This document shows positions 1 through 64,000 of a stretch of 64,000 bases of DNA, piece by piece. Made by a program: the position numbers and the translations under genes. How positions within the stretch are numbered: position 1 is the stretch's first letter; the number at the start of each line of letters is the position of its first letter. The DNA comes from Desulfobacteraceae bacterium. Lineage in GTDB: Bacteria; Desulfobacterota; Desulfobacteria; Desulfobacterales; JAABSP01. The DNA is taken from the NCBI GenBank assembly GCA_011390345.1, contig JAABSP010000024.1, positions 1 through 64,000 on the forward strand. Direction: 5' to 3'. The notes beneath the pieces were generated by a model that saw only the letters and a list, made by a program, of their open reading frames with translations, did no database searches and was not told where the DNA came from.

Positions 1-5
1 GCATC

Positions 6-71
6 GAATGATCTTTGAATGATCTTTGAATGATCTTTGAATGATCTTTGAATGATCTTTGAATGATCTTT
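6..71. repeat. Perfect 11-bp tandem repeat, six copies
   Basis: Six uninterrupted copies of GAATGATCTTT occupy this stretch, ending in a partial GATCT. Every copy contains GATC. The unit is not a multiple of three, and no coding frame with a start runs through it. It lies downstream of the dsr terminator, outside any gene I can see. It could be a slippage-prone microsatellite or the edge of a feature to the left of the window. No function is assigned. Confidence 0.95.
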
Positions 72-312
72 GATCTCTTGGCAGAGCGGTCTTAGCAGAT
101 CCTGCAATCCAGAGGCAGCCGTTTCCTGAAACGGTCTCCGGACTCACCGGACTCAAAAGTTACAACCCAAAAGTTACAAATAGAGAATCACGAAAAAGGG
201 CTCCTTCCGGCATAAAATTTATCGCCCGGAAGGAGCCCTTTCCGCTTTAAACCGATGAAGGAAGCGAACGGACCGTCGCTTCCTTCATCTTCCCATTTTT
301 AAACTACTGCTT
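72..312. other. Non-coding region downstream of dsrP
   Basis: No gene is apparent from the left edge to 312. Beyond the tandem repeat there is a small palindrome CCGTTTC-CT-GAAACGG at 119-134, the 11-bp direct repeat AAAAGTTACAA at 155-165 and 170-180, a 14-bp perfect hairpin at 254-289 (arms GATGAAGGAAGCGA, loop of 8), and the strong hairpin at 192-241 that is listed separately as the dsr terminator. Confidence 0.6.
192..241 (-). terminator. Rho-independent terminator of the dsr operon
   Basis: A perfect 16-bp stem (AAAGGGCTCCTTCCGG at 195-210, complement at 226-241) encloses a 15-base loop. Read on the minus strand it is followed by five T residues. It lies about 70 bases past the dsrP stop, after a second perfect hairpin at 254-289, so transcription of dsrMKJOP probably ends here. 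Confidence 0.8.
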
Positions 313-1473
313 TTAAGCTGCCGCAATCTCCTCCTTGATGGAGATGGCCATCTTGTAGAGCAGCGTCAGCACCAGTGCGCCGATCGCATAGACGCCGATG
401 GTGATCATGATCTCCGGAATTGTGGGGATGTACTCATTGACATGGTGGAGCGGGTTGGGCACGAAGCCCGCGGAGATCAGCCCCAGCCCCTTGTCGATCC
501 ATGTTCCGATGAAGATCGCGACACACGCGATGGCCAGCGTCTTCTCGTTTCTCCTCACCGACGGGATCAGCAGCATGATGATGGCAAAGACCATCAGGCT
601 CATGGAAGTCCACATCCAGGGAATCAGAGCGCCGTGCCCCTTGAGGCCGACGAAAAGATACTTGAAGTGATCCATGTGCTCGGGAATCTGGGCGTAGAAG
701 ACCGTGAAGACCTCGCAGAGCAGGAAGAAGACATTGAGCATGATCGCGTAGGTGACGATCTTGGCCAGGCTCTGGATCTGCTCCCGGCCCGGATCGAACT
801 TGGAGATCTTCCGGATCAGCAGACATAGAAGGATCAACAGCGACGGACCTGCCGCAAACGCGGACGAGAGAAACCGGGGCGCCATGATCGCAGTCATCCA
901 GAAGCCTCTTCCGGGCAGACCCGCATAGAGGAAGGCCGTGACCGTATGAATGGAGACGGCCCAGGGGATGGAGAGATAGATTAAGGGCTTCACCCACTTG
1001 GGCGGGGCCACCTGATTCCGCTCGGCCTCCAGCACATTCCAGCCGATGATCAGGTTCAAAAAGAGATATCCGTTCAGGACCACCATATCCCAGAAGAGCA
1101 CGGACCTCGGTGTCGGATAGAAGATCACGTTGAGCATCCGCATCGGCTGCCCCAGGTCCACCAGGACGAAGAGCAGGCACATGAGCACCGACGGGATCGC
1201 CAGGAACTCGCCCAGAATCGTTACCCGGCCGAATGCCTTGTAGTTGTGCAGATAATAGGGCAGCACCACCATCACAGCCGATGCCGCGACCCCCACCAGA
1301 AAGGTGAGCTGTGCGATGTAAAAGCCCCAGGAGACATCCCGGCTCAGGCCGGTGATTCCCAGACCCTCCTGGAACTGCCACAGATACGTCCCCATGCCGA
1401 CGCCGATAACGGCCAGCAGAATCAGGACCCAGATCGTGTATCTCTTGCTTCCTTTTATCGTTAGTTCAAGCAT
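313..1473 (-). CDS. dsrP: DsrP, NrfD-type membrane subunit of the DsrMKJOP complex
   Basis: A 386-residue polytopic membrane protein of the NrfD/PsrC family, with about ten hydrophobic helices. In sulfate reducers DsrP is the integral membrane partner of DsrO and DsrJ and is thought to exchange electrons with the menaquinone pool. The frame is open further upstream, to 1680, but that extension overlaps dsrO and is not membrane-like. The ATG at 1473 has GAGGGAG just ahead of it and gives the normal family start, seven bases after the dsrO stop codon. It is the last gene of dsrM-K-J-O-P and is followed by paired hairpins. Length and order match the family. Confidence 0.93.
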   Translation of the reverse strand: MLELTIKGSKRYTIWVLILLAVIGVGMGTYLWQFQEGLGITGLSRDVSWGFYIAQLTFLVGVAASAVMVVLPYYLHNYKAFGRVTILGEFLAIPSVLMCLLFVLVDLGQPMRMLNVIFYPTPRSVLFWDMVVLNGYLFLNLIIGWNVLEAERNQVAPPKWVKPLIYLSIPWAVSIHTVTAFLYAGLPGRGFWMTAIMAPRFLSSAFAAGPSLLILLCLLIRKISKFDPGREQIQSLAKIVTYAIMLNVFFLLCEVFTVFYAQIPEHMDHFKYLFVGLKGHGALIPWMWTSMSLMVFAIIMLLIPSVRRNEKTLAIACVAIFIGTWIDKGLGLISAGFVPNPLHHVNEYIPTIPEIMITIGVYAIGALVLTLLYKMAISIKEEIAAA

Positions 1474-1480
1474 GGCTCCC

Positions 1481-2266
1481 TCATATGATGTAGTAGACAG
1501 AAGGGCTGGTGCCCAGGTTCTGTTTCCGACGGATTGTATAGTTGGATCGGATCCACTCCCGGACCTCGGATTCGGGATCATAGAGATCGCCGAAGGCCAT
1601 CGCGCGGTTGGATGCCTCCACACAGGCCGGCATCTTTCCCACCGCAAGCCGCTCCGCGCAGAAGTTGCACTTCTCCACAACCCCCTTCATCCTTCTGGGG
1701 TATTCCTTGTTGACATGCTCGATGTAGGGCTCCGGATTGAAGAAGTTGAAGCTTCTCGCGCCGTAGGGGCAGGCCGCCATACAGAACCGGCATCCGATGC
1801 ACCGGTGCATGTCCATCGTTACGATCCCCTGGCTGTTCTTGAAGGTCGCCTGGGTGGGGCAGACCCGGACGCAGGGGGGATTCTCGCAGTGGTTGCAGAG
1901 CGCGAGAAAGGGCCGGTGCTCCACGGACTCATCCACGAACTCGGCATGAAGGTTTGGAAAGACATGGCCGTACTCGTCCTCCCAGATCCATTTGATCTCA
2001 TGATTCTTCTTTGGCATTTTGGGGACGTTGTGGATTTTGTGGCAGGCCTCGATCAGAGGCTCCAGATCGCCGGAGGTCTTCAGCTTCCGGGTATCGATGA
2101 CCATGGCCCACTGCTGTGCAGTCATCGCCTGGGGGCCCCGCACCAGAGCGGGTTCGGGCTCCTGTGTACCGCCGCCGGCCGCCAGCACGTCGATGGCCGG
2201 CTTGGCCCCGAGCCCCAGTGCGGCAACGCCTGCGATCTTCAGAAAACTTCTTCTGCTCTTTTCCAT
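1481..2266 (-). CDS. dsrO: DsrO, periplasmic four-cluster ferredoxin-like subunit
   Basis: A 261-residue protein with a twin-arginine signal (RRSFLK at residues 5-10, then a hydrophobic stretch), so it should be exported folded to the periplasmic side. Cysteine groups CNHC (124), CIGC (156) and CNFC (200), with their companion cysteines, match the multiple [4Fe-4S] sites of the DsrO/NrfC/PsrB family. It probably passes electrons between the haems of DsrJ and the membrane subunit DsrP. Its ATG overlaps the stop of dsrJ by one base (TAATG), which suggests coupled translation. Confidence 0.93.
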   Translation of the reverse strand: MEKSRRSFLKIAGVAALGLGAKPAIDVLAAGGGTQEPEPALVRGPQAMTAQQWAMVIDTRKLKTSGDLEPLIEACHKIHNVPKMPKKNHEIKWIWEDEYGHVFPNLHAEFVDESVEHRPFLALCNHCENPPCVRVCPTQATFKNSQGIVTMDMHRCIGCRFCMAACPYGARSFNFFNPEPYIEHVNKEYPRRMKGVVEKCNFCAERLAVGKMPACVEASNRAMAFGDLYDPESEVREWIRSNYTIRRKQNLGTSPSVYYII

Positions 2267-2670
2267 TATTGGGCCTCCTTCGGGTTATCGATGTGACAAT
2301 CCCAGCAGTAGGGGTCTACCGATGCATAGTTGTGGCATCTGTCGCAGAACTCCGCCTTGTTGGAATGGCAGTCGAGGCAGGTGTTGGAGAGGCTCATCTC
2401 ATAGGCCGTACCGTTGGGGGAGACATAGATCCGCTTGCCCTCCCGGACAGAGGTATCCCGCCAGACATCCAGAAGCTGCATGTGCTCTTTGTTCATGTAT
2501 TCGGTGTCGCGCACGCAGACCTTCGCGGCCTTGGCTTTGGGCGTCAGCTCCGGCTCGGGCGCGGGCGCGGCCTTTCCGAGGTTGTATATGAAGGGAAACG
2601 TCAGCAGCGCCAGAAAGATGACGATGCCCGCGATCACCTTCCCCTTGTCGAACAGAATTTTACTCGCCAT
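2266..2670 (-). CDS. dsrJ: DsrJ, membrane-anchored trihaem cytochrome c
   Basis: A 134-residue protein with an N-terminal membrane anchor (about residues 10-30) and three haem c sites, CLDCH (98), CDRCH (109) and CWDCH (122). The family also has a conserved cysteine that serves as an unusual distal ligand to one haem. The segment CVRDTEYM starting at C52 carries it here. DsrJ is the periplasmic haem subunit of DsrMKJOP. Its start lies inside the end of dsrK (11-base overlap) behind a GAGGAGGAAG ribosome binding site. Confidence 0.93.
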   Translation of the reverse strand: MASKILFDKGKVIAGIVIFLALLTFPFIYNLGKAAPAPEPELTPKAKAAKVCVRDTEYMNKEHMQLLDVWRDTSVREGKRIYVSPNGTAYEMSLSNTCLDCHSNKAEFCDRCHNYASVDPYCWDCHIDNPKEAQ

Positions 2671-4294
2671 CTTCCTCCTCCTCCCTGCCCGGCAGATCCT
2701 CGCCTCTCAGATCGGTGGTCCGGTCGTGCTGACCCGGTACGATCAGGGCATTGGCCACCAGCTCGCTCAATCCGGTAACGTCCACTTCCGGAACCCAGTA
2801 TTCGGTCATGGTCGGCAGCGCGGCCCGGTCAATGGCACAGACGCAGGCCAGCATATTCACGCCGAACTTCTCATGCACATATTTCACAGCGTTTGCCCGG
2901 GGCAGCGCGCCCGTCAGGCGCAGCTCCATATCCTCGCCCGCGTTCAGCCCCGAACCGCTTCCGCAGCAGAAGGTCTGTTCCCGGATGGTGTTGGCCGGCA
3001 TATCATAGAAATGGTTGCAGACATTGCGGATCACATATCTCGGCTCCTCGAAGAGCCCCATACCGCGGGCCGGGTTGCAGGAGTCGTGAAAGGTCACCTT
3101 GAGGTGATCGTTCCGGCTCTTGTCAAGCTCCAGCTTGTCATGCTTGATGAGATCGGCCAGAAACTCCGCGATGTGAACCATCTTGGTGGACCGGGCGTTT
3201 TCGAACTTGGTCCCGGTGATGGGATTGACCGGCTCCTCCAGAAAGTCGGTGGGGCCGTTCATGGTCTCCATATACTGATGGATCACCCGCCACATATGGC
3301 CGCACTCGCCGCCCAGAATCCACTTGACCCCGAGCCGTTTGGCCTCGGCATACATCTTGGAGTTGAGCCGCTTCATGGTCTCGTGGGAGGTGAAGAAGCC
3401 GAAGTTGCCGCCCTCGGACGCGTAGGTGGACCAGGTGATATCGAAGCCGTACCGCTCCTTGAGATAGTGGAAGAGGAGCATGTAGCCCATGGCCGTGTAG
3501 GTTCCGGGATCGGCAAAGACATCGCCCGAGGGGGTGATGAAGAGGATGTCCGCGCCCTTCTTGTTGAAGCTCGGCTCCACTTTGACGCCGACCATCTCCT
3601 CGAGATCCTCGACAAAGAAGTCGAGCATGTCCTTGAACGCGTGGGGCTGGATCCCGAGGTGGTTTCCGGTGCGGTAGCAGTTGGCGACCGGGGTGGCGAT
3701 CCAGTCGATGTTGAGGCCCAGCAGGTTCAGCAGCTCCCGGCCGAAGATGGTGATCTCCGCGGTATCGATCCCGTAGGGGCAGAAGACCGAACACCTGCGG
3801 CATTCGGAGCACTGAAACAGGTAATACCACCACTCCTTCAGCACCTCAACGGTCATCTTTCTCGATCCGGAGAGCTTGCCGAAGATCTTTCCGGACAGGG
3901 TGAAATCGTTTCTGTAGATGGAGCGGAGCAGCTCGGCCCGCAGCACCGGCATATTCTTGGGATCTCCGGTGCCGATAAAGAAGTGGCACTTGTCCGCGCA
4001 CGCGCCGCACCGGACACAGATGTCCATGAAGACCTTGATGGAGCGGAACCGGTCCAGCCGCTCTTTGAACCCCTTGTGGAGGATCTCCTGCCAGTTCTCG
4101 GGCAGTTTCCAGTCGTCATCCAGGGGGTTCCACTCCCGGGCATGGGGAAGGCCCAGGTACTCCACACTTTTGGGGTTTGCCGCATAGCAGTACATCCCCT
4201 TCCGGATATCGACCGGCGTATCCATCCACCCTTTTCGGGGGGGCCGATGATCCAGACCTGACAGAACCTCTTTCGGTTTCGGCATTTCTGACAT
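2660..4294 (-). CDS. dsrK: DsrK, HdrD-like catalytic iron-sulfur subunit
   Basis: A 544-residue cytoplasmic protein related to the heterodisulfide reductase subunit HdrD. Two ferredoxin motifs (CVRCGACADKC at 93, CSECRRCSVFC at 162) are followed by two cysteine-rich CCG-type regions: GGECGH near 329 with HDSCNPARG near 403, and CCGSGSG at 443. The latter are the residues that hold the special catalytic cluster in this family. DsrK with DsrM is thought to reduce the DsrC trisulfide formed during sulfite reduction, linking quinol oxidation to that step. It starts four bases after dsrM and overlaps dsrJ. Size is typical. Confidence 0.95.
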   Translation of the reverse strand: MSEMPKPKEVLSGLDHRPPRKGWMDTPVDIRKGMYCYAANPKSVEYLGLPHAREWNPLDDDWKLPENWQEILHKGFKERLDRFRSIKVFMDICVRCGACADKCHFFIGTGDPKNMPVLRAELLRSIYRNDFTLSGKIFGKLSGSRKMTVEVLKEWWYYLFQCSECRRCSVFCPYGIDTAEITIFGRELLNLLGLNIDWIATPVANCYRTGNHLGIQPHAFKDMLDFFVEDLEEMVGVKVEPSFNKKGADILFITPSGDVFADPGTYTAMGYMLLFHYLKERYGFDITWSTYASEGGNFGFFTSHETMKRLNSKMYAEAKRLGVKWILGGECGHMWRVIHQYMETMNGPTDFLEEPVNPITGTKFENARSTKMVHIAEFLADLIKHDKLELDKSRNDHLKVTFHDSCNPARGMGLFEEPRYVIRNVCNHFYDMPANTIREQTFCCGSGSGLNAGEDMELRLTGALPRANAVKYVHEKFGVNMLACVCAIDRAALPTMTEYWVPEVDVTGLSELVANALIVPGQHDRTTDLRGEDLPGREEEEDGE

Positions 4295-4297
4295 GGA

Positions 4298-5296
4298 TTA
4301 AGCTCCTTTTTCTACGGGAAGACCGGCCTCGACCATCTTCTCTCTGAATTCGTCTTCGTATTCCTCATAGGTATGGACATCGACCGGGTAGTTCCAGGGG
4401 TTGACGTGCCGCACGGCACGGGAGTTGTTCGCAAGGTTCCGGGTGGGGCTCATGAAGATCCCGCCCAGATGCATCAGCTTGCTGAAGGGGAAGTAGATCA
4501 GCAGCACGCAGACCAGAAAGAGATGGATGTAGAAGAGGCCGCTGATCCCCTCGGGAACCGCGAGCCGGAAGGTGGCAAGCCCCAAGGTCAGCTCCTTGGC
4601 AGCGGTCACATCGATCTTGGCCACATAGCGCATCAGCAGACCCGTGGCCGCGATGGCAATGATAAGAATCAGGGGGAAGTAGTCGGAGGCCAGGGAGATG
4701 TAGTTCATTTTCGGCGAAAAGATCCGCCGGGCCAGCAGAAGAAGAGTTGCGGCCAGCAGAACGAAGCCGGAGAGGAAGATTCCCGGAAGCCCCAGTTGTA
4801 AAAAGCCGTCGAGCTTTTCGAGCCAGACGATGAAAAAGGGCGTCGGCTCCAGAAAGAAGCGGAGGTGGCGGATCACCACGGTCAGGAAGGAGTAGTGAAA
4901 GGCCAGTGCAAAAAGCCAGAGCCACTTCTCCAGCCGGTAGATCAGCTTCTGATCCTTCACCTCGACGGTGGTGTTCCGGAAGAGGGATCTGAATAAGAGG
5001 ACTTCTAAGATCATCCGGAGAACCACACCGGCATTGGAGGAGGGATTGTCCGTATAGCTGTAGGAAATCCAGGGAAGGGTCTTCTGCTGCCCCGCTGTGG
5101 TGGGGATACGGTAGGGAACCGGTGAACGGGCCCAATCCATCACCCGGGAGACGAACCCCCCGATGAAGATCACCAGGGCCAGGTAAGGGATGAAGACGCC
5201 GAAAAAGGTCGTAAATCCTGCCGCGCCCGCGCCCGCATACGCGAGCAGAATGAGCACTAGGACCGCAACGAGAGAAAACATGTAATTTACATTCAT
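4298..5296 (-). CDS. dsrM: DsrM, NarI-like membrane cytochrome b subunit
   Basis: A 332-residue membrane protein. Two N-terminal hydrophobic helices precede a NarI-like core with helices spread over residues 120-290. Histidines in these helices (for example in the AFHYSFL segment) are candidate b-haem ligands. DsrM oxidises menaquinol and passes electrons to DsrK on the cytoplasmic side. It is the first structural gene of the dsr module, 13 bases after the RsbRD-N gene and four bases before dsrK, so all six genes are almost certainly one transcript. Confidence 0.93.
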   Translation of the reverse strand: MNVNYMFSLVAVLVLILLAYAGAGAAGFTTFFGVFIPYLALVIFIGGFVSRVMDWARSPVPYRIPTTAGQQKTLPWISYSYTDNPSSNAGVVLRMILEVLLFRSLFRNTTVEVKDQKLIYRLEKWLWLFALAFHYSFLTVVIRHLRFFLEPTPFFIVWLEKLDGFLQLGLPGIFLSGFVLLAATLLLLARRIFSPKMNYISLASDYFPLILIIAIAATGLLMRYVAKIDVTAAKELTLGLATFRLAVPEGISGLFYIHLFLVCVLLIYFPFSKLMHLGGIFMSPTRNLANNSRAVRHVNPWNYPVDVHTYEEYEDEFREKMVEAGLPVEKGA

Positions 5297-5309
5297 CGAA
5301 CCTACCTCA

Positions 5310-5858
5310 TCACTCTATGGGGTTATTCTTATCCGGATCATCCTCCGGAACGTCGCGCACAAGTCCGGCCCGCTGAAACGCGCTGAAGGTCCGGTTTCTC
5401 ATCTCGTTGGACTGGAGCTGAAAGACCTTCTCCCGGCATTTCATATAGATGTTGAAGGCGACCAGCGCGGTATCGTCGATCCGCGCATCCAGCCGATTCA
5501 AGAGTTCCGATCTCCCCCGGCTCTCCTGACCGAGTTCCTCTTTGAGGATCTTTTTCAAAAAGAAGACAAATCCAACGGCCGCAGAGGGGGAGAAGCTCTG
5601 CACGGCACGGATTCGGATGACGGGGTCGAGATGGGCCGCGATCGCTTCGATGTCCATATCCACGGCAAGATCCCCGGCGAGCTGATCGAAGATCCCTTCG
5701 AGGCTCGTGCGGGTGGCCCCGCCGACGGGATTGGCAAAGGGGTCCTGCTGCCCTTGCAGAAAACGGGCGGTCTCCGCGGGATAGGTTTGGGCCACCGCCT
5801 CGAACCATCTTTTCAATATTGCATTTTTGTATGTTTCCAGTATCTTTTCCAGGGGCAT
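5310..5858 (-). CDS. RsbRD-N domain protein leading the dsr operon
   Basis: A 182-residue soluble protein. The beginning (LETYKNAILKRWFEAV near residue 7) and the all-helical pattern match the RsbRD N-terminal domain, a globin-fold sensor found in stressosome proteins, but no STAS domain follows. Genes of this kind are, as far as I recall, often placed just before dsrM in sulfate reducers, which suggests a regulatory or assembly role for the complex; no function is established. It is the first gene of the operon, with a good promoter about 95 bases upstream. The family call is moderately firm; the role is inference from position. Confidence 0.75.
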   Translation of the reverse strand: MPLEKILETYKNAILKRWFEAVAQTYPAETARFLQGQQDPFANPVGGATRTSLEGIFDQLAGDLAVDMDIEAIAAHLDPVIRIRAVQSFSPSAAVGFVFFLKKILKEELGQESRGRSELLNRLDARIDDTALVAFNIYMKCREKVFQLQSNEMRNRTFSAFQRAGLVRDVPEDDPDKNNPIE

Positions 5859-5952
5859 CGATCCTTTGGGCTGTTATCCGATTTTATTAGTTTGGATCAA
5901 ACCGGCATCCGCAAGGGGGAACAACCGCCGGTAACAAGCTTCAAGGTATGGA

Positions 5953-5981
5953 GCTATAAACAACTTGTGCAAGCATGTCAA
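5953..5981 (-). promoter_or_regulatory. Probable dsr operon promoter with overlapping palindromes
   Basis: On the minus strand TTGACA (5976-5981), a 17-base spacer and TATAGC (5953-5958) form a good sigma70-type promoter, with a start point expected about 88 bases before the first gene. A perfect 12-bp palindrome ATGTCAAGACAT (5975-5986) covers the -35 box, and CTTG-TG-CAAG (5964-5973) sits in the spacer. Both are well placed for a repressor or an anaerobic regulator. Predicted by eye only. Confidence 0.65.
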
Positions 5982-6009
5982 GACATAATCGAAAATCAAG
6001 GGGGGTCCA

Positions 6010-6456
6010 TCAACCCTTCGAGGTTTCGTATAGACGCTTCCAGGGGGAGCGCTTCGATTCCCGGCAGCGGGCCAGGGCAAGATAGAACGCGCCCACCGCA
6101 AGCTCTGCACAATGGATATGATCCGCAGGCAGCGTCTCCAGATATTCCATCAGGGTCTCCGGGGTGATCTCCCAGCACTGCTCCAGGCTCTTCTCCTGGG
6201 CCAGTTCCGCGATGGTGTTGGCGCAGGCATTGGTATGCATGCATCCTTCCAGTTTATAGGAGACGCGCTCGATCCGGTCATCTTTGACCATCAGATAGAA
6301 GGTGATGGTATCGCCGCAGTCCCCGGTCTTCTTTCCGAATCCGTCCGGATGATCGATGGTCTCCTGCCGGTCGGTTCTGAAGGCCATCTCCAGAAACCGG
6401 AGGGAATGAGACTGCAAAAAATCCTTCTCTTCCTGCGCCGTTTCTTCGTGTGTCAT
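6010..6456 (-). CDS. IscU/NifU N-terminal-like iron-sulfur scaffold protein
   Basis: A 148-residue protein of the small IscU/NifU-N type. The three cluster-binding cysteines of the family are visible: CGDT (C47), GCMHTNAC (C72) and HCAEL (C116). Such proteins assemble Fe-S clusters and hand them to apo-proteins. The open frame starts 36 codons earlier, but the ATG at 6456 follows GGAGAAAGGAG and begins at the family's usual place. It lies 150 bases upstream of the dsr operon on the same strand with its own promoter. It could serve the many Fe-S proteins of Dsr, but that is inference. Confidence 0.8.
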   Translation of the reverse strand: MTHEETAQEEKDFLQSHSLRFLEMAFRTDRQETIDHPDGFGKKTGDCGDTITFYLMVKDDRIERVSYKLEGCMHTNACANTIAELAQEKSLEQCWEITPETLMEYLETLPADHIHCAELAVGAFYLALARCRESKRSPWKRLYETSKG

Positions 6457-6512
6457 CTCCTTTCTCCTTTTTCCATTCGATGAGGTTATTCCGACACATC
6501 TCAAACTTATGA

Positions 6513-6541
6513 TATATAGCGGAAATTTTGGTCTTACACAA
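6513..6541 (-). promoter_or_regulatory. Probable promoter of the IscU-like gene
   Basis: Minus-strand TTGTGT (6536-6541), 17-base spacer, TATATA (6513-6518). The expected start point is about 50 bases before the ATG at 6456. The -35 box is weak (3 of 6 matches). Confidence 0.45.
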
Positions 6542-6549
6542 TAAAAAAT

Positions 6550-6579
6550 TTGTTTTTTCCGCACCCTAGCCGTTATAAT
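6550..6579 (+). promoter_or_regulatory. Possible promoter of the dockerin-like gene
   Basis: A perfect TATAAT at 6574-6579 follows TTGTTT at 6550-6555 with an 18-base spacer. It is about 20 bases ahead of a CAGGAGAA-ATG ribosome binding site at 6602. The -35 is poor. Confidence 0.4.
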
Positions 6580-6659
6580 AAATAAATCTTATTCAGGAGA
6601 AATGAACCGTATCCAACATCGACAGCGAATTTCTCTACAACCTTCGGCGGCTCATCGGC

Positions 6660-6941
6660 ATGAAAAACGGCGGAGAGATCGAGACCATCTCGGATATCGA
6701 GCCGGACCCGTGCCCCCCCAAGGCACAAGGAGTTCCCGGGAACTATTACATCAACTTTCAAGACCGGCAGGGAGAACCAGTCGCCGATCCCTTGACGGTG
6801 GATGGAAAAACCTATATGAAGATCGTGTGGAATTTCTATGATGCGGAACTAGGCTACGGCTGGTATGGGGATTTCAACGGCAGCGGAAGGGTGGATATGG
6901 CAGACGCTCTGGCCATCCTGCAACAGATCTCCGTTCCATAG
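6660..6941 (+). CDS. Small dockerin-like protein, 5' end uncertain
   Basis: 93 residues from the first in-frame ATG. The C-terminus (GDFNGSGRVDMADALAIL) has the calcium-loop pattern of a type I dockerin or EF-hand repeat; only one repeat is present. The same frame reads as plausible protein for 17 further codons upstream of this ATG, back to a stop at 6603, without a usable start. A perfect SD plus ATG (CAGGAGAA, ATG at 6602) lies one base out of register. Either the gene starts at 6660 without a good ribosome site, or a one-base shift near 6608 has broken it. No signal peptide is visible in the short form. Confidence 0.45.
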   Translation: MKNGGEIETISDIEPDPCPPKAQGVPGNYYINFQDRQGEPVADPLTVDGKTYMKIVWNFYDAELGYGWYGDFNGSGRVDMADALAILQQISVP

Positions 6942-6961
6942 AATATGGTTTTCCATAGAAT
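6934..6961. repeat. Short direct repeat TTCCATAGAAT
   Basis: TTCCATAGAAT occurs at 6934-6944 and again at 6951-6961, overlapping the stop of the dockerin-like gene. CGGTTTAAA is likewise repeated just downstream (6964-6987). The pairs lie ahead of manC and could be regulatory or duplication scars. No function is assigned. Confidence 0.5.
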
Positions 6962-7038
6962 TCGGTTTAAAAGAAACGGTTTAAAGAGAATTCAATATCG
7001 ACAGAAACGGCTTTTTACAACACGAAAGAAAGAATCCA

Positions 7039-8412
7039 ATGACAGAGCAACTGCTGCCCAACTATGCTCTACTTCTTGCCGGCGGAAGCGGAACCCGGCT
7101 CTGGCCTGTCTCCCGGGAACTCTATCCCAAGCAGTTGGCCCGCTTCTTCGGCAATGCCTCGCTGATCCAGAATACGGTCCAGCGCCTCTTTCCGATTTTT
7201 GAACCGGAAGATATCCGGATCATCTGCGGAAAGGAGCACGCCCACGAGATCGGGCGGGATGTCTCCGGAATCGGGATTCCCATCAAGGGCAGAATATGCA
7301 CCGAGCCGTGCGGCCGGAATACCGCGCCGGCCATCCTGATGGGGCTTTTCGAGATCATGAAGTCGGCAGAGGATGCCATTGCCTTTGTCTTTCCGGCAGA
7401 CCATGTGATCCGGGATGTCGAAGACTTTCACCGGAAGATCGAATCGGCAATATCCCTCGCCCATAAAGGCTACATCGTCACCTTCGGCATCACCCCGGAG
7501 TATCCGGAGACCGGCTACGGCTATATCGAAGCCGGGGAATCTCCGGTGGAAGATGGATGGGCCATCCGCCGCTTTGTGGAAAAGCCGGACGAGAAGACCG
7601 CAGCGCAATACCTTTCGGCCGGAAACTTCTACTGGAACAGCGGGATGTTCGCGTTCAAAGTATCGGTGATGGCCGATGAATTCAAGCGCCACAAGCCAAA
7701 GATGTGGTCCATGATGGAAGAGATGCTTTCAAAAGGCGAACCTGCAGCCGACGCCTATCAGAAGCTGGAGAACATCTCCATCGACTACGCCATCATGGAG
7801 AATACCGACAAAGGGGTGGTGCTGCCTTCGGCCTTTGGATGGAGCGACATCGGCTCCTGGAAGTCCCTGTATGATTTTCTGCCCAAGGACGACCAGAACA
7901 ACGCGGTGGCATCGGGTGACGTGATCTTTCAAAAGAGCCGAAACGTCTTTGTAATGGGCAGCGACCGGCTGATCGCTGTCAATCGCCTGGAAAACATCGC
8001 GGTGGTGGAGACCCCGGATTCGGTCTTTGTCTCGGACATGGAGACGAGCCGGGATGTGAAGGAGATCGTCTCTCTGCTGAAGGAGCGGGGCCGTCCCGAG
8101 TATCGGGTTCATACCACCGCATACGAACCCTGGGGCTATGCCAAGACCCTGGAGGAGGTGGACGGAGTGACGGTGAAACGGATCGTGGTCTATCCCGAAG
8201 CCAAAATTCCTGAGACAACAGCCGATGCAAATCTACAGTGGCTGGTGGTGCAGGGTTCGGCATCGGTGATCTGCGGAGATGAGACAAAGAGCGTCCGATC
8301 CCCCGGCTTCACCCACATCTCTTCGGGAACCCGATGCGGAATCGAAAACATCGGAGAAGGAGAGCTTCAGATCATCGAGATCCGCGGGATCAGGGAAGGC
8401 CTTCTGCCCTGA
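7039..8412 (+). CDS. manC: Mannose-1-phosphate guanylyltransferase with degenerate isomerase domain
   Basis: 457 residues. The N-terminal nucleotidyltransferase domain has the signature GGSGTRLWPVSRELYPKQ near residue 15, FVEKPD near 185 and WNSGMF near 203, so GDP-mannose synthesis from mannose-1-phosphate and GTP is well supported. The C-terminal cupin corresponding to mannose-6-phosphate isomerase is present in outline (EPWGYAK, TVKRIVVYP, WLVVQGSA), but the metal-binding histidine motif (usually of the form QxHxHR) is replaced by IPETTADANLQW. The isomerase half is probably inactive. The 3' end overlaps the convergent gene by 23 bases. The product would feed polysaccharide or glycan synthesis. 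Confidence 0.88.
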   Translation: MTEQLLPNYALLLAGGSGTRLWPVSRELYPKQLARFFGNASLIQNTVQRLFPIFEPEDIRIICGKEHAHEIGRDVSGIGIPIKGRICTEPCGRNTAPAILMGLFEIMKSAEDAIAFVFPADHVIRDVEDFHRKIESAISLAHKGYIVTFGITPEYPETGYGYIEAGESPVEDGWAIRRFVEKPDEKTAAQYLSAGNFYWNSGMFAFKVSVMADEFKRHKPKMWSMMEEMLSKGEPAADAYQKLENISIDYAIMENTDKGVVLPSAFGWSDIGSWKSLYDFLPKDDQNNAVASGDVIFQKSRNVFVMGSDRLIAVNRLENIAVVETPDSVFVSDMETSRDVKEIVSLLKERGRPEYRVHTTAYEPWGYAKTLEEVDGVTVKRIVVYPEAKIPETTADANLQWLVVQGSASVICGDETKSVRSPGFTHISSGTRCGIENIGEGELQIIEIRGIREGLLP

Positions 8413-9463
8413 AGATGCAGTAGGCCGAAAAGAGGGCCAGCAGGAGGGTGACGGGCAGCAGCGCGAAAAATGCACGCCGGTAGAAAATGGCCGCTCTTCG
8501 GACATCGGAAATGTCCGGGGCCGCCTTCTCCTGCCGGGGGGCCGTCTGCAGCCGGTTCAGGGTCTTCCCGACGGCTTTGATGAAGCCCTCCACCCGTTCT
8601 TTCCGATGCCGGTCCCCGAGGCTGTCGAAGAGATCCCGATATCGGACCAGGATTTCACTGTATTCCAGAAAGGTATCGATCCGCTCGATCTCTGGGGGCG
8701 TCTTCCGGTAGAGCTTGAACAAGGCTCCGGCCCCTGCCATGAGATGCCGGGAGGCGTTCCGGTCCTGTTTCGACAGGCTTTTCTTCGCCTTATGAATGGC
8801 TCTTCTCAGCTTCCGGAGCGCAGGATCGATTCTCGCATCCCGTCCTTTCCACTCCAGATATCCGGACTCGATGGCATCGAGGCGGAGACGGCATTCCATC
8901 CCCTCTTTGAGATAGGAAACGGCCTCATCCTCATCTCTGGGGCTGACCACCCGGGACTTTGGAAAGCGGCGCCAGATATCCTCGGCCCCTGCTGTCTTCT
9001 CCGCAATCTCCTCCAGAAGGGCAGCAGAAGCAGTGAAATCCCGGCGCTTCCGATCGAAGAGGCGCCGAAGCCGGTCATCTTCCATTGACCGGTCATGTTC
9101 CATTGAATGGAGAGCCGATGCGAGAAGTGCCTGGCAGCGGCTCTTTACGGAAAGATAAATCCGATAGGATGCAGGAGAAGCCTCCGCCTCCCGGATAAAA
9201 AGGCGGCCCCCCGGCATCATCTGCAGGGATGCGGCAAAGAACCGGCCAAGATGCCTTGCCGTATCCCCCCGATTGTGGGCCAGCACGATCTCCCGGTTGA
9301 TCGATTCGATCCTTTGGGCCACTGCCTGCGGACTCGAATCGGGATCGAAGACCGAATCGGCTCTTTTGCCGTCTGTCCGAATCCGGTATCCGATCTCCGC
9401 GACCAGGATTTTTTCCAGCTCTTTTTCGATACGATCATGGGGAGATTTCGATTTTCGGATCAT
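8390..9463 (-). CDS. Unrecognised helical protein with C-terminal membrane anchor
   Basis: 357 residues that I do not recognise. It is rich in charged residues and predicted mostly helical. A single strong hydrophobic segment near residues 328-350, preceded by basic residues, is followed by only a few residues, so the protein should be tail-anchored with the bulk in the cytoplasm. It is the last gene of a three-gene minus-strand operon; its start overlaps the end of the preceding gene by four bases (9460-9463), indicating translational coupling. Its 3' end overlaps manC by 23 bases. No enzymatic motif is visible. Confidence 0.75.
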   Translation of the reverse strand: MIRKSKSPHDRIEKELEKILVAEIGYRIRTDGKRADSVFDPDSSPQAVAQRIESINREIVLAHNRGDTARHLGRFFAASLQMMPGGRLFIREAEASPASYRIYLSVKSRCQALLASALHSMEHDRSMEDDRLRRLFDRKRRDFTASAALLEEIAEKTAGAEDIWRRFPKSRVVSPRDEDEAVSYLKEGMECRLRLDAIESGYLEWKGRDARIDPALRKLRRAIHKAKKSLSKQDRNASRHLMAGAGALFKLYRKTPPEIERIDTFLEYSEILVRYRDLFDSLGDRHRKERVEGFIKAVGKTLNRLQTAPRQEKAAPDISDVRRAAIFYRRAFFALLPVTLLLALFSAYCIFRAEGLP

Positions 9464-10320
9464 CCGGGCCCACTCCCATCTCCTTCATGACCCAACGCGA
9501 GCCGCCGCCCCTCCCGAACCCCCCGCTCAAAGTCCCGGCGCCGGCATTCATGCTTATAGAGGAGAAGGTCGTACCCTCCGCCGGTCTCCGGAAAGCGCCC
9601 CTTTGCCAGGAGGCCGCGCAGGAGTTCCCATCCCTCCCGGAGTTCTTCGGCGGATCGGACAAGCCCGGCTCTGCGCTGTTCCAGCTCTTCACAGCCCTCC
9701 TTCACCAGATAATCGTATGGATGCTGAGCCAGAGCCGGATTGGAGCAGTGAACAGCAGAGGGCGGGGATTCGGACTCGGGCTGGCCGATCCGCAGGATCT
9801 TTCCGCCTCTCTCGGCCAATGCAAGCTCCTGGGCTTTGGGCCTGTGGGAAAACCGCTCTTCCAGATGGCCGAGGAGGGTATGGGCCTGTCGAAGGGTCCG
9901 GGTATGGCTGTGGACCAGGACTCGGAGGTTGCGGGAGCCATCGATGAGATCGGCCATGATCCGGACCTCATCTCTGATGTGGAAAAGAAGCTCCATCTGC
10001 TGCCCCTTCAGTCGATAGAAGGAGCGTCGAATACCGTTCCCGGCCTCTTGAGGGGCATTTTCTTCGGCCGGACATCTCAACTCGACCATCCCCTGTACCG
10101 CGCCTTCCAGAAGATCGAAAAGAATCTCTCGGGCCCGAAAGAGCCGATTGCAGCATTCCTCATAGCGCTGTTCGATTCTCCGGTCATCCAGATCCGGATT
10201 GTCGAGCAGTTCATCTAACTCCCGGGAGAGCCGGATATAACGCCCTACCCCTTCGGCAAAGGGGCCGGGATCGATGCGCCGGATGCGCTTTGAAAGGGTA
10301 CGGAGAGAAGGATGACTCAT
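9460..10320 (-). CDS. Unrecognised helical cytoplasmic protein
   Basis: 286 residues, strongly charged, no signal peptide or membrane segment, and long stretches compatible with helical bundles or coiled coil (for example residues 85-160). No family signature is recognised. A paired cysteine (ECC near 55) is the only notable small motif. It is the middle gene of the 8390-11508 operon, 18 bases after the first gene and overlapping the third by four bases. The tight spacing suggests that the three products form one assembly. Confidence 0.75.
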   Translation of the reverse strand: MSHPSLRTLSKRIRRIDPGPFAEGVGRYIRLSRELDELLDNPDLDDRRIEQRYEECCNRLFRAREILFDLLEGAVQGMVELRCPAEENAPQEAGNGIRRSFYRLKGQQMELLFHIRDEVRIMADLIDGSRNLRVLVHSHTRTLRQAHTLLGHLEERFSHRPKAQELALAERGGKILRIGQPESESPPSAVHCSNPALAQHPYDYLVKEGCEELEQRRAGLVRSAEELREGWELLRGLLAKGRFPETGGGYDLLLYKHECRRRDFERGVREGRRLALGHEGDGSGPG

Positions 10321-10338
10321 GAAAAAGGTGGGTGAGAG

Positions 10339-11508
10339 CTACTGCGTGATCTTGAGGACCTTTTCGATCTCCCGCCGGTTCTCCTGAATCTGCTCCAGCC
10401 GGAGCGCGTCGTTCTTCTGATAGACCTCCTCGGCCTCCTTGAGCGCGCTGTACTCCATATCCCACTGTGGGCTGGCCGCGATCTGATCCCCCACAAGAGA
10501 GGCATATTTCCCCAGCACCCGGTTGCCGTCGTCGATGCTCTCAACGATCATGATCATGGACTGAGTCACCCTGGCCACCCCGGAGCAGATCTGTGAGACA
10601 TTGTCCACCGCGATCTTCATGTGGCTGGCCCCTTGCGCGAACTTGTCCACCATGTTGACGTGGATATCCCCCCGCTCCTTGAAGTCGTTGATCAGGGTCC
10701 GGTAGCTCTTCAACGCGGTCTGGTACTTGACGCCCATGTCGATGTTGGTCTTGTACTTCAGCTCCATCCCCTGGCTCTCCCGGAGGGCCATCTCCAGATG
10801 ATCCCGCATCTTCTCCACCTCCGCGTACCGGTCGTGGAGGGGGGACATGGACTCGTGGACGGAAGTCACCTCCGAAAGCTGCTTTTCAAGCCGTCTGCTC
10901 TTCTCCACCTGACTGTGATAGGCCCTCCGGTCTCCGTGGATCTGATCGGTAAAGGAGTCGCTCACCTCGGTCAGGTTCTTCACAATGTCATCGACCTCCA
11001 CCACCGTCCCCCGGAGCCCCTCGTTGAGCCCCTTCAAACTCCCGATATAGTTTTCGATCATCCCCCGGAATTCGGTGACGAGCACCTCGTCCGGCTGTCG
11101 GGGCATCTCCTTTTCCACGGTCTCGTAATCGGTGTAGGTCTCGGTCTCCTGTTTTTTGAACCCCATCCGCACCAGCAGCCTCTCCAGCCCTTTGTATTCC
11201 ACGGGCCGCTGCCGCTCCACCGGAACTTCTTCTTCCACGATCTTTCTGGTGCGGGCCGCGATGATGTTGCGAATGCCGTCCTCGATCACCTTGATCTCAT
11301 CCACGATCCCCTGGAGCTTCTCCGCATCAAAGGAGTGGGACCGCACCTCGCCGGCCCCCCGGTACTCCACGGACGGGGGCCGGTAATCATTCATGTTTTT
11401 GCCGGGACTTTCAAGATATTGGGCAAGATCATGCTTTTCGATGATCTTGTCGAGCTTCCCATCGACCGCCGCAGACGGATCGACAGGAGCCGAATTCTCC
11501 TCAGACAT
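10339..11508 (-). CDS. Unrecognised coiled-coil protein, first gene of a three-gene cassette
   Basis: 389 residues. The frame is open 16 codons further, but the ATG at 11508 has GAGGTGGAG five bases ahead and a promoter at 11556-11584. An acidic, disordered N-terminus (about 60 residues, containing DYRPPSVEYRG) is followed by long heptad-like helices from about residue 140 to the end, with no membrane segment. No enzyme motif is seen. The general build resembles helical scaffold or toxic-anion-resistance-like proteins, but I see no defining motif and do not assign it. It is co-transcribed with the two genes downstream. Confidence 0.78.
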   Translation of the reverse strand: MSEENSAPVDPSAAVDGKLDKIIEKHDLAQYLESPGKNMNDYRPPSVEYRGAGEVRSHSFDAEKLQGIVDEIKVIEDGIRNIIAARTRKIVEEEVPVERQRPVEYKGLERLLVRMGFKKQETETYTDYETVEKEMPRQPDEVLVTEFRGMIENYIGSLKGLNEGLRGTVVEVDDIVKNLTEVSDSFTDQIHGDRRAYHSQVEKSRRLEKQLSEVTSVHESMSPLHDRYAEVEKMRDHLEMALRESQGMELKYKTNIDMGVKYQTALKSYRTLINDFKERGDIHVNMVDKFAQGASHMKIAVDNVSQICSGVARVTQSMIMIVESIDDGNRVLGKYASLVGDQIAASPQWDMEYSALKEAEEVYQKNDALRLEQIQENRREIEKVLKITQ

Positions 11509-11555
11509 CTTCTCCACCTCGTTCAATGGTCTTTTGCCTCGCATCTTAGAAAACA

Positions 11556-11584
11556 AGGATACATCAGGAACCGCGGCAGGTCAA
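11556..11584 (-). promoter_or_regulatory. Probable promoter of the three-gene cassette
   Basis: Minus-strand TTGACC (11579-11584), 17-base spacer, TATCCT (11556-11561). A start point about 40 bases upstream of the ATG at 11508 is expected, which also supports that start over the longer frame. Confidence 0.55.
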
Positions 11585-11789
11585 CCGGAATGGCATACCG
11601 GGGGTCCAAGGGGACGGCCGCATCGGAGCAAGGGGCCGAAGCCAGCGGGCAGTACCGGGATATGTAATTAAAAAAGGGTTGAAAGTTTTCGGGCTCTGTG
11701 CTAATTCGGAACCTTTATTTTATAAACGATATTTCTGTTATTGTACGCCCACTGTATGTTTAACCCAAAAACCCTCGGAAAGGAAATGG

Positions 11790-12230
11790 ATGGAGAAAAT
11801 GAAAAACCAAACAAAACTGGCGTACTGGATGGCTGCCGTGCTTCTGGCTGTCGGCGTGCTGAGTTACACGGCCTTCTCCGCGAAACCGCCCGAAGAACCG
11901 GTGCGGATCATGTTGACGGCCAGCGCGGGGAATGTCCTCTTCACCCACGACACCCATTCCGGCAGCGCGGGCTACGGCGTTGACTGCTTCACCTGCCACC
12001 ACCATCCGGACGGAGACGATTATGCACTCCGATCCTGTGGTGATTGCCACAACCTGCCGGAAGACGGCAGCACCCCCGACATCTGCCTGGAATGCCACGA
12101 CGAGGGAGATTTCGAACTCGACATGGTCCCCTCCAGAGCTGATGCGTTCCATATCCAGTGCGCGGGCTGCCACGAGGAGATGGGCGCAGGTCCCATGAAG
12201 GAAGAGTGCTCCATGTGTCATGTCAGATAA
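11790..12230 (+). CDS. Five-haem periplasmic cytochrome c ahead of the Rnf operon
   Basis: 146 residues with an N-terminal signal or anchor (hydrophobic, about residues 10-30) and five CxxCH motifs: CFTCH, CGDCH, CLECH, CAGCH, CSMCH. Extra histidines (CHHH, FTHDTHS) can supply distal ligands, as in the class III cytochrome c3 family, which usually has four haems. It sits 37 bases before rnfC. Multihaem cytochromes in this position are known in Methanosarcina and some sulfate reducers, where they exchange electrons with Rnf. Two starts are possible, 11790 and 11799; both have purine-rich sites upstream, and the choice does not affect the mature protein. Confidence 0.85.
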   Translation: MEKMKNQTKLAYWMAAVLLAVGVLSYTAFSAKPPEEPVRIMLTASAGNVLFTHDTHSGSAGYGVDCFTCHHHPDGDDYALRSCGDCHNLPEDGSTPDICLECHDEGDFELDMVPSRADAFHIQCAGCHEEMGAGPMKEECSMCHVR

Positions 12231-12267
12231 CGCCACTTCATTAACGCGGGAATAAAGGTTTGGACTT

Positions 12268-13665
12268 ATGCTAAAAAGATCTTTCTTCGGTATGGCAAAA
12301 CCACGCTTCGAGTACGAATCGATCGATTCGCCCCTGTCGCCCGAGAAGATTCCCCTCCCCAGGAAGGCAACGATCTATTTCAAAAGGCCCTATGACCGGC
12401 GGGATACCCTGCTGCTCAAGATCGGGGATGCGGTGAAGACGGGGCAGAAACTTCTCATCTACGAGGACAGCGACGTATATGCAATCTCTCCGGTGACCGG
12501 AACGGTCGCGGGGATTGCGCCCTTTATCGGGGACTTCGGAGAGTCTTATACCGCACTGACCATCGATGTCTCGGAAACCGACACCTTTGACGAGGAATTC
12601 GGCGGCTCCTTTGAGGAGCCCAATTTCGAGACGGCGCTCAATTACCTCAAGACCCTTCCGGGAAATCCGCCCTTATCTGATTTTGCGGACCCGGACATCC
12701 ACCTGAACACGGTGGTCGTCACCGCGCTGGACAAGGATCTGCTGACCCTGACAAACCAGCACATGGCCGCGGCCAACGTGGATCTGCTCACCCGGGGCGT
12801 CAGCATGCTCAAGCGGATCACCGGGGTCCACAAGGTGGTGGTCGCAATTCCCCAGAAGCTGATCCGCAGAGCCGGGGCCATCGGCGGCGCATCGGGCGTG
12901 GAGCTTCGCCCCATCGGCACCGATTATCCTTCGGCCCTGCCGGCCTTCATCCTGAAAGAGGTGCTGGGACAGGTGATTCCGGCCGGAAAGACGAACCTCG
13001 ACATGGGTGTGAGCCTTTTCGGTGCAGAGGCTCTGACCAACCTGACCCAAGCCTTTGAGGAGAAGCAGATTCCGGTGACCAAACGGCTTACCGTCATCCG
13101 CAAGGACTTGAGCAAGGTTCTGGTGGAGGCGAGGATCGGAACCCCTGTCAAAGAGATCTTCACGGCGCTGAACGTCACCCTGCAGGACATGGACCGCCTT
13201 GTCATCGGCGGCCCCATGACCGGAAACGCGGTCTATTCGGACGAGCATCCGGTGACGCCGGACATGGACGTTCTCATGGTGCAGGACAGCAAAGACGTAT
13301 CATTGGTATCCGATTATCCCTGCATCAACTGCGGCGACTGCAACCGGGTCTGCCCCGCGGACATTGCGGTCAACATGCTGGTCCGCTTCTGCGAGGCCCG
13401 GGAATATGAGGCCGCGGCCGACGAGTACGATCTCCACTCATGCATCGAGTGCGGCCTCTGCACCTTTGTCTGCCCGGCAAAGATCCCCATCTTCCAGTAC
13501 ATCCGGCTTGCAAAGCATGAGCTGGCCAGAAGCGCGATGGAAGTCGAGCTGGCCGGGCCCGAAACAGAGGAGGCGGAAGAAGGCGAACTCGCGGCAAAAG
13601 AGCCCATAGAGACGGCCGAAGCGGAAGAAGCCAAGGAAGAGACAGCTCAGACATCGGAGGAATGA
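12268..13665 (+). CDS. rnfC: RnfC-like subunit lacking the NADH/FMN motifs
   Basis: 465 residues. The N-terminal barrel-like domain, GGPMTG at 314-319 and two [4Fe-4S] motifs (CINCGDCNRVCP at 352, CIECGLCTFVCP at 392) identify RnfC, a peripheral cytoplasmic subunit of the Rnf ion-translocating complex. The usual GGIHPP start, the glycine loop GGAxFPT that binds NADH/FMN, and the ECEP motif are all absent; the corresponding positions read SPLSPEK and VTALDKD. This subunit may therefore not be the NADH site. The tail (from about 435) is an acidic low-complexity stretch rich in E and A. It starts the rnfCDGEAB run; rnfD follows one base after the stop. Confidence 0.88.
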   Translation: MLKRSFFGMAKPRFEYESIDSPLSPEKIPLPRKATIYFKRPYDRRDTLLLKIGDAVKTGQKLLIYEDSDVYAISPVTGTVAGIAPFIGDFGESYTALTIDVSETDTFDEEFGGSFEEPNFETALNYLKTLPGNPPLSDFADPDIHLNTVVVTALDKDLLTLTNQHMAAANVDLLTRGVSMLKRITGVHKVVVAIPQKLIRRAGAIGGASGVELRPIGTDYPSALPAFILKEVLGQVIPAGKTNLDMGVSLFGAEALTNLTQAFEEKQIPVTKRLTVIRKDLSKVLVEARIGTPVKEIFTALNVTLQDMDRLVIGGPMTGNAVYSDEHPVTPDMDVLMVQDSKDVSLVSDYPCINCGDCNRVCPADIAVNMLVRFCEAREYEAAADEYDLHSCIECGLCTFVCPAKIPIFQYIRLAKHELARSAMEVELAGPETEEAEEGELAAKEPIETAEAEEAKEETAQTSEE

Positions 13666-13666
13666 G

Positions 13667-14626
13667 ATGGCGAACCAGAAAAGATTCATCGTCTCCCACG
13701 CGCCATTCTGGCATGATGGGAGCAGCGTAACCGAGCGCAGTTATCATATGATGCTCGCAGCCCTGCCGGCCGTGATCTTCGGGATCATCAAGTACGGCAT
13801 GCCGGCACTGGCAGTGACTGCCCTTTCCGTCTCGTCGGCCATCCTCTGGGAGGCGGCCTTCAGACGGATTTCCAAAGAAAACGAAACCGTAGGAGACGGC
13901 AATGCTGCCCTGATCGGCCTGATCTTTGCCATGCTCCTGCCGGCAACATCCCCCTGGTGGGTCGTTGTCACCGGCACATTTGTGGCCATCGTCATCGGCA
14001 AGGAGATCTTCGGCGGCATCGGAAGCAACCCCTTCAACCCGGTTGCGGTCGCGGCCGCATTCCTGATGCTCTCCTGGTGGAAATATTTCGATTTCAATGC
14101 CGCGCTGGTCCACTATCCCTTCGACCATATGGCGGTCTATCCGCTCTCCGCATTGAAGAACTTCGGCCTCTCCTCGGTGGAGGGGCTGACGCTGGCCGAC
14201 CTGCTCACGGGAAAACAGACCGGCGGAATCGGCACTACCTTCTCGCTGGGTCTGATCATCGGCGGCGTCTATCTGATGCTGCGGGGGATCATCCGGTGGG
14301 AGATCGCGCTCTCCTTTATCGCGGGCGTCTTCATCACCGCGACGATCTTCAAGGCCAACAATCCCGAGCAGTATGCAGGCCCCATGATCCACATCCTGTC
14401 GGGCTACACCCTTTTGGGCGCGTTCTTTCTGGCCACCGATGATTCCTCCTCTCCGGTCAATCTCGTGCCCATGCTCCTCTACGGCCTGATGGGAGGGCTG
14501 ATGGTGGTACTCATCCGCAACATCGGCGCATATATCGACGGCACGATCCTGACCATTCTGCTGATCAATACTGTCAACCCGCTTCTGGACAAGATCCGGC
14601 CCAAGGCGCTGGGAAAGGTGGTGTAA
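13667..14626 (+). CDS. rnfD: RnfD, membrane subunit of the Rnf complex
   Basis: 319 residues, about ten hydrophobic helices, of the NqrB/RnfD family. Conserved family stretches include GDGNAALIGLIFAMLLPA near 77-94 and GGIGSNPFNPVAVAAAF near 116-132. RnfD carries a covalently bound flavin in characterised complexes; around residue 175 this protein reads GLTLADLL, which aligns with the flavinylation site but lacks the full SGAT motif. The next gene, rnfG, starts two bases after the stop. Confidence 0.93.
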   Translation: MANQKRFIVSHAPFWHDGSSVTERSYHMMLAALPAVIFGIIKYGMPALAVTALSVSSAILWEAAFRRISKENETVGDGNAALIGLIFAMLLPATSPWWVVVTGTFVAIVIGKEIFGGIGSNPFNPVAVAAAFLMLSWWKYFDFNAALVHYPFDHMAVYPLSALKNFGLSSVEGLTLADLLTGKQTGGIGTTFSLGLIIGGVYLMLRGIIRWEIALSFIAGVFITATIFKANNPEQYAGPMIHILSGYTLLGAFFLATDDSSSPVNLVPMLLYGLMGGLMVVLIRNIGAYIDGTILTILLINTVNPLLDKIRPKALGKVV

Positions 14627-14627
14627 T

Positions 14628-15218
14628 ATGAAAGATATGATCAAAATGGTCGTGGTGCTCACGGTCCTGGCCGCGTTTTCCGGAGGGCTGCTGGCCGCGA
14701 TCCGGGACAACACCATCGAAAGGATCGAAAATCAGCAGTTGACCTTTGTCAAGGGCCCTGCCATCAAGGAGATTATGGCCGGATCCAAAAACGATCCCAT
14801 CGCGGACCGGTTCAAGATCCAGGTGGGTGAAGAGGAGGAGAAGAGCGTCTTTGTCGGGGTCTTCGATGGGAAGTCGGCTGTGGCCATCGAGAGCTACGGC
14901 AAGGGGTACGGCGGCGATGTGGGCGTGATGGTCGGCATCGATCTGGCAACGGACAAGATCCTGGGCCTGAGTGTCACGACCCATGCCGAGACCCCGGGGA
15001 TGGGCGCGATGGCCAAAGATGATCCGGTCTTCGCACAGCAGTTCAAGGGAATGGCGACCGACAAGCCCATCATGGTGAGCAACGACGGCGGCACGATCAA
15101 TGCCATCTCCGGTGCGACCATCACATCGAGGGCCGTCAGTGCGGCCGCGACCCGGGTGGCTGAGATGTACCATCAGAAGAAGCCCGAAATCGAACAGCAG
15201 GTCCAAGCATTCAAATAG
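14628..15218 (+). CDS. rnfG: RnfG, covalent-FMN subunit of the Rnf complex
   Basis: 196 residues with one N-terminal membrane helix (about 5-25) and an extracytoplasmic FMN-binding domain. The flavinylation motif SGATIT is at 161-166, with the threonine of SGAT expected to carry FMN by a phosphoester bond. The HAETPGMG stretch near 119-126 is also typical. It follows rnfD by one base and precedes rnfE by nine. Confidence 0.94.
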   Translation: MKDMIKMVVVLTVLAAFSGGLLAAIRDNTIERIENQQLTFVKGPAIKEIMAGSKNDPIADRFKIQVGEEEEKSVFVGVFDGKSAVAIESYGKGYGGDVGVMVGIDLATDKILGLSVTTHAETPGMGAMAKDDPVFAQQFKGMATDKPIMVSNDGGTINAISGATITSRAVSAAATRVAEMYHQKKPEIEQQVQAFK

Positions 15219-15227
15219 GAGATAGAG

Positions 15228-15821
15228 ATGGCAAAATCAATCGGTCAGGAATTTGTAAAGGGTCTATGGGAAGAGGTACCGCCGTTTCGGCTCGTTCTCG
15301 GCCTGTGCCCGGCGCTTGCGGTGACCAAGAGCATGGCCAACGGTATCGGCATGGGGCTGGCGACCACATTCGTCCTCTTTTTCTCCAACCTTCTGGTATC
15401 GACCCTGCGCGGCGTGATTCCGCCCAAGGTGCGGATCGCCTGCTTCATCATCGTCATCGCGACCTTCGTAACTATGGTGGAGCTGCTGATGCAGGCATTC
15501 ACCTATCGGCTCTTTCTCCAGTTGGGTATTTTTATCCCGCTGATCGTGGTCAACTGCGTGGTGCTGGGCCGCTCCGAGGCATTTGCCTATAAGCGGGGGG
15601 TTCTCCACTCCATGGCCGACGGTCTGGGCATCGGGATCGGCTTCACCCTCGCGCTGGGCGCACTTGGCGGGGTCCGGGAGCTGATCGGCTCCGGAACGAT
15701 TCTGGGCCATTCGGTCTTCGGCGCCTCTTTCGAGCCCTTCGCGTTTATGGTGGAGGCCCCGGGTGCATTCGTAGGACTGGGTCTGATGCTCGCCTTCATG
15801 AACCTCGTGGGAAAGAAATAG
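15228..15821 (+). CDS. rnfE: RnfE, membrane subunit of the Rnf complex
   Basis: 197 residues, six hydrophobic helices, of the RnfA/RnfE/NqrDE family. The start (FVKGLWEEVPPFRLVLGLCPALAV) and IPLIVVNCVVLGRSEAFA in mid-protein are typical. With RnfA it forms the core membrane pair that holds an iron-sulfur cluster between conserved cysteines in the characterised complexes. It lies nine bases after rnfG behind AGGAGATAGAG. Confidence 0.94.
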   Translation: MAKSIGQEFVKGLWEEVPPFRLVLGLCPALAVTKSMANGIGMGLATTFVLFFSNLLVSTLRGVIPPKVRIACFIIVIATFVTMVELLMQAFTYRLFLQLGIFIPLIVVNCVVLGRSEAFAYKRGVLHSMADGLGIGIGFTLALGALGGVRELIGSGTILGHSVFGASFEPFAFMVEAPGAFVGLGLMLAFMNLVGKK

Positions 15822-15832
15822 GAGTTTAAGAA

Positions 15833-16405
15833 ATGGATTATATTGTTCTTGCAATAAGCGCCATTCTGGTCAATAATATCCTCCTCGCCCAATATCTGGG
15901 GAACTGCCCCTTTCTCGGCACTTCCAAGAAGATGGAGACAGCGGTCGGCATGGCCTTTGCCGTCGTCTTCGTTCTGGTGATGGCCGGACTGATCACCTGG
16001 ATAGTCAATGCCTTTGTTCTCGTACCCCTGAAGCTGGAGTATTTGAGAACCATCGGCTTTATCCTGGTGATCGCGTCTCTGGTGCAGTTCGTGGAGATGT
16101 TTTTGAAAAAGAGCATCCCGGCCCTCTATGCGGGGCTCGGGATCTTTCTGCCGCTGATCACCACCAACTGTGCGGTGATGGGTGTCTGTCTGATCAATGT
16201 CAACGAGGAGTACACCTTTATCCAGGCGCTCGTCTCCTCGTTTGCCTACGCGGTCGGCTTCGGCCTCGCGCTGATCCTCTTTGCCGGCGTCCGGGAGAAG
16301 GTCCTTCTGGCCAGAGTCCCCCGGCCCCTGCAGGATACCTCCATCGCACTGGTGACGGCGGGGATTATCTCCCTTGCGTTTTACGCGTTCAAGGGAATGG
16401 TTTAA
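15833..16405 (+). CDS. rnfA: RnfA, membrane subunit of the Rnf complex
   Basis: 190 residues with six hydrophobic helices. NNILLAQYLGNCPFLGTSK near residue 14 and PLITTNCAVMGVCLIN near 107 are classical RnfA signatures, and their cysteines are the expected cluster ligands. It is the partner of RnfE in the membrane core. It starts 11 bases after rnfE, with rnfB 18 bases downstream. Confidence 0.95.
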   Translation: MDYIVLAISAILVNNILLAQYLGNCPFLGTSKKMETAVGMAFAVVFVLVMAGLITWIVNAFVLVPLKLEYLRTIGFILVIASLVQFVEMFLKKSIPALYAGLGIFLPLITTNCAVMGVCLINVNEEYTFIQALVSSFAYAVGFGLALILFAGVREKVLLARVPRPLQDTSIALVTAGIISLAFYAFKGMV

Positions 16406-16423
16406 CCTTTCAGGAGGTATATC

Positions 16424-18511
16424 ATGATTGAAGCATTGTTTTTCATGCTGCTTCTCGGCGCGGTCTGCGGGCTGGTGCTCAGCTTCGCGTCGAAAATATT
16501 CTACGTCTGGGAAGACCCGCGGATTGCCGAGATAGAGAATTTCCTGGCCGGCGCGAACTGCGGCGGCTGCGGGTTCACCGGCTGTGGGGCCGCGGCCGAG
16601 GCCGTGGTCAAGGGAAAGGCCCTGCCGAATGTCTGCGCGGTGGCCGGCCCCGAAGCAACGACGAGTGTGGCCGCGGTCATGGGCATGGATCCGGGCAGCT
16701 CCGAGCCAAAGATCTCCCGCAACCCCTGCGAGGGCGGGGATCGGGCCGAGGACAAATTCTATTACAACGGCGTCAACTCCTGCCAGGCCGTTGCCGCGAT
16801 GTTCGGCGGCAAGCGGACCTGCGATGTCGGATGCCTGGGATACGGCGACTGCGTCAGCATCTGCCAGTTCAACTCGATCCGGATGGGCGAGCATGGCTAT
16901 CCCGAGATCGACGAGTTCAGTTGCGTCGGCTGCGGCGCGTGCGAGCGGATCTGCCCCAAGGGGATTCTCTCGGTCCAATCGATGTCGGAGCGGCTCCTGG
17001 AGACCAATGTCGAGGACGCGGCGCTTGCCCCCTGCCAGCAGACCTGCCCGGCCGAGATCGACATCCCCGGCTACATCGGCAGCATTCGGGAGGGGAACTA
17101 CGAGGCCGCGGTCCACATCATCCGGGAGCGGAACCCCCTGCTGCTGGCCTGCGGACGGGTCTGCCCCCATCCGTGTGAGGACTACTGCCGCCGCTCCATC
17201 GAGGACGAGGCGGTCTCCATAAACCAGCTCAAGCGGTTTGCTGCCGATTACGAGATGAACTCCGGCAAGCGGCTGCCCATCTCGGTGGCCCCCTCCACCG
17301 GAAAGAAGGTGGCTGTAGTGGGCGGCGGGCCGGCAGGTATCAGTTGCGCCTACTTCCTGCGGCGACTGGGCCATGACGCGGTCATCTTCGAGGCTATGCC
17401 CAAGCTCGGAGGCATGCTGCGCTACGGCATCCCCGAATACCGGCTGCCCAAGAAGACCGTGGACTGGGAGATCCAGGGCATTCTCGATCTCGGGATCGAG
17501 GCCCGCACCAATGTTCAATTCGGAAAGGATTTCACCATCAACGATCTGCTCACCGAGGGCTTTGACGCGATCTTCGTGGGCCAGGGCGCATGGGTGGACT
17601 ACAACTTGAAGATCGACGGCGAGGAGTCCAAGGGCTGCTTCAAGGGCATCGACTTCCTCTCCCGCCTCTCGGGCGGCGAAGAGATTCCCATCGAAGGGAA
17701 GAAGGCTGCGGTGGTCGGCGGCGGCAACAGCGCGATCGACTGCGTGCGGAACCTGCTGAGGTGCGGGGCCGAAGAGGTCTCCATCGTCTACCGAAGGACC
17801 CGCAAGGAGATGCCGGCTAACGAGGTGGAGATCGAGGCCGCGGAGCACGAAGGGGTCAAATTTCTCTTTCTGGCCGCGCCCAACAAGGTGATCACCGATG
17901 ACGACGGCAACGTCACCCACCTGGAATACCTCCAGATGGAACTGGGTGAGCCGGATGCCAGCGGAAGGCGGCGGCCCGTGCCGATCGAGGGCTCCGAGAC
18001 CCAACTGCCGGTTGACATCCTGATCACCGCGATCGGCCAGCAGCCCGACATGGGCTTCAAGGACAGCTCCGACAAGCTCGCGGACCTCCAGATCACCCGG
18101 TGGAACACCTTTGACACCGATCCGGAGACCCTGCAGACCAACATCCCCTACCTCTTCACCGCAGGGGATGCGGCAACCGGGCCTTCTCTGGTGGTGGAGG
18201 CCATCGGCGGGGGCCGGAGAGCGGCCCGCTCCATCCATCAGTATCTGATGGGCGAGGAGGTGAAGGCCCCGGAGAAGTCGCTCTTCAAGCGCCACATCGA
18301 AGAATCGCTCTTCACGGAGGTTCCGGGCGTGGTCAAGAAGAAGAGATCCACCATGACCGAACTCTCCCCGGAGGAGCGGATCAAAAACTTCGAAGAGGTG
18401 GATCAGACCCTGACCGAGGAGGAGGCCCTGGCCGAGGCCAACCGCTGCCTCTCCTGCTGTCGGCTCTGCTATACGCCGGATCTAGACAAGCTGGAGAAGG
18501 ATGTTGCCTGA
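16424..18511 (+). CDS. rnfB: RnfB fused to a GltD/NfnB-like NAD(P)H flavoprotein
   Basis: 695 residues, far longer than the usual 190-330. Residues 1-28 form a membrane helix; NCGGCGFTGC at 46 and two ferredoxin motifs (near 133-147 and CVGCGACERIC at 167) are the RnfB part. From about 200 it continues as a glutamate synthase small-subunit/NfnB-like oxidoreductase: linker cysteines (CQQTCP at 204, CGRVCPHPCEDYC near 243), FAD-binding GGGPAG at 300, a second dinucleotide fold with GGGNSA near 430, TAIGQQPD, and TAGDAATGP near the end. A final cysteine cluster CLSCCRLC lies at 675-682. No stop or shift interrupts the join. The fusion would bring an NAD(P)H/FAD site to the ferredoxin-handling subunit. 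Confidence 0.92.
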   Translation: MIEALFFMLLLGAVCGLVLSFASKIFYVWEDPRIAEIENFLAGANCGGCGFTGCGAAAEAVVKGKALPNVCAVAGPEATTSVAAVMGMDPGSSEPKISRNPCEGGDRAEDKFYYNGVNSCQAVAAMFGGKRTCDVGCLGYGDCVSICQFNSIRMGEHGYPEIDEFSCVGCGACERICPKGILSVQSMSERLLETNVEDAALAPCQQTCPAEIDIPGYIGSIREGNYEAAVHIIRERNPLLLACGRVCPHPCEDYCRRSIEDEAVSINQLKRFAADYEMNSGKRLPISVAPSTGKKVAVVGGGPAGISCAYFLRRLGHDAVIFEAMPKLGGMLRYGIPEYRLPKKTVDWEIQGILDLGIEARTNVQFGKDFTINDLLTEGFDAIFVGQGAWVDYNLKIDGEESKGCFKGIDFLSRLSGGEEIPIEGKKAAVVGGGNSAIDCVRNLLRCGAEEVSIVYRRTRKEMPANEVEIEAAEHEGVKFLFLAAPNKVITDDDGNVTHLEYLQMELGEPDASGRRRPVPIEGSETQLPVDILITAIGQQPDMGFKDSSDKLADLQITRWNTFDTDPETLQTNIPYLFTAGDAATGPSLVVEAIGGGRRAARSIHQYLMGEEVKAPEKSLFKRHIEESLFTEVPGVVKKKRSTMTELSPEERIKNFEEVDQTLTEEEALAEANRCLSCCRLCYTPDLDKLEKDVA

Positions 18512-18552
18512 ACCGACGGTAACGCCCTGATCTGAAGCTTAAAACCGGTAGG

Positions 18553-18597
18553 AAAAAAAGCCGCACCTTTTTAAAAGAGGGTGTGGCTTTTTTTTTG
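18553..18597 (+). terminator. Rho-independent terminator of the rnf operon
   Basis: Arms AAAAAAAGCCGCACC and GGTGTGGCTTTTTTT pair with a single G-T mismatch and are followed by a run of T. It lies about 40 bases past the rnfB stop. Confidence 0.85.
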
Positions 18598-18619
18598 GTG
18601 TTCGGGTAGAATATTCGCC

Positions 18620-19309
18620 ATGTCAAAAGCGGTACTGCGCCATTCATGGGAGGTCAGCCCGGCAGAGGCTGCAGAAATCCAGAACCGACTGGCCCGGGAA
18701 CTGGTCATCGAAAACCAGTTGGGGCCGGTGGGTCGGATTGCAGGGGTCGATGTGGGCTTTCCCAAGGCAGGCGATGAAAGGGTGGCCCAGGCCGCGATCG
18801 CGGTGCTCGATTTCCCCTCTCTGGATCTGCTCGAAACCGCAGTGGCCCAAAAGCCGATCCCCTTTCCCTATGTGCCGGGGCTGCTCACCTTCCGGGAGGG
18901 GCCGGTCATCTGTGCGGCCATGGAAAAGCTCTCCCGGATGCCCGATCTTCTCATCTTCGACGGCCAGGGGATCGCGCACCCGAGAAGACTCGGCATCGCC
19001 GCGCACATGGGGCTAATTACGGATATCCCCGCCATCGGATGCGCGAAATCCCGTCTCTGGGGCCGGTACAGGGAGCCGGAGGCGGAAAAGGGGAGCCGCT
19101 CCCCCATGATTCATAATGGCGAGACAATCGGCGCTGCTCTGCGGACCCGAACCGGGGTCAAGCCGGTATTCGTCTCTCCGGGACATCGGGTGGATCTGGA
19201 GACGAGCGTCCGGTATGTAATGGCCTGCTGCACGAAATACCGCCTGCCGGAGACCACCCGGTGGGCCGATCGGATCGCGGGCGGCAAACTGCCGCAGACA
19301 ACCCCTTAA
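18620..19309 (+). CDS. nfi: Endonuclease V (deoxyinosine 3' endonuclease)
   Basis: 229 residues from the ATG at 18620; the frame extends upstream into the terminator, so the longer form is rejected. Family motifs are clear: AGVDVGF with catalytic D44, PGLLTFREGP with E93, and DGQGIAHPRRLG with D114, followed by GCAKSRL. Endonuclease V nicks DNA one nucleotide 3' of deoxyinosine and so starts repair of deaminated adenine. Length matches the family. The ribosome site is weak. It stands alone between the rnf terminator and a kinase cluster. Confidence 0.93.
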   Translation: MSKAVLRHSWEVSPAEAAEIQNRLARELVIENQLGPVGRIAGVDVGFPKAGDERVAQAAIAVLDFPSLDLLETAVAQKPIPFPYVPGLLTFREGPVICAAMEKLSRMPDLLIFDGQGIAHPRRLGIAAHMGLITDIPAIGCAKSRLWGRYREPEAEKGSRSPMIHNGETIGAALRTRTGVKPVFVSPGHRVDLETSVRYVMACCTKYRLPETTRWADRIAGGKLPQTTP

Positions 19310-19333
19310 TTGGGCAAAGGAGGCATAGAGATT

Positions 19334-19390
19334 ATGGGCGCAAAGAAGATTCTGATGCTGGTGGTCGATTTTCTGGAGAATTACGAGTGA
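19334..19390 (+). pseudogene. 18-codon relic of a DJ-1/PfpI family gene
   Basis: A near-ideal SD (AAAGGAGG) leads to an ATG at 19334 and the peptide MGAKKILMLVVDFLENYE, then TGA. This closely resembles the first residues of DJ-1/PfpI proteins in this lineage (KKILMLVGDFVEDYE type). The following codons do not continue the family. This reads as the 5' remnant of a deleted gene, with its translation signals still intact. Confidence 0.65.
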
Positions 19391-19433
19391 AATCCGTTGG
19401 ATGGGACAAAAAGATCTGAATAAGGTGGAGCCG

Positions 19434-20576
19434 ATGGAGAAAAAGAAGATTCTCGTGGTGGATGATTCCCGTTCGATCCGGGAGGCGATCTGCCAGATTC
19501 TCGGGTCGGATTATCAAATCGAGACCGCAGCCGACGGAGATGCGGCCATTGCGGCTGCAAAGACCTTCCGTCCCGATCTGGTCCTGCTGGATATCAACAT
19601 GCCGGGCCCCGACGGATATGCGGTCTGCCAGGAGCTTCGCTCCGAGCCGCTCTCCGACTTCATCAAGATCCTGATGGTCTCCAACCGGACCAAGCTCGAT
19701 GAGCGGCTGAAAGGGTACCAGTCGGGCGCGGACGACTTCATTGGAAAGCCCTTTGTGCCGGAGGAACTGCTGGCCAAGGTGCGGGTCTTCATGCGGCTGA
19801 AAACCGCAGAAGACGAGCTGCAGCGACTCAATGAAGCGCTGAACGAACAGGTGGCCATCCGAACCCGGCAGCTCCTCGATGCGGAGAAGATGGCGGCTGT
19901 GGGACGGTATGCGGCCGGGATCGTCCACAACCTGAGCAACCCCCTGCAGGCGATCATGGGAATCGCGCAACTGCTGGCAATCAGGAACCCTGATGAAAAG
20001 AACATCATGCGGCTTCGGAAAGCTGCCGCGCAGATGAAGAAGATCATCGGCACGATTTTGAATACCTGCCATCGGGAGAGCATCGAGGCCCTGGTCCCCA
20101 TCGACCTCAACGAAATGATCCGGGATCAGATCGAGCTGCTGCGGGCAGATCCTTTCTTCAAGCACCAGGTGCAGACGATTACAGAGCTGACCCCCGTTCC
20201 AACGTATAAGGGGATCTATCTCCACTTCAGCCAGAGCATCGGAAATCTCATCAAAAATGCGTCCGACGCCATGTATGAGTCCGAAACCCGCATCCTGAAC
20301 ATCAAAAGCGGCATGGAGGGGGAAGAGATCGTGATCCGCATCTCGGATTCCGGCTGCGGCATATCCGAGGAGCGGCTCGATCGGATCTTCAACCCCTTCT
20401 ACACCACCAAACCCCTGACAGCAGAGGATGCCAGGCCAACAGGAACGGGGCTGGGGCTGGCCTCGGGCCGGGAGATGATCGAGTCCTACGGCGGAGCGAT
20501 CACGGTGGAATCGACCCTGGGAAAGGGGAGCCGCTTTACGGTCCGGCTGCCGGTCAAAAAGGAAACCGCACGGTAA
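19434..20576 (+). CDS. Receiver domain-histidine kinase protein
   Basis: 380 residues. An N-terminal CheY-like receiver (KILVVDDS at 5-12, phospho-acceptor Asp in LVLLDINMPG near 56) is followed by a linker helix, a histidine phosphotransfer motif in an atypical context (VHNLSNPLQAIMG near 173) and an HATPase domain (NLIKNASDAM, DSGCGIS, GTGLGLA). There is no membrane segment, so it is cytoplasmic and presumably driven by another kinase through its receiver. The start at 19434 has AAGGTGGAG six bases ahead. The next gene, a CheA-like kinase, begins one base after its stop. Confidence 0.85.
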   Translation: MEKKKILVVDDSRSIREAICQILGSDYQIETAADGDAAIAAAKTFRPDLVLLDINMPGPDGYAVCQELRSEPLSDFIKILMVSNRTKLDERLKGYQSGADDFIGKPFVPEELLAKVRVFMRLKTAEDELQRLNEALNEQVAIRTRQLLDAEKMAAVGRYAAGIVHNLSNPLQAIMGIAQLLAIRNPDEKNIMRLRKAAAQMKKIIGTILNTCHRESIEALVPIDLNEMIRDQIELLRADPFFKHQVQTITELTPVPTYKGIYLHFSQSIGNLIKNASDAMYESETRILNIKSGMEGEEIVIRISDSGCGISEERLDRIFNPFYTTKPLTAEDARPTGTGLGLASGREMIESYGGAITVESTLGKGSRFTVRLPVKKETAR

Positions 20577-20577
20577 G

Positions 20578-22155
20578 ATGGAGAATCATGCAAAACGGTA
20601 TCGGCAGGAGGTGGAGGAGCTTCTTGCCGACATCGAGATGACAATCCTCGATCTGGAGGAGAATCCGCGGGATACGGATGCGATTCATCGTCTTTTCCGT
20701 GATTTCCATACCATCAAGGGGTCGGGCGCGATGTTCGGATTTGACGAGATCGCGGCATTTACCCACCATGTGGAGGCGGTGCTCGATGTTCTTCGGGAGG
20801 GAAAGATCGGAATCTCCACCCGTCTCATAGACCTGATCCTCTCCTCCCGGGATCATATTCAAGCCCTCATGGAGGCCGGGTCCGAAATCGGAGACGCAAC
20901 ATCCCGGCAGAGCCGGAAGATCATCGATGCCCTCTCCTCTCTGATGCAGGAGGAGTGCCTGCTCCCTGAAGAGGGAGGGGGATTTTCCATAGAAGATCCT
21001 TCGGCTCCGCCGCCACGGAAGGGCGATTCCACCTCCTATCGGATCTCCTTTGCCCCTCACAAAGACATCTTCAAAAGCGGCGTCCGGATACTCCTTCTGC
21101 TTCAGGAGATCCGGGATCTCGGCTCCTGCTTCATTCGCGCGGTCATACAGGATGTCCCCATCCTTGAGGATATCGACCCCGAGCGCTGCTATCTCCGATG
21201 GGAGATCTTTCTGACCACGACCCATCCCCAGAATGCCATCGAGGATGTCTTCATCTTCGTGGCAGAGGAGAGCCTGCTCGAGATTGTCCCGGTGATCCCC
21301 GGGGGCCGGCGCGAGCCCCCCGATGATCTCTTTCCCCGCCTGGGGGAGATCCTCATCGCCCGTGGGGACGCCTCTCCTGAGGAGGTCGGCCGCATCCTCC
21401 ACGAATTCCAGGAGAGCATCGGCGGCGCGTTTGTCCGATCGGGCATCGTGGCTCCTGACCGGCTCCGATCGGCCCGGGATCTTCAACGGGGCGTGAGCAA
21501 ATGCCAGAAGCAGAAGGAAAAGAGTTCCATCCGGATCTCCTCTGAGAAGCTGGATCGGCTCATCAATCTCGTGGGAGAGCTGATCATCAATCAGTCCCAT
21601 CTGACCCGGAGCATCTATGAGATCGAAAATCTTCTGGAGGAGGAGGAGTCTCGTTCAGAGCCAGCGGAGGTGATTCTGCAGGGGTGGAAGGATATTTTGA
21701 AGCCGGTGGAGAACCTGGAACGGCTGACGGACTCCTTCCGGGACTGCGCACTGGAGATGCGGATGATCCCCATCGGAACGATCTTCGGGGGCTTTCGACG
21801 GCTGGTGCGGGACCTCTGCGGAGAGCTGGGCAATACTGTGGATCTGGTGACGGAGGGGGCCGAGACCGCGCTGGACAAGACGGTGATCGAACGGATCAAT
21901 GACCCGCTGATGCACCTGATCCGCAACTGCGTCTCCCACGGCATCCGCTCCCCCGAGGTTCGGGAGAGATTCGGAAAGAGCCGGCGGGGAAAGATTCTGC
22001 TCTGCGCGGAGCAGTTGGGTTCGACGGTCTCCATCACCATCGAGGATGACGGCATGGGAATGGACCCGGCCCTTATCCGGAAAAAGGCCGTGGAAAAGGG
22101 GCTGATCCGGAGCACCCAAAGAGACGATATCCCTCTTTTTTCCCGCAGCGGATAA
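20578..22155 (+). CDS. CheA-like kinase, C-terminally truncated
   Basis: 525 residues. An HPt domain carries the phosphorylatable histidine in FHTIKGSG (H44). There is a poorly conserved middle region of about 250 residues, then the CheA dimerisation segment (SEKLDRLINLVGELII near 320) and the start of the catalytic domain with its N box (HLIRNCVSHGI) and DDGMGMDP near 489. The protein stops at LFSRSG, where CheA kinases normally continue into the F box, the GRGVGMD box and the CheW-like domain. Neither other forward frame contains the missing part. ATP binding and receptor coupling are therefore doubtful. It may be a degraded gene or a phosphorelay HPt protein. Start overlaps closely with the preceding kinase gene. 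Confidence 0.8.
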   Translation: MENHAKRYRQEVEELLADIEMTILDLEENPRDTDAIHRLFRDFHTIKGSGAMFGFDEIAAFTHHVEAVLDVLREGKIGISTRLIDLILSSRDHIQALMEAGSEIGDATSRQSRKIIDALSSLMQEECLLPEEGGGFSIEDPSAPPPRKGDSTSYRISFAPHKDIFKSGVRILLLLQEIRDLGSCFIRAVIQDVPILEDIDPERCYLRWEIFLTTTHPQNAIEDVFIFVAEESLLEIVPVIPGGRREPPDDLFPRLGEILIARGDASPEEVGRILHEFQESIGGAFVRSGIVAPDRLRSARDLQRGVSKCQKQKEKSSIRISSEKLDRLINLVGELIINQSHLTRSIYEIENLLEEEESRSEPAEVILQGWKDILKPVENLERLTDSFRDCALEMRMIPIGTIFGGFRRLVRDLCGELGNTVDLVTEGAETALDKTVIERINDPLMHLIRNCVSHGIRSPEVRERFGKSRRGKILLCAEQLGSTVSITIEDDGMGMDPALIRKKAVEKGLIRSTQRDDIPLFSRSG

Positions 22156-22229
22156 CCTTGGATGATCCCGATCCAACAGAATCAAAGGCTTTAAAACTTG
22201 CCACTGCAATCGAAAGGGCTGGAATCGAT

Positions 22230-23159
22230 ATGAAAATGAGAAACCGGACTGCCTTCCTCATGCTTCTTTTTCTGCTTTCCGCAAACTGCGCGGGCGCGCC
22301 GGCCCTGGTGATCGCACCTTTTGATTCCGGGGTTCATATGGGGGATATGGCCAATGAGAAGATCTCGGAATCGAGCGGGATTGCCGCATCAAAAAGGAAT
22401 CCAGGGGTTTTTTGGACCCACAATGACAGCGGAAACGGCCCTTTTCTCTATGCGGTGGGAAGAAACGGAGAAGATCTGGGGGAGTTCCGGGTGGAAGGGG
22501 CCAAGAATAGGGACTGGGAGGATATCGCGGCTTTTAAATGGAAGGGCGGGGCATATCTGATGATCGGGGATGTGGGGAATAACCGCGCCCGACAGCGGAT
22601 CTCCCGCCTGATCGTCGTGGAGGAGCCGGAGATCAGCCGCGGTAAGCCAAAGAATGGTCTGGTAAGGGTTGCCTGGAGTATCCGGTTTCAATATGAGGAC
22701 GGCCCCAGAGACTGTGAGTCTGTTGCTGTGGATTCGGCAGCAGGGGAGGTGCTTCTGCTTTCGAAAAGAGATGAGCCGCCGATGCTCTATTCGCTGCCGC
22801 TTGGGCCCTCTTCGGAGCTGCAGACGGCCCGGCGGTTGACGCCGGTTTCAGGAATCCCGCAGCCGTCTGCTGCCGATATTGCGCTGGACCCGATTTATGG
22901 TTTTTATGGGTCCCAACCGACCGGCATGGACATTTCAAAGGAGGGGGATCAGGCTGTTGTGCTGACCTATAAGAGAGCTTATCTCTTCTCCAGAGAAGAG
23001 GGGGAATCCTGGAAGACGGCATTTTCCCGGGAGCCGAAGGCCATTGCTACGCCGCTGATGCCCCAGGCCGAGGGGATCTGCTTTGGATCTGAGGGGGAGG
23101 CTATCTATATTACTTCTGAAAAACGGCCGGCGCCGCTGATTATGATTCCGCGGAAATAG
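22230..23159 (+). CDS. Secreted protein of unknown function, possible beta-propeller
   Basis: 309 residues from ATG 22230 (MKMRNRTAF), with a clear signal peptide ending near SANCAGA. The frame is open 24 codons further upstream, but that part is charged and not signal-like. The mature protein contains repeated beta-rich patterns such as SSGIAAS, WTHNDSG, DWEDIAAF, GDVGNN and AEGICF, which I have seen in secreted propeller-like hypothetical proteins. No catalytic residues can be assigned. It is probably periplasmic or extracellular. It follows the truncated cheA by about 75 bases. Confidence 0.65.
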   Translation: MKMRNRTAFLMLLFLLSANCAGAPALVIAPFDSGVHMGDMANEKISESSGIAASKRNPGVFWTHNDSGNGPFLYAVGRNGEDLGEFRVEGAKNRDWEDIAAFKWKGGAYLMIGDVGNNRARQRISRLIVVEEPEISRGKPKNGLVRVAWSIRFQYEDGPRDCESVAVDSAAGEVLLLSKRDEPPMLYSLPLGPSSELQTARRLTPVSGIPQPSAADIALDPIYGFYGSQPTGMDISKEGDQAVVLTYKRAYLFSREEGESWKTAFSREPKAIATPLMPQAEGICFGSEGEAIYITSEKRPAPLIMIPRK

Positions 23160-23239
23160 AAGAGAGCAAGGGACCCAAAGGACTTAAAGGACGAAGGACG
23201 GGGGAGATGAAAAAAGGACGGGGCGGGGCCGTTTTTGTG

Positions 23240-24019
23240 CTACAGGCCGTGCTCTCTTAGGAAGACGTCGATGCTTTTGAAGTATTCGTGGGAATTGACA
23301 TGTAAGATGGAATTGTGATCTCCGCGCTCGAAGATGCGCAGGGTGGTGGGGCCGGCGGCCCAGGCCCGGAGCCGGTGCGCGTGGGAGACATCCACGAGGC
23401 CATCGTATTTGGTGTGAAGGATCAGGGTGGGGCCCTCGTACTGGTCCATCTTGAATTTGTGGTTGAAATCCCGGTGGACCGCCTCCGCGATCTCCTCTGC
23501 GGTGGCGCCGAGTTCTCTGGGGTCGATGCGGATGAGAAGGCGCTCCAAGGGATTGGCGATTCCGCTTTCTATGATCAATCCTGCGATGTTGGGAAAGATG
23601 CAGGCCGCGTGGATCGCATAGAGGGAGCCGAGGGAGCGGCCGAAGAGGATCAGGTTCTCGTCCGGCTGGTTCAAGGTCTCGATGATGGCCTCCACATCGG
23701 AGAGCATCTGAAAAAGAGATGGTTTTCCGGTGGACATCCCGTATCCCCGGTATTCGGCCAGAAAAGAGTTGTATCCCATGCTGTCGATGATGGAGACGAA
23801 ATCATCCCGATAATCGGCAACGGTCTCTCCGTTGCCGTGGAAATGGATGATGGTTCTGCTTCCCGGGTGGCCTTCGAAATAGCAGCAGGCCAGTTGCGCA
23901 CCATCAGCGTCCACCCAGAAGGGGTGGGCATATTTCACCCGCTTGGGGAAAAAGTACCGCTGGGAGATCACCGGGTGATCCAGCAGATGGAAATTCCTAT
24001 TTTTGGTAAAGCCGGTCAT
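23240..24019 (-). CDS. Alpha/beta hydrolase
   Basis: 259 residues with the serine hydrolase pattern: oxyanion-hole segment HFHGNGE near 59-65, nucleophile elbow GRSLGS with S129, an acid in KYDGLVD near 206, and histidine in GDHNSI near the C-terminus. It resembles the FrsA/BEM46-type single-domain hydrolases. No signal peptide is seen, so it is cytoplasmic. The substrate is unknown. It has its own promoter, divergent from the nitroreductase operon, and an SD of GGAGGAG. Confidence 0.85.
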   Translation of the reverse strand: MTGFTKNRNFHLLDHPVISQRYFFPKRVKYAHPFWVDADGAQLACCYFEGHPGSRTIIHFHGNGETVADYRDDFVSIIDSMGYNSFLAEYRGYGMSTGKPSLFQMLSDVEAIIETLNQPDENLILFGRSLGSLYAIHAACIFPNIAGLIIESGIANPLERLLIRIDPRELGATAEEIAEAVHRDFNHKFKMDQYEGPTLILHTKYDGLVDVSHAHRLRAWAAGPTTLRIFERGDHNSILHVNSHEYFKSIDVFLREHGL

Positions 24020-24094
24020 TCTCCTCCGTTTTCAAGAAAGAAGCTGATGATTTTGGATGGAACCGCCCCTGCTTTTTCGGCTTCTCTATTTTCG

Positions 24095-24123
24095 ATGGTA
24101 TGCCAAAACTCTCTTTTCGTCAA
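24095..24123 (-). promoter_or_regulatory. Probable promoter of the alpha/beta hydrolase gene
   Basis: Minus-strand TTGACG (24118-24123), 17-base spacer, TACCAT (24095-24100). The expected start point is about 70 bases before the gene. It is back to back with the promoter at 24141-24169. Confidence 0.5.
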
Positions 24124-24140
24124 GAATAGAGAAGATCCGT

Positions 24141-24169
24141 TTGACCTGTGTCCGGTCATGCGGTATGAT
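24141..24169 (+). promoter_or_regulatory. Probable promoter of the nitroreductase-CoA transferase run
   Basis: TTGACC (24141-24146), 17-base spacer, TATGAT (24164-24169). The start point would be about 47 bases before the nitroreductase ATG at 24223. The spacing is ideal and both boxes match 5 of 6. Confidence 0.65.
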
Positions 24170-24222
24170 TTGCCACATATTTCAGAAGAGAAGTCTAACG
24201 GAACAACCGAGGAGGAAAAGAT

Positions 24223-24789
24223 ATGCAATATTCCGAAATCCTGAAAAAAAGAAGGTCTGTTCGAAATTATCTGGACAAGTCTGTTTCAAATGAGACCATT
24301 TCAGAGATCCTCCGGCAAACCTGTCTTGCCCCCAGTTCCAGCCACGGGCAGCCCTGGCGCTTTATCGTGATTCATGATCGGGATTTGATGCAAAGGCTCT
24401 CAGACGAGAGCAAGAAATGCCTGCTGAAAGATTTGGAGCAGGACCCGGAGGCTCCGGTGAAGCGGTATGCGGAGATGCTCCGGAAGCCCGATTTCAATGT
24501 CTTCTACAATGCTCCCTGCCTCATCTATATTGCAGGACCTGCAGATCTTCGCTCCTCGACCATCGACTGCTCACTGGGGGCCGCGTATCTGATGTTTGCG
24601 GCCGCAGCCCGGGGGCTGGGAACCTGCTGGATCGGGCTCGGCGGAAATATCAGGAATCCGGAAATCCAAAAAGAGATCGGCTTGACCGATGATCTGCTGA
24701 TCGTGGCCCCGATCATTCTCGGCTATCCGGAAAAGATCCCCGAGATCCCGCCCCGAAAGGAGCCTGATATCGTAAAGATGATACGATAA
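24223..24789 (+). CDS. Nitroreductase family FMN oxidoreductase
   Basis: 188 residues. The opening (EILKKRRSVRNYLDKSV) and SSSHGQPWRF near 36 are the FMN phosphate and ring contacts of the nitroreductase fold, and GAAYLMFAAAARGLGTCWIG near 118 is the usual central helix. These enzymes are homodimeric NAD(P)H-dependent flavoproteins that act on nitro compounds, quinones or enones. No ferredoxin domain is attached. SD is GAGGAGG; the lactonase-like gene follows 18 bases later. Confidence 0.9.
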   Translation: MQYSEILKKRRSVRNYLDKSVSNETISEILRQTCLAPSSSHGQPWRFIVIHDRDLMQRLSDESKKCLLKDLEQDPEAPVKRYAEMLRKPDFNVFYNAPCLIYIAGPADLRSSTIDCSLGAAYLMFAAAARGLGTCWIGLGGNIRNPEIQKEIGLTDDLLIVAPIILGYPEKIPEIPPRKEPDIVKMIR

Positions 24790-24807
24790 GAAGAGGAGTT
24801 TTTCAAA

Positions 24808-25584
24808 ATGGCAAAATACCTGATCCATCCCATTGTCATGGGAACCAAGGTCTTTGACAAGGGAATGATGACCCACCAGCACGACTATGGAAAACCCTAC
24901 ACGATTCCCATCTATTCCTGGTATCTGGAGGGCGGAGACAAAAAGATCCTCGTGGATACGGGGGAGATGGCGCCGATTCAGTCCGATGATCGGGAGAAGG
25001 CGATCGGGGGGCGGATCTACACCTTTGAAGAGGGGCTGAAGCGGTGGGGGCTGACGCCGACAGATATCGACATCGTGATCCATACCCATCTGCACAATGA
25101 CCACTGCGAGAATGATTACAAGTGCGAAAATGCGGTGATCTATGTTCACGAGAAGGAGATGGCGCGGATTCATGATCCCCATCCCCTCGATTTCCGGTAT
25201 CTGGAGGATTTTATCGAGGATGTGGAGGAGAACGGGCAGATCCAAAGCCTTTCCGGGGATACGAAGATCACCGACGGTATCGAGATGATCCATACGCCGA
25301 TCCATACGGATGGCGGCATGACCATAATGGTCGATACACCGGATGGAAAGGCCGCGATCACCGGCTTCTGCGTGATCATGGAGAACTTCTTCCCGCCAAA
25401 GGAGATCCGCGCGATGGAGATGTCGGTGATTCCGCCGGGAACCCATGTGAATACTTATGAAGCATATGATACAATGGTGAAAGTAAAGGGGGCCGCAGAT
25501 ATTCTGCTGCCGCTCCATGAGCCGGCCTTTGCCGGAATGGAGGTGGTCACAGCGACATCTATGGAAGAGATCCGGAAGGAATGA
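24808..25584 (+). CDS. Metallo-beta-lactamase fold hydrolase, N-acyl homoserine lactonase type
   Basis: 258 residues. The dinuclear metal motif HTHLHNDH is at 92-99. Further candidate ligands are histidines near 170-172 (HTPIHTDGG) and near the C-terminus (LLPLHEP), with an acidic ligand expected in between. The layout matches the AiiA-like lactonase branch. The substrate may be a lactone or a thioester; no quorum-sensing gene is nearby, so a metabolic role fits as well. It is the second gene of a plus-strand run ending in a CoA-transferase. Confidence 0.82.
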   Translation: MAKYLIHPIVMGTKVFDKGMMTHQHDYGKPYTIPIYSWYLEGGDKKILVDTGEMAPIQSDDREKAIGGRIYTFEEGLKRWGLTPTDIDIVIHTHLHNDHCENDYKCENAVIYVHEKEMARIHDPHPLDFRYLEDFIEDVEENGQIQSLSGDTKITDGIEMIHTPIHTDGGMTIMVDTPDGKAAITGFCVIMENFFPPKEIRAMEMSVIPPGTHVNTYEAYDTMVKVKGAADILLPLHEPAFAGMEVVTATSMEEIRKE

Positions 25585-25625
25585 GAAGCCTCTTTTGAAG
25601 GGGCATGATGAGAAAGGAGGAGGCC

Positions 25626-26282
25626 ATGTATATCAGGACATCGGATCAGCCAAAGCTGGAACTGGGATTCGGGGGATACCAGTGCAACTGGGGAGTCCAC
25701 ATCTGCGGCCTCTATGAGACCGAGGCCGAAAGGGATGAGATCCTCTTCGGATATCTCAACCGGGGGGATCGGGATGGCGATCTTCAGCTCTACTGCCCTG
25801 TGGAGATGAGCCAGGCCGATTTCAAAGACAAATATGCCCGCCGGTATCCGGACTGCGGGACCCATCCCGATGATCCGAACCGGTTTCAGCTCTCATCGGC
25901 AAAGGAACTCTACTATCCGGAAGGCATATTCTCTCCCTGGGCAATGGATGATGGCCTGAATGCCTTTTATGCCGAGAGCCGGAAAGACGGGAAGAAAAAC
26001 ATCCGGGCAACGGCCGAGATGGTCTGGGCCCTGGAGGCGATTCCGGGCGTGGAGCATCTCATGGCCTATGAGTCCCGGCTCAACTACTTCATTCCGGGAA
26101 AACCCTGGATCAGCATCTGCCTGTACAATGTCAACAAATTCACGGGCGCGACCATCATGGGCGTGCTTCGCACCCATCCCTATACCATCAGCGGGGGGGT
26201 CATCACTGAAAATCCCTATTATCAGGACCCGGATCACTGGCTGGCAGAGAATGCACCGGAGTTCCTCTCCCGGACCGCCTGA
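25626..26282 (+). CDS. MEDS-domain sensory protein
   Basis: 218 residues from ATG 25626, which follows AAAGGAGGAGG; the frame opens seven codons earlier but without a better site. The GVHICGLYETEAERDEIL start and YLNRGDRDGDLQLYC match the MEDS domain (first described in DcmR-type sensors of methanogens and methylotrophs). No HTH, kinase or membrane segment is attached. The hybrid kinase gene begins 18 bases downstream, so the two probably act together, with this protein as the signal-binding part. The ligand is unknown. Confidence 0.75.
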   Translation: MYIRTSDQPKLELGFGGYQCNWGVHICGLYETEAERDEILFGYLNRGDRDGDLQLYCPVEMSQADFKDKYARRYPDCGTHPDDPNRFQLSSAKELYYPEGIFSPWAMDDGLNAFYAESRKDGKKNIRATAEMVWALEAIPGVEHLMAYESRLNYFIPGKPWISICLYNVNKFTGATIMGVLRTHPYTISGGVITENPYYQDPDHWLAENAPEFLSRTA

Positions 26283-26300
26283 TATGAAAGCCCTCTTCTG

Positions 26301-28550
26301 ATGGATCATATTGCACACGATCTCTTTCTGCTGATGGTCAACCTGTCGCAGATAAAGGATCGGAAACTGATTCAAAAGCTTTTTGTGGATGCCCTGGATT
26401 CGATATTCAGCGGCATTCAATTTCAATTTACTCGGGCGCCGGAAAAGCATTCCTACAACGGAAAGGAGAGCCGGAGCCGCTTTCAAATCGCCACTGCCCA
26501 CCATTTTTTCGGATTGATCACCATCTCCTCCGGAGATGCGGCAAAAGTTCCGGAGGAAAAGATCGCCCTGATCCGGAACGCGGTGAAGATGCTTGCAGTT
26601 ATTCTGGAGAACAGAAGCCGGCACGAGCTGCTGGAGAGCGACCGGAACCGGATCACGCGGGAGCGGGACCGCCTCTTCAACCTCTCGATCGATATGCTCT
26701 GTGTGGCCGGGTTCGACGGCTATTTCAAGCAAGTCAACCCGGCCTGTACCCTAAATCTGGGATGGACCGAGGAAGAGCTGCTCTCATGCGGCTGGCTCGA
26801 TTATGTCCATCCCGATGACCTGGAATCGACCATTCGCGCCGGAGAACAGCTTTTCAACGGTGTGCCGATAATCGCCTTTGAAAACCGGTACCGCTGCAAA
26901 GACGGTCTTTACCGCTGGCTCTCCTGGAACTCATTTCCCCTCACCGAGGAAAAGATGATCTTTGCGGTCTGTCGGGATGTGACGGAGCAGAAGGCCGCGG
27001 AGCGACAGCGCAATGAGCAGATCCATTTCCTCCAGGAGCTGATAGACCGGATTCCCAACCCGGTCTATTACAAGGACAGGAGGCTAATCTACCAGGGGTG
27101 CAATCGGGCATTTGAAAAATACCGGGGTCTGGAAAGAGACCGGATCATCGGCCGAACCGACGAGGATCTCAGCTTTGATGATTCAGCCGAAAAGATCCGG
27201 GAGCTGGATAAAGCCTTGCTGGAAAAGGGAGGGGTTCAGCGATTTGAATCGACCCTCACCCACGCGGACGGATCTCTGCGGGACGTGATCTTCAACAAGG
27301 CCACCTTCTCCCGCATCCGCGGGGATGTGGGGGGGATCGTCGGGGTGATCATCGACATCACCGAGACCAAACGGCTGGAGAAGCAGCTCCATCAGGCCCA
27401 GAAGATGGAGGCCATCGGAACCCTGGCCGGTGGGATCGCACATGATTTCAACAATATCCTGTTTCCCATCATCGGATATACCGAGATGGCCGTGGAGGAT
27501 CTGACCCCCGGAACCCACATCCGGCAGAATCTCCGGGAGGTGCTCAAGGCCGCGGATCGGGCCAAAAATCTGATCCAGCACATCCTCACCTTCAGCCGAA
27601 GCGGCAAAAAGGAGAAGCGGCCGGTTCAGCTTCAACTCATCATCAAGGAGATCCTTCATCTGCTGCGGGCATCCCTGCCGACAACGGTGGAGATTGTTCG
27701 AAGGATCGACGACACCTGCGGCCCAGTATCCGCAGACAGCGTGGAGATCCATCAGATGATGATGAATCTCTGCACCAATGCCTACCAGTCCATGACCGAA
27801 GGCAAGGGCCGCATCATCGTATCAATAGAGGAGCGGCAGGTGGAATCGGACCTGCCTGGACTGCCCCGGGAAGTCCGTCCCGGAAGATATGCGGTTCTCT
27901 CGGTTCAGGATGACGGCAGCGGAATTCCGCCGTCGGTGATGGACAGAATCTTCGATCCTTATTATACCACCAAGGAGGTGGGCAAGGGCACGGGACTCGG
28001 GCTCTTCATGGTTCACAGCATTGTGAGGGGGCACAAGGGGCATGTGGTCGTCTCCAGCAAACCCGGGGAAGGATCTCTCTTTACGGTCTATCTGCCGGTG
28101 ATCGATATCCGGAAGGTTGTTCCGGCCGAGACAAAATCCCATGTAAAAGTTCCGGCCGGCAATGAACGGGTTCTGGTGGTGGATGATGAACCCCAGATCG
28201 TGGAGATGATCCGGCTGATGCTGGAGGGGCTCGGCTACCGGGTGACGGCCACGGTCGAAAGCAGCGAAGCCCTGAAACACTTCCGGGATGCACCGGATAA
28301 TTTCGATCTGGTCATTACAGACATGACCATGCCCGGGATGACCGGCCTCGATCTTGCCGGAGAGATCATGGCGATCCGGCCAGAGGTTCCGGTGATTCTC
28401 TGTACCGGCTTCAGCGCGGTGGTGAGCGCGGAAACGGCCGAGGCCGGAGGTATCCGGGCCTTTATCATGAAGCCGATTATCCGAAAAGATCTGGCAAAGG
28501 TGATCCGTGGAGTGCTGGCAAAGGAGAAGCCCGATGGCCACATCGGATAA
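26301..28550 (+). CDS. PAS-containing hybrid histidine kinase with receiver domain
   Basis: 749 residues, cytoplasmic. An N-terminal region of about 120 residues is followed by two PAS domains (about 130-245 and 250-370), a HisKA domain with GGIAHDFNNILFPIIG near 380, an HATPase domain (NLCTNAYQSM, DDGSGIPP, GTGLGLFM) and a C-terminal receiver (VLVVDDEPQ near 630, phospho-acceptor in LVITDMTMPG near 675). Autophosphorylation with internal transfer to the receiver is expected. The MEDS gene lies directly upstream, and the end overlaps the CoA-transferase A gene by 17 bases, linking the sensor to that enzyme. Confidence 0.9.
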   Translation: MDHIAHDLFLLMVNLSQIKDRKLIQKLFVDALDSIFSGIQFQFTRAPEKHSYNGKESRSRFQIATAHHFFGLITISSGDAAKVPEEKIALIRNAVKMLAVILENRSRHELLESDRNRITRERDRLFNLSIDMLCVAGFDGYFKQVNPACTLNLGWTEEELLSCGWLDYVHPDDLESTIRAGEQLFNGVPIIAFENRYRCKDGLYRWLSWNSFPLTEEKMIFAVCRDVTEQKAAERQRNEQIHFLQELIDRIPNPVYYKDRRLIYQGCNRAFEKYRGLERDRIIGRTDEDLSFDDSAEKIRELDKALLEKGGVQRFESTLTHADGSLRDVIFNKATFSRIRGDVGGIVGVIIDITETKRLEKQLHQAQKMEAIGTLAGGIAHDFNNILFPIIGYTEMAVEDLTPGTHIRQNLREVLKAADRAKNLIQHILTFSRSGKKEKRPVQLQLIIKEILHLLRASLPTTVEIVRRIDDTCGPVSADSVEIHQMMMNLCTNAYQSMTEGKGRIIVSIEERQVESDLPGLPREVRPGRYAVLSVQDDGSGIPPSVMDRIFDPYYTTKEVGKGTGLGLFMVHSIVRGHKGHVVVSSKPGEGSLFTVYLPVIDIRKVVPAETKSHVKVPAGNERVLVVDDEPQIVEMIRLMLEGLGYRVTATVESSEALKHFRDAPDNFDLVITDMTMPGMTGLDLAGEIMAIRPEVPVILCTGFSAVVSAETAEAGGIRAFIMKPIIRKDLAKVIRGVLAKEKPDGHIG

Positions 28551-29508
28551 GCTGACCGATCTTCGGACGGCGATACATGAGTTTGTTCATGAGGGCTGCC
28601 ATCTCTCGATTGGCGGGTTCACCATCAACCGGAATCCTATGGCCGCGGTCTACGAGATCATCCGGCAGCGGATCGGCCGCATACATCTCTATGCGCATTC
28701 CAATGGTCAGGGGGTGGATGAGCTGATCGGGGGCGGGTGTGTGGAGAATCTCGAGATCGCGTATGCCGGCAGCGGCCGGTTCGCGTCCACCTGCATCCGG
28801 TTCCGGAAGGCGGTGGAGGCCGGGACCATTCGGGTGGAGGATTACTCCAACTATCAGATGAGCCTCCGGTTTCAGGCCGGCGCGATGGGCGTGCCCTTTC
28901 TCCCGACGAGATCGGGGCTGGGGACCGATATCGTCCGGCGCTGGGGCTTCTCCAAAAAGATGCGGGAGAATGATCCGCGACTGCCGGACAGCAAGCTGAC
29001 GGTGATGGAAAATCCCTTTGGCGAATGGGGGGATGTACCGAAAGTGGTGCTGGTTCCGGCCATCCATCCGGACGTGACGATCCTCCATGTCCAGAAGGCC
29101 GATGTTCAGGGGACTGCAAGGATCGAGGGGCTGCCCTTTTCGGATGTGGAGCAGGCGCTTTCAGCAGAAAAGGTGATTCTCACCTGCGATGAGCTGGTGG
29201 AATCCGAACGCCTCCGGGAGTATCCGGAGCAGAATCAGATTCCCCATCTGCGGGTCGATGCGGTAGTTCATATCCCCTATGGGGCATACCCGACAGCTTG
29301 CTATCGCTATTATGACTATGATCCGGTATATCTGGCCCGCTTCGGGAAAATGGCCAAAGATGACCAAAGCTATGCAGAATATCTTCAGGAATATATATAC
29401 GGAACAGAAAATCACCCCGGGCTGCTGGCCAAGATTGGAGAAGAGAGGTTGAAAAGAATTCAGGCCGATGCAAGGACCGGATATGCCAAGGATCTGGATC
29501 GACGGTAG
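28534..29508 (+). CDS. CoA-transferase subunit A, glutaconate CoA-transferase type
   Basis: 324 residues from ATG 28534, which has AAGGAGAAG upstream and lies within the end of the kinase gene. The opening segment HEGCHLSIGGFTINRNPMA and AHSNGQGVDELIGGG near 60-75 are typical of family I CoA-transferase alpha subunits such as GctA. Together with the next gene it should move CoA between an acyl-CoA donor and a carboxylic acid. The true substrate cannot be told from sequence. A gene symbol is withheld because glutaconate specificity is not shown. Confidence 0.85.
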   Translation: MATSDKLTDLRTAIHEFVHEGCHLSIGGFTINRNPMAAVYEIIRQRIGRIHLYAHSNGQGVDELIGGGCVENLEIAYAGSGRFASTCIRFRKAVEAGTIRVEDYSNYQMSLRFQAGAMGVPFLPTRSGLGTDIVRRWGFSKKMRENDPRLPDSKLTVMENPFGEWGDVPKVVLVPAIHPDVTILHVQKADVQGTARIEGLPFSDVEQALSAEKVILTCDELVESERLREYPEQNQIPHLRVDAVVHIPYGAYPTACYRYYDYDPVYLARFGKMAKDDQSYAEYLQEYIYGTENHPGLLAKIGEERLKRIQADARTGYAKDLDRR

Positions 29509-29514
29509 GTGCGG

Positions 29515-30285
29515 ATGATGACCCGATACTCCGAAAAAGAGATGATGGCTGTTGCGGCCGCAAGAGAGATCCGAAACGGGGATGTGGTCTTCTGCGGCAC
29601 CGGCATCTCCATGCTCGCGGCCATGGCCGCAAAGCACATCAGCGCGCCCGACAGCGTCATCTTCTTCGAGACGGGCGCGATGGACGCGCAACTTGAGGAG
29701 CTGCCCCTTGCGGTGGGGGATTCCCGGGTGATGTATGGGGCTGCCGTCAACCGGGGGCTTTCAGATGCTTTTGCCTTCATGCAGAACCCCTTTTCGGGCC
29801 GGCGGGTGGTGGGCATCCTGGGCGCGGCCCAGATCGACCCTTACGGCAACCTCAACTCCACGGCCATCGGAGATTACGAACGGCCCCGGGTCCGATTTCC
29901 CGGCAGCGGCGGGGCCTGTGATGTGGCCTCCTTTGTGAGTCGGACCATCATCTTCATGCGCCATGATCTGCGGGGATTCGTCCCCCGACTCGATTATCTC
30001 ACCAGCCCCGGCTGGCTCGACGGCCCCGGCGCAAGAGAGCGGGCCGGGCTTTCCCCTGGCGGGCCCGAGATGGTGGTGACGGATCTGGCGGTGATGGGGT
30101 TCGATAAAGAGACGAAGCGGATGTTTCTGCGGGGCTGCTACCCGGGGGTGACGCCCGAGATGGTGCTGGAGCGGATGGGATTTGACGCGGATGTCTCCCG
30201 GGCCAAAGAGATTTTTCCGCCTTCTGCGGATGAATTGAGCATCTTACGGGAGCGGTGTGATCCGCAGCGGTTGATTCTGGGGTGA
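29515..30285 (+). CDS. CoA-transferase subunit B, glutaconate CoA-transferase type
   Basis: 256 residues from ATG 29515; a GTG two codons earlier and an ATG one codon later are alternatives. The IFFETGAMDA stretch near 60 holds the glutamate expected to form the acyl-CoA thioester intermediate, and GAAQIDPYGNLNST near 104 is a family hallmark. It starts six bases after subunit A, so the two form a heteromeric enzyme. The 3' end overlaps the convergent higA gene by 42 bases. Confidence 0.85.
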   Translation: MMTRYSEKEMMAVAAAREIRNGDVVFCGTGISMLAAMAAKHISAPDSVIFFETGAMDAQLEELPLAVGDSRVMYGAAVNRGLSDAFAFMQNPFSGRRVVGILGAAQIDPYGNLNSTAIGDYERPRVRFPGSGGACDVASFVSRTIIFMRHDLRGFVPRLDYLTSPGWLDGPGARERAGLSPGGPEMVVTDLAVMGFDKETKRMFLRGCYPGVTPEMVLERMGFDADVSRAKEIFPPSADELSILRERCDPQRLILG

Positions 30286-31428
30286 AGCTGACGAAAAAGA
30301 CGGACCCATAACATCCCTTTCCGGAAAGCTCCTCCAATCATAACGGGCGCGTAAATGATCCTTCTCTGACGGTTCAATCCACTTATCCTGCTGTAGGCGC
30401 TCCACAACAATCCCCGCATCGATTTCAATGCGATCTGCAAATCGAAGGATCGCATCCGGACAGAAATCCCCCTCCTGCAAAAACTGCGCATATTCCTTGG
30501 GAGGAATCAATGTATCCGCTGCAAACCGGTCAGCTTCGGCCTCAAAAACAGGATGCTCCGTGATCGGATTTTCATCTTCGATGAAGATCATTTGAGGCTT
30601 ATGCAACAGGAAATGCCCGATTCCATGAAATAGGCGGTGCCAGAATTCATCTGCCCATTCGCTTTGAAGGGTCATCATCAATACGGCTTTATCTCTACGT
30701 ATCCAGAATGCGGCCCCGTATGCATTGATCTTCGGAAGAACAGGAACGATCATCCAGGCGATTCCGGTTTCAGCCATTTTGTATCGGAGATCTTCGATAA
30801 AAGTCTCCGGATGTTGGCGGGACATGCGCCTTAGCTCCGGTAGAAGACGCCTTAAATCCTTTTTTTTGAATGGGGAACACGCCATCAGATTGGCTCTTTT
30901 CTCGCCAAGCCGAAGCCATGCGGAAAGCGCATGAGGAGACCGGGTTCGATTCTCATGAGATTTCCCGCGGAAAGCGGCCCGATAGCGGCTCAATTCCGGT
31001 ATTGTATTAAGAGAAGTTACACCGAAAAACCGCTGAAGCGCTGCGACTTTTTCAATCGTTTGATTATACTTGGGAAGCTGCCCTATTTTGACCAGATCAT
31101 TGTATCGATATCGGGCAATCAGATGCCCTTCGTCCATCAATTGACGCCGCCCCTTCTCTTCCTGGTCTCTGGCAATGATGAGGCGGTACTCCGCCTCCAA
31201 TCCGATCCAGATATGCGCCGGGACACCCAGGACTTTCTCGAACTGAATAGCGGTATCCGGCGTAATCGCCTTCTCTCCCTTAAAGATGCGACTCAACTTC
31301 GGAGCCGGACGATCCATCCGTCTCGCCAGTTCTTCCTTGGTCATCCCCAGTTCTTCGATGATCTCTTCAAGATACTCCCCCGGCGGTATAGCGATATCCG
31401 AATGGATGGCACTCTGATTAATCGTCAT
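30244..31428 (-). CDS. higA: HigA-like antitoxin with degenerate ImmA/IrrE domain
   Basis: 394 residues. An N-terminal XRE helix-turn-helix (EELGMTKEELARRMDRPAPKLSRIFKGEKAIT, residues 24-55 in summary form) should bind the operators upstream. The C-terminal half is an ImmA/IrrE-type peptidase domain (EAEADRFAADTLIP), but its zinc motif reads HGIGH rather than HExxH, so the catalytic glutamate is missing and peptidase activity is unlikely. It overlaps higB by 11 bases. It is longer than classical HigA (about 100 residues), as in the HigA-ImmA fusion type. It overlaps the CoA-transferase B gene at the 3' end. Confidence 0.82.
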   Translation of the reverse strand: MTINQSAIHSDIAIPPGEYLEEIIEELGMTKEELARRMDRPAPKLSRIFKGEKAITPDTAIQFEKVLGVPAHIWIGLEAEYRLIIARDQEEKGRRQLMDEGHLIARYRYNDLVKIGQLPKYNQTIEKVAALQRFFGVTSLNTIPELSRYRAAFRGKSHENRTRSPHALSAWLRLGEKRANLMACSPFKKKDLRRLLPELRRMSRQHPETFIEDLRYKMAETGIAWMIVPVLPKINAYGAAFWIRRDKAVLMMTLQSEWADEFWHRLFHGIGHFLLHKPQMIFIEDENPITEHPVFEAEADRFAADTLIPPKEYAQFLQEGDFCPDAILRFADRIEIDAGIVVERLQQDKWIEPSEKDHLRARYDWRSFPERDVMGPSFSSASPQNQPLRITPLP

Positions 31429-31720
31429 AATGCTTGCTTACCTCCTCAATACAGGCAATCTCCAGAAGATCGCCTTCAAGTGTGAAAATCAGCCGATAAA
31501 AGCCCGTCAGTTTGACGGCCCACTCTCCTTGCCGGTTCCCTTTGAGGGAATGGCATCTCAGCACGGGAAGGGAGCAGAGTTCATCGATATCCCGGGCCTG
31601 TTTGATGATGTTGACCCTCTGGATGAATTTTCGTGCCACATCTCTGCCATATGCCTTTTCCGCAAATCTATGCCGGGTATACTGCTTTTCGAGTTTGCGC
31701 GTTCGAAATCGGATCTCCAC
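31418..31720 (-). CDS. higB: HigB-like toxin, RelE superfamily
   Basis: 100 residues with the RelE/HigB fold pattern: an N-terminal strand, two helices rich in basic residues, then LKGNRQGEWAVKLTG and FYRLIFTL near 62-80. Toxins of this family cleave ribosome-associated mRNA. The gene precedes its antitoxin, the order typical of higBA, and the pair overlaps by 11 bases. A promoter framed by two palindromic operators lies upstream, as expected for autoregulation. Confidence 0.85.
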   Translation of the reverse strand: MEIRFRTRKLEKQYTRHRFAEKAYGRDVARKFIQRVNIIKQARDIDELCSLPVLRCHSLKGNRQGEWAVKLTGFYRLIFTLEGDLLEIACIEEVSKHYDD

Positions 31721-31749
31721 GATGATTATCCAAATAACAACTTCAAATA

Positions 31750-31766
31750 TTCACCCTTTGGGTAAA
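31750..31766. promoter_or_regulatory. higBA operator site 1
   Basis: Palindrome TTCACCC-TTT-GGGTAAA, adjoining the -10 box and covering the expected start point. The core ACCC-N3-GGGT is shared with the site at 31802-31816. Confidence 0.65.
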
Positions 31767-31795
31767 TATATACTGTTCAAAATACAATTCGTCAA
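31767..31795 (-). promoter_or_regulatory. higBA promoter
   Basis: Minus-strand TTGACG (31790-31795), 17-base spacer, TATATA (31767-31772), start point expected near 31760, 40 bases before higB. An operator palindrome lies on either side. Confidence 0.75.
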
Positions 31796-31801
31796 GAAAC
31801 A

Positions 31802-31816
31802 TTACCCAAGGGGTAA
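31802..31816. promoter_or_regulatory. higBA operator site 2
   Basis: Perfect palindrome TTACCC-AAG-GGGTAA just upstream of the -35 box. Centres of the two sites are 51 bases apart, about five helical turns, so cooperative binding by HigA or HigBA is plausible. Confidence 0.7.
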
Positions 31817-31891
31817 CAAAACAGGGATATGATTTATTCGAAAGGGGTTCGCGAGAGATCGTATGAAAATGAAAAGAGACAGAAATATTCT

Positions 31892-32473
31892 TTATCGGAA
31901 TACCGTATCGAGATCCAGAATCAGATCCGGCAACGCCTTTACTTCCAGCTTTCCCTTCCCTTCCCGAAAAACCGGCGGCTCATATTTTCCATCGTCTCCT
32001 AAAATAAAAACGGTAATCATCTCATCCAGCGGATGGACCAGCCAGTATTCCCGAACCCCTCTGCGCTCGTACAATGAGCGTTTTTGGTTATAATCCTTGG
32101 CGGATGTTCCGGGGGAAAGGACTTCGATGATCCAGTCGGGCGCGCCTCGGCACCCCTTCTTGTCAATTTTGGAAGGATCGCAGACAACAGTGATATCCGG
32201 CTGAACCACGTTGATGACAGCGTCATCCGCTTCATCCCTTTCCGGAAGACGAACGTCAAAGGGAGCCATAAAGACCCTGCAATTTCTGTCCGATAAAAAG
32301 GCTCGAATTTGGAAGAATAATTCTCCCAATACGCTCTGATGTTCGGTGGAAGGCGCGGGACTCATGTCATAAGGAACACCCTGGATAATCTCCCATCGCC
32401 CCTCGTCGGTCCATTGCCGATAAACACCATAAGTGATCGGCGAGCTATCCGGCTTCGATAATGGCAGTGACAT
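31892..32473 (-). CDS. Uma2 family PD-(D/E)XK nuclease-like protein, copy 1
   Basis: 193 residues of the Uma2/DUF820 family. PDITVVCDP near 112, GAPDWIIEVLSPGTSAKDYNQK near 126 in pieces, and REYWLVHP near 160 carry the Asp, Glu and Lys of the nuclease core. The function is unknown; these genes are abundant in cyanobacteria and some anaerobes and often multiply in tandem. SD is AGGAGG before ATG 32473. It is the second of two similar copies of identical length, 51 bases after copy 2. Roughly two thirds of residues are the same by eye. Confidence 0.82.
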   Translation of the reverse strand: MSLPLSKPDSSPITYGVYRQWTDEGRWEIIQGVPYDMSPAPSTEHQSVLGELFFQIRAFLSDRNCRVFMAPFDVRLPERDEADDAVINVVQPDITVVCDPSKIDKKGCRGAPDWIIEVLSPGTSAKDYNQKRSLYERRGVREYWLVHPLDEMITVFILGDDGKYEPPVFREGKGKLEVKALPDLILDLDTVFR

Positions 32474-32524
32474 GAGAATCCTCCTGCAAGAAATGGAATT
32501 AAGGGAAAAGGGTAAGAAAAGCCC

Positions 32525-33106
32525 TTAACGATATATCGCATCCAGATCCACAACCAGACCTGGCAACGCCTTTACTCCGAGTTCCCCCTTCCCTTCCCGA
32601 AACACCGGCAGCTCATACTTCCCGTCATTACCGAGAACAAAAACGGTAACCATCTCATCCAGCGGATGCACCAGCCAGTATTCCCGAACGCCTTTGCGTT
32701 CGTACAACAATCTTTTTTGGATATGATCCTTAGAAGCGGTATGCGGGGATAAAACTTCAATAACCCAGTCCGGTGCCCCACGGCATCCGATTTCGTCAAT
32801 TTTCAAAGGATCACAGATCATAGAAAGATCCGGCTGAACGACATTGATTACCGCATCATCCGGTTCATCAGCCTCGGGGAGACGAATATCGAAAGGAGCG
32901 ATAAAGACTTCACAATTGGAATCATCCGGCAGGAACGAAGCGATCTGGAAAAGCAGTTCCCTCAAAACGGTCTGATGCTTTGTGGATGGTGAAGGACTCA
33001 TGTCATAAACGATTCCCTCAATAATCTCCCATCGTCCATCATCCGTCCATTGCCGGTAATCCCCATAGGTGACCGGAACATCCTTCGACTTTGATGGCTG
33101 TGGCAA
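32525..33106 (-). CDS. Uma2 family PD-(D/E)XK nuclease-like protein, copy 2 (TTG start)
   Basis: 193 residues if translation begins at TTG 33106, eight bases after a perfect AGGAGG. That gives exactly the length of the neighbouring copy and aligns both N-termini (PQPSKSKDVPVTYGDYRQWTDD against PLSKPDSSPITYGVYRQW). An upstream ATG in frame at 33154 lacks a ribosome site and is rejected. The nuclease core is intact: PDLSMICDP, GAPDWVIEVLSP, K in the following helix. It is a recent tandem duplicate of the downstream gene or vice versa. Confidence 0.8.
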   Translation of the reverse strand: MPQPSKSKDVPVTYGDYRQWTDDGRWEIIEGIVYDMSPSPSTKHQTVLRELLFQIASFLPDDSNCEVFIAPFDIRLPEADEPDDAVINVVQPDLSMICDPLKIDEIGCRGAPDWVIEVLSPHTASKDHIQKRLLYERKGVREYWLVHPLDEMVTVFVLGNDGKYELPVFREGKGELGVKALPGLVVDLDAIYR

Positions 33107-33134
33107 AACGGAAACCTCCTGAAAATAGAAAGGG

Positions 33135-33176
33135 TTTCGGGACGGCCGCAACAAAAAATGCGGTCGATCCCGAAAT
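33135..33176 (-). terminator. Strong stem-loop between bTHX and Uma2 genes
   Basis: Arms TTTCGGGACGGCCGCA and TGCGGTCGATCCCGAAA pair almost fully around an A-rich loop on the plus strand (T-rich when transcribed from the minus strand). It lies 18 bases past the bTHX stop. A clear U-tract after the stem is missing, so it may be a weak terminator, a processing site or an mRNA stabiliser. Confidence 0.5.
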
Positions 33177-33193
33177 CAAAAAGAGGAAACCAC

Positions 33194-33334
33194 TTATTCA
33201 GCCTGCTCCTCCTGCTGTTGTTCTTCGGCCCTTTCCTGCTTCTGCTTATCCTTTTTGGCCTTTTTGGGACGGGTTTTTCCAGTGGTTCCCCGCCAGACTT
33301 TCCCTCGTTTGCTTCTCTGGTCGCCTTTGCCCAT
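33194..33334 (-). CDS. Small ribosomal subunit protein bTHX
   Basis: 46 residues. The start MGKGDQRSKRGKVWRGTTGK and RPKKAKK are the signature of the tiny basic Thx protein that sits in the head of the 30S subunit. The C-terminus is an unusual tail rich in K, then Q and E. The ATG at 33334 follows AAAGGAGGTGATAC, an essentially full complement of the 16S 3' end, and there is a good promoter upstream. The frame opens 17 codons earlier, but the SD fixes the start. Confidence 0.88.
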   Translation of the reverse strand: MGKGDQRSKRGKVWRGTTGKTRPKKAKKDKQKQERAEEQQQEEQAE

Positions 33335-33384
33335 TTCCGTATCACCTCCTTTCCGAAAAAGATCCTTCGATAAATAAAAATGCA

Positions 33385-33413
33385 ACTATACCGATTTCTT
33401 TCAGGTTGGTCAA
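33385..33413 (-). promoter_or_regulatory. Promoter of the bTHX gene
   Basis: Minus-strand TTGACC (33408-33413), 17-base spacer, TATAGT (33385-33390), 5 of 6 in both boxes. The start point is about 45 bases before the ATG. Confidence 0.7.
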
Positions 33414-33470
33414 TGTGGGATTTTCAGAGGAACAGCTATGAAACAAAAAACAGGAACAATGTCCCCGAAT

Positions 33471-33692
33471 CTATAAGCTATCATAGATATCATCCTCGGG
33501 GTTGTCCCAGATTTTTCCGAAAGCCGATTCCGTAATTCGATAGGCGGCACGGATCAGTTGCCGTTCATTGTCCCTGTAGCTCAAAAAATCGATCAAATCG
33601 ATGACCTGAGATACTTTTTCAGGAGAAAGTGAGCGGATCTTTTGGATCAGCATTTTTTCCTGTTCATTTGTCGGCATTGGATTTTGCTGCAT
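33471..33692 (-). CDS. Orphan antitoxin-like small protein
   Basis: 73 residues. The region LSPEKVSQVIDLIDFLSYRD and the end WDNPEDDIYDSL match small antitoxin-like proteins whose C-terminus usually reads WDNPEDAxYD and whose gene normally precedes a PIN or PemK toxin. No toxin gene is adjacent: the bTHX promoter follows directly. It may act on a toxin elsewhere or be a leftover. ATG 33692 is preceded by GAAGGAAGG. Confidence 0.65.
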   Translation of the reverse strand: MQQNPMPTNEQEKMLIQKIRSLSPEKVSQVIDLIDFLSYRDNERQLIRAAYRITESAFGKIWDNPEDDIYDSL

Positions 33693-33707
33693 AAGCCTTC
33701 CTTCTCT

Positions 33708-35561
33708 TTATTTGAAATCCAAAGAGATCGTCCCATCCCAATTCTCCGGCGGATTCTCCAAAAACCGCCGGCAACGATCCATGAAGATCTCCGTCAGCGG
33801 ATCTTCCGGAATCTTTTCCCGGCAGGCTGAAAAGTATTCCAATGCAGTGTTCCAGTTGCCCATCTTGTAAAGCTTCAGGGCTTTTCCGTAGGCATTCATG
33901 AAATCGGTGTCAAAGCGCTCCCGGTCCATCTCCACAGTATAGATGCCGGTTGCCGTATCCTTTCCCTTTACCTTGACCGTGTCGGCCTCCCGCAGCAGAT
34001 AATCATCTTCCACCCGATCTTTGACCGTCTCGGAGACGATGATCGTCTTCCGGTAATGCTTGGTCAAGCCCTCCAGCCGGGACGCGAGGTTGACCGTGTC
34101 GCCGATCACCGTATAGTCGAACTTGTCCGCAGAGCCGATGTTGCCGACGACCGCGACCCCCTCATGGATGCCGATGCCCATCTCCAGCCCCGCTTCCGGC
34201 AGCAGGAGGATGCCGGGGTCCACAGAGCCGAGCGCGTGGATAATCTCTGTGGCGGCCTTGACCGCCCGGCTGGCATTGTCCTCATAACTAATGGGCGCTC
34301 CGAATATGGCCAGGATCGCGTCGCCGATGAATTTGTCGATGGTTCCGCCATGTTTTCGGATGATCCGGACCATGATGTCGAAATACCGGTTCAGAAAGGA
34401 GACCACCTCTTCGGCCGAGTTGTTCTCAGAAATGGTGGTAAAATCCCGGATATCAGAGAAGAGCACCGCAACGGTCCGCTTCTCCCCCCGAAGATAGGTG
34501 TCCTCGGCATCCCGGTCCATCAGCTCTTCGATCACCTCTCCGGGGACGAACTTGGAAAAGACGGTCCGGATGCGGTTCTCCATCTCCGTAACCCGGTTGA
34601 AGAGGAGGGTGTTCTCGAGAATGGGGCCGGCGTGCCGCGTGAAGACCGAGATGTTCTCTGCGACCAGTCCGGAATAGTAGTTGTTGGCGAGATGGCCCAC
34701 ATGGAGGGTCCCAACGGTCACATCCCCCTTGCCCAGAATGGGGAAACAGGCATAGGAACTGACCCGGCGCGCGTCCATCCGCATCTCCTCGAAGTCCTTG
34801 CGGGTCTCGATGCCGGAGAAGATCCGCCGGGTTCTCTCCAGGTCCATGTCCGGGAGATCCGCGTTGAAGTCGTTCATACAGACCCGTAGGAAATCCTCGG
34901 CATCGGCCCGGTAGATCTGAGCCCCGGGACGAATGTAGGCCATCGGGGTTTTGTGGGATCTCAGGAGAATGGTGCAGATATGGTATTCGCAGACCCTGCT
35001 CAAAACATCGAAGACCCCGTCCACGGTCTCTGAGACCGAACTGATCCGTTTGCCCACGGCCCCGAGCATGTTGACCACCGTGGCTCTGAAAAGCTGGCCA
35101 TCCAGAAAATTGCCGACCATCTCGAAAACCGTCTCCCGGTTTACGGAGCGTCCATCCTCTGCGATGATTCCCGCGTCGGGCGCGGGTCCCTGGATAAGCT
35201 CCTTCACCTTCTCCAACAGCTTTTCAAGATTGTCGAAATCCTTGGTGATAAAGGCATCAACACCGGAATCCAGAGCCCAATATCGATCCTTGTCCTCGGA
35301 GCGGCTGGTGTGCATGATGATCGGGATTCGGGATACGCCGCGCCGGCTTTTCAGCAGACGGCTGGCCTGATACCCCTGAATCAGGGGCATCTCCACATCC
35401 ATGATGATCAGATCCGGGATCTTTGCATAGACCTGTTCAATCCCCTGGGCCCCGTTTTCGGCCAGAAAGACGGTATAGCCTTCGGATTCGAAAAATTGGG
35501 AGAGCATTCCCGCGACCAGGTCCGAATCTTCCATTATCAGAATCTTTTTCCCCTGTGTCAT
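33708..35561 (-). CDS. Receiver domain-class III nucleotidyl cyclase
   Basis: 617 residues, cytoplasmic. The N-terminal receiver has phospho-acceptor D55 in LIIMDVEMP. A middle section of about 230 residues resembles a GAF-like sensor, and the C-terminal half is a class III cyclase: AVLFSDIRDFT near 365, KFIGDAILAIFG near 410, and GDTVNLASRLE near 495 hold the metal aspartates and the nucleotide contacts. The product (cAMP or cGMP) is not settled by sequence. It is the last gene of the chemosensory operon and so the probable output of its CheA; the start has GGAGGATCA ahead. Confidence 0.9.
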   Translation of the reverse strand: MTQGKKILIMEDSDLVAGMLSQFFESEGYTVFLAENGAQGIEQVYAKIPDLIIMDVEMPLIQGYQASRLLKSRRGVSRIPIIMHTSRSEDKDRYWALDSGVDAFITKDFDNLEKLLEKVKELIQGPAPDAGIIAEDGRSVNRETVFEMVGNFLDGQLFRATVVNMLGAVGKRISSVSETVDGVFDVLSRVCEYHICTILLRSHKTPMAYIRPGAQIYRADAEDFLRVCMNDFNADLPDMDLERTRRIFSGIETRKDFEEMRMDARRVSSYACFPILGKGDVTVGTLHVGHLANNYYSGLVAENISVFTRHAGPILENTLLFNRVTEMENRIRTVFSKFVPGEVIEELMDRDAEDTYLRGEKRTVAVLFSDIRDFTTISENNSAEEVVSFLNRYFDIMVRIIRKHGGTIDKFIGDAILAIFGAPISYEDNASRAVKAATEIIHALGSVDPGILLLPEAGLEMGIGIHEGVAVVGNIGSADKFDYTVIGDTVNLASRLEGLTKHYRKTIIVSETVKDRVEDDYLLREADTVKVKGKDTATGIYTVEMDRERFDTDFMNAYGKALKLYKMGNWNTALEYFSACREKIPEDPLTEIFMDRCRRFLENPPENWDGTISLDFK

Positions 35562-35607
35562 TGATCCTCCGATATTCCTCTCTTATCCGATCTTATCCGA
35601 TCAATTC

Positions 35608-37773
35608 TTATCCGATCAAGGTCCGAACCTCCTGAATCAGATTGCCCCGATCAAATTCCGATTTCAGGATATAGGCGTTTGCCCCTTTTTGATAAAACTG
35701 GGCACGGATCTCAGGATCGTCAACAGACGTTATCACGATAAGGGGCGTCGATTCATATCCGCTCTCCCGCCGGATGTTCTCCACAAAGGTGAGCCCGTCC
35801 ATCCGGGGCATCTTGATATCGGTGATGATCAGATGAATCCGGTGCTCCCGGAGCCGCTCCAAGCCTTCGATGCCGTCGGCGGCCGTCACCACATTGTAGT
35901 TCTCCAGCGCAAGAACCGAGCGGACGATCTCCCGGGCCGAATCAGAATCCTCAACCAGCAGGATCTTCTTGTACTCCCGACTTTCCATGGAGAAGCGCTT
36001 TTTCGATTCCATCTCCCGCATTCGCTTCAAGCGGGTTAAAATCTCCGGGATGTGAAGGATCGGAATGATCCGGAAGTTCTTGTCAAAGACGATCCCCTGC
36101 ACCAGCTTCAGGTCGCTCAGGTTCTCCGGCAGAGGCTTGTGGACCAGCGACGCATATTCGACCACCCGATCCACTTCCACTGCAACGGTCTCCCCCAGCG
36201 AGTCGATGATCATGAGGGAACGGTACTCTTCGGGCCCCTTCTCGATCTCCGCATCGGTCAGGGTTCTTTCCAGAATCCCCGAGAGGCGATAGATGGGAAC
36301 CACCTTCTCCCGGCGCCGGATGGAGCGGCGGTTGAGCATTGTAAAGATATCTTTGGGGTGGATCAACATGATTTCCGAGATAAAATTTGCCGGAACAAAG
36401 AGATCGCTCTTTCCGGCCCCGATAAAAAAGCCCTCCACAGTGGCAATGGAGTGGGGAAGAGTCAGCAGAAACTCCGAGCCTCCTTCCGGAGGGTTGGAAA
36501 GGGTGATTTTGCCCTTGACCTTTTCGATGTTGTACCGGACCAGATCCAGCCCCACCCCCCGGCCCGAAAGTTCCCCCACCCGGGAAAGGGTGGAAAACCC
36601 CGAGGAGAAGATAAAGGCATTGAGCGCATCCCGATCCATCACGCGGATCTCCTCGGCCTGCATCGGATGCATGGCCATGGATTTCTCCCGGATTTTCTCA
36701 TAATCGATGCCCCGGCCATCATCCGCGATCCGGATGACCACCTGCTCCGTCTCCCGGCTGCAGGCGATGGTCAACTGCCCTGCCCGGGGTTTGCCCCTGG
36801 CCGTTCTTTGAAGCGGCTTCTCCAGGCCGTGGTCCACCCCGTTCCGCACCAGATGGATGATCGGGTCATGGATCTTCTCCAGAACCAGCTTATCCAGCCG
36901 GATATCACCGCCGGAGACGGTCAATTCGATCTCCTTTCCCAGAGATTCGGCCATATCCGCGACCATCTCCTTCACCGGCTGGAGTACCAGATCCAAGGGG
37001 AGCATCCGAAGAGAGTAGATCTCCTCCCGGATCTCCTGTGCGCTCCGCTCCAGCATCCGAAGGTCCGCGTCAAAGCCCTTCCGAAGCTGCCGGATACGAT
37101 CCAAAAAATCATGACCCATTGGGATCTGGCCATTATCGCCGGAGAATTTCCCCAGCATCTCCTTGAAATGGCTCTCCAGATCCCGGATTTCGTCATACTC
37201 CTTTTTCATCCGGAACTGCCGGATCATGAGATTGTTGAACTTCCGGATGATCGTCTCCATCCGGCTCAGCCGCACCTGGATCTTATCGGAGACCGAAAGC
37301 CTGAATTCCGGGGGAATATCGGTCTCAAAAGATTTCGGCTCTACAGGCTCCGCTGCTTCGGGCCGGAGGTGATCCAGGGAGAATGGCTCATTGGCACGGG
37401 CCCGTTCAAAGACCTCGAAGAGATCGGCCACCGGGAGTTCATCGCTCTTTTGTATCCGGATTTTCTCTTTCCCGTTTTGGAGATAATCGACCGTCAGAAA
37501 TCCGAGCTGGATCATCCGCGGTGAGACATCGTAGCGCCCCTCGGCCACGCCCCTGAAGACCCCCTCCAGGCCATGAACGATCGCTTCGATACAGTCGAAC
37601 TTGAGCATTTTGGAAGAGCCTTTGATCGAATGGATAGACCGGAGGAGGTTTCTCAGATCATCCTGGCTCTCAGGGTCGTTTTTCAGCCCCTTAACAGCAT
37701 TTTTAATGGAGCCGATATTTCCCTCCAGCTCATCAAGGTATTTTTCAATGAAGGCATCCCGGCTCAGGGCCAT
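35608..37773 (-). CDS. cheA: CheA-type histidine kinase with C-terminal receiver
   Basis: 721 residues from ATG 37773, which has GGAGGATCG upstream. Domains in order: HPt with H48 in HSIKGSSK, dimerisation and HATPase (HLVRNGVDHGLEKP, DDGRGIDYEKI, GFSTLSRVGELSGRGVGLD), CheW-like regulatory domain, and a receiver at about 598-721 with the acceptor Asp in LIITDIKMPRMDG. This is the fused CheA-receiver layout seen in alternative chemosensory systems rather than in flagellar ones; the receiver can act as a phosphate sink. The start overlaps the cheR end by 10 bases. Confidence 0.92.
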   Translation of the reverse strand: MALSRDAFIEKYLDELEGNIGSIKNAVKGLKNDPESQDDLRNLLRSIHSIKGSSKMLKFDCIEAIVHGLEGVFRGVAEGRYDVSPRMIQLGFLTVDYLQNGKEKIRIQKSDELPVADLFEVFERARANEPFSLDHLRPEAAEPVEPKSFETDIPPEFRLSVSDKIQVRLSRMETIIRKFNNLMIRQFRMKKEYDEIRDLESHFKEMLGKFSGDNGQIPMGHDFLDRIRQLRKGFDADLRMLERSAQEIREEIYSLRMLPLDLVLQPVKEMVADMAESLGKEIELTVSGGDIRLDKLVLEKIHDPIIHLVRNGVDHGLEKPLQRTARGKPRAGQLTIACSRETEQVVIRIADDGRGIDYEKIREKSMAMHPMQAEEIRVMDRDALNAFIFSSGFSTLSRVGELSGRGVGLDLVRYNIEKVKGKITLSNPPEGGSEFLLTLPHSIATVEGFFIGAGKSDLFVPANFISEIMLIHPKDIFTMLNRRSIRRREKVVPIYRLSGILERTLTDAEIEKGPEEYRSLMIIDSLGETVAVEVDRVVEYASLVHKPLPENLSDLKLVQGIVFDKNFRIIPILHIPEILTRLKRMREMESKKRFSMESREYKKILLVEDSDSAREIVRSVLALENYNVVTAADGIEGLERLREHRIHLIITDIKMPRMDGLTFVENIRRESGYESTPLIVITSVDDPEIRAQFYQKGANAYILKSEFDRGNLIQEVRTLIG

Positions 37774-39266
37774 CTGCGATCCTCCTTCAGCCGCTTTTGC
37801 CATTCGCGGCACATGTCGAGAAAATATTTGGCGTTGAAGCCCTCCAGCAGGAACTGGTAATAGTACTGATTTTGATCGATATAGGAGCAGATATCCCGGC
37901 CACAGGTTTCATACTCCCGTTCTGCGATCCGGGGGTACTCATCCCGGAGGGTATTTGCCCGATAGAAACGGGCCGGCCAGCATCCGGAGTTGCACTGGAG
38001 GGCTTCGGAAAACCGGAACCCAGCCTTCTGAGGGTTTCCCCGGACCAGTTCCAGATAGCCCCAGAGATAGCAGGAGATCTCATTTTTCGGCAGCAGCGGA
38101 TCGATCAGTTCCATCAGATCCCGGCCATCGGCATACCGGTTCTCGCGGATGAGCCAGATGATATGGAGAAACTGGAGGGCAAAGGAGAAATTGATATCCT
38201 GCTGCGCGGTGAAGAGCCGGTTGTTGAGCCGCTGGCTCGCATAGAAGAGAATCTTTTCCGTATCGATTGGATACTTTCCCCGAACCTCTCCTGCAAATGG
38301 GATCTCTTTTTTGGGCAAAACTCTCTCGATGGAGAGGGGAATCGCCCCTGTTTCCCCCAGATCCGATGGGACGACTTCGCATATTGGATTGGGATTGACC
38401 CCCTGGCGCAGCTCCTCGGGATTCTTCTTCCTGAAGAAATAGGTATTCTGAACCTGCTCCAGTTCGAGAAGAGGGTGGGAGATGAGGGGGATCTCCGATG
38501 CTGAGAGGAATAGATAGCCGTCGGGCCGCAAGGTCTTCACCACCCGGTCCAGAATTTCCCCGCGGATCTCCAAAGACATATAGATCAGTGTATTTCTCAA
38601 AAAAATGAGGTGGAACCTTTCCTTCAACTCCGAAAGATCATCCCTGAAGAGGTTGATCTTTTGGATATCGATCTCCTTTCGGAGGGAATCATCGATGATC
38701 ACCGAATGGGTTTCCCGGCGGAGATAGGGCTCCAGAAGTCCGTTAAAGGCTGAACCATCCTTTCGAAAAGCGTTCCGGGTGTAGATCCCCCGCGTGAAGA
38801 GAGCAAGGGAGTGGGGATTGATGTCGCTGGCCAGAATGGATGCGCGGATTCCTCGGCCACCCTTCTCTTTCCGCATTCCATGTATCATCGCATTCAAAGA
38901 GATGGCCTCTTCGCCAGAGGAGCACGCGGCGCTCCAGAAGTGGAAATACTGGATTCCTTTCCTGTCCCACTGGGGCAGGAGATGATTTTTCAATATCCGG
39001 AAATGCTTCTCCTCCCGGAAGAAGTAGGTCTCGTTGATGGTAACCGCGTCGATGAGCGCGGCATACTCTGCTCTGTTCCGCCAGACATGGCGCAGATACC
39101 TCTCCATATCCATGTCCAGAGCTGTCAGGCGTCCCGCGAGAAAGGAGATGAGGGTTCTCCGGTTTGAATCGGGAAGCCGGATGCCCGATTCAATCTCCAC
39201 GGCCCGGAGCGCCTTCTGAAATGCCCCTTCCGAAATGGAGAAGCCTGCCGATGGAGAATCATTCAT
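37764..39266 (-). CDS. cheR: CheR methyltransferase with C-terminal extension
   Basis: 500 residues. The N-terminal domain and SAM-binding methyltransferase domain are clear (TINETYFFREEKHF near 80, WSAACSSGEEAISL near 108). After about 270 residues follows a helical extension of some 230 residues, possibly TPR-like, whose end CREWQKRLKEDRRW is highly charged. CheR methylates glutamates of the chemoreceptors. The extension suggests coupling to a partner protein. The start was chosen at 39266, overlapping the cheB stop; an upstream frame into cheB is rejected. Confidence 0.9.
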   Translation of the reverse strand: MNDSPSAGFSISEGAFQKALRAVEIESGIRLPDSNRRTLISFLAGRLTALDMDMERYLRHVWRNRAEYAALIDAVTINETYFFREEKHFRILKNHLLPQWDRKGIQYFHFWSAACSSGEEAISLNAMIHGMRKEKGGRGIRASILASDINPHSLALFTRGIYTRNAFRKDGSAFNGLLEPYLRRETHSVIIDDSLRKEIDIQKINLFRDDLSELKERFHLIFLRNTLIYMSLEIRGEILDRVVKTLRPDGYLFLSASEIPLISHPLLELEQVQNTYFFRKKNPEELRQGVNPNPICEVVPSDLGETGAIPLSIERVLPKKEIPFAGEVRGKYPIDTEKILFYASQRLNNRLFTAQQDINFSFALQFLHIIWLIRENRYADGRDLMELIDPLLPKNEISCYLWGYLELVRGNPQKAGFRFSEALQCNSGCWPARFYRANTLRDEYPRIAEREYETCGRDICSYIDQNQYYYQFLLEGFNAKYFLDMCREWQKRLKEDRRWP

Positions 39267-40297
39267 ACCCGATATTTCACCCGCCTCATCAGTTCCGGAG
39301 CGATCTCCTCCAGTGGCAGGACCTTTGTGGCCGCATCCAGCTCCACTGCGGCCCTGGGCATTCCGTAGATGGCTGAAGTGGGTTGATCCTGAACAATGGT
39401 GATCCCTCCCTTTCCGACAATGGAGAGGCATCCCTGTGCCCCGTCTCTGCCCATGCCGGTGAGCAGAACTCCGATCACCCTTTCCCGATATTCGGCTGCG
39501 GCCGATTCAAAGAGCAGATCCACACTCGGCTTCTGGTTGAGAACCCGGGGCCCATTCTCCAGAGAGAGCCGGTTCCAGCGAATCTTGAGATGGATGTCGG
39601 TCGGGGAGATATGGACGCTTCCGGGCTGAATCACCTCCCGATGCCGGGCGATTCTCACGGAAAGGGGCGTGGTCTCGTCGAGCCATCGGACAAATCCTTC
39701 CATGAATCCGCTCTCCATGTGCTGCACCAGAATGATTCCAAGGGGAAAATCGGCCGGAAGCCGCGCAAGAATCGTCTTGACCGCCGCGGGCCCGCCCGTG
39801 GAAGATCCCATCACCACCAGTTGATAGGAGGATCTTTGGTCGGTTCCGGAAGTTTGCCCCGATGCCGGAGCGCGCTGGTTTCCGGCCCCTGAACTTGCCG
39901 GAACCGATCTCCGCTTCCGGGCAAGAGTGCGGACCCGGGCCAGAAATTCTGCTAAAAAAAGGGGCTCGTTGAACTGATCGATAGAGGGTTTTGCCATCGC
40001 GTCCGCGGCCCCGGCCCCGATGGCCGCGCGAATCCCTTCCGGGGTGAGGCCGTTTGCCATCACCAGCACAGGGGTCGGGGCCTCCTGCATGATTCTCCGG
40101 GTTGCCTCCAGACCATCCATCACCGGCATATCGATATCCATGATGATCAGGTCAGGAGAAATCTCTTTTGCCGCAAAAAGCGCCCCCTGCCCGTGTGTCG
40201 CCTCACCGGCCAGCAGGAGATCGCTCTCATTCTGGAACAGGTTTTTCAAGATGCTTCGGAGCAGGGCTGAATCATCGACGATGAGTATTTGGATCAT
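39263..40297 (-). CDS. cheB: CheB protein-glutamate methylesterase
   Basis: 344 residues. The N-terminal receiver (LIVDDSALLRSIL, acceptor in LIIMDIDMPVMDG near 54) is followed by the methylesterase domain with catalytic serine in GSSTGGPAAV near 168, histidine in VQHMESGF near 200 and aspartate in GMGRDGAQG near 295. It removes methyl groups from receptor glutamates when phosphorylated. It overlaps cheR by four bases and lies 27 bases after the CheW-like gene. Confidence 0.94.
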   Translation of the reverse strand: MIQILIVDDSALLRSILKNLFQNESDLLLAGEATHGQGALFAAKEISPDLIIMDIDMPVMDGLEATRRIMQEAPTPVLVMANGLTPEGIRAAIGAGAADAMAKPSIDQFNEPLFLAEFLARVRTLARKRRSVPASSGAGNQRAPASGQTSGTDQRSSYQLVVMGSSTGGPAAVKTILARLPADFPLGIILVQHMESGFMEGFVRWLDETTPLSVRIARHREVIQPGSVHISPTDIHLKIRWNRLSLENGPRVLNQKPSVDLLFESAAAEYRERVIGVLLTGMGRDGAQGCLSIVGKGGITIVQDQPTSAIYGMPRAAVELDAATKVLPLEEIAPELMRRVKYRV

Positions 40298-40324
40298 ATT
40301 AGGATCATAAGGTATATTCGGCTT

Positions 40325-40855
40325 CTATGCTTGGATAAAGAGGAGCCGCTCGAGATCGATCCATAAAGCCAATCGATCGGACGGATAAAAGCGGCATCCT
40401 ATGATTCCTTCCTCTCTGTATCGGGGTTTCAGATTGACCGGCAGGGGCCGCACCTCCCGGATGGGAATCTCTACAATATCAATCCTGCTGTCAACGAGAA
40501 AACCGACCCGATCCCCGGAAAGCCTCTCGGGACAGTTGGAAAGGATCTTCTCCCATCGATTCCGGTTACGGGGATGGAAGTGGGCAACTTCTGTGATCAG
40601 CCCCACCCGCAATCCGCTTTTAGGCCCTTGAGCGGTAAAGACCTCTTCCAGAGACCTGTCGAGATCAAACAGTGGAATTCGTTCTCCGCCTGCCTTTCCC
40701 CAGGATGTCAGATAGGGGGAAGAAGATGCCATCGGGAAGAGATCAGGCAAAGAGAGGCCAGTGGCCACCTGCTCCCGGTTGATGATGATTGATGGCTGAA
40801 CCGTCTCGATCATCAGGAAATCATGGGTTTTCTCCCTATCCTTTTCTGAGATCAT
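40325..40855 (-). CDS. Divergent CheW-like protein
   Basis: 176 residues. The pattern of strands and short motifs (RIPLFDLDRSLE near 60, RVGFLVDSRIDIVEIPI near 113, LWIDLERLL near the end) fits the CheW fold, but conservation is low and no other domain is present. It probably serves as a second coupling protein in the array. It overlaps the preceding cheW gene by four bases. Confidence 0.72.
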   Translation of the reverse strand: MISEKDREKTHDFLMIETVQPSIIINREQVATGLSLPDLFPMASSSPYLTSWGKAGGERIPLFDLDRSLEEVFTAQGPKSGLRVGLITEVAHFHPRNRNRWEKILSNCPERLSGDRVGFLVDSRIDIVEIPIREVRPLPVNLKPRYREEGIIGCRFYPSDRLALWIDLERLLFIQA

Positions 40856-41346
40856 CTTCTGAGATCATCGGACAGCTTCCGGATCAGGCTGGGGATGTTG
40901 ATGATCGGGATCTCCTCCTCTTCCATGCCCAGAGCCCCGGCAAAGAATCCCCCCTGATCCTCCCCATCGCCAAGAGCATGAATCCCGCTTTTCGGAAGGC
41001 TGATGATCTCTATGATATCGGAGATCAGAAAGGCGATCCTGTCTCCATCGAGATCGCAGATCAGATAGGTATCTGCATCCAGAACCTGCTTTTCAAAGAG
41101 GATATCCAGGTCAAAGACCGTATGGGGCTCCCCCCGATGATCGATCAGCCCCCGGATATAGGGAGGAACAAAAGGAATCCTATGGATGGGCGCATCGGTG
41201 ACGATCTCCCGGACCCCCTGCGCGGGAAAGGCGTAGCTCTGTTGCCGGATGCGGGCGATCAGGAATCTGATCTTCTCCTCTTCCACCGCGGCATCTTCCG
41301 ATTCGCTCCGGGATTCGATCTCCTCCAGCAGTTCTTCGTTTTTCAT
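40852..41346 (-). CDS. cheW: CheW coupling protein
   Basis: 164 residues with an acidic N-terminal tail of about 25 residues, then a typical CheW domain: FPAQGVREIV near 40, VPPYIRGLIDHRGEPHTVFDLD near 60-80 in parts, and RIAFLISDIIEI near 106. It links chemoreceptors to CheA. Its start overlaps the receptor gene stop by four bases. Confidence 0.9.
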   Translation of the reverse strand: MKNEELLEEIESRSESEDAAVEEEKIRFLIARIRQQSYAFPAQGVREIVTDAPIHRIPFVPPYIRGLIDHRGEPHTVFDLDILFEKQVLDADTYLICDLDGDRIAFLISDIIEIISLPKSGIHALGDGEDQGGFFAGALGMEEEEIPIINIPSLIRKLSDDLRR

Positions 41347-43427
41347 TTCTTCTCCAACACCTCTTTCTTCCCCTTTCCGATACCATACCCCTTTATCATC
41401 CTGTTGAGCCGATTTGCGGTCTCCTCCAGGCGCTGGCAGGTTTCTGTGGAGGATCGGGTGGAAAGAACGAAATTATCAATCCCCTCGGAGATCTGCTTCA
41501 GGGTGAGAAGAATCTGCTCAAAGGCCGAAACCTGCTGCTGAATGGAGAGTGCGATATGATTGGCAGAACCTGCCGAGATCTCCGCAGAACTGAGGATATC
41601 CTCAAAGACCCGGCCAACGTCCTGGGAGAGTTCCCATCCTTCAACAATCCGTTCCGTGGCCTCTTCGGACGCGAGAATGAGCCGGTCCGACGCGTGTTGA
41701 ATCTCGTCGATCCTGGTTCGGATCTCGCCGGTGGAGGCCACGGTGTTGTCAACCAGACGCCGGATCTCCGAGGCCACGATCCGGAAGCTCTTCCCGGCCG
41801 AGCCAGCAGTCGATGCCTCCAGCTCTGCATTGAATGCGATGATCCTTGTCTGATCCGCGATGAAATTGATCAGGGTGATGATCTCCCAGATGTTCTCCAC
41901 CCGGTCGTTGAGCATCTTTACCCCTGCGATCCGTTCAGCATTGGCCGATTTGATCTCCTCCATCTTCCCCCGGCTCTGGTCCACCAGTACGACCCCGTCG
42001 GCCACGGCCTTCTGGGTATTCTTGGCGATACTGGCCACCTCATTGATCCGGGAGGCGATCCCCTTTGCCAGTTGATCCGAATCCTCCATAGTGGAGACGA
42101 TCTCCTTGACCGAAGCGGCCTGTTCGTTGGAGGTGCTTTCGATCTCCTGGGAGGAGGCGGTCAGATCGTGCAGGGAATCGACCAGTATGGCCGCTGCTGT
42201 ATGGATCTTTTCCAAAATCCCTTCGAAATCATCCAGCACCGTATTGAACTGTCGGGAGATGACGCTGATCTCATCATCTCCGGTGACCTCGATCCGCCCG
42301 GAGAGATCCCCCCGGGAGACCGCATCCGAAACCCGCTTCATCCGGGAGATGGGCCTGAGCATCCTCCGGAAGAGCAGGGAGATAAACAAAAAGATGATCA
42401 TGCCGCCGATGAGGATGGCTCCGATGGTCAGCAGCCTAATCCGGCCAAGAAAATCATACATCGGGGAGATCGGCAGCAGGGTCCCGATTATCCAGTTCAT
42501 CTCCGGAAGGCTCTTGTAATAGAGCAGATATTCTTCGGCTTCCCCAGAGCCGGGGAGAGGGAGATCCGTGTCCGCGTCCACATCCACGTTCCGGCCCCAG
42601 GCGTGGGGGTCTTTCAAGAGGAGTCTCATGTTCCCCTCCCCCTTTTCGATCATCTCCCATACGAATTTTCTGCCGGCCGCATCGGCCCGATCCAGAATAA
42701 AGGCCCCATTTCCTGCCGGGTGGATGAGCATCTCCCCCTCCCGATCCATCACAAAGGCGTATCCGCCCTCTCCGAAGGTCAGGGGCCCGATGTTCTCCTC
42801 CAGCACATCCAGGGAGACCAGGGAGTAGAACTCGTTTTTGTAGGAAGATGCCCATATCACCAGATCCCAGGGTTTGAAATAGGTGAGATAGGCCACCTTT
42901 TCCCGCTGGGAAATCTCTCCGGGATTCTGCCACATATAGGAGAAAAAGCCCTCCTTCATCCTGGAGGCTTCCCGGATGATCTCAGACCGGCCCAGGTCCA
43001 CGCCCGGCTCGATGGCCGGATGGATCATATTGATCGCGTTGCTGTCAACCCCGGCCAGATATCCGGTATAGCCGATCTTGCCGAAATTCTTATCGAGCAT
43101 CACCTCTTTGAAGTACCGGTACGCGAGGCTCATCCTTCCCTCGGATGCATCGTAATTTTGGTAATAGTAGACCGCAAGATCCCTTGTCTTCTCGGACAAG
43201 GCCCGGAGATAGTTTCGGATCGATTGATTGGCATAGGTGCTGGCCATCCGGTGGATCAGCTCTGTGCTGTTTGCCATCTCCTGATGGCGCTGCCGGATCA
43301 TGTTCTTTTCCATCAGGATATAGAAGGCAGCCCCCAAAACGATGAGGATGACCAGAAAAAGTATGCCCAATACGATCTGCACCTTGCCGGTGAAGCTGTT
43401 CAAATAGGAGTTGATCCGCTGTTTCAT
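41343..43427 (-). CDS. Methyl-accepting chemotaxis protein with Cache sensor
   Basis: 694 residues. A membrane helix near 12-34, a large periplasmic part of about 300 residues resembling a Cache domain (LAYRYFKEVM, GYAFVMDREGEMLIHP), a second helix near 335-355, a HAMP domain, and a cytoplasmic signalling domain. The hairpin tip reads IADQTRIIAFNAELEASTAG instead of the usual DQTNLLALNAAIEA, a variant shared with the next receptor. The C-terminus has no CheR-binding pentapeptide. The ligand may be a small organic acid or amino acid. Confidence 0.92.
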   Translation of the reverse strand: MKQRINSYLNSFTGKVQIVLGILFLVILIVLGAAFYILMEKNMIRQRHQEMANSTELIHRMASTYANQSIRNYLRALSEKTRDLAVYYYQNYDASEGRMSLAYRYFKEVMLDKNFGKIGYTGYLAGVDSNAINMIHPAIEPGVDLGRSEIIREASRMKEGFFSYMWQNPGEISQREKVAYLTYFKPWDLVIWASSYKNEFYSLVSLDVLEENIGPLTFGEGGYAFVMDREGEMLIHPAGNGAFILDRADAAGRKFVWEMIEKGEGNMRLLLKDPHAWGRNVDVDADTDLPLPGSGEAEEYLLYYKSLPEMNWIIGTLLPISPMYDFLGRIRLLTIGAILIGGMIIFLFISLLFRRMLRPISRMKRVSDAVSRGDLSGRIEVTGDDEISVISRQFNTVLDDFEGILEKIHTAAAILVDSLHDLTASSQEIESTSNEQAASVKEIVSTMEDSDQLAKGIASRINEVASIAKNTQKAVADGVVLVDQSRGKMEEIKSANAERIAGVKMLNDRVENIWEIITLINFIADQTRIIAFNAELEASTAGSAGKSFRIVASEIRRLVDNTVASTGEIRTRIDEIQHASDRLILASEEATERIVEGWELSQDVGRVFEDILSSAEISAGSANHIALSIQQQVSAFEQILLTLKQISEGIDNFVLSTRSSTETCQRLEETANRLNRMIKGYGIGKGKKEVLEKK

Positions 43428-43456
43428 TTCCTTTTCTTCTGCTTTTGCGTTCTGCG

Positions 43457-45196
43457 CTATTGAAGAGAGCCTTTCAACAGGCCGTTGAGATCCTCTGCGA
43501 TCTGGTTGATATCCTCTGCAGAGCGGTTGGTTCCGCTGGTGGCATCCACAAAGCTGTCTATGCCTTCGGAGATCTGCTTCAGGGTCAGAAGGATCTGCTC
43601 GAATGCCGAGATCTGCTGGCGGGCCGCTTCTGAAATCCGTTCCGCTGCACCCTTCGAGCCCTCAGCCGAAGTGAGGATCTTCCGGTAGACCCCCTCCTGC
43701 TCCCCGGAGAGGGCCCACCCCTCCTGAACCTTGGCGGTCTCCTGCTCTGAGGAGAGGATCAACCCGTCAAAAGCCTTCTGGATCTGCGCGATCTTCTCCT
43801 TGATTTCATCTGTTGATTCAACGGTGTCATCCGCAAGCCGTCTCACCTCGCTGGCCACTATCTCGAAGTTCTTCCCATCTTCACCCGCGGCCGATGCCTC
43901 CAGCTCTGCATTGAAAGCGATGATCCGGGTCTGACTGGCAATGCCGGTGATGATGTTGACAATCTCCCAGATGCTGCGGATGCTCTCTGTAAGGCTCCGG
44001 ATGCCCTCCAGGGTCTGTGCGTTGGTCTTTTTGATCTCCTCCATCTTCTCCCGGTTCCGGCCGATGATCGCCACCCCCTCCTCCACATCCTCCCGGGTCT
44101 TGCCCGCGATTTTGGCCACACCCTCGATCTGCTCTCCGATCTCCCGTGCATGGCGCTCCGAATCCTCCATTGTCGTGACAATCTCCTTGACTGAGGCCGC
44201 CTGATGGTTTGCGGTGGTGAAGACCTGCCCGGACGTTGAAGTCAGGTTCATGGTGGCGTCGAAGAGCGTCCCTGTGGAGGAGTTCACCTTCACCAGAAGA
44301 TCCCGGAATTTTCCCACCGATTGGTTGATGAGAAAACTGATATAGTCGAAATCATCCGAAAGACTGGTGGGAATGGTCCGCCCCTGGTCTCCCGAATCCG
44401 AGACAAAGCGCTCCAGAGACCGGCTGAGCAGATGAAGCCGGCGGCTAACCGTATAGACCACCAGAAAGATGGCCGCAGACATAGTCAAAAGATTGACGAT
44501 GACCAATCCTGTAAGCTTGGGCAGAAGAATTCGTATTGGGGGAGAATCATGAACAGAGGAAGCAAAGAAAAGGAAGATGGAGAAATTGGCATAAAAGGCC
44601 GGGAGTACCAGAAAGATCATCGCCTTCCAGAAAAAGCTCAGGCCGTAGAATTTCCTCTTCTTCACCAGAAGATCTGCGATCTCCCCCTCTGCAACCAGTT
44701 CTTCGCAGGGCTTCCGGATCAGATTGAAGACGTACATGAACGCGATCAGCCCGGAGATGAAGCCGCCATAAAAGGCAAGGCTCAGGATGGAAATGGTCTT
44801 GATCACGTCAATCTCCAGCTCCCAGAACCCATAGAGGGCGATGGCGGTCGAACCCAGGGCAATGCGGATGAAGATCCATCCGCCGTGGAGGTAGGGTAGC
44901 CGGTTGAGGCGGTCGAAGAGGTTCTGGATCTCCTTGCGGCTGAGGGTCCCGTTTCGGAACCCGTCGAGCTGATGCGCCAGATTCTTCATCAGCAGATGGT
45001 CCGTGGGCAGTGCCATAAAAAGGACGATAACTACCGTGGCCATCCCTATGGCCTGCAAAAAGACCTTTACAACATCAGGCTCGAAACTGACCAGCAGCAG
45101 GGCATAGGCAGTGCCCAGAGGTACTCCGATCAGAATTCCGATCAATTCGGATAAATGAAAACGAAGGATGAATTTCTTGCTGTCGATGGTGGCCAT
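43457..45196 (-). CDS. Methyl-accepting chemotaxis protein with multi-helix membrane sensor
   Basis: 579 residues. The N-terminal 290 residues hold about six hydrophobic helices without a large periplasmic domain, so the signal may be sensed in the membrane, for example energy or redox state. The signalling domain is like that of the neighbouring receptor, with the same tip variant (SQTRIIAFNAELEASAAG). It is the first gene of the chemosensory operon. A -10 like TATAGA lies near 45235 on the minus strand, but no convincing -35 is visible. Confidence 0.88.
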   Translation of the reverse strand: MATIDSKKFILRFHLSELIGILIGVPLGTAYALLLVSFEPDVVKVFLQAIGMATVVIVLFMALPTDHLLMKNLAHQLDGFRNGTLSRKEIQNLFDRLNRLPYLHGGWIFIRIALGSTAIALYGFWELEIDVIKTISILSLAFYGGFISGLIAFMYVFNLIRKPCEELVAEGEIADLLVKKRKFYGLSFFWKAMIFLVLPAFYANFSIFLFFASSVHDSPPIRILLPKLTGLVIVNLLTMSAAIFLVVYTVSRRLHLLSRSLERFVSDSGDQGRTIPTSLSDDFDYISFLINQSVGKFRDLLVKVNSSTGTLFDATMNLTSTSGQVFTTANHQAASVKEIVTTMEDSERHAREIGEQIEGVAKIAGKTREDVEEGVAIIGRNREKMEEIKKTNAQTLEGIRSLTESIRSIWEIVNIITGIASQTRIIAFNAELEASAAGEDGKNFEIVASEVRRLADDTVESTDEIKEKIAQIQKAFDGLILSSEQETAKVQEGWALSGEQEGVYRKILTSAEGSKGAAERISEAARQQISAFEQILLTLKQISEGIDSFVDATSGTNRSAEDINQIAEDLNGLLKGSLQ

Positions 45197-45294
45197 CCTC
45201 TATCCTTTCTATGGATTCTCCACTTCAGCTATTCTCTATACTAAAAACAGAGTTTCTGCAACAAGAGCGATCAGTATCTTACGAATTCTTCCAT

Positions 45295-45323
45295 TTGACT
45301 TCCCCCTCTCTTTTTTCTATACT
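45295..45323 (+). promoter_or_regulatory. Promoter of the DUF3141 gene
   Basis: TTGACT (45295-45300), 17-base pyrimidine-rich spacer, TATACT (45318-45323); 5 of 6 in both boxes. The start point is about 50 bases before ATG 45382. Confidence 0.7.
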
Positions 45324-45381
45324 TAAATTGAAAAATATTGTGCATAATTCAAAATCATTCCGGACAGGAGGAGAGAATATC

Positions 45382-47574
45382 ATGACCACGGAACAGGGCG
45401 CATTCGATCCCACAGGGCTTTTTACGGACGCGGCCGAATACTGGCAGGACTTCTGGCAGCGGTCGATCCTTTTTACCGACATCCTCCGGGTCCGGGGGAA
45501 TCACTTCATCGAAACGGCCCACAAAGGTGCGCGGCCGGTGCTGGTCTTTGATTACGAGATCCTCATGGATGGCCGTTCTCTGGAGCGGCCTGTCAATCAC
45601 GACCTGGTCCGGATTCTGCCGGAGAAAGGGACCATAACCGATCCGGAGAAGCGGCCCATCGTGGTCATCGATCCGAGAGCAGGTCATGGGCCCGGCATCG
45701 GCGGCTCCAAGATCGACTCGGAGATCGGCGTGGCCCTCTCTGCCGGCCATCCGGTCTATTTCATCCTCTTCTATCCGGACCCGGAGCCGAACCAGACCTA
45801 TTCCGATGTCAAGGCCGCGCAGATCCGCTTTATCGAAGAGTTGAAACAGCGCCATCCTCTTGCGGCCGAGCCTGCGATCATCGGCAACTGCCAGGCCGGT
45901 TGGGCCGTCGCGCTCTTATCTGCGGACCGGCCCGACGTGACCGGGCCTCTGGTGCTGAACGGCTCCCCCCTCTCCTACTGGGCCGGGGTGGAGGGAAAAA
46001 ATCCCATGCGGTACCGGGGCGGCCTTCTGGGAGGCATCTGGCTGGCCTCTCTGCTTTCGGATCTGGGCAACGGCAAATATGACGGGGCCAATCTGGTGAT
46101 GAACTTCGAGGATCTGAACCCCGCAAACACCTACTGGGGAAAACAGTACAATGTCTGGGCCAATGTCGATACCGAAAAAGAGCGGTATCTCAGCTTCGAG
46201 AAGTGGTGGAACAGCTACTTCATGATGACGGCAGACGAGATCCGCTTTATCCTGGAAAACCTTTTTGTGGGCAACCGCCTGGAAAAGGGAGAGGTGAAGC
46301 TCGACGGAGAGCGGCGGATCGACCTGAAGAACCTGGAAGATCCGGTGATCGTCTTTGCCTCCTCCGGAGACAACATCACCCCGCCCCAGCAGGCCCTGAA
46401 CTGGATCGCCAAGGTTTACGGCAGCGTGGATGAGATCCGGCGCTGCGGCCAGGTGATCATCTACCGGGTGCATGAGAAGATCGGCCATCTGGGGATCTTC
46501 GTCTCCTCGGGCGTGGCAAGGAAAGAGCATAAGGAGTTCATCCGGAACATCGACACCATTGAATATCTGCCGCCGGGGCTCTACGAGATGATGATCACGG
46601 AGATCGATACCCCGGTGGGAGACCCGGGGGAGAGGCTGTCGGTACAGAACTACAACATCCGGTTCAAATCCCGGAACATGAGCGACATTCTCGCGTATGA
46701 CGACACCCTGGAAGATGAAGAGCCCTTCCAGACCGTTGCCGACATCTCCGACATCAATGACCGGATCTACCGGGCCATGATCCAGCCCTTGGTGAAAGCC
46801 TGGGCCAATCCCTACACTGCCCACATGATGAAAACCCTTCACCCCATGCGCGCCTCCCGGTACCTCTTTTCAGACTGGAACCCCTTTCTGCTTCCGACAA
46901 AAGAGATTGCCCCCAAGGTTCGCGAATTCCGGACCCCGGTCTCAGACGACAATCTCTTTCTGGGCGCGGAAAGAGCCCTTTCCGAATCGATCACGGCCAT
47001 GTTCGACGCGTACCGGGACATCCGGGACGCGAGATATGAACTCCTCTTCAACATGACCTATGACAATCCGCTGACAGAGAGCCTCACCGGCCTCTGGAAT
47101 CTCTTCCAGAGCAAGAGCGTGGAAAGTTCTTCGGATCTGGCTCAGATGAAAGCCGAAGAGATTCAAAAAACAGGGGATCGAGAGGATCGTTATGAGGCCG
47201 AACGGCTCCGCTGGATCGAGGCGGCCCGGATCGGCGGCGTGCCCGAAGGGATTGTGCGGGTAATGCTGATGATGGCCGGATCGGATCTTGTTTACGACGA
47301 ACGGGAATTTGACACGGCCAAGAAGATCATCCGGAAAAATTCGCGATTCCTGACCCTGCGGAATGACCGGATCAAGCAGATGGTCAAGGATCAGGCGCGA
47401 ATCCTCCAGGCCGATGAGAACATCGCTGTGGCCGCGCTGGCGGAACTGCTGCCCGAGACCGAAGATCGGGTGGAGGCGATGGAAATCGCGGAAGAGATCG
47501 CGAAGGCCGATCTGGTGGTGGTGAAAGAGGAGATTGCGGTGATGGAGCGGTTGAAGCAGGTGCTTGGCTTATAA
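45382..47574 (+). CDS. DUF3141 family alpha/beta hydrolase-like protein
   Basis: 730 residues from ATG 45382, preceded by GGAGGAGAG. The first 450 residues are an alpha/beta hydrolase fold like that of polyhydroxyalkanoate synthases: nucleophile motif GNCQAGW near 180 with cysteine in the elbow, an acid in SSGDNITPP near 328, and histidine in EKIGHLGIF near 366. The C-terminal 300 residues are helical, with a TerB-like look near 640-700 (RIGGVPEGIVRVMLMMAGSD). The family is uncharacterised; a role with polyester or acyl-CoA metabolism is inference. No phaB/phaA gene is beside it. Confidence 0.82.
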   Translation: MTTEQGAFDPTGLFTDAAEYWQDFWQRSILFTDILRVRGNHFIETAHKGARPVLVFDYEILMDGRSLERPVNHDLVRILPEKGTITDPEKRPIVVIDPRAGHGPGIGGSKIDSEIGVALSAGHPVYFILFYPDPEPNQTYSDVKAAQIRFIEELKQRHPLAAEPAIIGNCQAGWAVALLSADRPDVTGPLVLNGSPLSYWAGVEGKNPMRYRGGLLGGIWLASLLSDLGNGKYDGANLVMNFEDLNPANTYWGKQYNVWANVDTEKERYLSFEKWWNSYFMMTADEIRFILENLFVGNRLEKGEVKLDGERRIDLKNLEDPVIVFASSGDNITPPQQALNWIAKVYGSVDEIRRCGQVIIYRVHEKIGHLGIFVSSGVARKEHKEFIRNIDTIEYLPPGLYEMMITEIDTPVGDPGERLSVQNYNIRFKSRNMSDILAYDDTLEDEEPFQTVADISDINDRIYRAMIQPLVKAWANPYTAHMMKTLHPMRASRYLFSDWNPFLLPTKEIAPKVREFRTPVSDDNLFLGAERALSESITAMFDAYRDIRDARYELLFNMTYDNPLTESLTGLWNLFQSKSVESSSDLAQMKAEEIQKTGDREDRYEAERLRWIEAARIGGVPEGIVRVMLMMAGSDLVYDEREFDTAKKIIRKNSRFLTLRNDRIKQMVKDQARILQADENIAVAALAELLPETEDRVEAMEIAEEIAKADLVVVKEEIAVMERLKQVLGL

Positions 47575-47741
47575 TCCAAGTTGATTACCTTATCTATTTC
47601 CTTACCGCAGCCGGAATGCTCTTCAAGCCGGTGGCCAGAAGTGAAATGGGAAATGCGATCCGCCGGGCCCTGGATGGTAAAGCCCAATAATGCGGATGGA
47701 GAGGCGATCCTGAAGAGGATTCGTAAAGAGGCCCAAAAGAT

Positions 47742-49868
47742 TCAGATCCCGGTCTTGAAGAAATCCTCGGGTCGGGTGATGATCTTCGGCGCTGTCTTCA
47801 GATCGTCGGCAGGCTCTTCCACCACGGGCGCACTCGCATACCGCTTGGGTTCGGTTCCCGCCTTGAAGAATTCCGTGAAGGTATGGACGCTCCACCGGCT
47901 GGCCAGCAGGCTCGAGTCTGCATCCAGGGTTGCGGTGACAACATCGCCCGGAGGCGGCGGGAATTCCTGCACCGGCATATTCTCCGTGGCCCGCTGCATG
48001 AAATCGAGCCAGATGGGACTTGCAGCCCTGGAGCCGGTCTCTTTGGGGCCAAGGGATCGCTCCTGATCGAATCCGACCCAGACCCCGGTCACCAGTTCGG
48101 GAGTATAGCCGATAAACCAGGCATCCCGGAAATCATTTGTTGTGCCGGTCTTTCCCGCAACAGGCCGGTTCAAGGCCTTGACCCGCTGGCCGGTCCCCTT
48201 CTGCACCACACTCTCCAGCAGACTTGTCATGAGATATGCGGTGCTTTCCGGAATCACCCGCTCCGGCTCGGTCTCCATCCAGTGGATCGGTTTGCCATAC
48301 CGGTCCGTGATCTTCCGGATAAAGACCGGCTCCACAAGGGTACCCCGATTGGCAAACAGGGAATAGGCCTTGACCATATCGAAGAGCGACACCCCGGATG
48401 CCCCGAGGGCCAGGGAGAGATTCCTGTGCAGAGGGGAGGAGATCCCCATTCGCCGGATATAATCGACCCCGTAATCGATGCCGATCTGCTTGAGTACCCG
48501 GATAACCGGGATATTTCTCGATTTGGCCAGGGCCTGGCGGAGCCGGATGGACCCTATAAACCGCCGGTCGTAATTTTCGGGCCGCCAGATCTCCGTGGAA
48601 TCGGAGGAGCGGTAGGTGAAGGGCGTATCATCGACAAGGCTGATGGGGGTAAACCCCTTGTCCAGGGCCGCGGCATAGATTAGAGGCTTGAAGGAAGAAC
48701 CGGGCTGCCGAAGCGCCTGAACCGCCCGGTTGAACTGGCTTTTCTGGAAATCCCGGCCTCCGATCATGGCCCGCACCTGTCCGGTTCCGGCCTCGATACA
48801 GAGAAGCGATCCCTCGACCAGGGGCTCCCGATCCCCATGCCGCTTGTCCAGATCCCGCAGCCCTTTTTCCAGTGCAGCTCGGGCCTGTATCTGCATCTCG
48901 ATATCCACGGTCGTATAGATGGAAAGACCCTCTTTGTAGAGCACGTCTGCCCCGTACCGCTCTTCGACGATCCGCCGGACATGCTCGGTGAAATCAGGGG
49001 TGTTTTCCAGAAACCAGTTGTGCCGTGGCCGGATCATGATCTGATCCACCGAGGCCCCGGCCGCCTCTTTCGGCGTAATGTACTCCTGGGACACCATCCG
49101 CGCCAGCACATAATCCCGGCGCTCCCGGGCCATCTTTGGGTGCTCCACCGGAGAGTAGGCCGAAGGCGCGGGGGGAAGGCCCGCCAGCAGCGCACATTCC
49201 GAAAGGGTCAGCCCATCCACCGATTTGCCGAAATAGCTCTCGGCAGCCGCAGCAACCCCGTAGGCCCCATTCCCCAGATAGATCTGGTTAAGATAGAGAT
49301 GAAGGATCTCCTCTTTGGTAAAGGATTTGTCGATCCGATAGGCCAGGATCATCTCCTTGAGCTTCCGGGTATAGCTGCGCTCCGGGGTGAGAAAAAAGGA
49401 ACGGGCCACCTGCTGGGTGATGGTGCTGCCCCCCTGCACCACCTCCCCGGCCTCCATGTTCTTCAGAAATGCCCGGAGAATGCTGAAGGGGTCCAGGCCA
49501 GGATGCTCGAAGAACCGGCCATCCTCTGCAGAGACAAAGGCCTGGATCAAACGCTTCGGCATTTGGGATACTGGAAGGAGGATCCGGCGTTCCTTATAGA
49601 ACTCGGCGATTTTGCGGTCATCGTGGGAATAGACCGATGTCACCACCGGGGGGCGGTAGTCGTTCAATGTATCGATGCGGGGAAGATCGGCCTGAAGGTC
49701 GATAAAGTATTGATAGGCCAGGTATGCCCCCGGCAGAACCACGATCAGAACCAGCAGAAGAAGCGCAATAAAAAAAGAGTGCAACATAACCCACAGGAGC
49801 GAAAAAAACTCTCGCACCAAAGATGATGATCTTCTCTTCTCTTTTGTCTCTTCGGCTTGCTTCTTCAT
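47742..49868 (-). CDS. Bifunctional penicillin-binding protein 1A type
   Basis: 708 residues. A cytoplasmic tail and one membrane helix (about 28-52) precede a GT51 glycosyltransferase domain (EDGRFFEHPG near 115, GGSTITQQVA near 148) and a transpeptidase domain with SxxK in PGSSFKP near 390, SRN near 463 and KTGTTND near 568. It polymerises and cross-links peptidoglycan on the outer face of the inner membrane. Length is normal for class A PBPs. It has its own promoter and is convergent to the DUF3141 gene. Confidence 0.94.
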   Translation of the reverse strand: MKKQAEETKEKRRSSSLVREFFSLLWVMLHSFFIALLLLVLIVVLPGAYLAYQYFIDLQADLPRIDTLNDYRPPVVTSVYSHDDRKIAEFYKERRILLPVSQMPKRLIQAFVSAEDGRFFEHPGLDPFSILRAFLKNMEAGEVVQGGSTITQQVARSFFLTPERSYTRKLKEMILAYRIDKSFTKEEILHLYLNQIYLGNGAYGVAAAAESYFGKSVDGLTLSECALLAGLPPAPSAYSPVEHPKMARERRDYVLARMVSQEYITPKEAAGASVDQIMIRPRHNWFLENTPDFTEHVRRIVEERYGADVLYKEGLSIYTTVDIEMQIQARAALEKGLRDLDKRHGDREPLVEGSLLCIEAGTGQVRAMIGGRDFQKSQFNRAVQALRQPGSSFKPLIYAAALDKGFTPISLVDDTPFTYRSSDSTEIWRPENYDRRFIGSIRLRQALAKSRNIPVIRVLKQIGIDYGVDYIRRMGISSPLHRNLSLALGASGVSLFDMVKAYSLFANRGTLVEPVFIRKITDRYGKPIHWMETEPERVIPESTAYLMTSLLESVVQKGTGQRVKALNRPVAGKTGTTNDFRDAWFIGYTPELVTGVWVGFDQERSLGPKETGSRAASPIWLDFMQRATENMPVQEFPPPPGDVVTATLDADSSLLASRWSVHTFTEFFKAGTEPKRYASAPVVEEPADDLKTAPKIITRPEDFFKTGI

Positions 49869-49899
49869 GGCCCACCCTTTTTAACAGATTCTTAGGAAT

Positions 49900-49928
49900 A
49901 TGATAAAGGGAAATCTGAAGGGAATCAA
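49900..49928 (-). promoter_or_regulatory. Promoter of the PBP1A-type gene
   Basis: Minus-strand TTGATT (49923-49928), 17-base spacer, TATCAT (49900-49905). Start point about 25 bases before ATG 49868. Divergent from the promoter at 50017. Confidence 0.6.
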
Positions 49929-50020
49929 TACCTGTAAACGCTTATTTTGACGCCGGACACCGGTACAGGAGAAGGGGGCAGGGGGGATTCACCCCTTAAA
50001 TACCTGTAATACCTTATTTA
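49927..50020. repeat. 22-bp imperfect direct repeat in a divergent promoter region
   Basis: AATACCTGTAAACGCTTATT at 49927-49946 (22-bp unit to 49948) is repeated as AATACCTGTAATACCTTATT at 49999-50018 (unit to 50020), 18 of 22 bases alike, 72 bases apart. The left copy abuts the PBP -35 box; the right copy overlaps the -35 of the dehydrogenase promoter. Both are suitably placed to be regulator sites. Confidence 0.55.
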
Positions 50021-50045
50021 CGCATTGGCAAAATTGGGATATAAT
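50017..50045 (+). promoter_or_regulatory. Promoter of the beta-hydroxyacid dehydrogenase gene
   Basis: TTTACG (50017-50022), 17-base spacer, perfect TATAAT (50040-50045). Start point about 30 bases before ATG 50083. Confidence 0.7.
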
Positions 50046-50082
50046 ACGCCAATTATAAGCACAACCCTTAAGGAGGAGGATT

Positions 50083-50976
50083 ATGGCAGAGAAGATCGGT
50101 TTTCTTGGAATGGGCCTCATGGGGAGGCTGATGGCCGCGCGGGTACTGGAAAAGAGCACGGAAAAGGGATATGACCTGATGGTCTACAACCGCACCCAAG
50201 AGAAGACCCGCACACTTGCAGAGGCCGGGGCAGAGGTTGCGCGGACCCCTGCGGAGATCGCGCGTTGGGCAGATCTCCTCATCCTGATGCTCACTGGCCC
50301 TGAAGCGGTGGATGCGGTGCTGGAGGGAGAGGAGGGAATTCTCGGGGCTCAAGGCGGTGCAAAGACCCTCATCAACATGAGCACGGTTCCGCCAAAATAT
50401 TCCCGGAATCTGGAGAGACGGCTGCAGGAAAAGGGGCTCGTCTTTGTGGAGGCCCCGGTGGCCGGCTCTGTAAAGCCTGCAAAAACCGGAGATCTGGCCA
50501 TTCTGGCCGGAGGCCCCCAGGAGCGGGTGAACGAACTGGCCGAACTGATGGAGTGCATGGGAAAAAAGATCATCTACTGCGGCCCGGTCGGGATGGGAAC
50601 CGCCATGAAGATGTCTGTCAATCTCCTGCTCGGCATCATGATGGAGGGGATCTGCGAGGCCGTCAACTTCGGGGAGAAGTGCGGCCTGGACCGGGACTTC
50701 GTCTTCAATGTCCTCACCTCCGGCGCACTCGGATCAGGGCTCTATAACGGAAAGGCCGAGATGATCCTCTCGGGCGAATATGATGTTGAATTTCCCTTCA
50801 GGCATCTGCTCAAGGACATCGGCTTCGTCCTGGAGACCGCAGAAGAAAACGGTGCGGCCGTGCCTGGCGCCAGTAACCTTTCGGATCTGCTGGCCCAAGG
50901 CGTTGATGGAGGGCTTGGGGATCTGGACATGGCAGCCCTCAAAAAAGTGCTGGAGGATCTCTCGACCGGTTCATGA
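50083..50976 (+). CDS. Beta-hydroxyacid dehydrogenase family protein
   Basis: 297 residues. The Rossmann loop GFLGMGLMG at 6-14, the substrate motif EAPVAGSVKPAKTG near 123 and catalytic lysine K176 in GMGTAMKMSVN place it in the 3-hydroxyisobutyrate dehydrogenase/glyoxylate-succinic semialdehyde reductase group. The reaction is NAD(P)H-dependent interconversion of a beta-hydroxy acid and its semialdehyde. The exact substrate is open. It has a perfect SD (AAGGAGGAGG) and a strong promoter, and may be co-transcribed with the acyl-CoA ligase gene 50 bases downstream. Confidence 0.9.
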   Translation: MAEKIGFLGMGLMGRLMAARVLEKSTEKGYDLMVYNRTQEKTRTLAEAGAEVARTPAEIARWADLLILMLTGPEAVDAVLEGEEGILGAQGGAKTLINMSTVPPKYSRNLERRLQEKGLVFVEAPVAGSVKPAKTGDLAILAGGPQERVNELAELMECMGKKIIYCGPVGMGTAMKMSVNLLLGIMMEGICEAVNFGEKCGLDRDFVFNVLTSGALGSGLYNGKAEMILSGEYDVEFPFRHLLKDIGFVLETAEENGAAVPGASNLSDLLAQGVDGGLGDLDMAALKKVLEDLSTGS

Positions 50977-51026
50977 TTCGAATCTTTTCTTCAACCAGAC
51001 CAGAAATTCTTTGAAAAGGAGACCCG

Positions 51027-53711
51027 ATGGGACTCTATCACCTGAAAAAGATCTTTGATCCGCAATCCATCGCGGTGATCGGCGCAAGCTCCAAAGAGGG
51101 AACCGTCGGATACGCGCTCTTGAAAAACCTGACAGACGGCGGGTTCGAGGGCGACATCTTTCCGATCAACCCCAATCACAGCGAGGTGCAGGGGAGAAAA
51201 GCCTATAAGTCCATTCAAAAAGTGGACCGAGAGCCGGATCTGGCCCTCATCGCCACCCCCATTCAAACGGTTCCCGATGTCATGCGCCAATGCGCGGACA
51301 AAGGGATCGGCGGTGCGATCATCATCTCGGCCGGGGGCAAGGAATCAGGGGAGAAGGGGCAGAAGATCGAGCAGGAGATCGAAACTATTGCCCGGGAGAA
51401 CGGGATTCGGGTAGTGGGCCCCAACTGCCTCGGGATCATCCGCCCCGGCAAGAATCTCAACGCCAGCTTTGCCCCGCACCTGCCTTCGGAGGGCCAGATC
51501 GCTTTCCTCTCTCAGAGCGGGGCCATCTGCACCTCCATCCTCGATCTTTCGGTGCAGGAGGGCTTCGGCTTCAGCCACTTCGTCAGCACCGGCTCCATGC
51601 TTGATGTCGATTTCGGGGATCTCATCGACTTCTTCGGCAACGACTACCGGGTGCAGAGCATCCTCCTCTATGTGGAAAACCTGACCCACTTCCGGAAATT
51701 CATGAGCGCAGCCCGTGCCGTCTCCCGGATCAAGCCCATTGTGGTGCTGAAAGCCGGCAGAAGCGGGGCCGGCGCGAAGGCCGCGGCCTCCCACACCGGC
51801 GCGATGGCCGGTTCGGACGACGCGTATGATGCGGCCTTCAAGCGGGCCGGCATTGTTCGGGTGGATACCATCGGCGAACTCTTCGACTGCGCGGAGCTGC
51901 TGGCCAAGCAGCCCCGGCCCGGGGGCAACCGCATCGGCATCATCACCAACGGCGGGGGCCCCGGCGTGATGGCCGCGGACGCGCTGGCCAAATACGGGCT
52001 CCAGCCGGCCGAGCTGCCCCAGGAGACAAAGGAGAAGCTCAACGAGGTTCTCCCGCCTTACTGGAGCCACGGCAATCCCATCGATGTTCTCGGCGACACA
52101 CCACCCGAAGGATATGCCAAGGCAGTGCAGATCTGCATGGAATCAAAAGCCTTTGACGGGCTTCTGGCCCTCTTCAGCCCCCAGGCCCTGAGCAGGCCCA
52201 CGGCAACCGGCAAAGCACTGGTGGAGCGATTCGAAAAAAAGCGCTTCCCTGTGGTGGCCGCGTGGATGGGCGGCGTGGATGTGGCCGAGGCCCGGGAGCT
52301 GCTGAACAAGGCGCAGATTCCGACCTACGGAACCCCCGAGGATGCCATCCGCGCCTTCATGTATCTCTACGAGTACGGCCAGAACCTCGAAGCCCTTCGA
52401 CAGGTTCCGCCCAAGCTCTCCGGGGAACTCACCTTTGACCGGGAGAGGGCAAAGGCGCAGATCCAAGGCGGAATGGATAGGGAGAATCGAACCCTGACAG
52501 AGATCGAAGCCAAGGAACTCCTGAAGGCTTACGGCCTGCCGGTCAACCGGACCGAAAAGGCCGCATCCGCGCAGGAGGCCGTGGAAAAAGCCGAAGATAT
52601 GGGATATCCGGTGGTTCTGAAAATTCTCTCCCCGGACATCAGCCACAAGACCGATGCCAATGGCGTCGCGCTGGATCTGAGAAACAGCGCGGAGGTGGAA
52701 AAAGCCTTTGACGGGATCATGGCCGCGGCAAGGGATTATTCCGCGGACGCAGAGCTTTCAGGGGTGACGGTGCAGCCGATGCTCCCCTGCGGCGACTTCG
52801 AGATCCTGATCGGCGCGAAAAAGGATGCCAACTTCGGCCCCATGATCCTCTTCGGTCTGGGCGGCATCTACACCGAAGTGCTCAAGGATCGGGCACTGGG
52901 ACTGCCCCCCCTCAACCGGACTCTTGCCAGGCGCCTCATGTCGGGAACCAAGATCTATACCCTGCTCAGCGGCTACCGGGGGCGGAAGGCCGACCTGGAG
53001 AGCATCGAGGAGATGCTGATCCGCCTCTCTCAACTGGTGATGGATTTCCCCGAGATCGCAGAGCTGGACATGAACCCGGTGATCATCCATAAAGGAAAGG
53101 CCGAGGTGGTGGATGCCCGGATCATCGTCGAGGAGACGGAAACCGAAAGCCCCCGCCATCTGGTGATCAGCCCCTATCCCCAGGAGCACGAACGGCAAAA
53201 GACCACGGATGAGGGGCTCGATCTCTTTGTCCGGCCCATCATCCCCGAGGATGCGCCGCTGCTCCAGTCCCTCTTTGATGTCCTCTCCCCCACCAGCATC
53301 TACCGCCGATTCTTCAGCCACGTCAGCAAGCTCACCCCGGAGATGATGGCCCGCTTCACCCAGATCGACTATGACCGGGAGATGGCGCTGGTTGCCATCA
53401 CCCAAGAGGATGGAGAGGAGAAGATGGTGGGGGTGGCCCGGATCATCGGAGATCCGGACGGTGAGATCGGAGAGTTCTCGGTGCTGGTGGGAGATCCGTG
53501 GCAGAACATGGGGGTGGGCGGAACCCTGCTGGGCAGTTGTCTTGAGATCATGAAGCAACGGTGCATGAAAAGAGTCTGGGGGCTGGTGCTTCCGGAAAAC
53601 CGGGGGATGATCCGGCTCGGAAAGAAGCTCGGCTTTAAAACCGAGCGATCCGAAGACGGAGAATTGCAGCTCGCCATCGATCTTACAGGAGTGGAGTGTG
53701 TTGGTATCTAA
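51027..53711 (+). CDS. ADP-forming acyl-CoA synthetase with C-terminal GNAT domain
   Basis: 894 residues. Order: CoA-binding domain (residues 10-130), succinyl-CoA ligase-like domains with the phospho-histidine in SHTGAMAGSD near 255, ATP-grasp domain from about 470 (KAYGLPVNRTEKA, YPVVLKILSPDISHKTD), and a GNAT acetyltransferase at about 735-885 (RPIIPEDAPLL, GVGGTLLGSCLEIMK). The enzyme class makes ATP from acetyl- or acyl-CoA and ADP; the GNAT part may acylate proteins, as in the Pat family. A role in acetate formation with energy gain, or in acylation control, is plausible. SD AAAGGAGAC; it overlaps the next gene by 14 bases. Confidence 0.9.
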   Translation: MGLYHLKKIFDPQSIAVIGASSKEGTVGYALLKNLTDGGFEGDIFPINPNHSEVQGRKAYKSIQKVDREPDLALIATPIQTVPDVMRQCADKGIGGAIIISAGGKESGEKGQKIEQEIETIARENGIRVVGPNCLGIIRPGKNLNASFAPHLPSEGQIAFLSQSGAICTSILDLSVQEGFGFSHFVSTGSMLDVDFGDLIDFFGNDYRVQSILLYVENLTHFRKFMSAARAVSRIKPIVVLKAGRSGAGAKAAASHTGAMAGSDDAYDAAFKRAGIVRVDTIGELFDCAELLAKQPRPGGNRIGIITNGGGPGVMAADALAKYGLQPAELPQETKEKLNEVLPPYWSHGNPIDVLGDTPPEGYAKAVQICMESKAFDGLLALFSPQALSRPTATGKALVERFEKKRFPVVAAWMGGVDVAEARELLNKAQIPTYGTPEDAIRAFMYLYEYGQNLEALRQVPPKLSGELTFDRERAKAQIQGGMDRENRTLTEIEAKELLKAYGLPVNRTEKAASAQEAVEKAEDMGYPVVLKILSPDISHKTDANGVALDLRNSAEVEKAFDGIMAAARDYSADAELSGVTVQPMLPCGDFEILIGAKKDANFGPMILFGLGGIYTEVLKDRALGLPPLNRTLARRLMSGTKIYTLLSGYRGRKADLESIEEMLIRLSQLVMDFPEIAELDMNPVIIHKGKAEVVDARIIVEETETESPRHLVISPYPQEHERQKTTDEGLDLFVRPIIPEDAPLLQSLFDVLSPTSIYRRFFSHVSKLTPEMMARFTQIDYDREMALVAITQEDGEEKMVGVARIIGDPDGEIGEFSVLVGDPWQNMGVGGTLLGSCLEIMKQRCMKRVWGLVLPENRGMIRLGKKLGFKTERSEDGELQLAIDLTGVECVGI

Positions 53712-54573
53712 AGAAAAAGAGGTTCTCCTCTGCAGCGATCTGGATCGAACGATTCTTCCAAACGGGCTTCAGGCCGAATCTCCTGAAGCCCGGCAGATCT
53801 TGAGAAGAATTTCTCAAAAAGAGGAGCTGACCCTGATCTATGTCAGCGGCCGCAGCGAGCCCCTGCTGAAAAAGGCCATTGCAGAATATGATCTCCCGGT
53901 TCCGGATCTGGCAATCGGAGATGTCGGGACGACCATCTATGAACCGGATGGAGGCTGGAGTCCTTGGAGCGACTGGATGGAGGAGATAGCCCCGGACTGG
54001 CAGGGAAAGACCTGGAAGGATCTGGCGGAGATGTTTTCAGACATAGATGGAATTCGACTCCAGGAGCCGGAGAAACAGAACACCTACAAGCTGAGCTACT
54101 ATGCCGACCCGTCCGCGGACCACCGGCCCCTCGTAATGGAAGTCGAGCAGCGCCTGAAAGAGCGAGCCATCCGGGCAAGCGTGATCTGGAGCATCGATGA
54201 GACCGAAAATATCGGCCTGCTGGACATCCTGCCCCAACGCGCCACCAAACTCCACGCCATCCGGTTTGCCATGAAGAAGCTGGGCTTTTCCGAAACCAGA
54301 ACCGTCTTTGCCGGAGACAGCGGAAACGACCTGAAGGCCCTGACCAGCGGCCTTCAGGCGGTGCTGGTAAAAAATGCAACGGACCATGTCCGAAAAGAAG
54401 CCCTGGCAATTCTAACCCAAAGGGGAATTCCAAAAGATCGGCTCTATTTTGCCCAAGGAAATTTTCTAGGAATGAACGGAAACTATTCGGCAGGTGTGCT
54501 GGAGGGCCTTGCCCATTTTCTGCCGGAGACCCGGCAATGGACAAAAAAGCTTGCAGAACCGCTTAGGCAATGA
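53698..54573 (+). CDS. HAD hydrolase, sucrose-phosphate phosphatase-like (GTG start)
   Basis: 291 residues. HAD motif I is LCSDLDRTILPNG near 11-23, followed by YVSGRSE (motif II region), a cap domain, and GDSGNDLKAL (motif IV) near 202. The pattern resembles sucrose-6-phosphate phosphatase. The start is GTG 53698, six bases after AGGAG, inside the end of the acyl-CoA ligase gene. A sucrose-phosphate synthase is encoded at 60973-63138, so this may complete sucrose synthesis, although that synthase has its own HAD domain. Confidence 0.82.
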   Translation: MLVSKEKEVLLCSDLDRTILPNGLQAESPEARQILRRISQKEELTLIYVSGRSEPLLKKAIAEYDLPVPDLAIGDVGTTIYEPDGGWSPWSDWMEEIAPDWQGKTWKDLAEMFSDIDGIRLQEPEKQNTYKLSYYADPSADHRPLVMEVEQRLKERAIRASVIWSIDETENIGLLDILPQRATKLHAIRFAMKKLGFSETRTVFAGDSGNDLKALTSGLQAVLVKNATDHVRKEALAILTQRGIPKDRLYFAQGNFLGMNGNYSAGVLEGLAHFLPETRQWTKKLAEPLRQ

Positions 54574-54602
54574 CAGGCCTCTGCCTCCTGTCCATTGTCT
54601 TT
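54568..54602 (+). terminator. Terminator after the sucrose phosphatase-like gene
   Basis: Arms CAATGACAGG and CCTGTCCATTG pair with one bulge around a 9-base loop and are followed by TCTTTT. The left arm overlaps the stop codon. The next gene is convergent. Confidence 0.6.
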
Positions 54603-54631
54603 TACGTCCTTTTTGAAAATGAAAGAAGAAG

Positions 54632-55342
54632 TCACACTGAAACTTCCGAAGATCTCTTCTCGGCTTCAACCCTTTCGGGCCCTTTGAACCCAAGATAGAG
54701 CGTAACCAGAATAATCCCCCCGCTGATGAGCATCCAGAGCCCGCCCCACATCATCGTAGTCCCGCCGAACTCCTGGGCCAGCATAAAGGCGTCCGACCGG
54801 AGGTGCGATCTCGATATCGTGTCGCTGTAGATATCCAGCGGCACATAGACCATGCTGGTAAGGCCGATGAGCTTCAGGACGAAGTCGTTGACCCGTTCAC
54901 CGGCCAATGCGCCGATACCCAGCATGGCCAGCCCCATCAGAAGGCTGAAGACAAACCCGTAGAGGTTGCGGACGAAAAGGAAACAGATGCCGATCACCAG
55001 AACCCCTAAAATGATCATCACGGCCTTGTCCAGCCGGCTCCGCGCGGCCGCCAGATAGATCACCACCCCCCAGAGAAGCGATCCGAGATACCCGGCCGTC
55101 AGCACCCAAAATCTCGACCCTCCCCTGGAGAGGACATGTCCTCCCTGATACCGCTCCACCACCAGCTCCGTCACCTCTCCGCCGGTGGCCACCGTCATCA
55201 GCGCGTGTGAGGACTCATGAAAGAAGACCACCAGCACCTTGAGGGGATAGATAATGAAATGGTTCCAGAAGATGAAGATCAGGGCCAGCAGGAGGAAGAG
55301 CGTCAGGGTCTGGATCAATGTATGGGTTGATTTCCCTTTCAT
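54632..55342 (-). CDS. M50-like membrane peptidase
   Basis: 236 residues, six or so membrane helices. FFHESSHAL near 41 is the zinc HExxH motif inside a membrane helix, and AGYLGSLLWG near 83 is typical of the M50B-like family, whose members include spore and eukaryote homologues of unknown substrate. The third metal ligand (Asp in an NPDG-like motif) is not obvious. ATG 55342 is taken rather than the TTG just before it; GGGAG lies close upstream. It lies 27 bases after ihfA and is probably co-transcribed with it. Confidence 0.78.
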   Translation of the reverse strand: MKGKSTHTLIQTLTLFLLLALIFIFWNHFIIYPLKVLVVFFHESSHALMTVATGGEVTELVVERYQGGHVLSRGGSRFWVLTAGYLGSLLWGVVIYLAAARSRLDKAVMIILGVLVIGICFLFVRNLYGFVFSLLMGLAMLGIGALAGERVNDFVLKLIGLTSMVYVPLDIYSDTISRSHLRSDAFMLAQEFGGTTMMWGGLWMLISGGIILVTLYLGFKGPERVEAEKRSSEVSV

Positions 55343-55369
55343 CAACTCCCGCGTATGGCCCCCTGTCCC

Positions 55370-55681
55370 TTAGAACTCTTCTTCCGCATCATCCGGATTC
55401 CCGTCGTTGATCTTCTCCCGGAGCTTGCCGGAGCATTTGAAGGTAACTACCCGCCGCGGGGAAAGCATCAGATCCTCGCCTGTGGCCGGATTTCGACCCC
55501 GCCGGGCCTTTTTCTCATTGATGCAGAACTTGCCAAAACCGCTGATCAGGACATCCTCTCCTTCCTCCATTGTCCGCTTGAGGATCTCCAGCAGCCTCTC
55601 CACAACATCCACGCTTTTGCGCTTGGGAAAACCAAGCTGATTATGCACTGTCTCTACAATCTGAATTTTCGTCAAAGCCAT
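55370..55681 (-). CDS. ihfA: Integration host factor subunit alpha
   Basis: 103 residues of the HU/IHF family. The N-terminal helices (IVETVHNQLGFPKRKSVDVVERLLEIL in shortened view), ISGFGKF and the DNA-intercalating arm RRGRNPATGE with proline near 65 are present; RVVTFKCSGKLREKIN ends the fold. The pattern fits IhfA more than HU. IHF bends DNA sharply and helps sigma54 promoters, recombination and chromosome structure. A good promoter lies upstream. Confidence 0.9.
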   Translation of the reverse strand: MALTKIQIVETVHNQLGFPKRKSVDVVERLLEILKRTMEEGEDVLISGFGKFCINEKKARRGRNPATGEDLMLSPRRVVTFKCSGKLREKINDGNPDDAEEEF

Positions 55682-55726
55682 AACCCGATTATATCCCTTT
55701 TTTCAGATGGTTACTATATTAAACCG

Positions 55727-55755
55727 AGTGTAGAACCATGTTTGCCTTTTGTCAA
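55727..55755 (-). promoter_or_regulatory. ihfA promoter
   Basis: Minus-strand TTGACA (55750-55755, perfect), 17-base spacer, TACACT (55727-55732). The start point is about 40 bases before the ihfA start. Confidence 0.65.
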
Positions 55756-55800
55756 GGAATAAAATCGGATATGGCGCTGTGGATGCGCATCTTGTAATCC

Positions 55801-56652
55801 TTACATCACAACCCGAAGACGGTCCCGAACCGCTTTGACATTGACCACATCCTCCACCAGTTCCAGAATCCGCTCTTTCTGCTCCGGGCTCAATACGGTC
55901 CCATCGAGGGTGACAACGCCATTCTCTGTGCTAACATCGATATCCGCGCCCTCGGCCCGCTGGTTGAACATCAGTGTGGTCTTGACCTTGGTGGTAATCC
56001 AGGCATCCGTTGCAAAACGCTTGGTCTGGATCAGGGGGCTCTTCTCCTTTGCCGCGGCAACAGCCTCGGGAGAGACCTTCAACTGATCCTCCACCCGGCT
56101 GACCCCGCTGGTCTCTGCCGCGATCTGCAGGGCAAGCTTCCGCTCGGTTTCAGTGTTCACATACCCCGAAAGGTTTACCACACCATATTCGGTCTCCACA
56201 TCGATCTGGAGCCCTTCGGTATTCTCGTTCCAGAGCAGATTGGACTTGACCTTGGCCGTGATGGTCGAGTCCTTGACAGATCGCAGGAATGGGGAATCCT
56301 CCCGCTCTATCGGGGGTTTCTGGCCATCGGCAAACACTTCGATGTCATTGACCACCGATTTCACCCCGGTCACGCCCCGGGCGATCTGCTCTGCAAGCTC
56401 CCGTTCAATGGAACTTTCAACATTTCCCGTCAGCCGCACAACCCCCTCTTCCACATCCGCATCCAGATCAAAGGGGCTCAAATATTCGTTCAACATGTAG
56501 GTCGTCATCAGCTTCGACTCGATCCAGAGATCCGACCCCTCCTCTCCCGGCAGATCTGCCCCATACAGGGGAACAGAGAAGAGAAGGCCGAGGGCAGCAA
56601 CAAATGCGACTGCCAGCTTAAAAACTTTCATATGGGGGATCTTGAACTTCAT
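55801..56652 (-). CDS. Secreted protein with three BON domains
   Basis: 283 residues with a signal peptide (about 10-30, ending near LYGAD). Three BON domains follow at about 40-110, 125-195 and 210-283, recognisable by repeated VRLTGNV / VNLSGYV / VTLDGTV and VKSVVNDI / VSRVEDQL / VKAVRDRL patterns. BON domains bind phospholipid or support the envelope (OsmY-like), so a role in envelope stress is likely. SD is AGAGGTGA before ATG 56652. Confidence 0.88.
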   Translation of the reverse strand: MKFKIPHMKVFKLAVAFVAALGLLFSVPLYGADLPGEEGSDLWIESKLMTTYMLNEYLSPFDLDADVEEGVVRLTGNVESSIERELAEQIARGVTGVKSVVNDIEVFADGQKPPIEREDSPFLRSVKDSTITAKVKSNLLWNENTEGLQIDVETEYGVVNLSGYVNTETERKLALQIAAETSGVSRVEDQLKVSPEAVAAAKEKSPLIQTKRFATDAWITTKVKTTLMFNQRAEGADIDVSTENGVVTLDGTVLSPEQKERILELVEDVVNVKAVRDRLRVVM

Positions 56653-56782
56653 GATCCGTCACCTCTGTTTCTCTTTTTTTCGGTTGAACTGCCGGAAGTC
56701 TTCCGAGAGCCGCATCGATACCGATACAGATCCGGTGCAGATCCGAAAAAAACTCCGGGCAGCTCATTGGAGTATTCCAGGA

Positions 56783-56953
56783 TTATTTGACAGTTGGCTT
56801 TTTGCGGCCCATGAACAGAAAGATGACAAACAGAACGAGAAAAATAATAAAGAGGATCTTCGCGATCTCTGCCGCCACCCCAGCGATTCCGGTAAAGCCC
56901 AATACGGCTGCAATCAGCGCGATGACCAGAAATGTCAATGCCCATCCTAACAT
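56783..56953 (-). CDS. DUF1328 (YtjA-like) small membrane protein
   Basis: 56 residues with two membrane helices: [17 protein letters not shown] and [18 protein letters not shown], then a basic end GRKKPTVK. The sequence fits the YtjA/DUF1328 family, associated with envelope stress but without a known function. ATG 56953 follows AAAGGAGGATATC; the frame opens earlier, but the upstream residues are not part of the family. It is upstream of the BON gene on the same strand, a pairing that fits a stress-response role. Confidence 0.85.
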
Positions 56954-57270
56954 GATATCCTCCTTTCGGCTTAAAAAAGGCTGAAGAGAGAATCCAATCC
57001 CCTTCTCCTGCCCGGTTTCCATCGAAATGATCGAATCTTTTTTCGATAATCCTGATTTCCATACTATCCACGGACAAGGGAAAAGTATATGGGAAAAAGC
57101 CTTTATATCCGAGTCCTATATGCTGTATTTTTTACAAAAACAGTTGTTGAAGCGCCTTAATAGGTATAGGAGAGGGGAATATATTCCAAAACATATTCTC
57201 ATCATGCCCCAGCCCATGTTTTCCCTGAAATCGGTTGAAAGACCTAAACCGGATCGGAAAAAACCGTATT
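56954..57270. other. AT-rich intergenic region with no clear gene
   Basis: 317 bases between the DUF1328 start and the hybrid kinase stop. It is AT-richer than the surroundings. A 102-codon plus-strand frame (57027-57335) runs through it and into the kinase 3' end, but it has no ribosome site and no recognisable composition. The DUF1328 promoter must lie here, but I found no clean pair of boxes. Confidence 0.5.
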
Positions 57271-59991
57271 TTATGAGGAAGGATTTCTGTCAAGGGACCT
57301 GGCAATGGTGTCGAAGGTCTTTCGAGCCCCCTTGAAGTCGAAGCGGTTCAACTGATCTCCCAGACGGTCCGCTGCATCTGAAAGCCCTTGATGGCCCAGA
57401 TATCCCCGGACATGGAAAAACCGCTCCTCTGCCTCGGGGCTGTTTCGGGAAAGAAGGTTTCCCAGTTCATTCAGTTGTTTTTCGGCATCTGTGGCATCCG
57501 GAGGGAAAATTTCAGGAGATGGTGCGGCTTCGGCCTCTTCCATGTGCCGGCCCATAGCGATCACTTGGTCCAGCGCCCTTTGAAAATCTTTCAAGGAACC
57601 CTTTGGATCTTCAACACCGGTTCGGATCTCCTTGTCCAGTCTACTTGAAGCTGAAAAGAGCGAATTTGCCGAAAGATTTCCGGCCACCCCCTTTACCTCA
57701 TGGGAAAGCTGGGATGCCCTCTCCCGATCTCCCTCCTCCAGGGCCATCCGGATGCGATCCCCCATATCCGCATACTCCCGGCAGAAGCGGGTAAAGAGGC
57801 GAAGGAAGAGCGCCTTTCTCCCGGAAAGACGGCCCGTGGCCTCATCGATATCGACGATGTCGGATGACAAAGGCTCTGGCTGGGCCGGGGATTTTTTTTC
57901 TCTTTCCGGCATCGGATCGATCCATCGGACCAATGCAGAAAAGAGCTGTGCCATATCGATGGGTTTGCTCACATAATCATCCATTCCCGCGGCAAAACAG
58001 CGCTCCCGGTCCCCTTTCATGGCATGGGCCGTCATTGCAATCACCGGCGGAGACTTGCCATTGGGAAAGCTGGCCCCCATGCCCTTGATCCTTCGGGTCG
58101 CTTCGTATCCATCCATCTCCGGCATCTGCACATCCATCAGCACCGCATCAAATCTTTTTCGAGCCACAGCCTCCAGCGCGGCCTTACCATTGGGCGCGAG
58201 GGTAACGTCAATGCCGGCATCTTTCAGGATCTCCAGGGCAACCTCCTGGTTGATGGGATTGTCCTCCACCAGCAGAACTGAAGCTCCCCAAAGGCTCGGA
58301 TCGGGCCCAACTGCTTCGGATTCGGCCCAATCGGATAAAAGTCCGGGAACCGGCACCCGGCCAAAAGGAAGAATACACTGGAAGGTGCTTCCCCTTCCCG
58401 GCTCGCTCCATGCCCGGATCTCCCCGCCCATGATTTCAGTCAGCCTTTTGGAGATGGCCAGCCCCAGTCCGGTTCCGCCATACTTCCGGGTGGTGGAGCC
58501 GTCGGCCTGGGTAAAGGAGTCGAAAAGCCTGGCCATTTCCGATCTTTCAATGCCGATGCCGGTATCGGCCACCGAAAACCGGAGCCGGATCTCCTTCTCG
58601 GTCTCGACCTCGGAATCCACTGTGACCGTGACGCTCCCCTGTTCCGTGAATTTGACGGCATTGCTCACCAGATTCACCAGGATCTGGTTCAGGCGCAGGG
58701 GATCGCCCTTCATCTGCTTTGGAACCCCCTTCCCCTTTTTCAGATGCAGGGGCATGGATTTCCCCACGGCCTTATCGACAAAGAGCGCAAACAGGTTCTC
58801 CAGCAGTTCATCCAGATCAAAGGTGACGCTTTCCAGATCCAGCATTCCGGCCTCGATCTTCGAAAAATCGAGGATGTCGTTCAATATACCCAGAAGGGTA
58901 TGGGAAGATGCCCGGATCTTCTTCATATACCCCTGCTGCTGGAAATTCAACCGGGTCTTCATCACCAGATCGGTCAGCCCCATGATAGCGTTCATGGGGG
59001 TGCGGATCTCATGGCTCATGTTGGCCAGAAACTCGCTTTTGGCCTTTGCCGAAGCCTCTGCGGCCTGCCGCTCCCGCTCGGCTTGCTCCCGGGCTTTGCG
59101 CTCGGTGATGTCCATCATCAAGCCATCATAGAAGAGAATCTTTCCCGAGGAATCCCGCTCTGTCCGGACCGAAAGGGAAACCCAGATCCGCCCGCCATCA
59201 TTTCTTCTGGCCTCGGTCTCGAATCCGATAATCCGTTCCTCCTGTTCGAGCCGGTCGATAATCTCCTGTCGGTGCTCAGGATAAACATACAACTGATCTT
59301 CGATATCTGTAATCGATTCCATAAGCTCTTGAAGAGAGCGATACCCCAGCATCCGCGCCATGGAAGGATTGGCCCTGAGAAACCGGCCATGGGTATCGGT
59401 CTGAAAAAGCCCTTCCACGGCATTGTCGTAAAGGGTTCGAAACCGCCGCTCCGAGGCCTTCAGCCGGGCATAGTAGAGCATGATCACAGAGAGGGTCGCG
59501 GCCATCAGCATGATCGCTCCGGTGATATTGGCCACCATTCCGGCATAGATCCCCTCCCGGCTGAAGGCCATCTGAGCAACAGCGATGACTCTGCCCTCAT
59601 AGAAGATATCTGCGGCTCCGGTCTCGAACCACGATGAGTTCTTCTGAAAAAAGGAGAAATCCCGGTCCCGATAGAGAGGACCGCTTCGGGTGATCAGGGA
59701 AACGCCATCGGTGAGAACGCTGACATAGACCACCCGGCTTTCCAGGAAAAGGGCTTCGGCAAAATTGTTGAGATAGTCGTAGTTGAACTGCCAGATGGCC
59801 GGAGGAAGGGTCTTCTCCGCAAGCTGCAATGCGTGGGAGAGACGATTTGCCATCTCGTCATTCACCCCGCGGATGTTGTATCCGATGATCAGAGCGGAAA
59901 AGAGCAGCAGAAAGAAGAGCGCCGCGGCAATTCGTCCCCAACTGAAAAAAGGGGAGATTGGATCTCTATGGATGGAGATCTTCTCATTCAT
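57271..59991 (-). CDS. Membrane hybrid histidine kinase with receiver and HPt domains
   Basis: 906 residues. A membrane helix near 15-42, a periplasmic part of about 100 residues (GYNIRGVNDEMANRL onward), a second helix near 150-175, a PAS domain at about 180-300, HisKA with NMSHEIRTPMNAIMG near 325, HATPase (NLVSNAVKFTEQG, GTGLGLAISKRLTE), a receiver with acceptor in AVLMDVQMPEMDG near 625, and a C-terminal HPt with the histidine in LSHEVKGVAGNL near 767. It is a full phosphorelay in one protein. The downstream partner is unknown. A periplasmic binding protein is encoded 29 bases upstream and probably presents the ligand. Confidence 0.92.
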   Translation of the reverse strand: MNEKISIHRDPISPFFSWGRIAAALFFLLLFSALIIGYNIRGVNDEMANRLSHALQLAEKTLPPAIWQFNYDYLNNFAEALFLESRVVYVSVLTDGVSLITRSGPLYRDRDFSFFQKNSSWFETGAADIFYEGRVIAVAQMAFSREGIYAGMVANITGAIMLMAATLSVIMLYYARLKASERRFRTLYDNAVEGLFQTDTHGRFLRANPSMARMLGYRSLQELMESITDIEDQLYVYPEHRQEIIDRLEQEERIIGFETEARRNDGGRIWVSLSVRTERDSSGKILFYDGLMMDITERKAREQAERERQAAEASAKAKSEFLANMSHEIRTPMNAIMGLTDLVMKTRLNFQQQGYMKKIRASSHTLLGILNDILDFSKIEAGMLDLESVTFDLDELLENLFALFVDKAVGKSMPLHLKKGKGVPKQMKGDPLRLNQILVNLVSNAVKFTEQGSVTVTVDSEVETEKEIRLRFSVADTGIGIERSEMARLFDSFTQADGSTTRKYGGTGLGLAISKRLTEIMGGEIRAWSEPGRGSTFQCILPFGRVPVPGLLSDWAESEAVGPDPSLWGASVLLVEDNPINQEVALEILKDAGIDVTLAPNGKAALEAVARKRFDAVLMDVQMPEMDGYEATRRIKGMGASFPNGKSPPVIAMTAHAMKGDRERCFAAGMDDYVSKPIDMAQLFSALVRWIDPMPEREKKSPAQPEPLSSDIVDIDEATGRLSGRKALFLRLFTRFCREYADMGDRIRMALEEGDRERASQLSHEVKGVAGNLSANSLFSASSRLDKEIRTGVEDPKGSLKDFQRALDQVIAMGRHMEEAEAAPSPEIFPPDATDAEKQLNELGNLLSRNSPEAEERFFHVRGYLGHQGLSDAADRLGDQLNRFDFKGARKTFDTIARSLDRNPSS

Positions 59992-60020
59992 GAAACTTCA
60001 AGTAGAGATCTTCCCTTTTG

Positions 60021-60911
60021 TTACCGATCATCGCCGGTCTTCAAGAACACCTCATTGTAAAGCCTTCGATAGTTTTCCAGGCTGTTGGGATCGAGCCACC
60101 GTTCATAGGCTCCCCGATACCGCTCCGTAGGACGCTCCTTCAGAAGGATCTCATCGATTTGGCCGATGATCTTTTTCCCCCAGTCGGTTTTGGAACAGGC
60201 CACATGCCCCAGCCATGCATCATAGGTTCCCTCGCTTTCCGCGAGCGCGATGGTGACGATCTCATCTCTTACCCCCATCCTCTCTGCCACATAGAGCACC
60301 TCCTCGGGAAGGCCGAGCATGGCATCGAGCCGTTGAGAGAGCAGCATCTTCAACAGGCTCTCGAAGACATCTTTCCCGGAATGGTGAAAGAGCCGCGCGG
60401 GATAGGCTTCCAGCACCGCATCGATGCTCTTGCCGTAGGAACGGCCCCGGGAGACCCCGAGCCGGATCTCATCCTTCAGGATATGGGCCAGCCCAAGGGA
60501 GGATGCATTGTTGAAGGATTCCCACTTCTTCCGGGTGGTGATCAATCCATTGGGGAGGGTAAAGGTACTCGGGATGGAGAAGAGCATGTGTTCCTCCCGC
60601 TCCGGAGTCTTGAAGAGGGCCACGTTGCAGACCGGCTTCCCCTGTTTGTACTCATGGGTCATCCGCGCGAGGTTGCCCATCATCTTATCATGATGGTATT
60701 CGGTCAGATTCTCCGTGAGAATGTCGGTGATAACATCCTCGTACCCCATGCCGGCCAAAGGCCCCTCATGGATATATCCGGGCGGAAAGACCACCTCCAT
60801 CCAGGTGACGCTCTTCTCCTCTGCTTTGGCCCAGACCGGAACCAGAAACATGGCCAGAAAGAGCATCCCTGGAATGATCCGGCAAAGTTTTCCCATCCTG
60901 CTGCAGAGCAT
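60021..60911 (-). CDS. Periplasmic solute-binding protein, SBP family 3-like
   Basis: 296 residues with a signal peptide (about 10-28, ending at WAKAEE). The fold resembles the amino acid-binding protein superfamily (SBP_bac_3) and hypothetical proteins of the TIGR02285 type: WMEVVFPPGYIHEGPLAGMGYEDVI at the start of the mature part (in pieces), GVSRGRSYGKSID near 158, and RLDAMLGLPEEV near 203. No transport genes are near. Its place directly ahead of the hybrid kinase gene suggests a sensory role. SD is AGGAGGAG. Confidence 0.8.
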   Translation of the reverse strand: MLCSRMGKLCRIIPGMLFLAMFLVPVWAKAEEKSVTWMEVVFPPGYIHEGPLAGMGYEDVITDILTENLTEYHHDKMMGNLARMTHEYKQGKPVCNVALFKTPEREEHMLFSIPSTFTLPNGLITTRKKWESFNNASSLGLAHILKDEIRLGVSRGRSYGKSIDAVLEAYPARLFHHSGKDVFESLLKMLLSQRLDAMLGLPEEVLYVAERMGVRDEIVTIALAESEGTYDAWLGHVACSKTDWGKKIIGQIDEILLKERPTERYRGAYERWLDPNSLENYRRLYNEVFLKTGDDR

Positions 60912-60972
60912 CTCTCACTCCTCCTGTAAAAGGGTTGACAGCTTCACCAGAAGCTCAGGATACTTCTTTTTG

Positions 60973-63138
60973 TCAATCGAGAAAATTATATTTTTTCAAG
61001 CCCTCGATGATCCCCCAGGCATTGGCACCTTCGGCAAAGTAGATCCGGCGTCTGCCCCGCAGTTGCTCCAGCTCCTGGGTATGGTTTGCCACCACCACCC
61101 CCCGGACAGTCCCTTTCAACATCTCTGCATCGCTGCCCGAATCCCCGCAGACCAGCATCTTCTCCATCGGGATCTCCCACTTATAGCTAAGATAGCGGAT
61201 CGCCTTGGTCTTGGAGGCTCTGTGCGGGAGAATGTCGAGATACTTTCCATGGGAATAGACGAGATTGTAATGGAATCGGTCTTTTGCCAGCAGCGCATGA
61301 ATCCTTGCAATCCGATCCTTTTTGGGCGTCATCCTATAGGCGATCTTGAACTGGTGCTGCGCCTTCTCCTCTCGATACTTCAGAAAATCGAGGGGATCAA
61401 GGATTTTTTTGATCCGGTCCCGCTCCCAGTTCTTTGAGATATGGCTCCGCCACCCCTTGTCCAAAAAGGTTCGGGAGCGATAGAAGATCCCCGCGCCCAC
61501 CGAGGAGATGATGATATCCGGAACCATGATATTCTTCTCCTCCAGAATCCCGATCGCCTCCTCCGCCACCCTTCCCGTGACCACGCCGAAACCGATCTTT
61601 CCCCCATTCTCCCGGAGCAGTTCCATCAGCTCCTGAAGCCCATCATCATCTCCTGTGAGGGTGTTGTCGATATCGGTGAAGAGCATCCGGTTCAGCTTTG
61701 TCAGCCGGTTGCCGATGGGGCTCGTTTCCGGAGCTTCGCCTTCCGCGGCCTGACGCCCCTTCAGCAGCGGCTTCAATTCTTCCAGATACTTCTCCACATG
61801 GGAATCCCAGTTGTAATGGATGTTGACCCCGCGGATCCCGGCCGCGGAATACTCCTTCCACTTCTCCTTGTCCGCGATGATCGTCTTCAGGGCTTCGGCC
61901 ACAGCCTTCGGGTCGGTCGGCTCCACGAGAATCCCGTTGCGGCAGTTGGCGACGATATCCCGGGGCCCCCCATCATCAGTGGCCACAATGGGCAGGCCGC
62001 AGCCCGATGCTTCGATCAGCGTCAGGCCGAAGGGCTCTGTATACGCGATATTGGCAAAGACGCCCTTCTTCTCGGCAGCAAGGCGATAGAGCGCCGGCAC
62101 CTCCAGAGTGAAATCATGCTTTTTGGGAATGGCCATCTTGCCGTAGAGGTCGTACTTGTCCATCAGCAGCAGCATCTCTGTGAGGACATTCTTCTCATTA
62201 TCCCCCATCCGGCTGATATCCTTCCGGATGCCTGCGAAGACCGCGAGATTGGCCATGGCCTGAAGATCCCGGTCTTTGCCGTAGGTATCGATGAGCCCGG
62301 AGATGTTCTTCCGCTTGTCGGCCCGGCAGAGGGCTAGGATCAAAGGCTTGTCCGGCTGCATAAAGAAGCGGTTGAGTTCCTCCTGCAAAGAGGCCCGGGC
62401 CTGGATCGCCTCCTCGAGCTTCTTCATCTCCGGCATAAGATCGTAATAATATGGATAAAATTTTTCCAGGTTGACCCCCGGCGGAATCACCCGGTACTTT
62501 CCCAGCCCCTTGTTCTCATACATGCCGTACTGCTTCTCGATCTCCTGCCGGGTACTGGTGATGATAAGATCGGCATTTCTGACAATCTCCTCCTCCACCG
62601 AGATCCTGCGGGACATCCTGTAGACCCGGTCCACCTCCTCCTGGCTCATCCCCTCGTTTTGCAATTTCTGCTCTTTGGGCCGGCCCAAAGAGTGGCCAGT
62701 GAAGACAAAGGGGGTTTTGAAATAGTCGGAGAGCTGGTGGCAGATATATCCCGCGTCCGGATAATGGCCGTGGATGATGTCTGGCGTATCCTTCTCCTTT
62801 CGGATGAACTTGATGGTCTTGTCGATAAACTCATCCAGATGGGGCCAGAGCAGCTCCTTTCGCATATACTTTCTTCCGCCGCACTGAATCCGGACGATGC
62901 GGAACTTCTCCGAGATATCCTCGACATGCCGGCTGTAATCCTCGGAGACCTGTTTATCCGCGATGAGACGGGTAAAAAGATCGACCCGGCGCACTGAATC
63001 ATGGCGGCTCAATGCCTCGGCCAGTTCGATCACATATTTGACCTGCCCCCCGGTATCCGCATCCCGGCCCAGTTCCATGCTCTCATACCGCACAAGTCCG
63101 TGGACGCTGAACATCTGAATGTATCTTCTCTCGGTCAT
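60973..63138 (-). CDS. Sucrose-phosphate synthase with C-terminal HAD domain
   Basis: 721 residues from ATG 63138 (AAAGGGGGC upstream); the 58-codon upstream extension is not family-like and is dropped. The GT4 glycosyltransferase part begins with MFSVHGLVRYESMELGRDADTGGQVKYV (positions 9-36, given in outline), has HGHYPDAG near 123, VIPPGVNLEKF near 219, and EPFGLTLIEASGCGLP near 375. From about 485 follows a HAD domain with FTDIDNTLTG and GDSGSDAEML. It should make sucrose-6-phosphate from UDP-glucose and fructose-6-phosphate. The bacterial bidomain layout is known. Sucrose probably acts as an osmolyte. Confidence 0.92.
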   Translation of the reverse strand: MTERRYIQMFSVHGLVRYESMELGRDADTGGQVKYVIELAEALSRHDSVRRVDLFTRLIADKQVSEDYSRHVEDISEKFRIVRIQCGGRKYMRKELLWPHLDEFIDKTIKFIRKEKDTPDIIHGHYPDAGYICHQLSDYFKTPFVFTGHSLGRPKEQKLQNEGMSQEEVDRVYRMSRRISVEEEIVRNADLIITSTRQEIEKQYGMYENKGLGKYRVIPPGVNLEKFYPYYYDLMPEMKKLEEAIQARASLQEELNRFFMQPDKPLILALCRADKRKNISGLIDTYGKDRDLQAMANLAVFAGIRKDISRMGDNEKNVLTEMLLLMDKYDLYGKMAIPKKHDFTLEVPALYRLAAEKKGVFANIAYTEPFGLTLIEASGCGLPIVATDDGGPRDIVANCRNGILVEPTDPKAVAEALKTIIADKEKWKEYSAAGIRGVNIHYNWDSHVEKYLEELKPLLKGRQAAEGEAPETSPIGNRLTKLNRMLFTDIDNTLTGDDDGLQELMELLRENGGKIGFGVVTGRVAEEAIGILEEKNIMVPDIIISSVGAGIFYRSRTFLDKGWRSHISKNWERDRIKKILDPLDFLKYREEKAQHQFKIAYRMTPKKDRIARIHALLAKDRFHYNLVYSHGKYLDILPHRASKTKAIRYLSYKWEIPMEKMLVCGDSGSDAEMLKGTVRGVVVANHTQELEQLRGRRRIYFAEGANAWGIIEGLKKYNFLD

Positions 63139-63255
63139 GCCGCCCCCTTTACAAAGCCACGGTTGGTCATCGATGATGGATCCGGCCCATCGGTCCGGTA
63201 TCCTGTTTTTTTTTATCAGAATCTGCAGAAGAAAACAACCGGACCAACTTCTATG

Positions 63256-63284
63256 TTGACAGAACCCTGTCATCCCATTAAAGT
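63256..63284 (+). promoter_or_regulatory. Promoter of the NIL-ferredoxin/mnmA pair with palindromic operator
   Basis: Perfect TTGACA (63256-63261), 17-base spacer, TAAAGT (63279-63284). TGACAG-AACC-CTGTCA (63257-63272) is a perfect inverted repeat lying over the -35 and spacer. The start point would be near 63291, giving a leader of about 110 bases. Confidence 0.65.
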
Positions 63285-63322
63285 ATTTTGCATTCATTCC
63301 CTTATGTACCACTGGTAGGAGA

Positions 63323-63349
63323 ATGACGAATCCAATTCAAAAATTTTAA
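63323..63349 (+). other. Possible 8-codon leader peptide
   Basis: TAGGAG precedes ATG 63323, which opens a short frame MTNPIQKF ending in TAA. It lies in the leader of the ferredoxin gene. It may be a translated leader or chance; there is no regulatory amino acid run. Confidence 0.2.
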
Positions 63350-63402
63350 GCGCCATAGGAAATGATTTATTTTTTTGCGTTCAATCCTGCAGGAGGATAA
63401 TT

Positions 63403-63834
63403 TTGGTCTACTCAAGGATACTGGTCCTGCGTTTCCCCAGATCAGTCGTGCATAAACCCCTTGTCTGCCGCCTTGTCAAAGATTTCGATCTGACGTTCAA
63501 TATTCTCAATGCCCAGGTATTCCCGAGAAAAGAGGGGATTCTGGTGCTGGAGCTTTACGGTTCCCGAAAAGACTTCCGCATGGGGGTGCAGTATCTCAAG
63601 GATCAGGGCGTCGGGGTGCAGAATGCCGAGCAGGAGGTCAAACGGCATCAGGATCGATGCACCCACTGCGGGGCATGCACTGCGGTCTGCCCTACCGGAG
63701 CCCTTTCCATTCAGCGGCCCGAGATGATAGTGGAATTCGATCAGAAGAAGTGCAGTGTCTGTGAACTCTGCGTACCGGCCTGCCCCACCCGGGCAATGAA
63801 GGTCCGGCCCAAATCCCAGACTTTTTTTGAGTAA
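63403..63834 (+). CDS. NIL-domain 4Fe-4S ferredoxin (TTG start)
   Basis: 143 residues. The N-terminal NIL domain (about 5-78) is followed by two ferredoxin motifs, CTHCGACTAVCP at 86 and CSVCELCVPACP at 117, for two [4Fe-4S] clusters. NIL ferredoxins occur beside sulfur-handling enzymes. The next gene encodes MnmA, and in related organisms the pair is often adjacent, so a role in reducing or trafficking sulfur for tRNA thiolation is likely. The start is TTG 63403 with AGGAGG upstream; no ATG is available in frame. Confidence 0.85.
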   Translation: MVYSRILVLRFPRSVVHKPLVCRLVKDFDLTFNILNAQVFPRKEGILVLELYGSRKDFRMGVQYLKDQGVGVQNAEQEVKRHQDRCTHCGACTAVCPTGALSIQRPEMIVEFDQKKCSVCELCVPACPTRAMKVRPKSQTFFE

Positions 63835-63845
63835 ATGGTCATCCG

Positions 63846-64000
63846 ATGAAAAACCGGAAGTCCAAAAACGAAATCACAGCCATCGCGCTCAGCGGCGGCA
63901 TCGACTCTCTGATGGCGGCCCATAGGCTCAAGGAAGAGGGACATTCCCTCATCGGCCTTCATTTCATCACCGGATACGAGCATACAACACCGAAGCAGAT
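63846..64000 (+). CDS. mnmA: tRNA-specific 2-thiouridylase MnmA, 5' part
   Basis: 51 codons before the window edge. The peptide starts MKNRKSKNEITAIALSGGID and contains the PP-loop ATP-binding motif SGGIDS near residue 15-20, followed by AAHRLKEEGHSLIGLHF. MnmA-type proteins thiolate U34 of certain tRNAs. It begins 12 bases after the ferredoxin stop. The rest of the gene lies outside the window, so other PP-loop enzymes (for example ThiI-like) cannot be fully excluded. Confidence 0.72.
   Translation, partial: MKNRKSKNEITAIALSGGIDSLMAAHRLKEEGHSLIGLHFITGYEHTTPKQ

What the first reader, a model, noticed from the sequence alone, without database searches (positions are those of the whole stretch)
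16424..18511. RnfB fused to a complete NAD(P)H-dependent flavoprotein
Seen: one uninterrupted 695-codon frame joins a normal RnfB (membrane helix, NCGGCG, ferredoxin motifs) to a GltD/NfnB-like module with FAD and NAD(P) loops and an extra C-terminal cysteine cluster. Known: RnfB normally only handles ferredoxin electrons, and the GltD-type subunit normally pairs with another protein (for example NfnA, GltB). Inferred: ferredoxin and a pyridine nucleotide meet on the same subunit, perhaps allowing bifurcation- or Nfn-like chemistry at the membrane.
Basis: partly seen in the sequence, partly recalled or inferred. Interest (0 to 1): 0.8.

Follow-up and report, generated by a model that had tools for sequence, protein, structure and literature searches.

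The report
Rnf ion pump with NADPH head
A sulfate-reducer-type bacterium carries a version of the Rnf membrane ion pump in which the nicotinamide-binding site has left its usual subunit and reappears, as an attached flavoprotein, on the ferredoxin-binding subunit; the fusion is already described in print, but how it works has not been tested.

Summary
Window 16424-18511 (+) is one 695-codon gene, last of a cytochrome c-rnfCDGEA-rnfB operon, joining RnfB (1-191) to a GltD-like flavoprotein (196-683). It is no assembly error: a 79%-identical single-frame copy lies in another genus of the family, and near-full-length relatives (>=51%) were listed in 28 of 394 genomes of the phylum. Two corrections. 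The 'extra' C-terminal cysteines are the usual N-terminal piece of the GltD/NfnB iron-sulfur domain, moved to the C terminus, as in StnC/NfnABC. And the flavin is of StnC class, with a lysine (K270) where bifurcating NfnB has glutamate; StnC is reported as non-bifurcating, so Nfn-like bifurcation is unlikely. The fusion is known: large RnfB of the 'Tol2-type' or 'Rnf2' complex. Added here: RnfC beside fused RnfB lacks the FMN/NADH motif in 41 of 41 operons but keeps both [4Fe-4S] motifs, so the nucleotide site seems to have moved from RnfC to RnfB, an Nqr-like rewiring. A second fused paralogue lacks the NAD(P) motif in 40 of 40 copies and lies near NuoE/NuoF in 11 of 40. Eighteen genomes chosen for holding both heads have one core of this type each, suggesting exchangeable electron-input heads.

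The parts
16424..18511 (+). fused rnfB: RnfB plus StnC/GltD-type NAD(P)H-FAD module, 695 aa (type 1 head)
16427..16498 (+). N-terminal membrane helix of RnfB (residues 2-25)
   Evidence: AlphaFold model helix 2-25
16544..16639 (+). RnfB FeS domain with NCGGCG (residues 41-72)
   Evidence: Pfam FeS PF04060
16820..16957 (+). two ferredoxin-type [4Fe-4S] motifs of RnfB (residues 133-178)
   Evidence: Pfam Fer4 models; cysteines invariant
17027..17263 (+). GltD iron-sulfur domain, main part, with lysine K270 (residues 202-280)
   Evidence: Pfam Fer4_20 best stretch covers profile positions 30-111 only; K270 aligns with StnC K170
17303..17443 (+). FAD-binding motifs GGGPAG and GGMLRYGIPEYRLP (residues 294-340)
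17702..17926 (+). NAD(P)-binding Rossmann segment GGGNSA and YRRTRKEMPA (residues 427-501)
   Evidence: Pfam Pyr_redox
18155..18223 (+). second FAD motif, AGD (residues 578-600)
   Evidence: aligns with residues 2-42 of NfnB 4ylf_B and 7-50 of own NfnB
11790..12230 (+). multihaem class III cytochrome c, five CxxCH; start inferred (open frame from 11679)
12268..13665 (+). rnfC, without the FMN/NADH motif and without an SLBB match, keeping two [4Fe-4S] motifs
13667..14626 (+). rnfD
   Evidence: TIGR01946 233 bits
14628..15218 (+). rnfG with SGAT motif
15228..15821 (+). rnfE
   Evidence: TIGR01948 241 bits
15833..16405 (+). rnfA
   Evidence: TIGR01943 249.5 bits

Best explanation
The gene encodes the electron-input subunit of an Rnf2 (Tol2-type) ion pump. 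RnfB keeps its membrane helix, FeS domain and two ferredoxin motifs, and carries a StnC-class NADPH dehydrogenase at its C terminus. Shown by sequence: intact FAD and NAD(P) motifs, GltD-type cluster cysteines (part of them on the permuted C-terminal segment), the StnC-type lysine, absence of the FMN/NADH motif in RnfC, and recognisable rnfD, G, E and A with their cofactor motifs. Inferred: NADPH gives a hydride to FAD; single electrons pass without bifurcation through the two GltD clusters into the RnfB clusters, where ferredoxin electrons also enter; they then cross RnfA/E, RnfG and RnfD with Na+ or H+ transport. They leave through the RnfC clusters or the operon's multihaem cytochrome c to an acceptor not yet known. 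This resembles Nqr, where the nucleotide site likewise sits on the input subunit (NqrF) and the RnfC homologue NqrA has lost it.
For: FAD/NAD(P) key residues invariant in 20 of 20 aligned type 1 proteins; NAD(P) motif kept in 50 of 51 type 1 rows. RnfC motif absent in 41 of 41 fused-head operons, against presence in 30 of 30 best-scoring RnfC of the phylum search and 15 of 18 RnfC beside an RnfB read as short. Both RnfC [4Fe-4S] motifs kept in 40 of 40 and in the window. The only full-length RnfC match of this genome is the window's. K270 = StnC K170, invariant in 29 of 29 rows. Model residues 197-682 superpose on NfnABC/StnC at Z 37-39. Cytochrome gene upstream of rnfC in 23 of 40 rows. Rnf path and Nqr comparison from PMC11889175 and PMC4014512 (passages).
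Against: No biochemistry was found. The acceptor is unknown, and no cytochrome gene was found upstream of rnfC in 17 of 40 rows (2 of these held under 400 bases upstream, and in L220 a cytochrome was found by BLAST). RnfC keeps its clusters, unlike NqrA, so electrons may still end there. RnfC of seven fused-head operons (G052, G151, G172, G015, G321, G252, G122; 282-321 bits) passes the family cut-off although the motif is absent. Type 2 heads sit in some rnf operons without a NAD(P) motif, so a nucleotide site is not indispensable to such complexes. NADPH rather than NADH is inferred from the class only. PMC11887813 describes Rnf2 as linking the NADH, ferredoxin and, with Nfn, NADP pools (passages).
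Confidence: 0.5

Rival explanations
1. Terminal-site relocation. Electrons still run ferredoxin -> RnfB -> membrane -> RnfC clusters, but instead of RnfC's lost FMN they pass to the flavoprotein tethered to neighbouring RnfB, which reduces NADP+. The complex is then an ion-pumping ferredoxin:NADP+ oxidoreductase.
For: RnfC keeps both [4Fe-4S] motifs in 40 of 40 and in the window although the FMN motif is absent. In A. woodii Rnf, RnfB and RnfC touch (PMC11889175, passages).
Against: The GltD cysteines follow the RnfB cysteines after a linker of only 26 residues (C177 to C204), so a non-pumping short circuit would be expected. Type 2 heads without NAD(P) motif also pair with cluster-bearing RnfC.
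Confidence: 0.2
2. Non-pumping ferredoxin-NADP+ reductase on the membrane. The head simply equilibrates ferredoxin and NADPH, and the pump uses whichever is reduced.
For: Adjacent clusters and FAD on one chain; type 1 genes with no rnf gene held nearby, 15 of 51 rows, some at contig ends.
Against: 36 of 51 type 1 rows lie among rnf genes, and the cysteines of the FeS domain used for docking are invariant.
Confidence: 0.15
3. Nfn-like bifurcation or confurcation at the RnfB-bound FAD, the high-potential electron going into the Rnf core and the low-potential one to ferredoxin.
For: Fold and NADPH motifs are shared with NfnB; the arginine that I equate with NfnB R201 is kept (R340). In G036 and G349 nfnA and nfnB genes directly follow rnfA.
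Against: Lysine instead of the NfnB glutamate ligand in 29 of 29 rows, as in StnC, whose flavin is reported as non-bifurcating although it keeps that arginine (PMC10482914, passages). No NfnA gene in the operon.
Confidence: 0.1
4. Artefact or decayed fusion: two genes joined by a sequencing error, or a flavoprotein without function.
For: None found for this gene; two relatives are broken (Salidesulfovibrio L214 in three frames; G225 with a 77-residue remnant).
Against: Same frame in many independent genomes; binding residues invariant. D. multivorans Rnf2 subunits were detected in the membrane-enriched fraction (PMC5109826, passages).
Confidence: 0.01

Closest known systems
Tol2-type Rnf / Rnf2 of Desulfobacteraceae (Desulfobacula toluolica, Desulfococcus multivorans, others; PMC5109826, PMC11887813)
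   Same: RnfB of about 700 aa with NAD-binding sites, RnfC lacking NADH and SLBB domains, cytochrome gene in the cluster. G144, searched here, has exactly the published D. multivorans length (4,455,399 bp), and its head is 69% identical.
   Different: A different lineage of the same order; otherwise the same kind.
StnC of StnABC (8oh5) and the large subunits of NfnABC (9bov, 9n5u)
   Same: GltD module with the permuted C-terminal RCLxC segment and the lysine; Z 38-39 over about 470 residues.
   Different: No NuoG-like or molybdopterin-like domain; fused to RnfB instead; no NuoE/NuoF partner genes in the window operon.
NfnB (4ylf, 5jca)
   Same: GltD fold, FAD and NADPH motifs.
   Different: Unpermuted order, glutamate ligand, NfnA partner, bifurcating.
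Canonical Rnf (A. woodii, C. tetanomorphum)
   Same: rnfCDGEA core, RnfB helix and ferredoxin domain.
   Different: Canonical RnfB has no flavoprotein, and RnfC binds FMN and NADH.
Na+-NQR
   Same: Nucleotide-FAD site on the input subunit; RnfC homologue without nucleotide site.
   Different: NqrF is an unrelated FNR-type module without RnfB's polyferredoxin; NqrA also lost its clusters (PMC4014512, passages).

Membership tests
Rnf complex, subunit RnfB | membrane helix, NCGGCG FeS domain and ferredoxin motifs, gene in an rnfCDGEA operon | tested here: met
Canonical (Rnf1-type) Rnf | RnfC with FMN/NADH motif | tested here: not met
   177 bits against cut-off 246; Complex1_51K 27.7 bits under its cut-off of 31.2 and without its first 27 positions, no SLBB match; motif absent
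Tol2-type / Rnf2 complex | RnfB of about 700 aa with NAD(P) sites | tested here: met
   695 aa
Tol2-type / Rnf2 complex | RnfC without NADH and SLBB domains | tested here: met
Tol2-type / Rnf2 complex | ion pumping and donor/acceptor pair | not testable with these tools
   needs biochemistry
StnC-class GltD module | lysine ligand at the cluster next to FAD (StnC K170) | tested here: met
   K270 by ungapped alignment, invariant in 29 of 29 rows
StnC-class GltD module | N-terminal cysteine segment displaced to the C terminus | tested here: met
StnABC transhydrogenase | NuoE/NuoF-like partner genes (StnAB) | tested here: not met
   none in the window operon; they lie beside the type 2 paralogue instead
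NfnAB | NfnA partner and glutamate ligand | tested here: not met
   separate NfnA-NfnB pair at L007
Na+-NQR | FNR-type NqrF subunit | tested here: not met
   module is GltD-type

The most novel reading that the evidence does not exclude
One Rnf2 membrane core is served by two exchangeable RnfB heads. The type 1 head (this gene) brings electrons from NADPH. The type 2 head, whose NAD(P) motif is gone, brings electrons from NADH through a docked NuoE/NuoF (HydBC/StnAB-like, possibly bifurcating) module. The pump would thus switch its nucleotide pool by swapping RnfB, an independent re-invention of the Nqr layout.
Probability: 0.3. Interest if true: 0.75.

Novelty: new member of a known kind. Interest (0 to 1): 0.5.

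Why it matters
Rnf2 is reported as part of the core genome of Desulfobacteraceae, and as abundant and constitutive in all six strains studied (PMC11887813, passages), yet PMC5109826 (passages) says that its mode of action awaits experimental verification. The apparent move of the nucleotide site from RnfC to RnfB, and the StnC-type lysine, turn this into specific tests (NADPH or NADH, bifurcating or not, with or without RnfC). They bear on how complete-oxidising sulfate reducers feed NADPH and ferredoxin electrons into respiration. The parallel with the proposed origin of Nqr gives a second case for studying how a ferredoxin pump becomes a nicotinamide pump.

Tried and rejected
Artefact of assembly: rejected. 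Extra C-terminal cluster: rejected in favour of permutation. Obligatory cytochrome partner: not supported, 23 of 40 rows. Exclusive pairing of degenerate RnfC with fused RnfB: not supported; a short RnfB also occurs with low-scoring RnfC, for example on the same contig in G069, G282, G175, G056, G070, G332 and G324 (motifs not examined there), and with a motif-less RnfC in L224 and L228. My first FMN pattern was too strict and missed canonical RnfC; only the counts are used. On re-check one core that I had counted as free of rnfB, G225 (L256), proved to hold a 77-residue RnfB remnant (69% identity) behind rnfA; the count is corrected from seven to six. The viral scan found no relative. The phylum tables are truncated and score few candidates per genome, so their counts are lower bounds. 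Papers: I saw only passages of those cited (PMC5109826, PMC11887813, PMC10482914, PMC11889175, PMC4014512; also looked at, without use for the claims, PMC10553843, PMC4215793, PMC9012536, PMC12174285, PMC9304861); other hits were seen in search listings only; the original D. toluolica paper was not seen. The FMN motif, the cluster-ligand assignments, the R340-R201 equivalence and the NADPH preference rest partly on recalled knowledge. The passages seen of the two papers that describe Rnf2 give no StnC or NuoEF link. The ten searches brought up, in listings and passages seen, no paper on two heads or on an RnfB-NuoEF partnership; one search listed no paper with both RnfB and StnC among the 11 it returned. 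I did not test the 902-aa frame on the opposite strand.

Full report
OBSERVATION. The frame 16424-18511 (+) is open for 695 codons. It closes an operon of a five-haem class III cytochrome c, rnfC, rnfD, rnfG, rnfE and rnfA, each matched by its family model; rnfC scores under its cut-off. Residues 1-191 match RnfB models and 196-683 match GltD-like NAD(P)-binding models. The opposite strand carries an uninterrupted 902-aa frame over much of the gene, which I did not test further. Of the four genomes of the family searched, all four hold a full-length fusion; G003, another genus, holds a copy 79% identical in a single frame, while the best matches of G001 and G002 are type 2 paralogues at 40-41%. 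A chance joining of two genes is excluded.

PERMUTED DOMAIN. The best Pfam Fer4_20 stretch matches only from profile position 30, whereas this genome's separate NfnB matches from position 1. The missing piece is at the C terminus: residues 638-678 align with residues 2-42 of T. maritima NfnB and with residues 7-50 of the own NfnB, score 99 against a best of 68 in 1000 shuffles. The AlphaFold model (mean pLDDT 81, pTM 0.80) superposes through residues 681-683 on NfnABC and StnC chains (Z 36.8-39.4, rmsd 2.6-3.2, 468-471 residues), but only to 610-614 on NfnB chains (Z 26.4-28.6, 393-410 residues).

CLASS OF FLAVIN. In StnC the cluster next to FAD is coordinated by K170, a glutamate in NfnB, and the FAD is described as non-bifurcating (PMC10482914, passages). 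P0001 K270 aligns with StnC K170 without a gap (offset 100). It is invariant in 20 type 1 proteins and in 29 mixed type 1 and type 2 proteins, while the own NfnB has LERF. Linear NADPH oxidation is the better reading. StnC keeps the arginine that favours bifurcation in NfnB, so R340 does not decide.

SITE RELOCATION. This genome has one full-length RnfC match, 177 bits against a cut-off of 246. It lacks the start of the FMN-binding domain and any SLBB match. I aligned RnfC from operons with fused RnfB and from controls. The pattern G.GG[AS].[FYL]P is absent in 41 of 41 fused-head operons (33 type 1 with the window, 8 type 2). It is present in 30 of 30 of the best-scoring RnfC of the phylum search, and in 15 of 18 RnfC beside an RnfB read as short. 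Of the three exceptions, L223 is an RnfB cut by the contig end (62% identical to the window's), and L224 and L228 are real short RnfBs of 269 and 266 aa. Both [4Fe-4S] motifs of RnfC are kept in 40 of 40 and in the window. So loss of the RnfC site does not require the fusion, but among the operons examined the fusion was never found with an intact RnfC motif. By score alone the picture is less sharp: RnfC of seven fused-head operons passes the family cut-off at 282-321 bits, although the motif is absent there too.

TWO PARALOGUES. A tree of 91 fused proteins separates type 1 (50 rows, plus L055 at the base of the other side) from type 2 (40 rows). By a motif pattern, NAD(P) motifs are intact in 50 of 51 type 1 rows (exception L187, a long branch) and absent in 40 of 40 type 2 rows; CGGCG or CGACG is present in all 91, and RC[LMV]xC in 90, L055 being cut by the contig end. 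The own type 2 gene lies on another contig behind NuoE and NuoF and before RseC; its NuoF has 2Fe-2S, FMN-binding, SLBB, NADH_4Fe-4S and C-terminal ferredoxin domains, the set I associate with HydB/StnB. NuoE/F genes were seen near 11 of 40 type 2 rows, rnf genes near 9 (2 rows have both), and neither near 22, several of these with short flanks. 36 of 51 type 1 rows lie among rnf genes and 15 do not, some of these at contig ends.

HEADS AND CORES. In 18 genomes chosen because they hold both types (assigned by identity; motifs were examined only for those in the tree), each has exactly two fused RnfBs, G380's second being atypical. Each has one rnfD that is neither beside a short RnfB nor weak; further rnfD hits are canonical ones beside a short RnfB (G144, G298, G299, G380) or five weak hits of 164-189 bits that I take for NqrB. 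Of 11 further rnf cores fetched, six run past rnfA with no rnfB (L246, L247, L248, L250, L251, L253). L256 holds a 77-residue RnfB remnant behind rnfA, three are cut by the contig end (L249, L254, L255) and L252 has only 763 bases beyond. In G205, G036 and G349 the only RnfBs found are the two unlinked fused ones. In G036 and G349 nfnA and nfnB follow rnfA. This is the basis of the exchangeable-heads reading, which remains an inference.

DISTRIBUTION. Near-full-length type 1 (>=51% identity) was listed in 28 of 394 genomes of the phylum, 11 of the 20 of the same order (truncated list; the G096 match holds one TGA). Named carriers include Desulfosarcina alkanivorans, Desulfobacula, Desulfocarbo indianensis, Pseudodesulfovibrio, Desulfovibrio, Salidesulfovibrio brasiliensis (frame broken in that contig), Desulfopila aestuarii (43%) and two bacteria outside these groups (UBP15_UBA6099, ADurb.Bin236); type 2 appears in an Aminicenantes MAG.

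PRIOR ART. PMC5109826 (passages) describes the Tol2-type Rnf with RnfB of about 700 aa, NAD-binding sites and RnfC without NADH and SLBB domains, and its proteins in D. multivorans; G144 has that genome's exact length. PMC11887813 (passages) places Rnf2 in the core genome and notes different RnfBC domains. The fusion is therefore known. In the listings and passages of the ten searches named under Tried and rejected I saw nothing on the permutation or lysine in RnfB, the NuoEF-linked paralogue or the one-core two-heads pattern.

MECHANISM. The A. woodii Rnf path runs RnfB, RnfA/E, RnfG, RnfD, RnfC (PMC11889175, passages). Nqr is proposed to have arisen when RnfB was replaced by an NADH-FAD module and RnfC lost its sites (PMC4014512, passages). 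Here RnfB is kept and gains such a module while RnfC loses only its flavin site. I commit to NADPH (with ferredoxin) as input at RnfB at 0.5, with terminal-site relocation (0.2), simple ferredoxin-NADP+ exchange (0.15) and bifurcation (0.1) as rivals.

Noticed in passing
L023:6214-11888 (G000:C13): Gene run NuoE, HydB/StnB-like NuoF, RnfB-GltD fusion without NAD(P) motif (type 2), RseC: looks like a membrane-anchored relative of Stn/HydBC systems.
   Followed up: partly
L246:3055-6952 and L247:6131-9933: rnfE-rnfA followed directly by nfnA and nfnB genes instead of rnfB (genomes G349 and G036).
   Followed up: partly
L256:7890-8114: Behind rnfA of G225 only the first 77 residues of an RnfB (69% identical to the window's) remain.
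   Followed up: no
L094:7998-9794, L095:2961-4757: 599-aa type 1 relatives lacking the membrane helix and NCGGCG domain, beside a 265-280 aa RnfC-like protein; perhaps a soluble derivative.
   Followed up: no
L181 and L182: Type 1 rnf operon in UBP15/ADurb.Bin236 MAGs with a 539-aa frame of 22 CxxCH motifs on the same locus.
   Followed up: no
L209: Aminicenantes MAG with cytochrome, rnfCDGEA, type 2 head, NuoE and a 1022-aa NuoF in one run of genes.
   Followed up: partly
window 20578-22155: CheA-like frame that appears to end inside its ATPase domain, followed at once by another frame from 22158.
   Followed up: no
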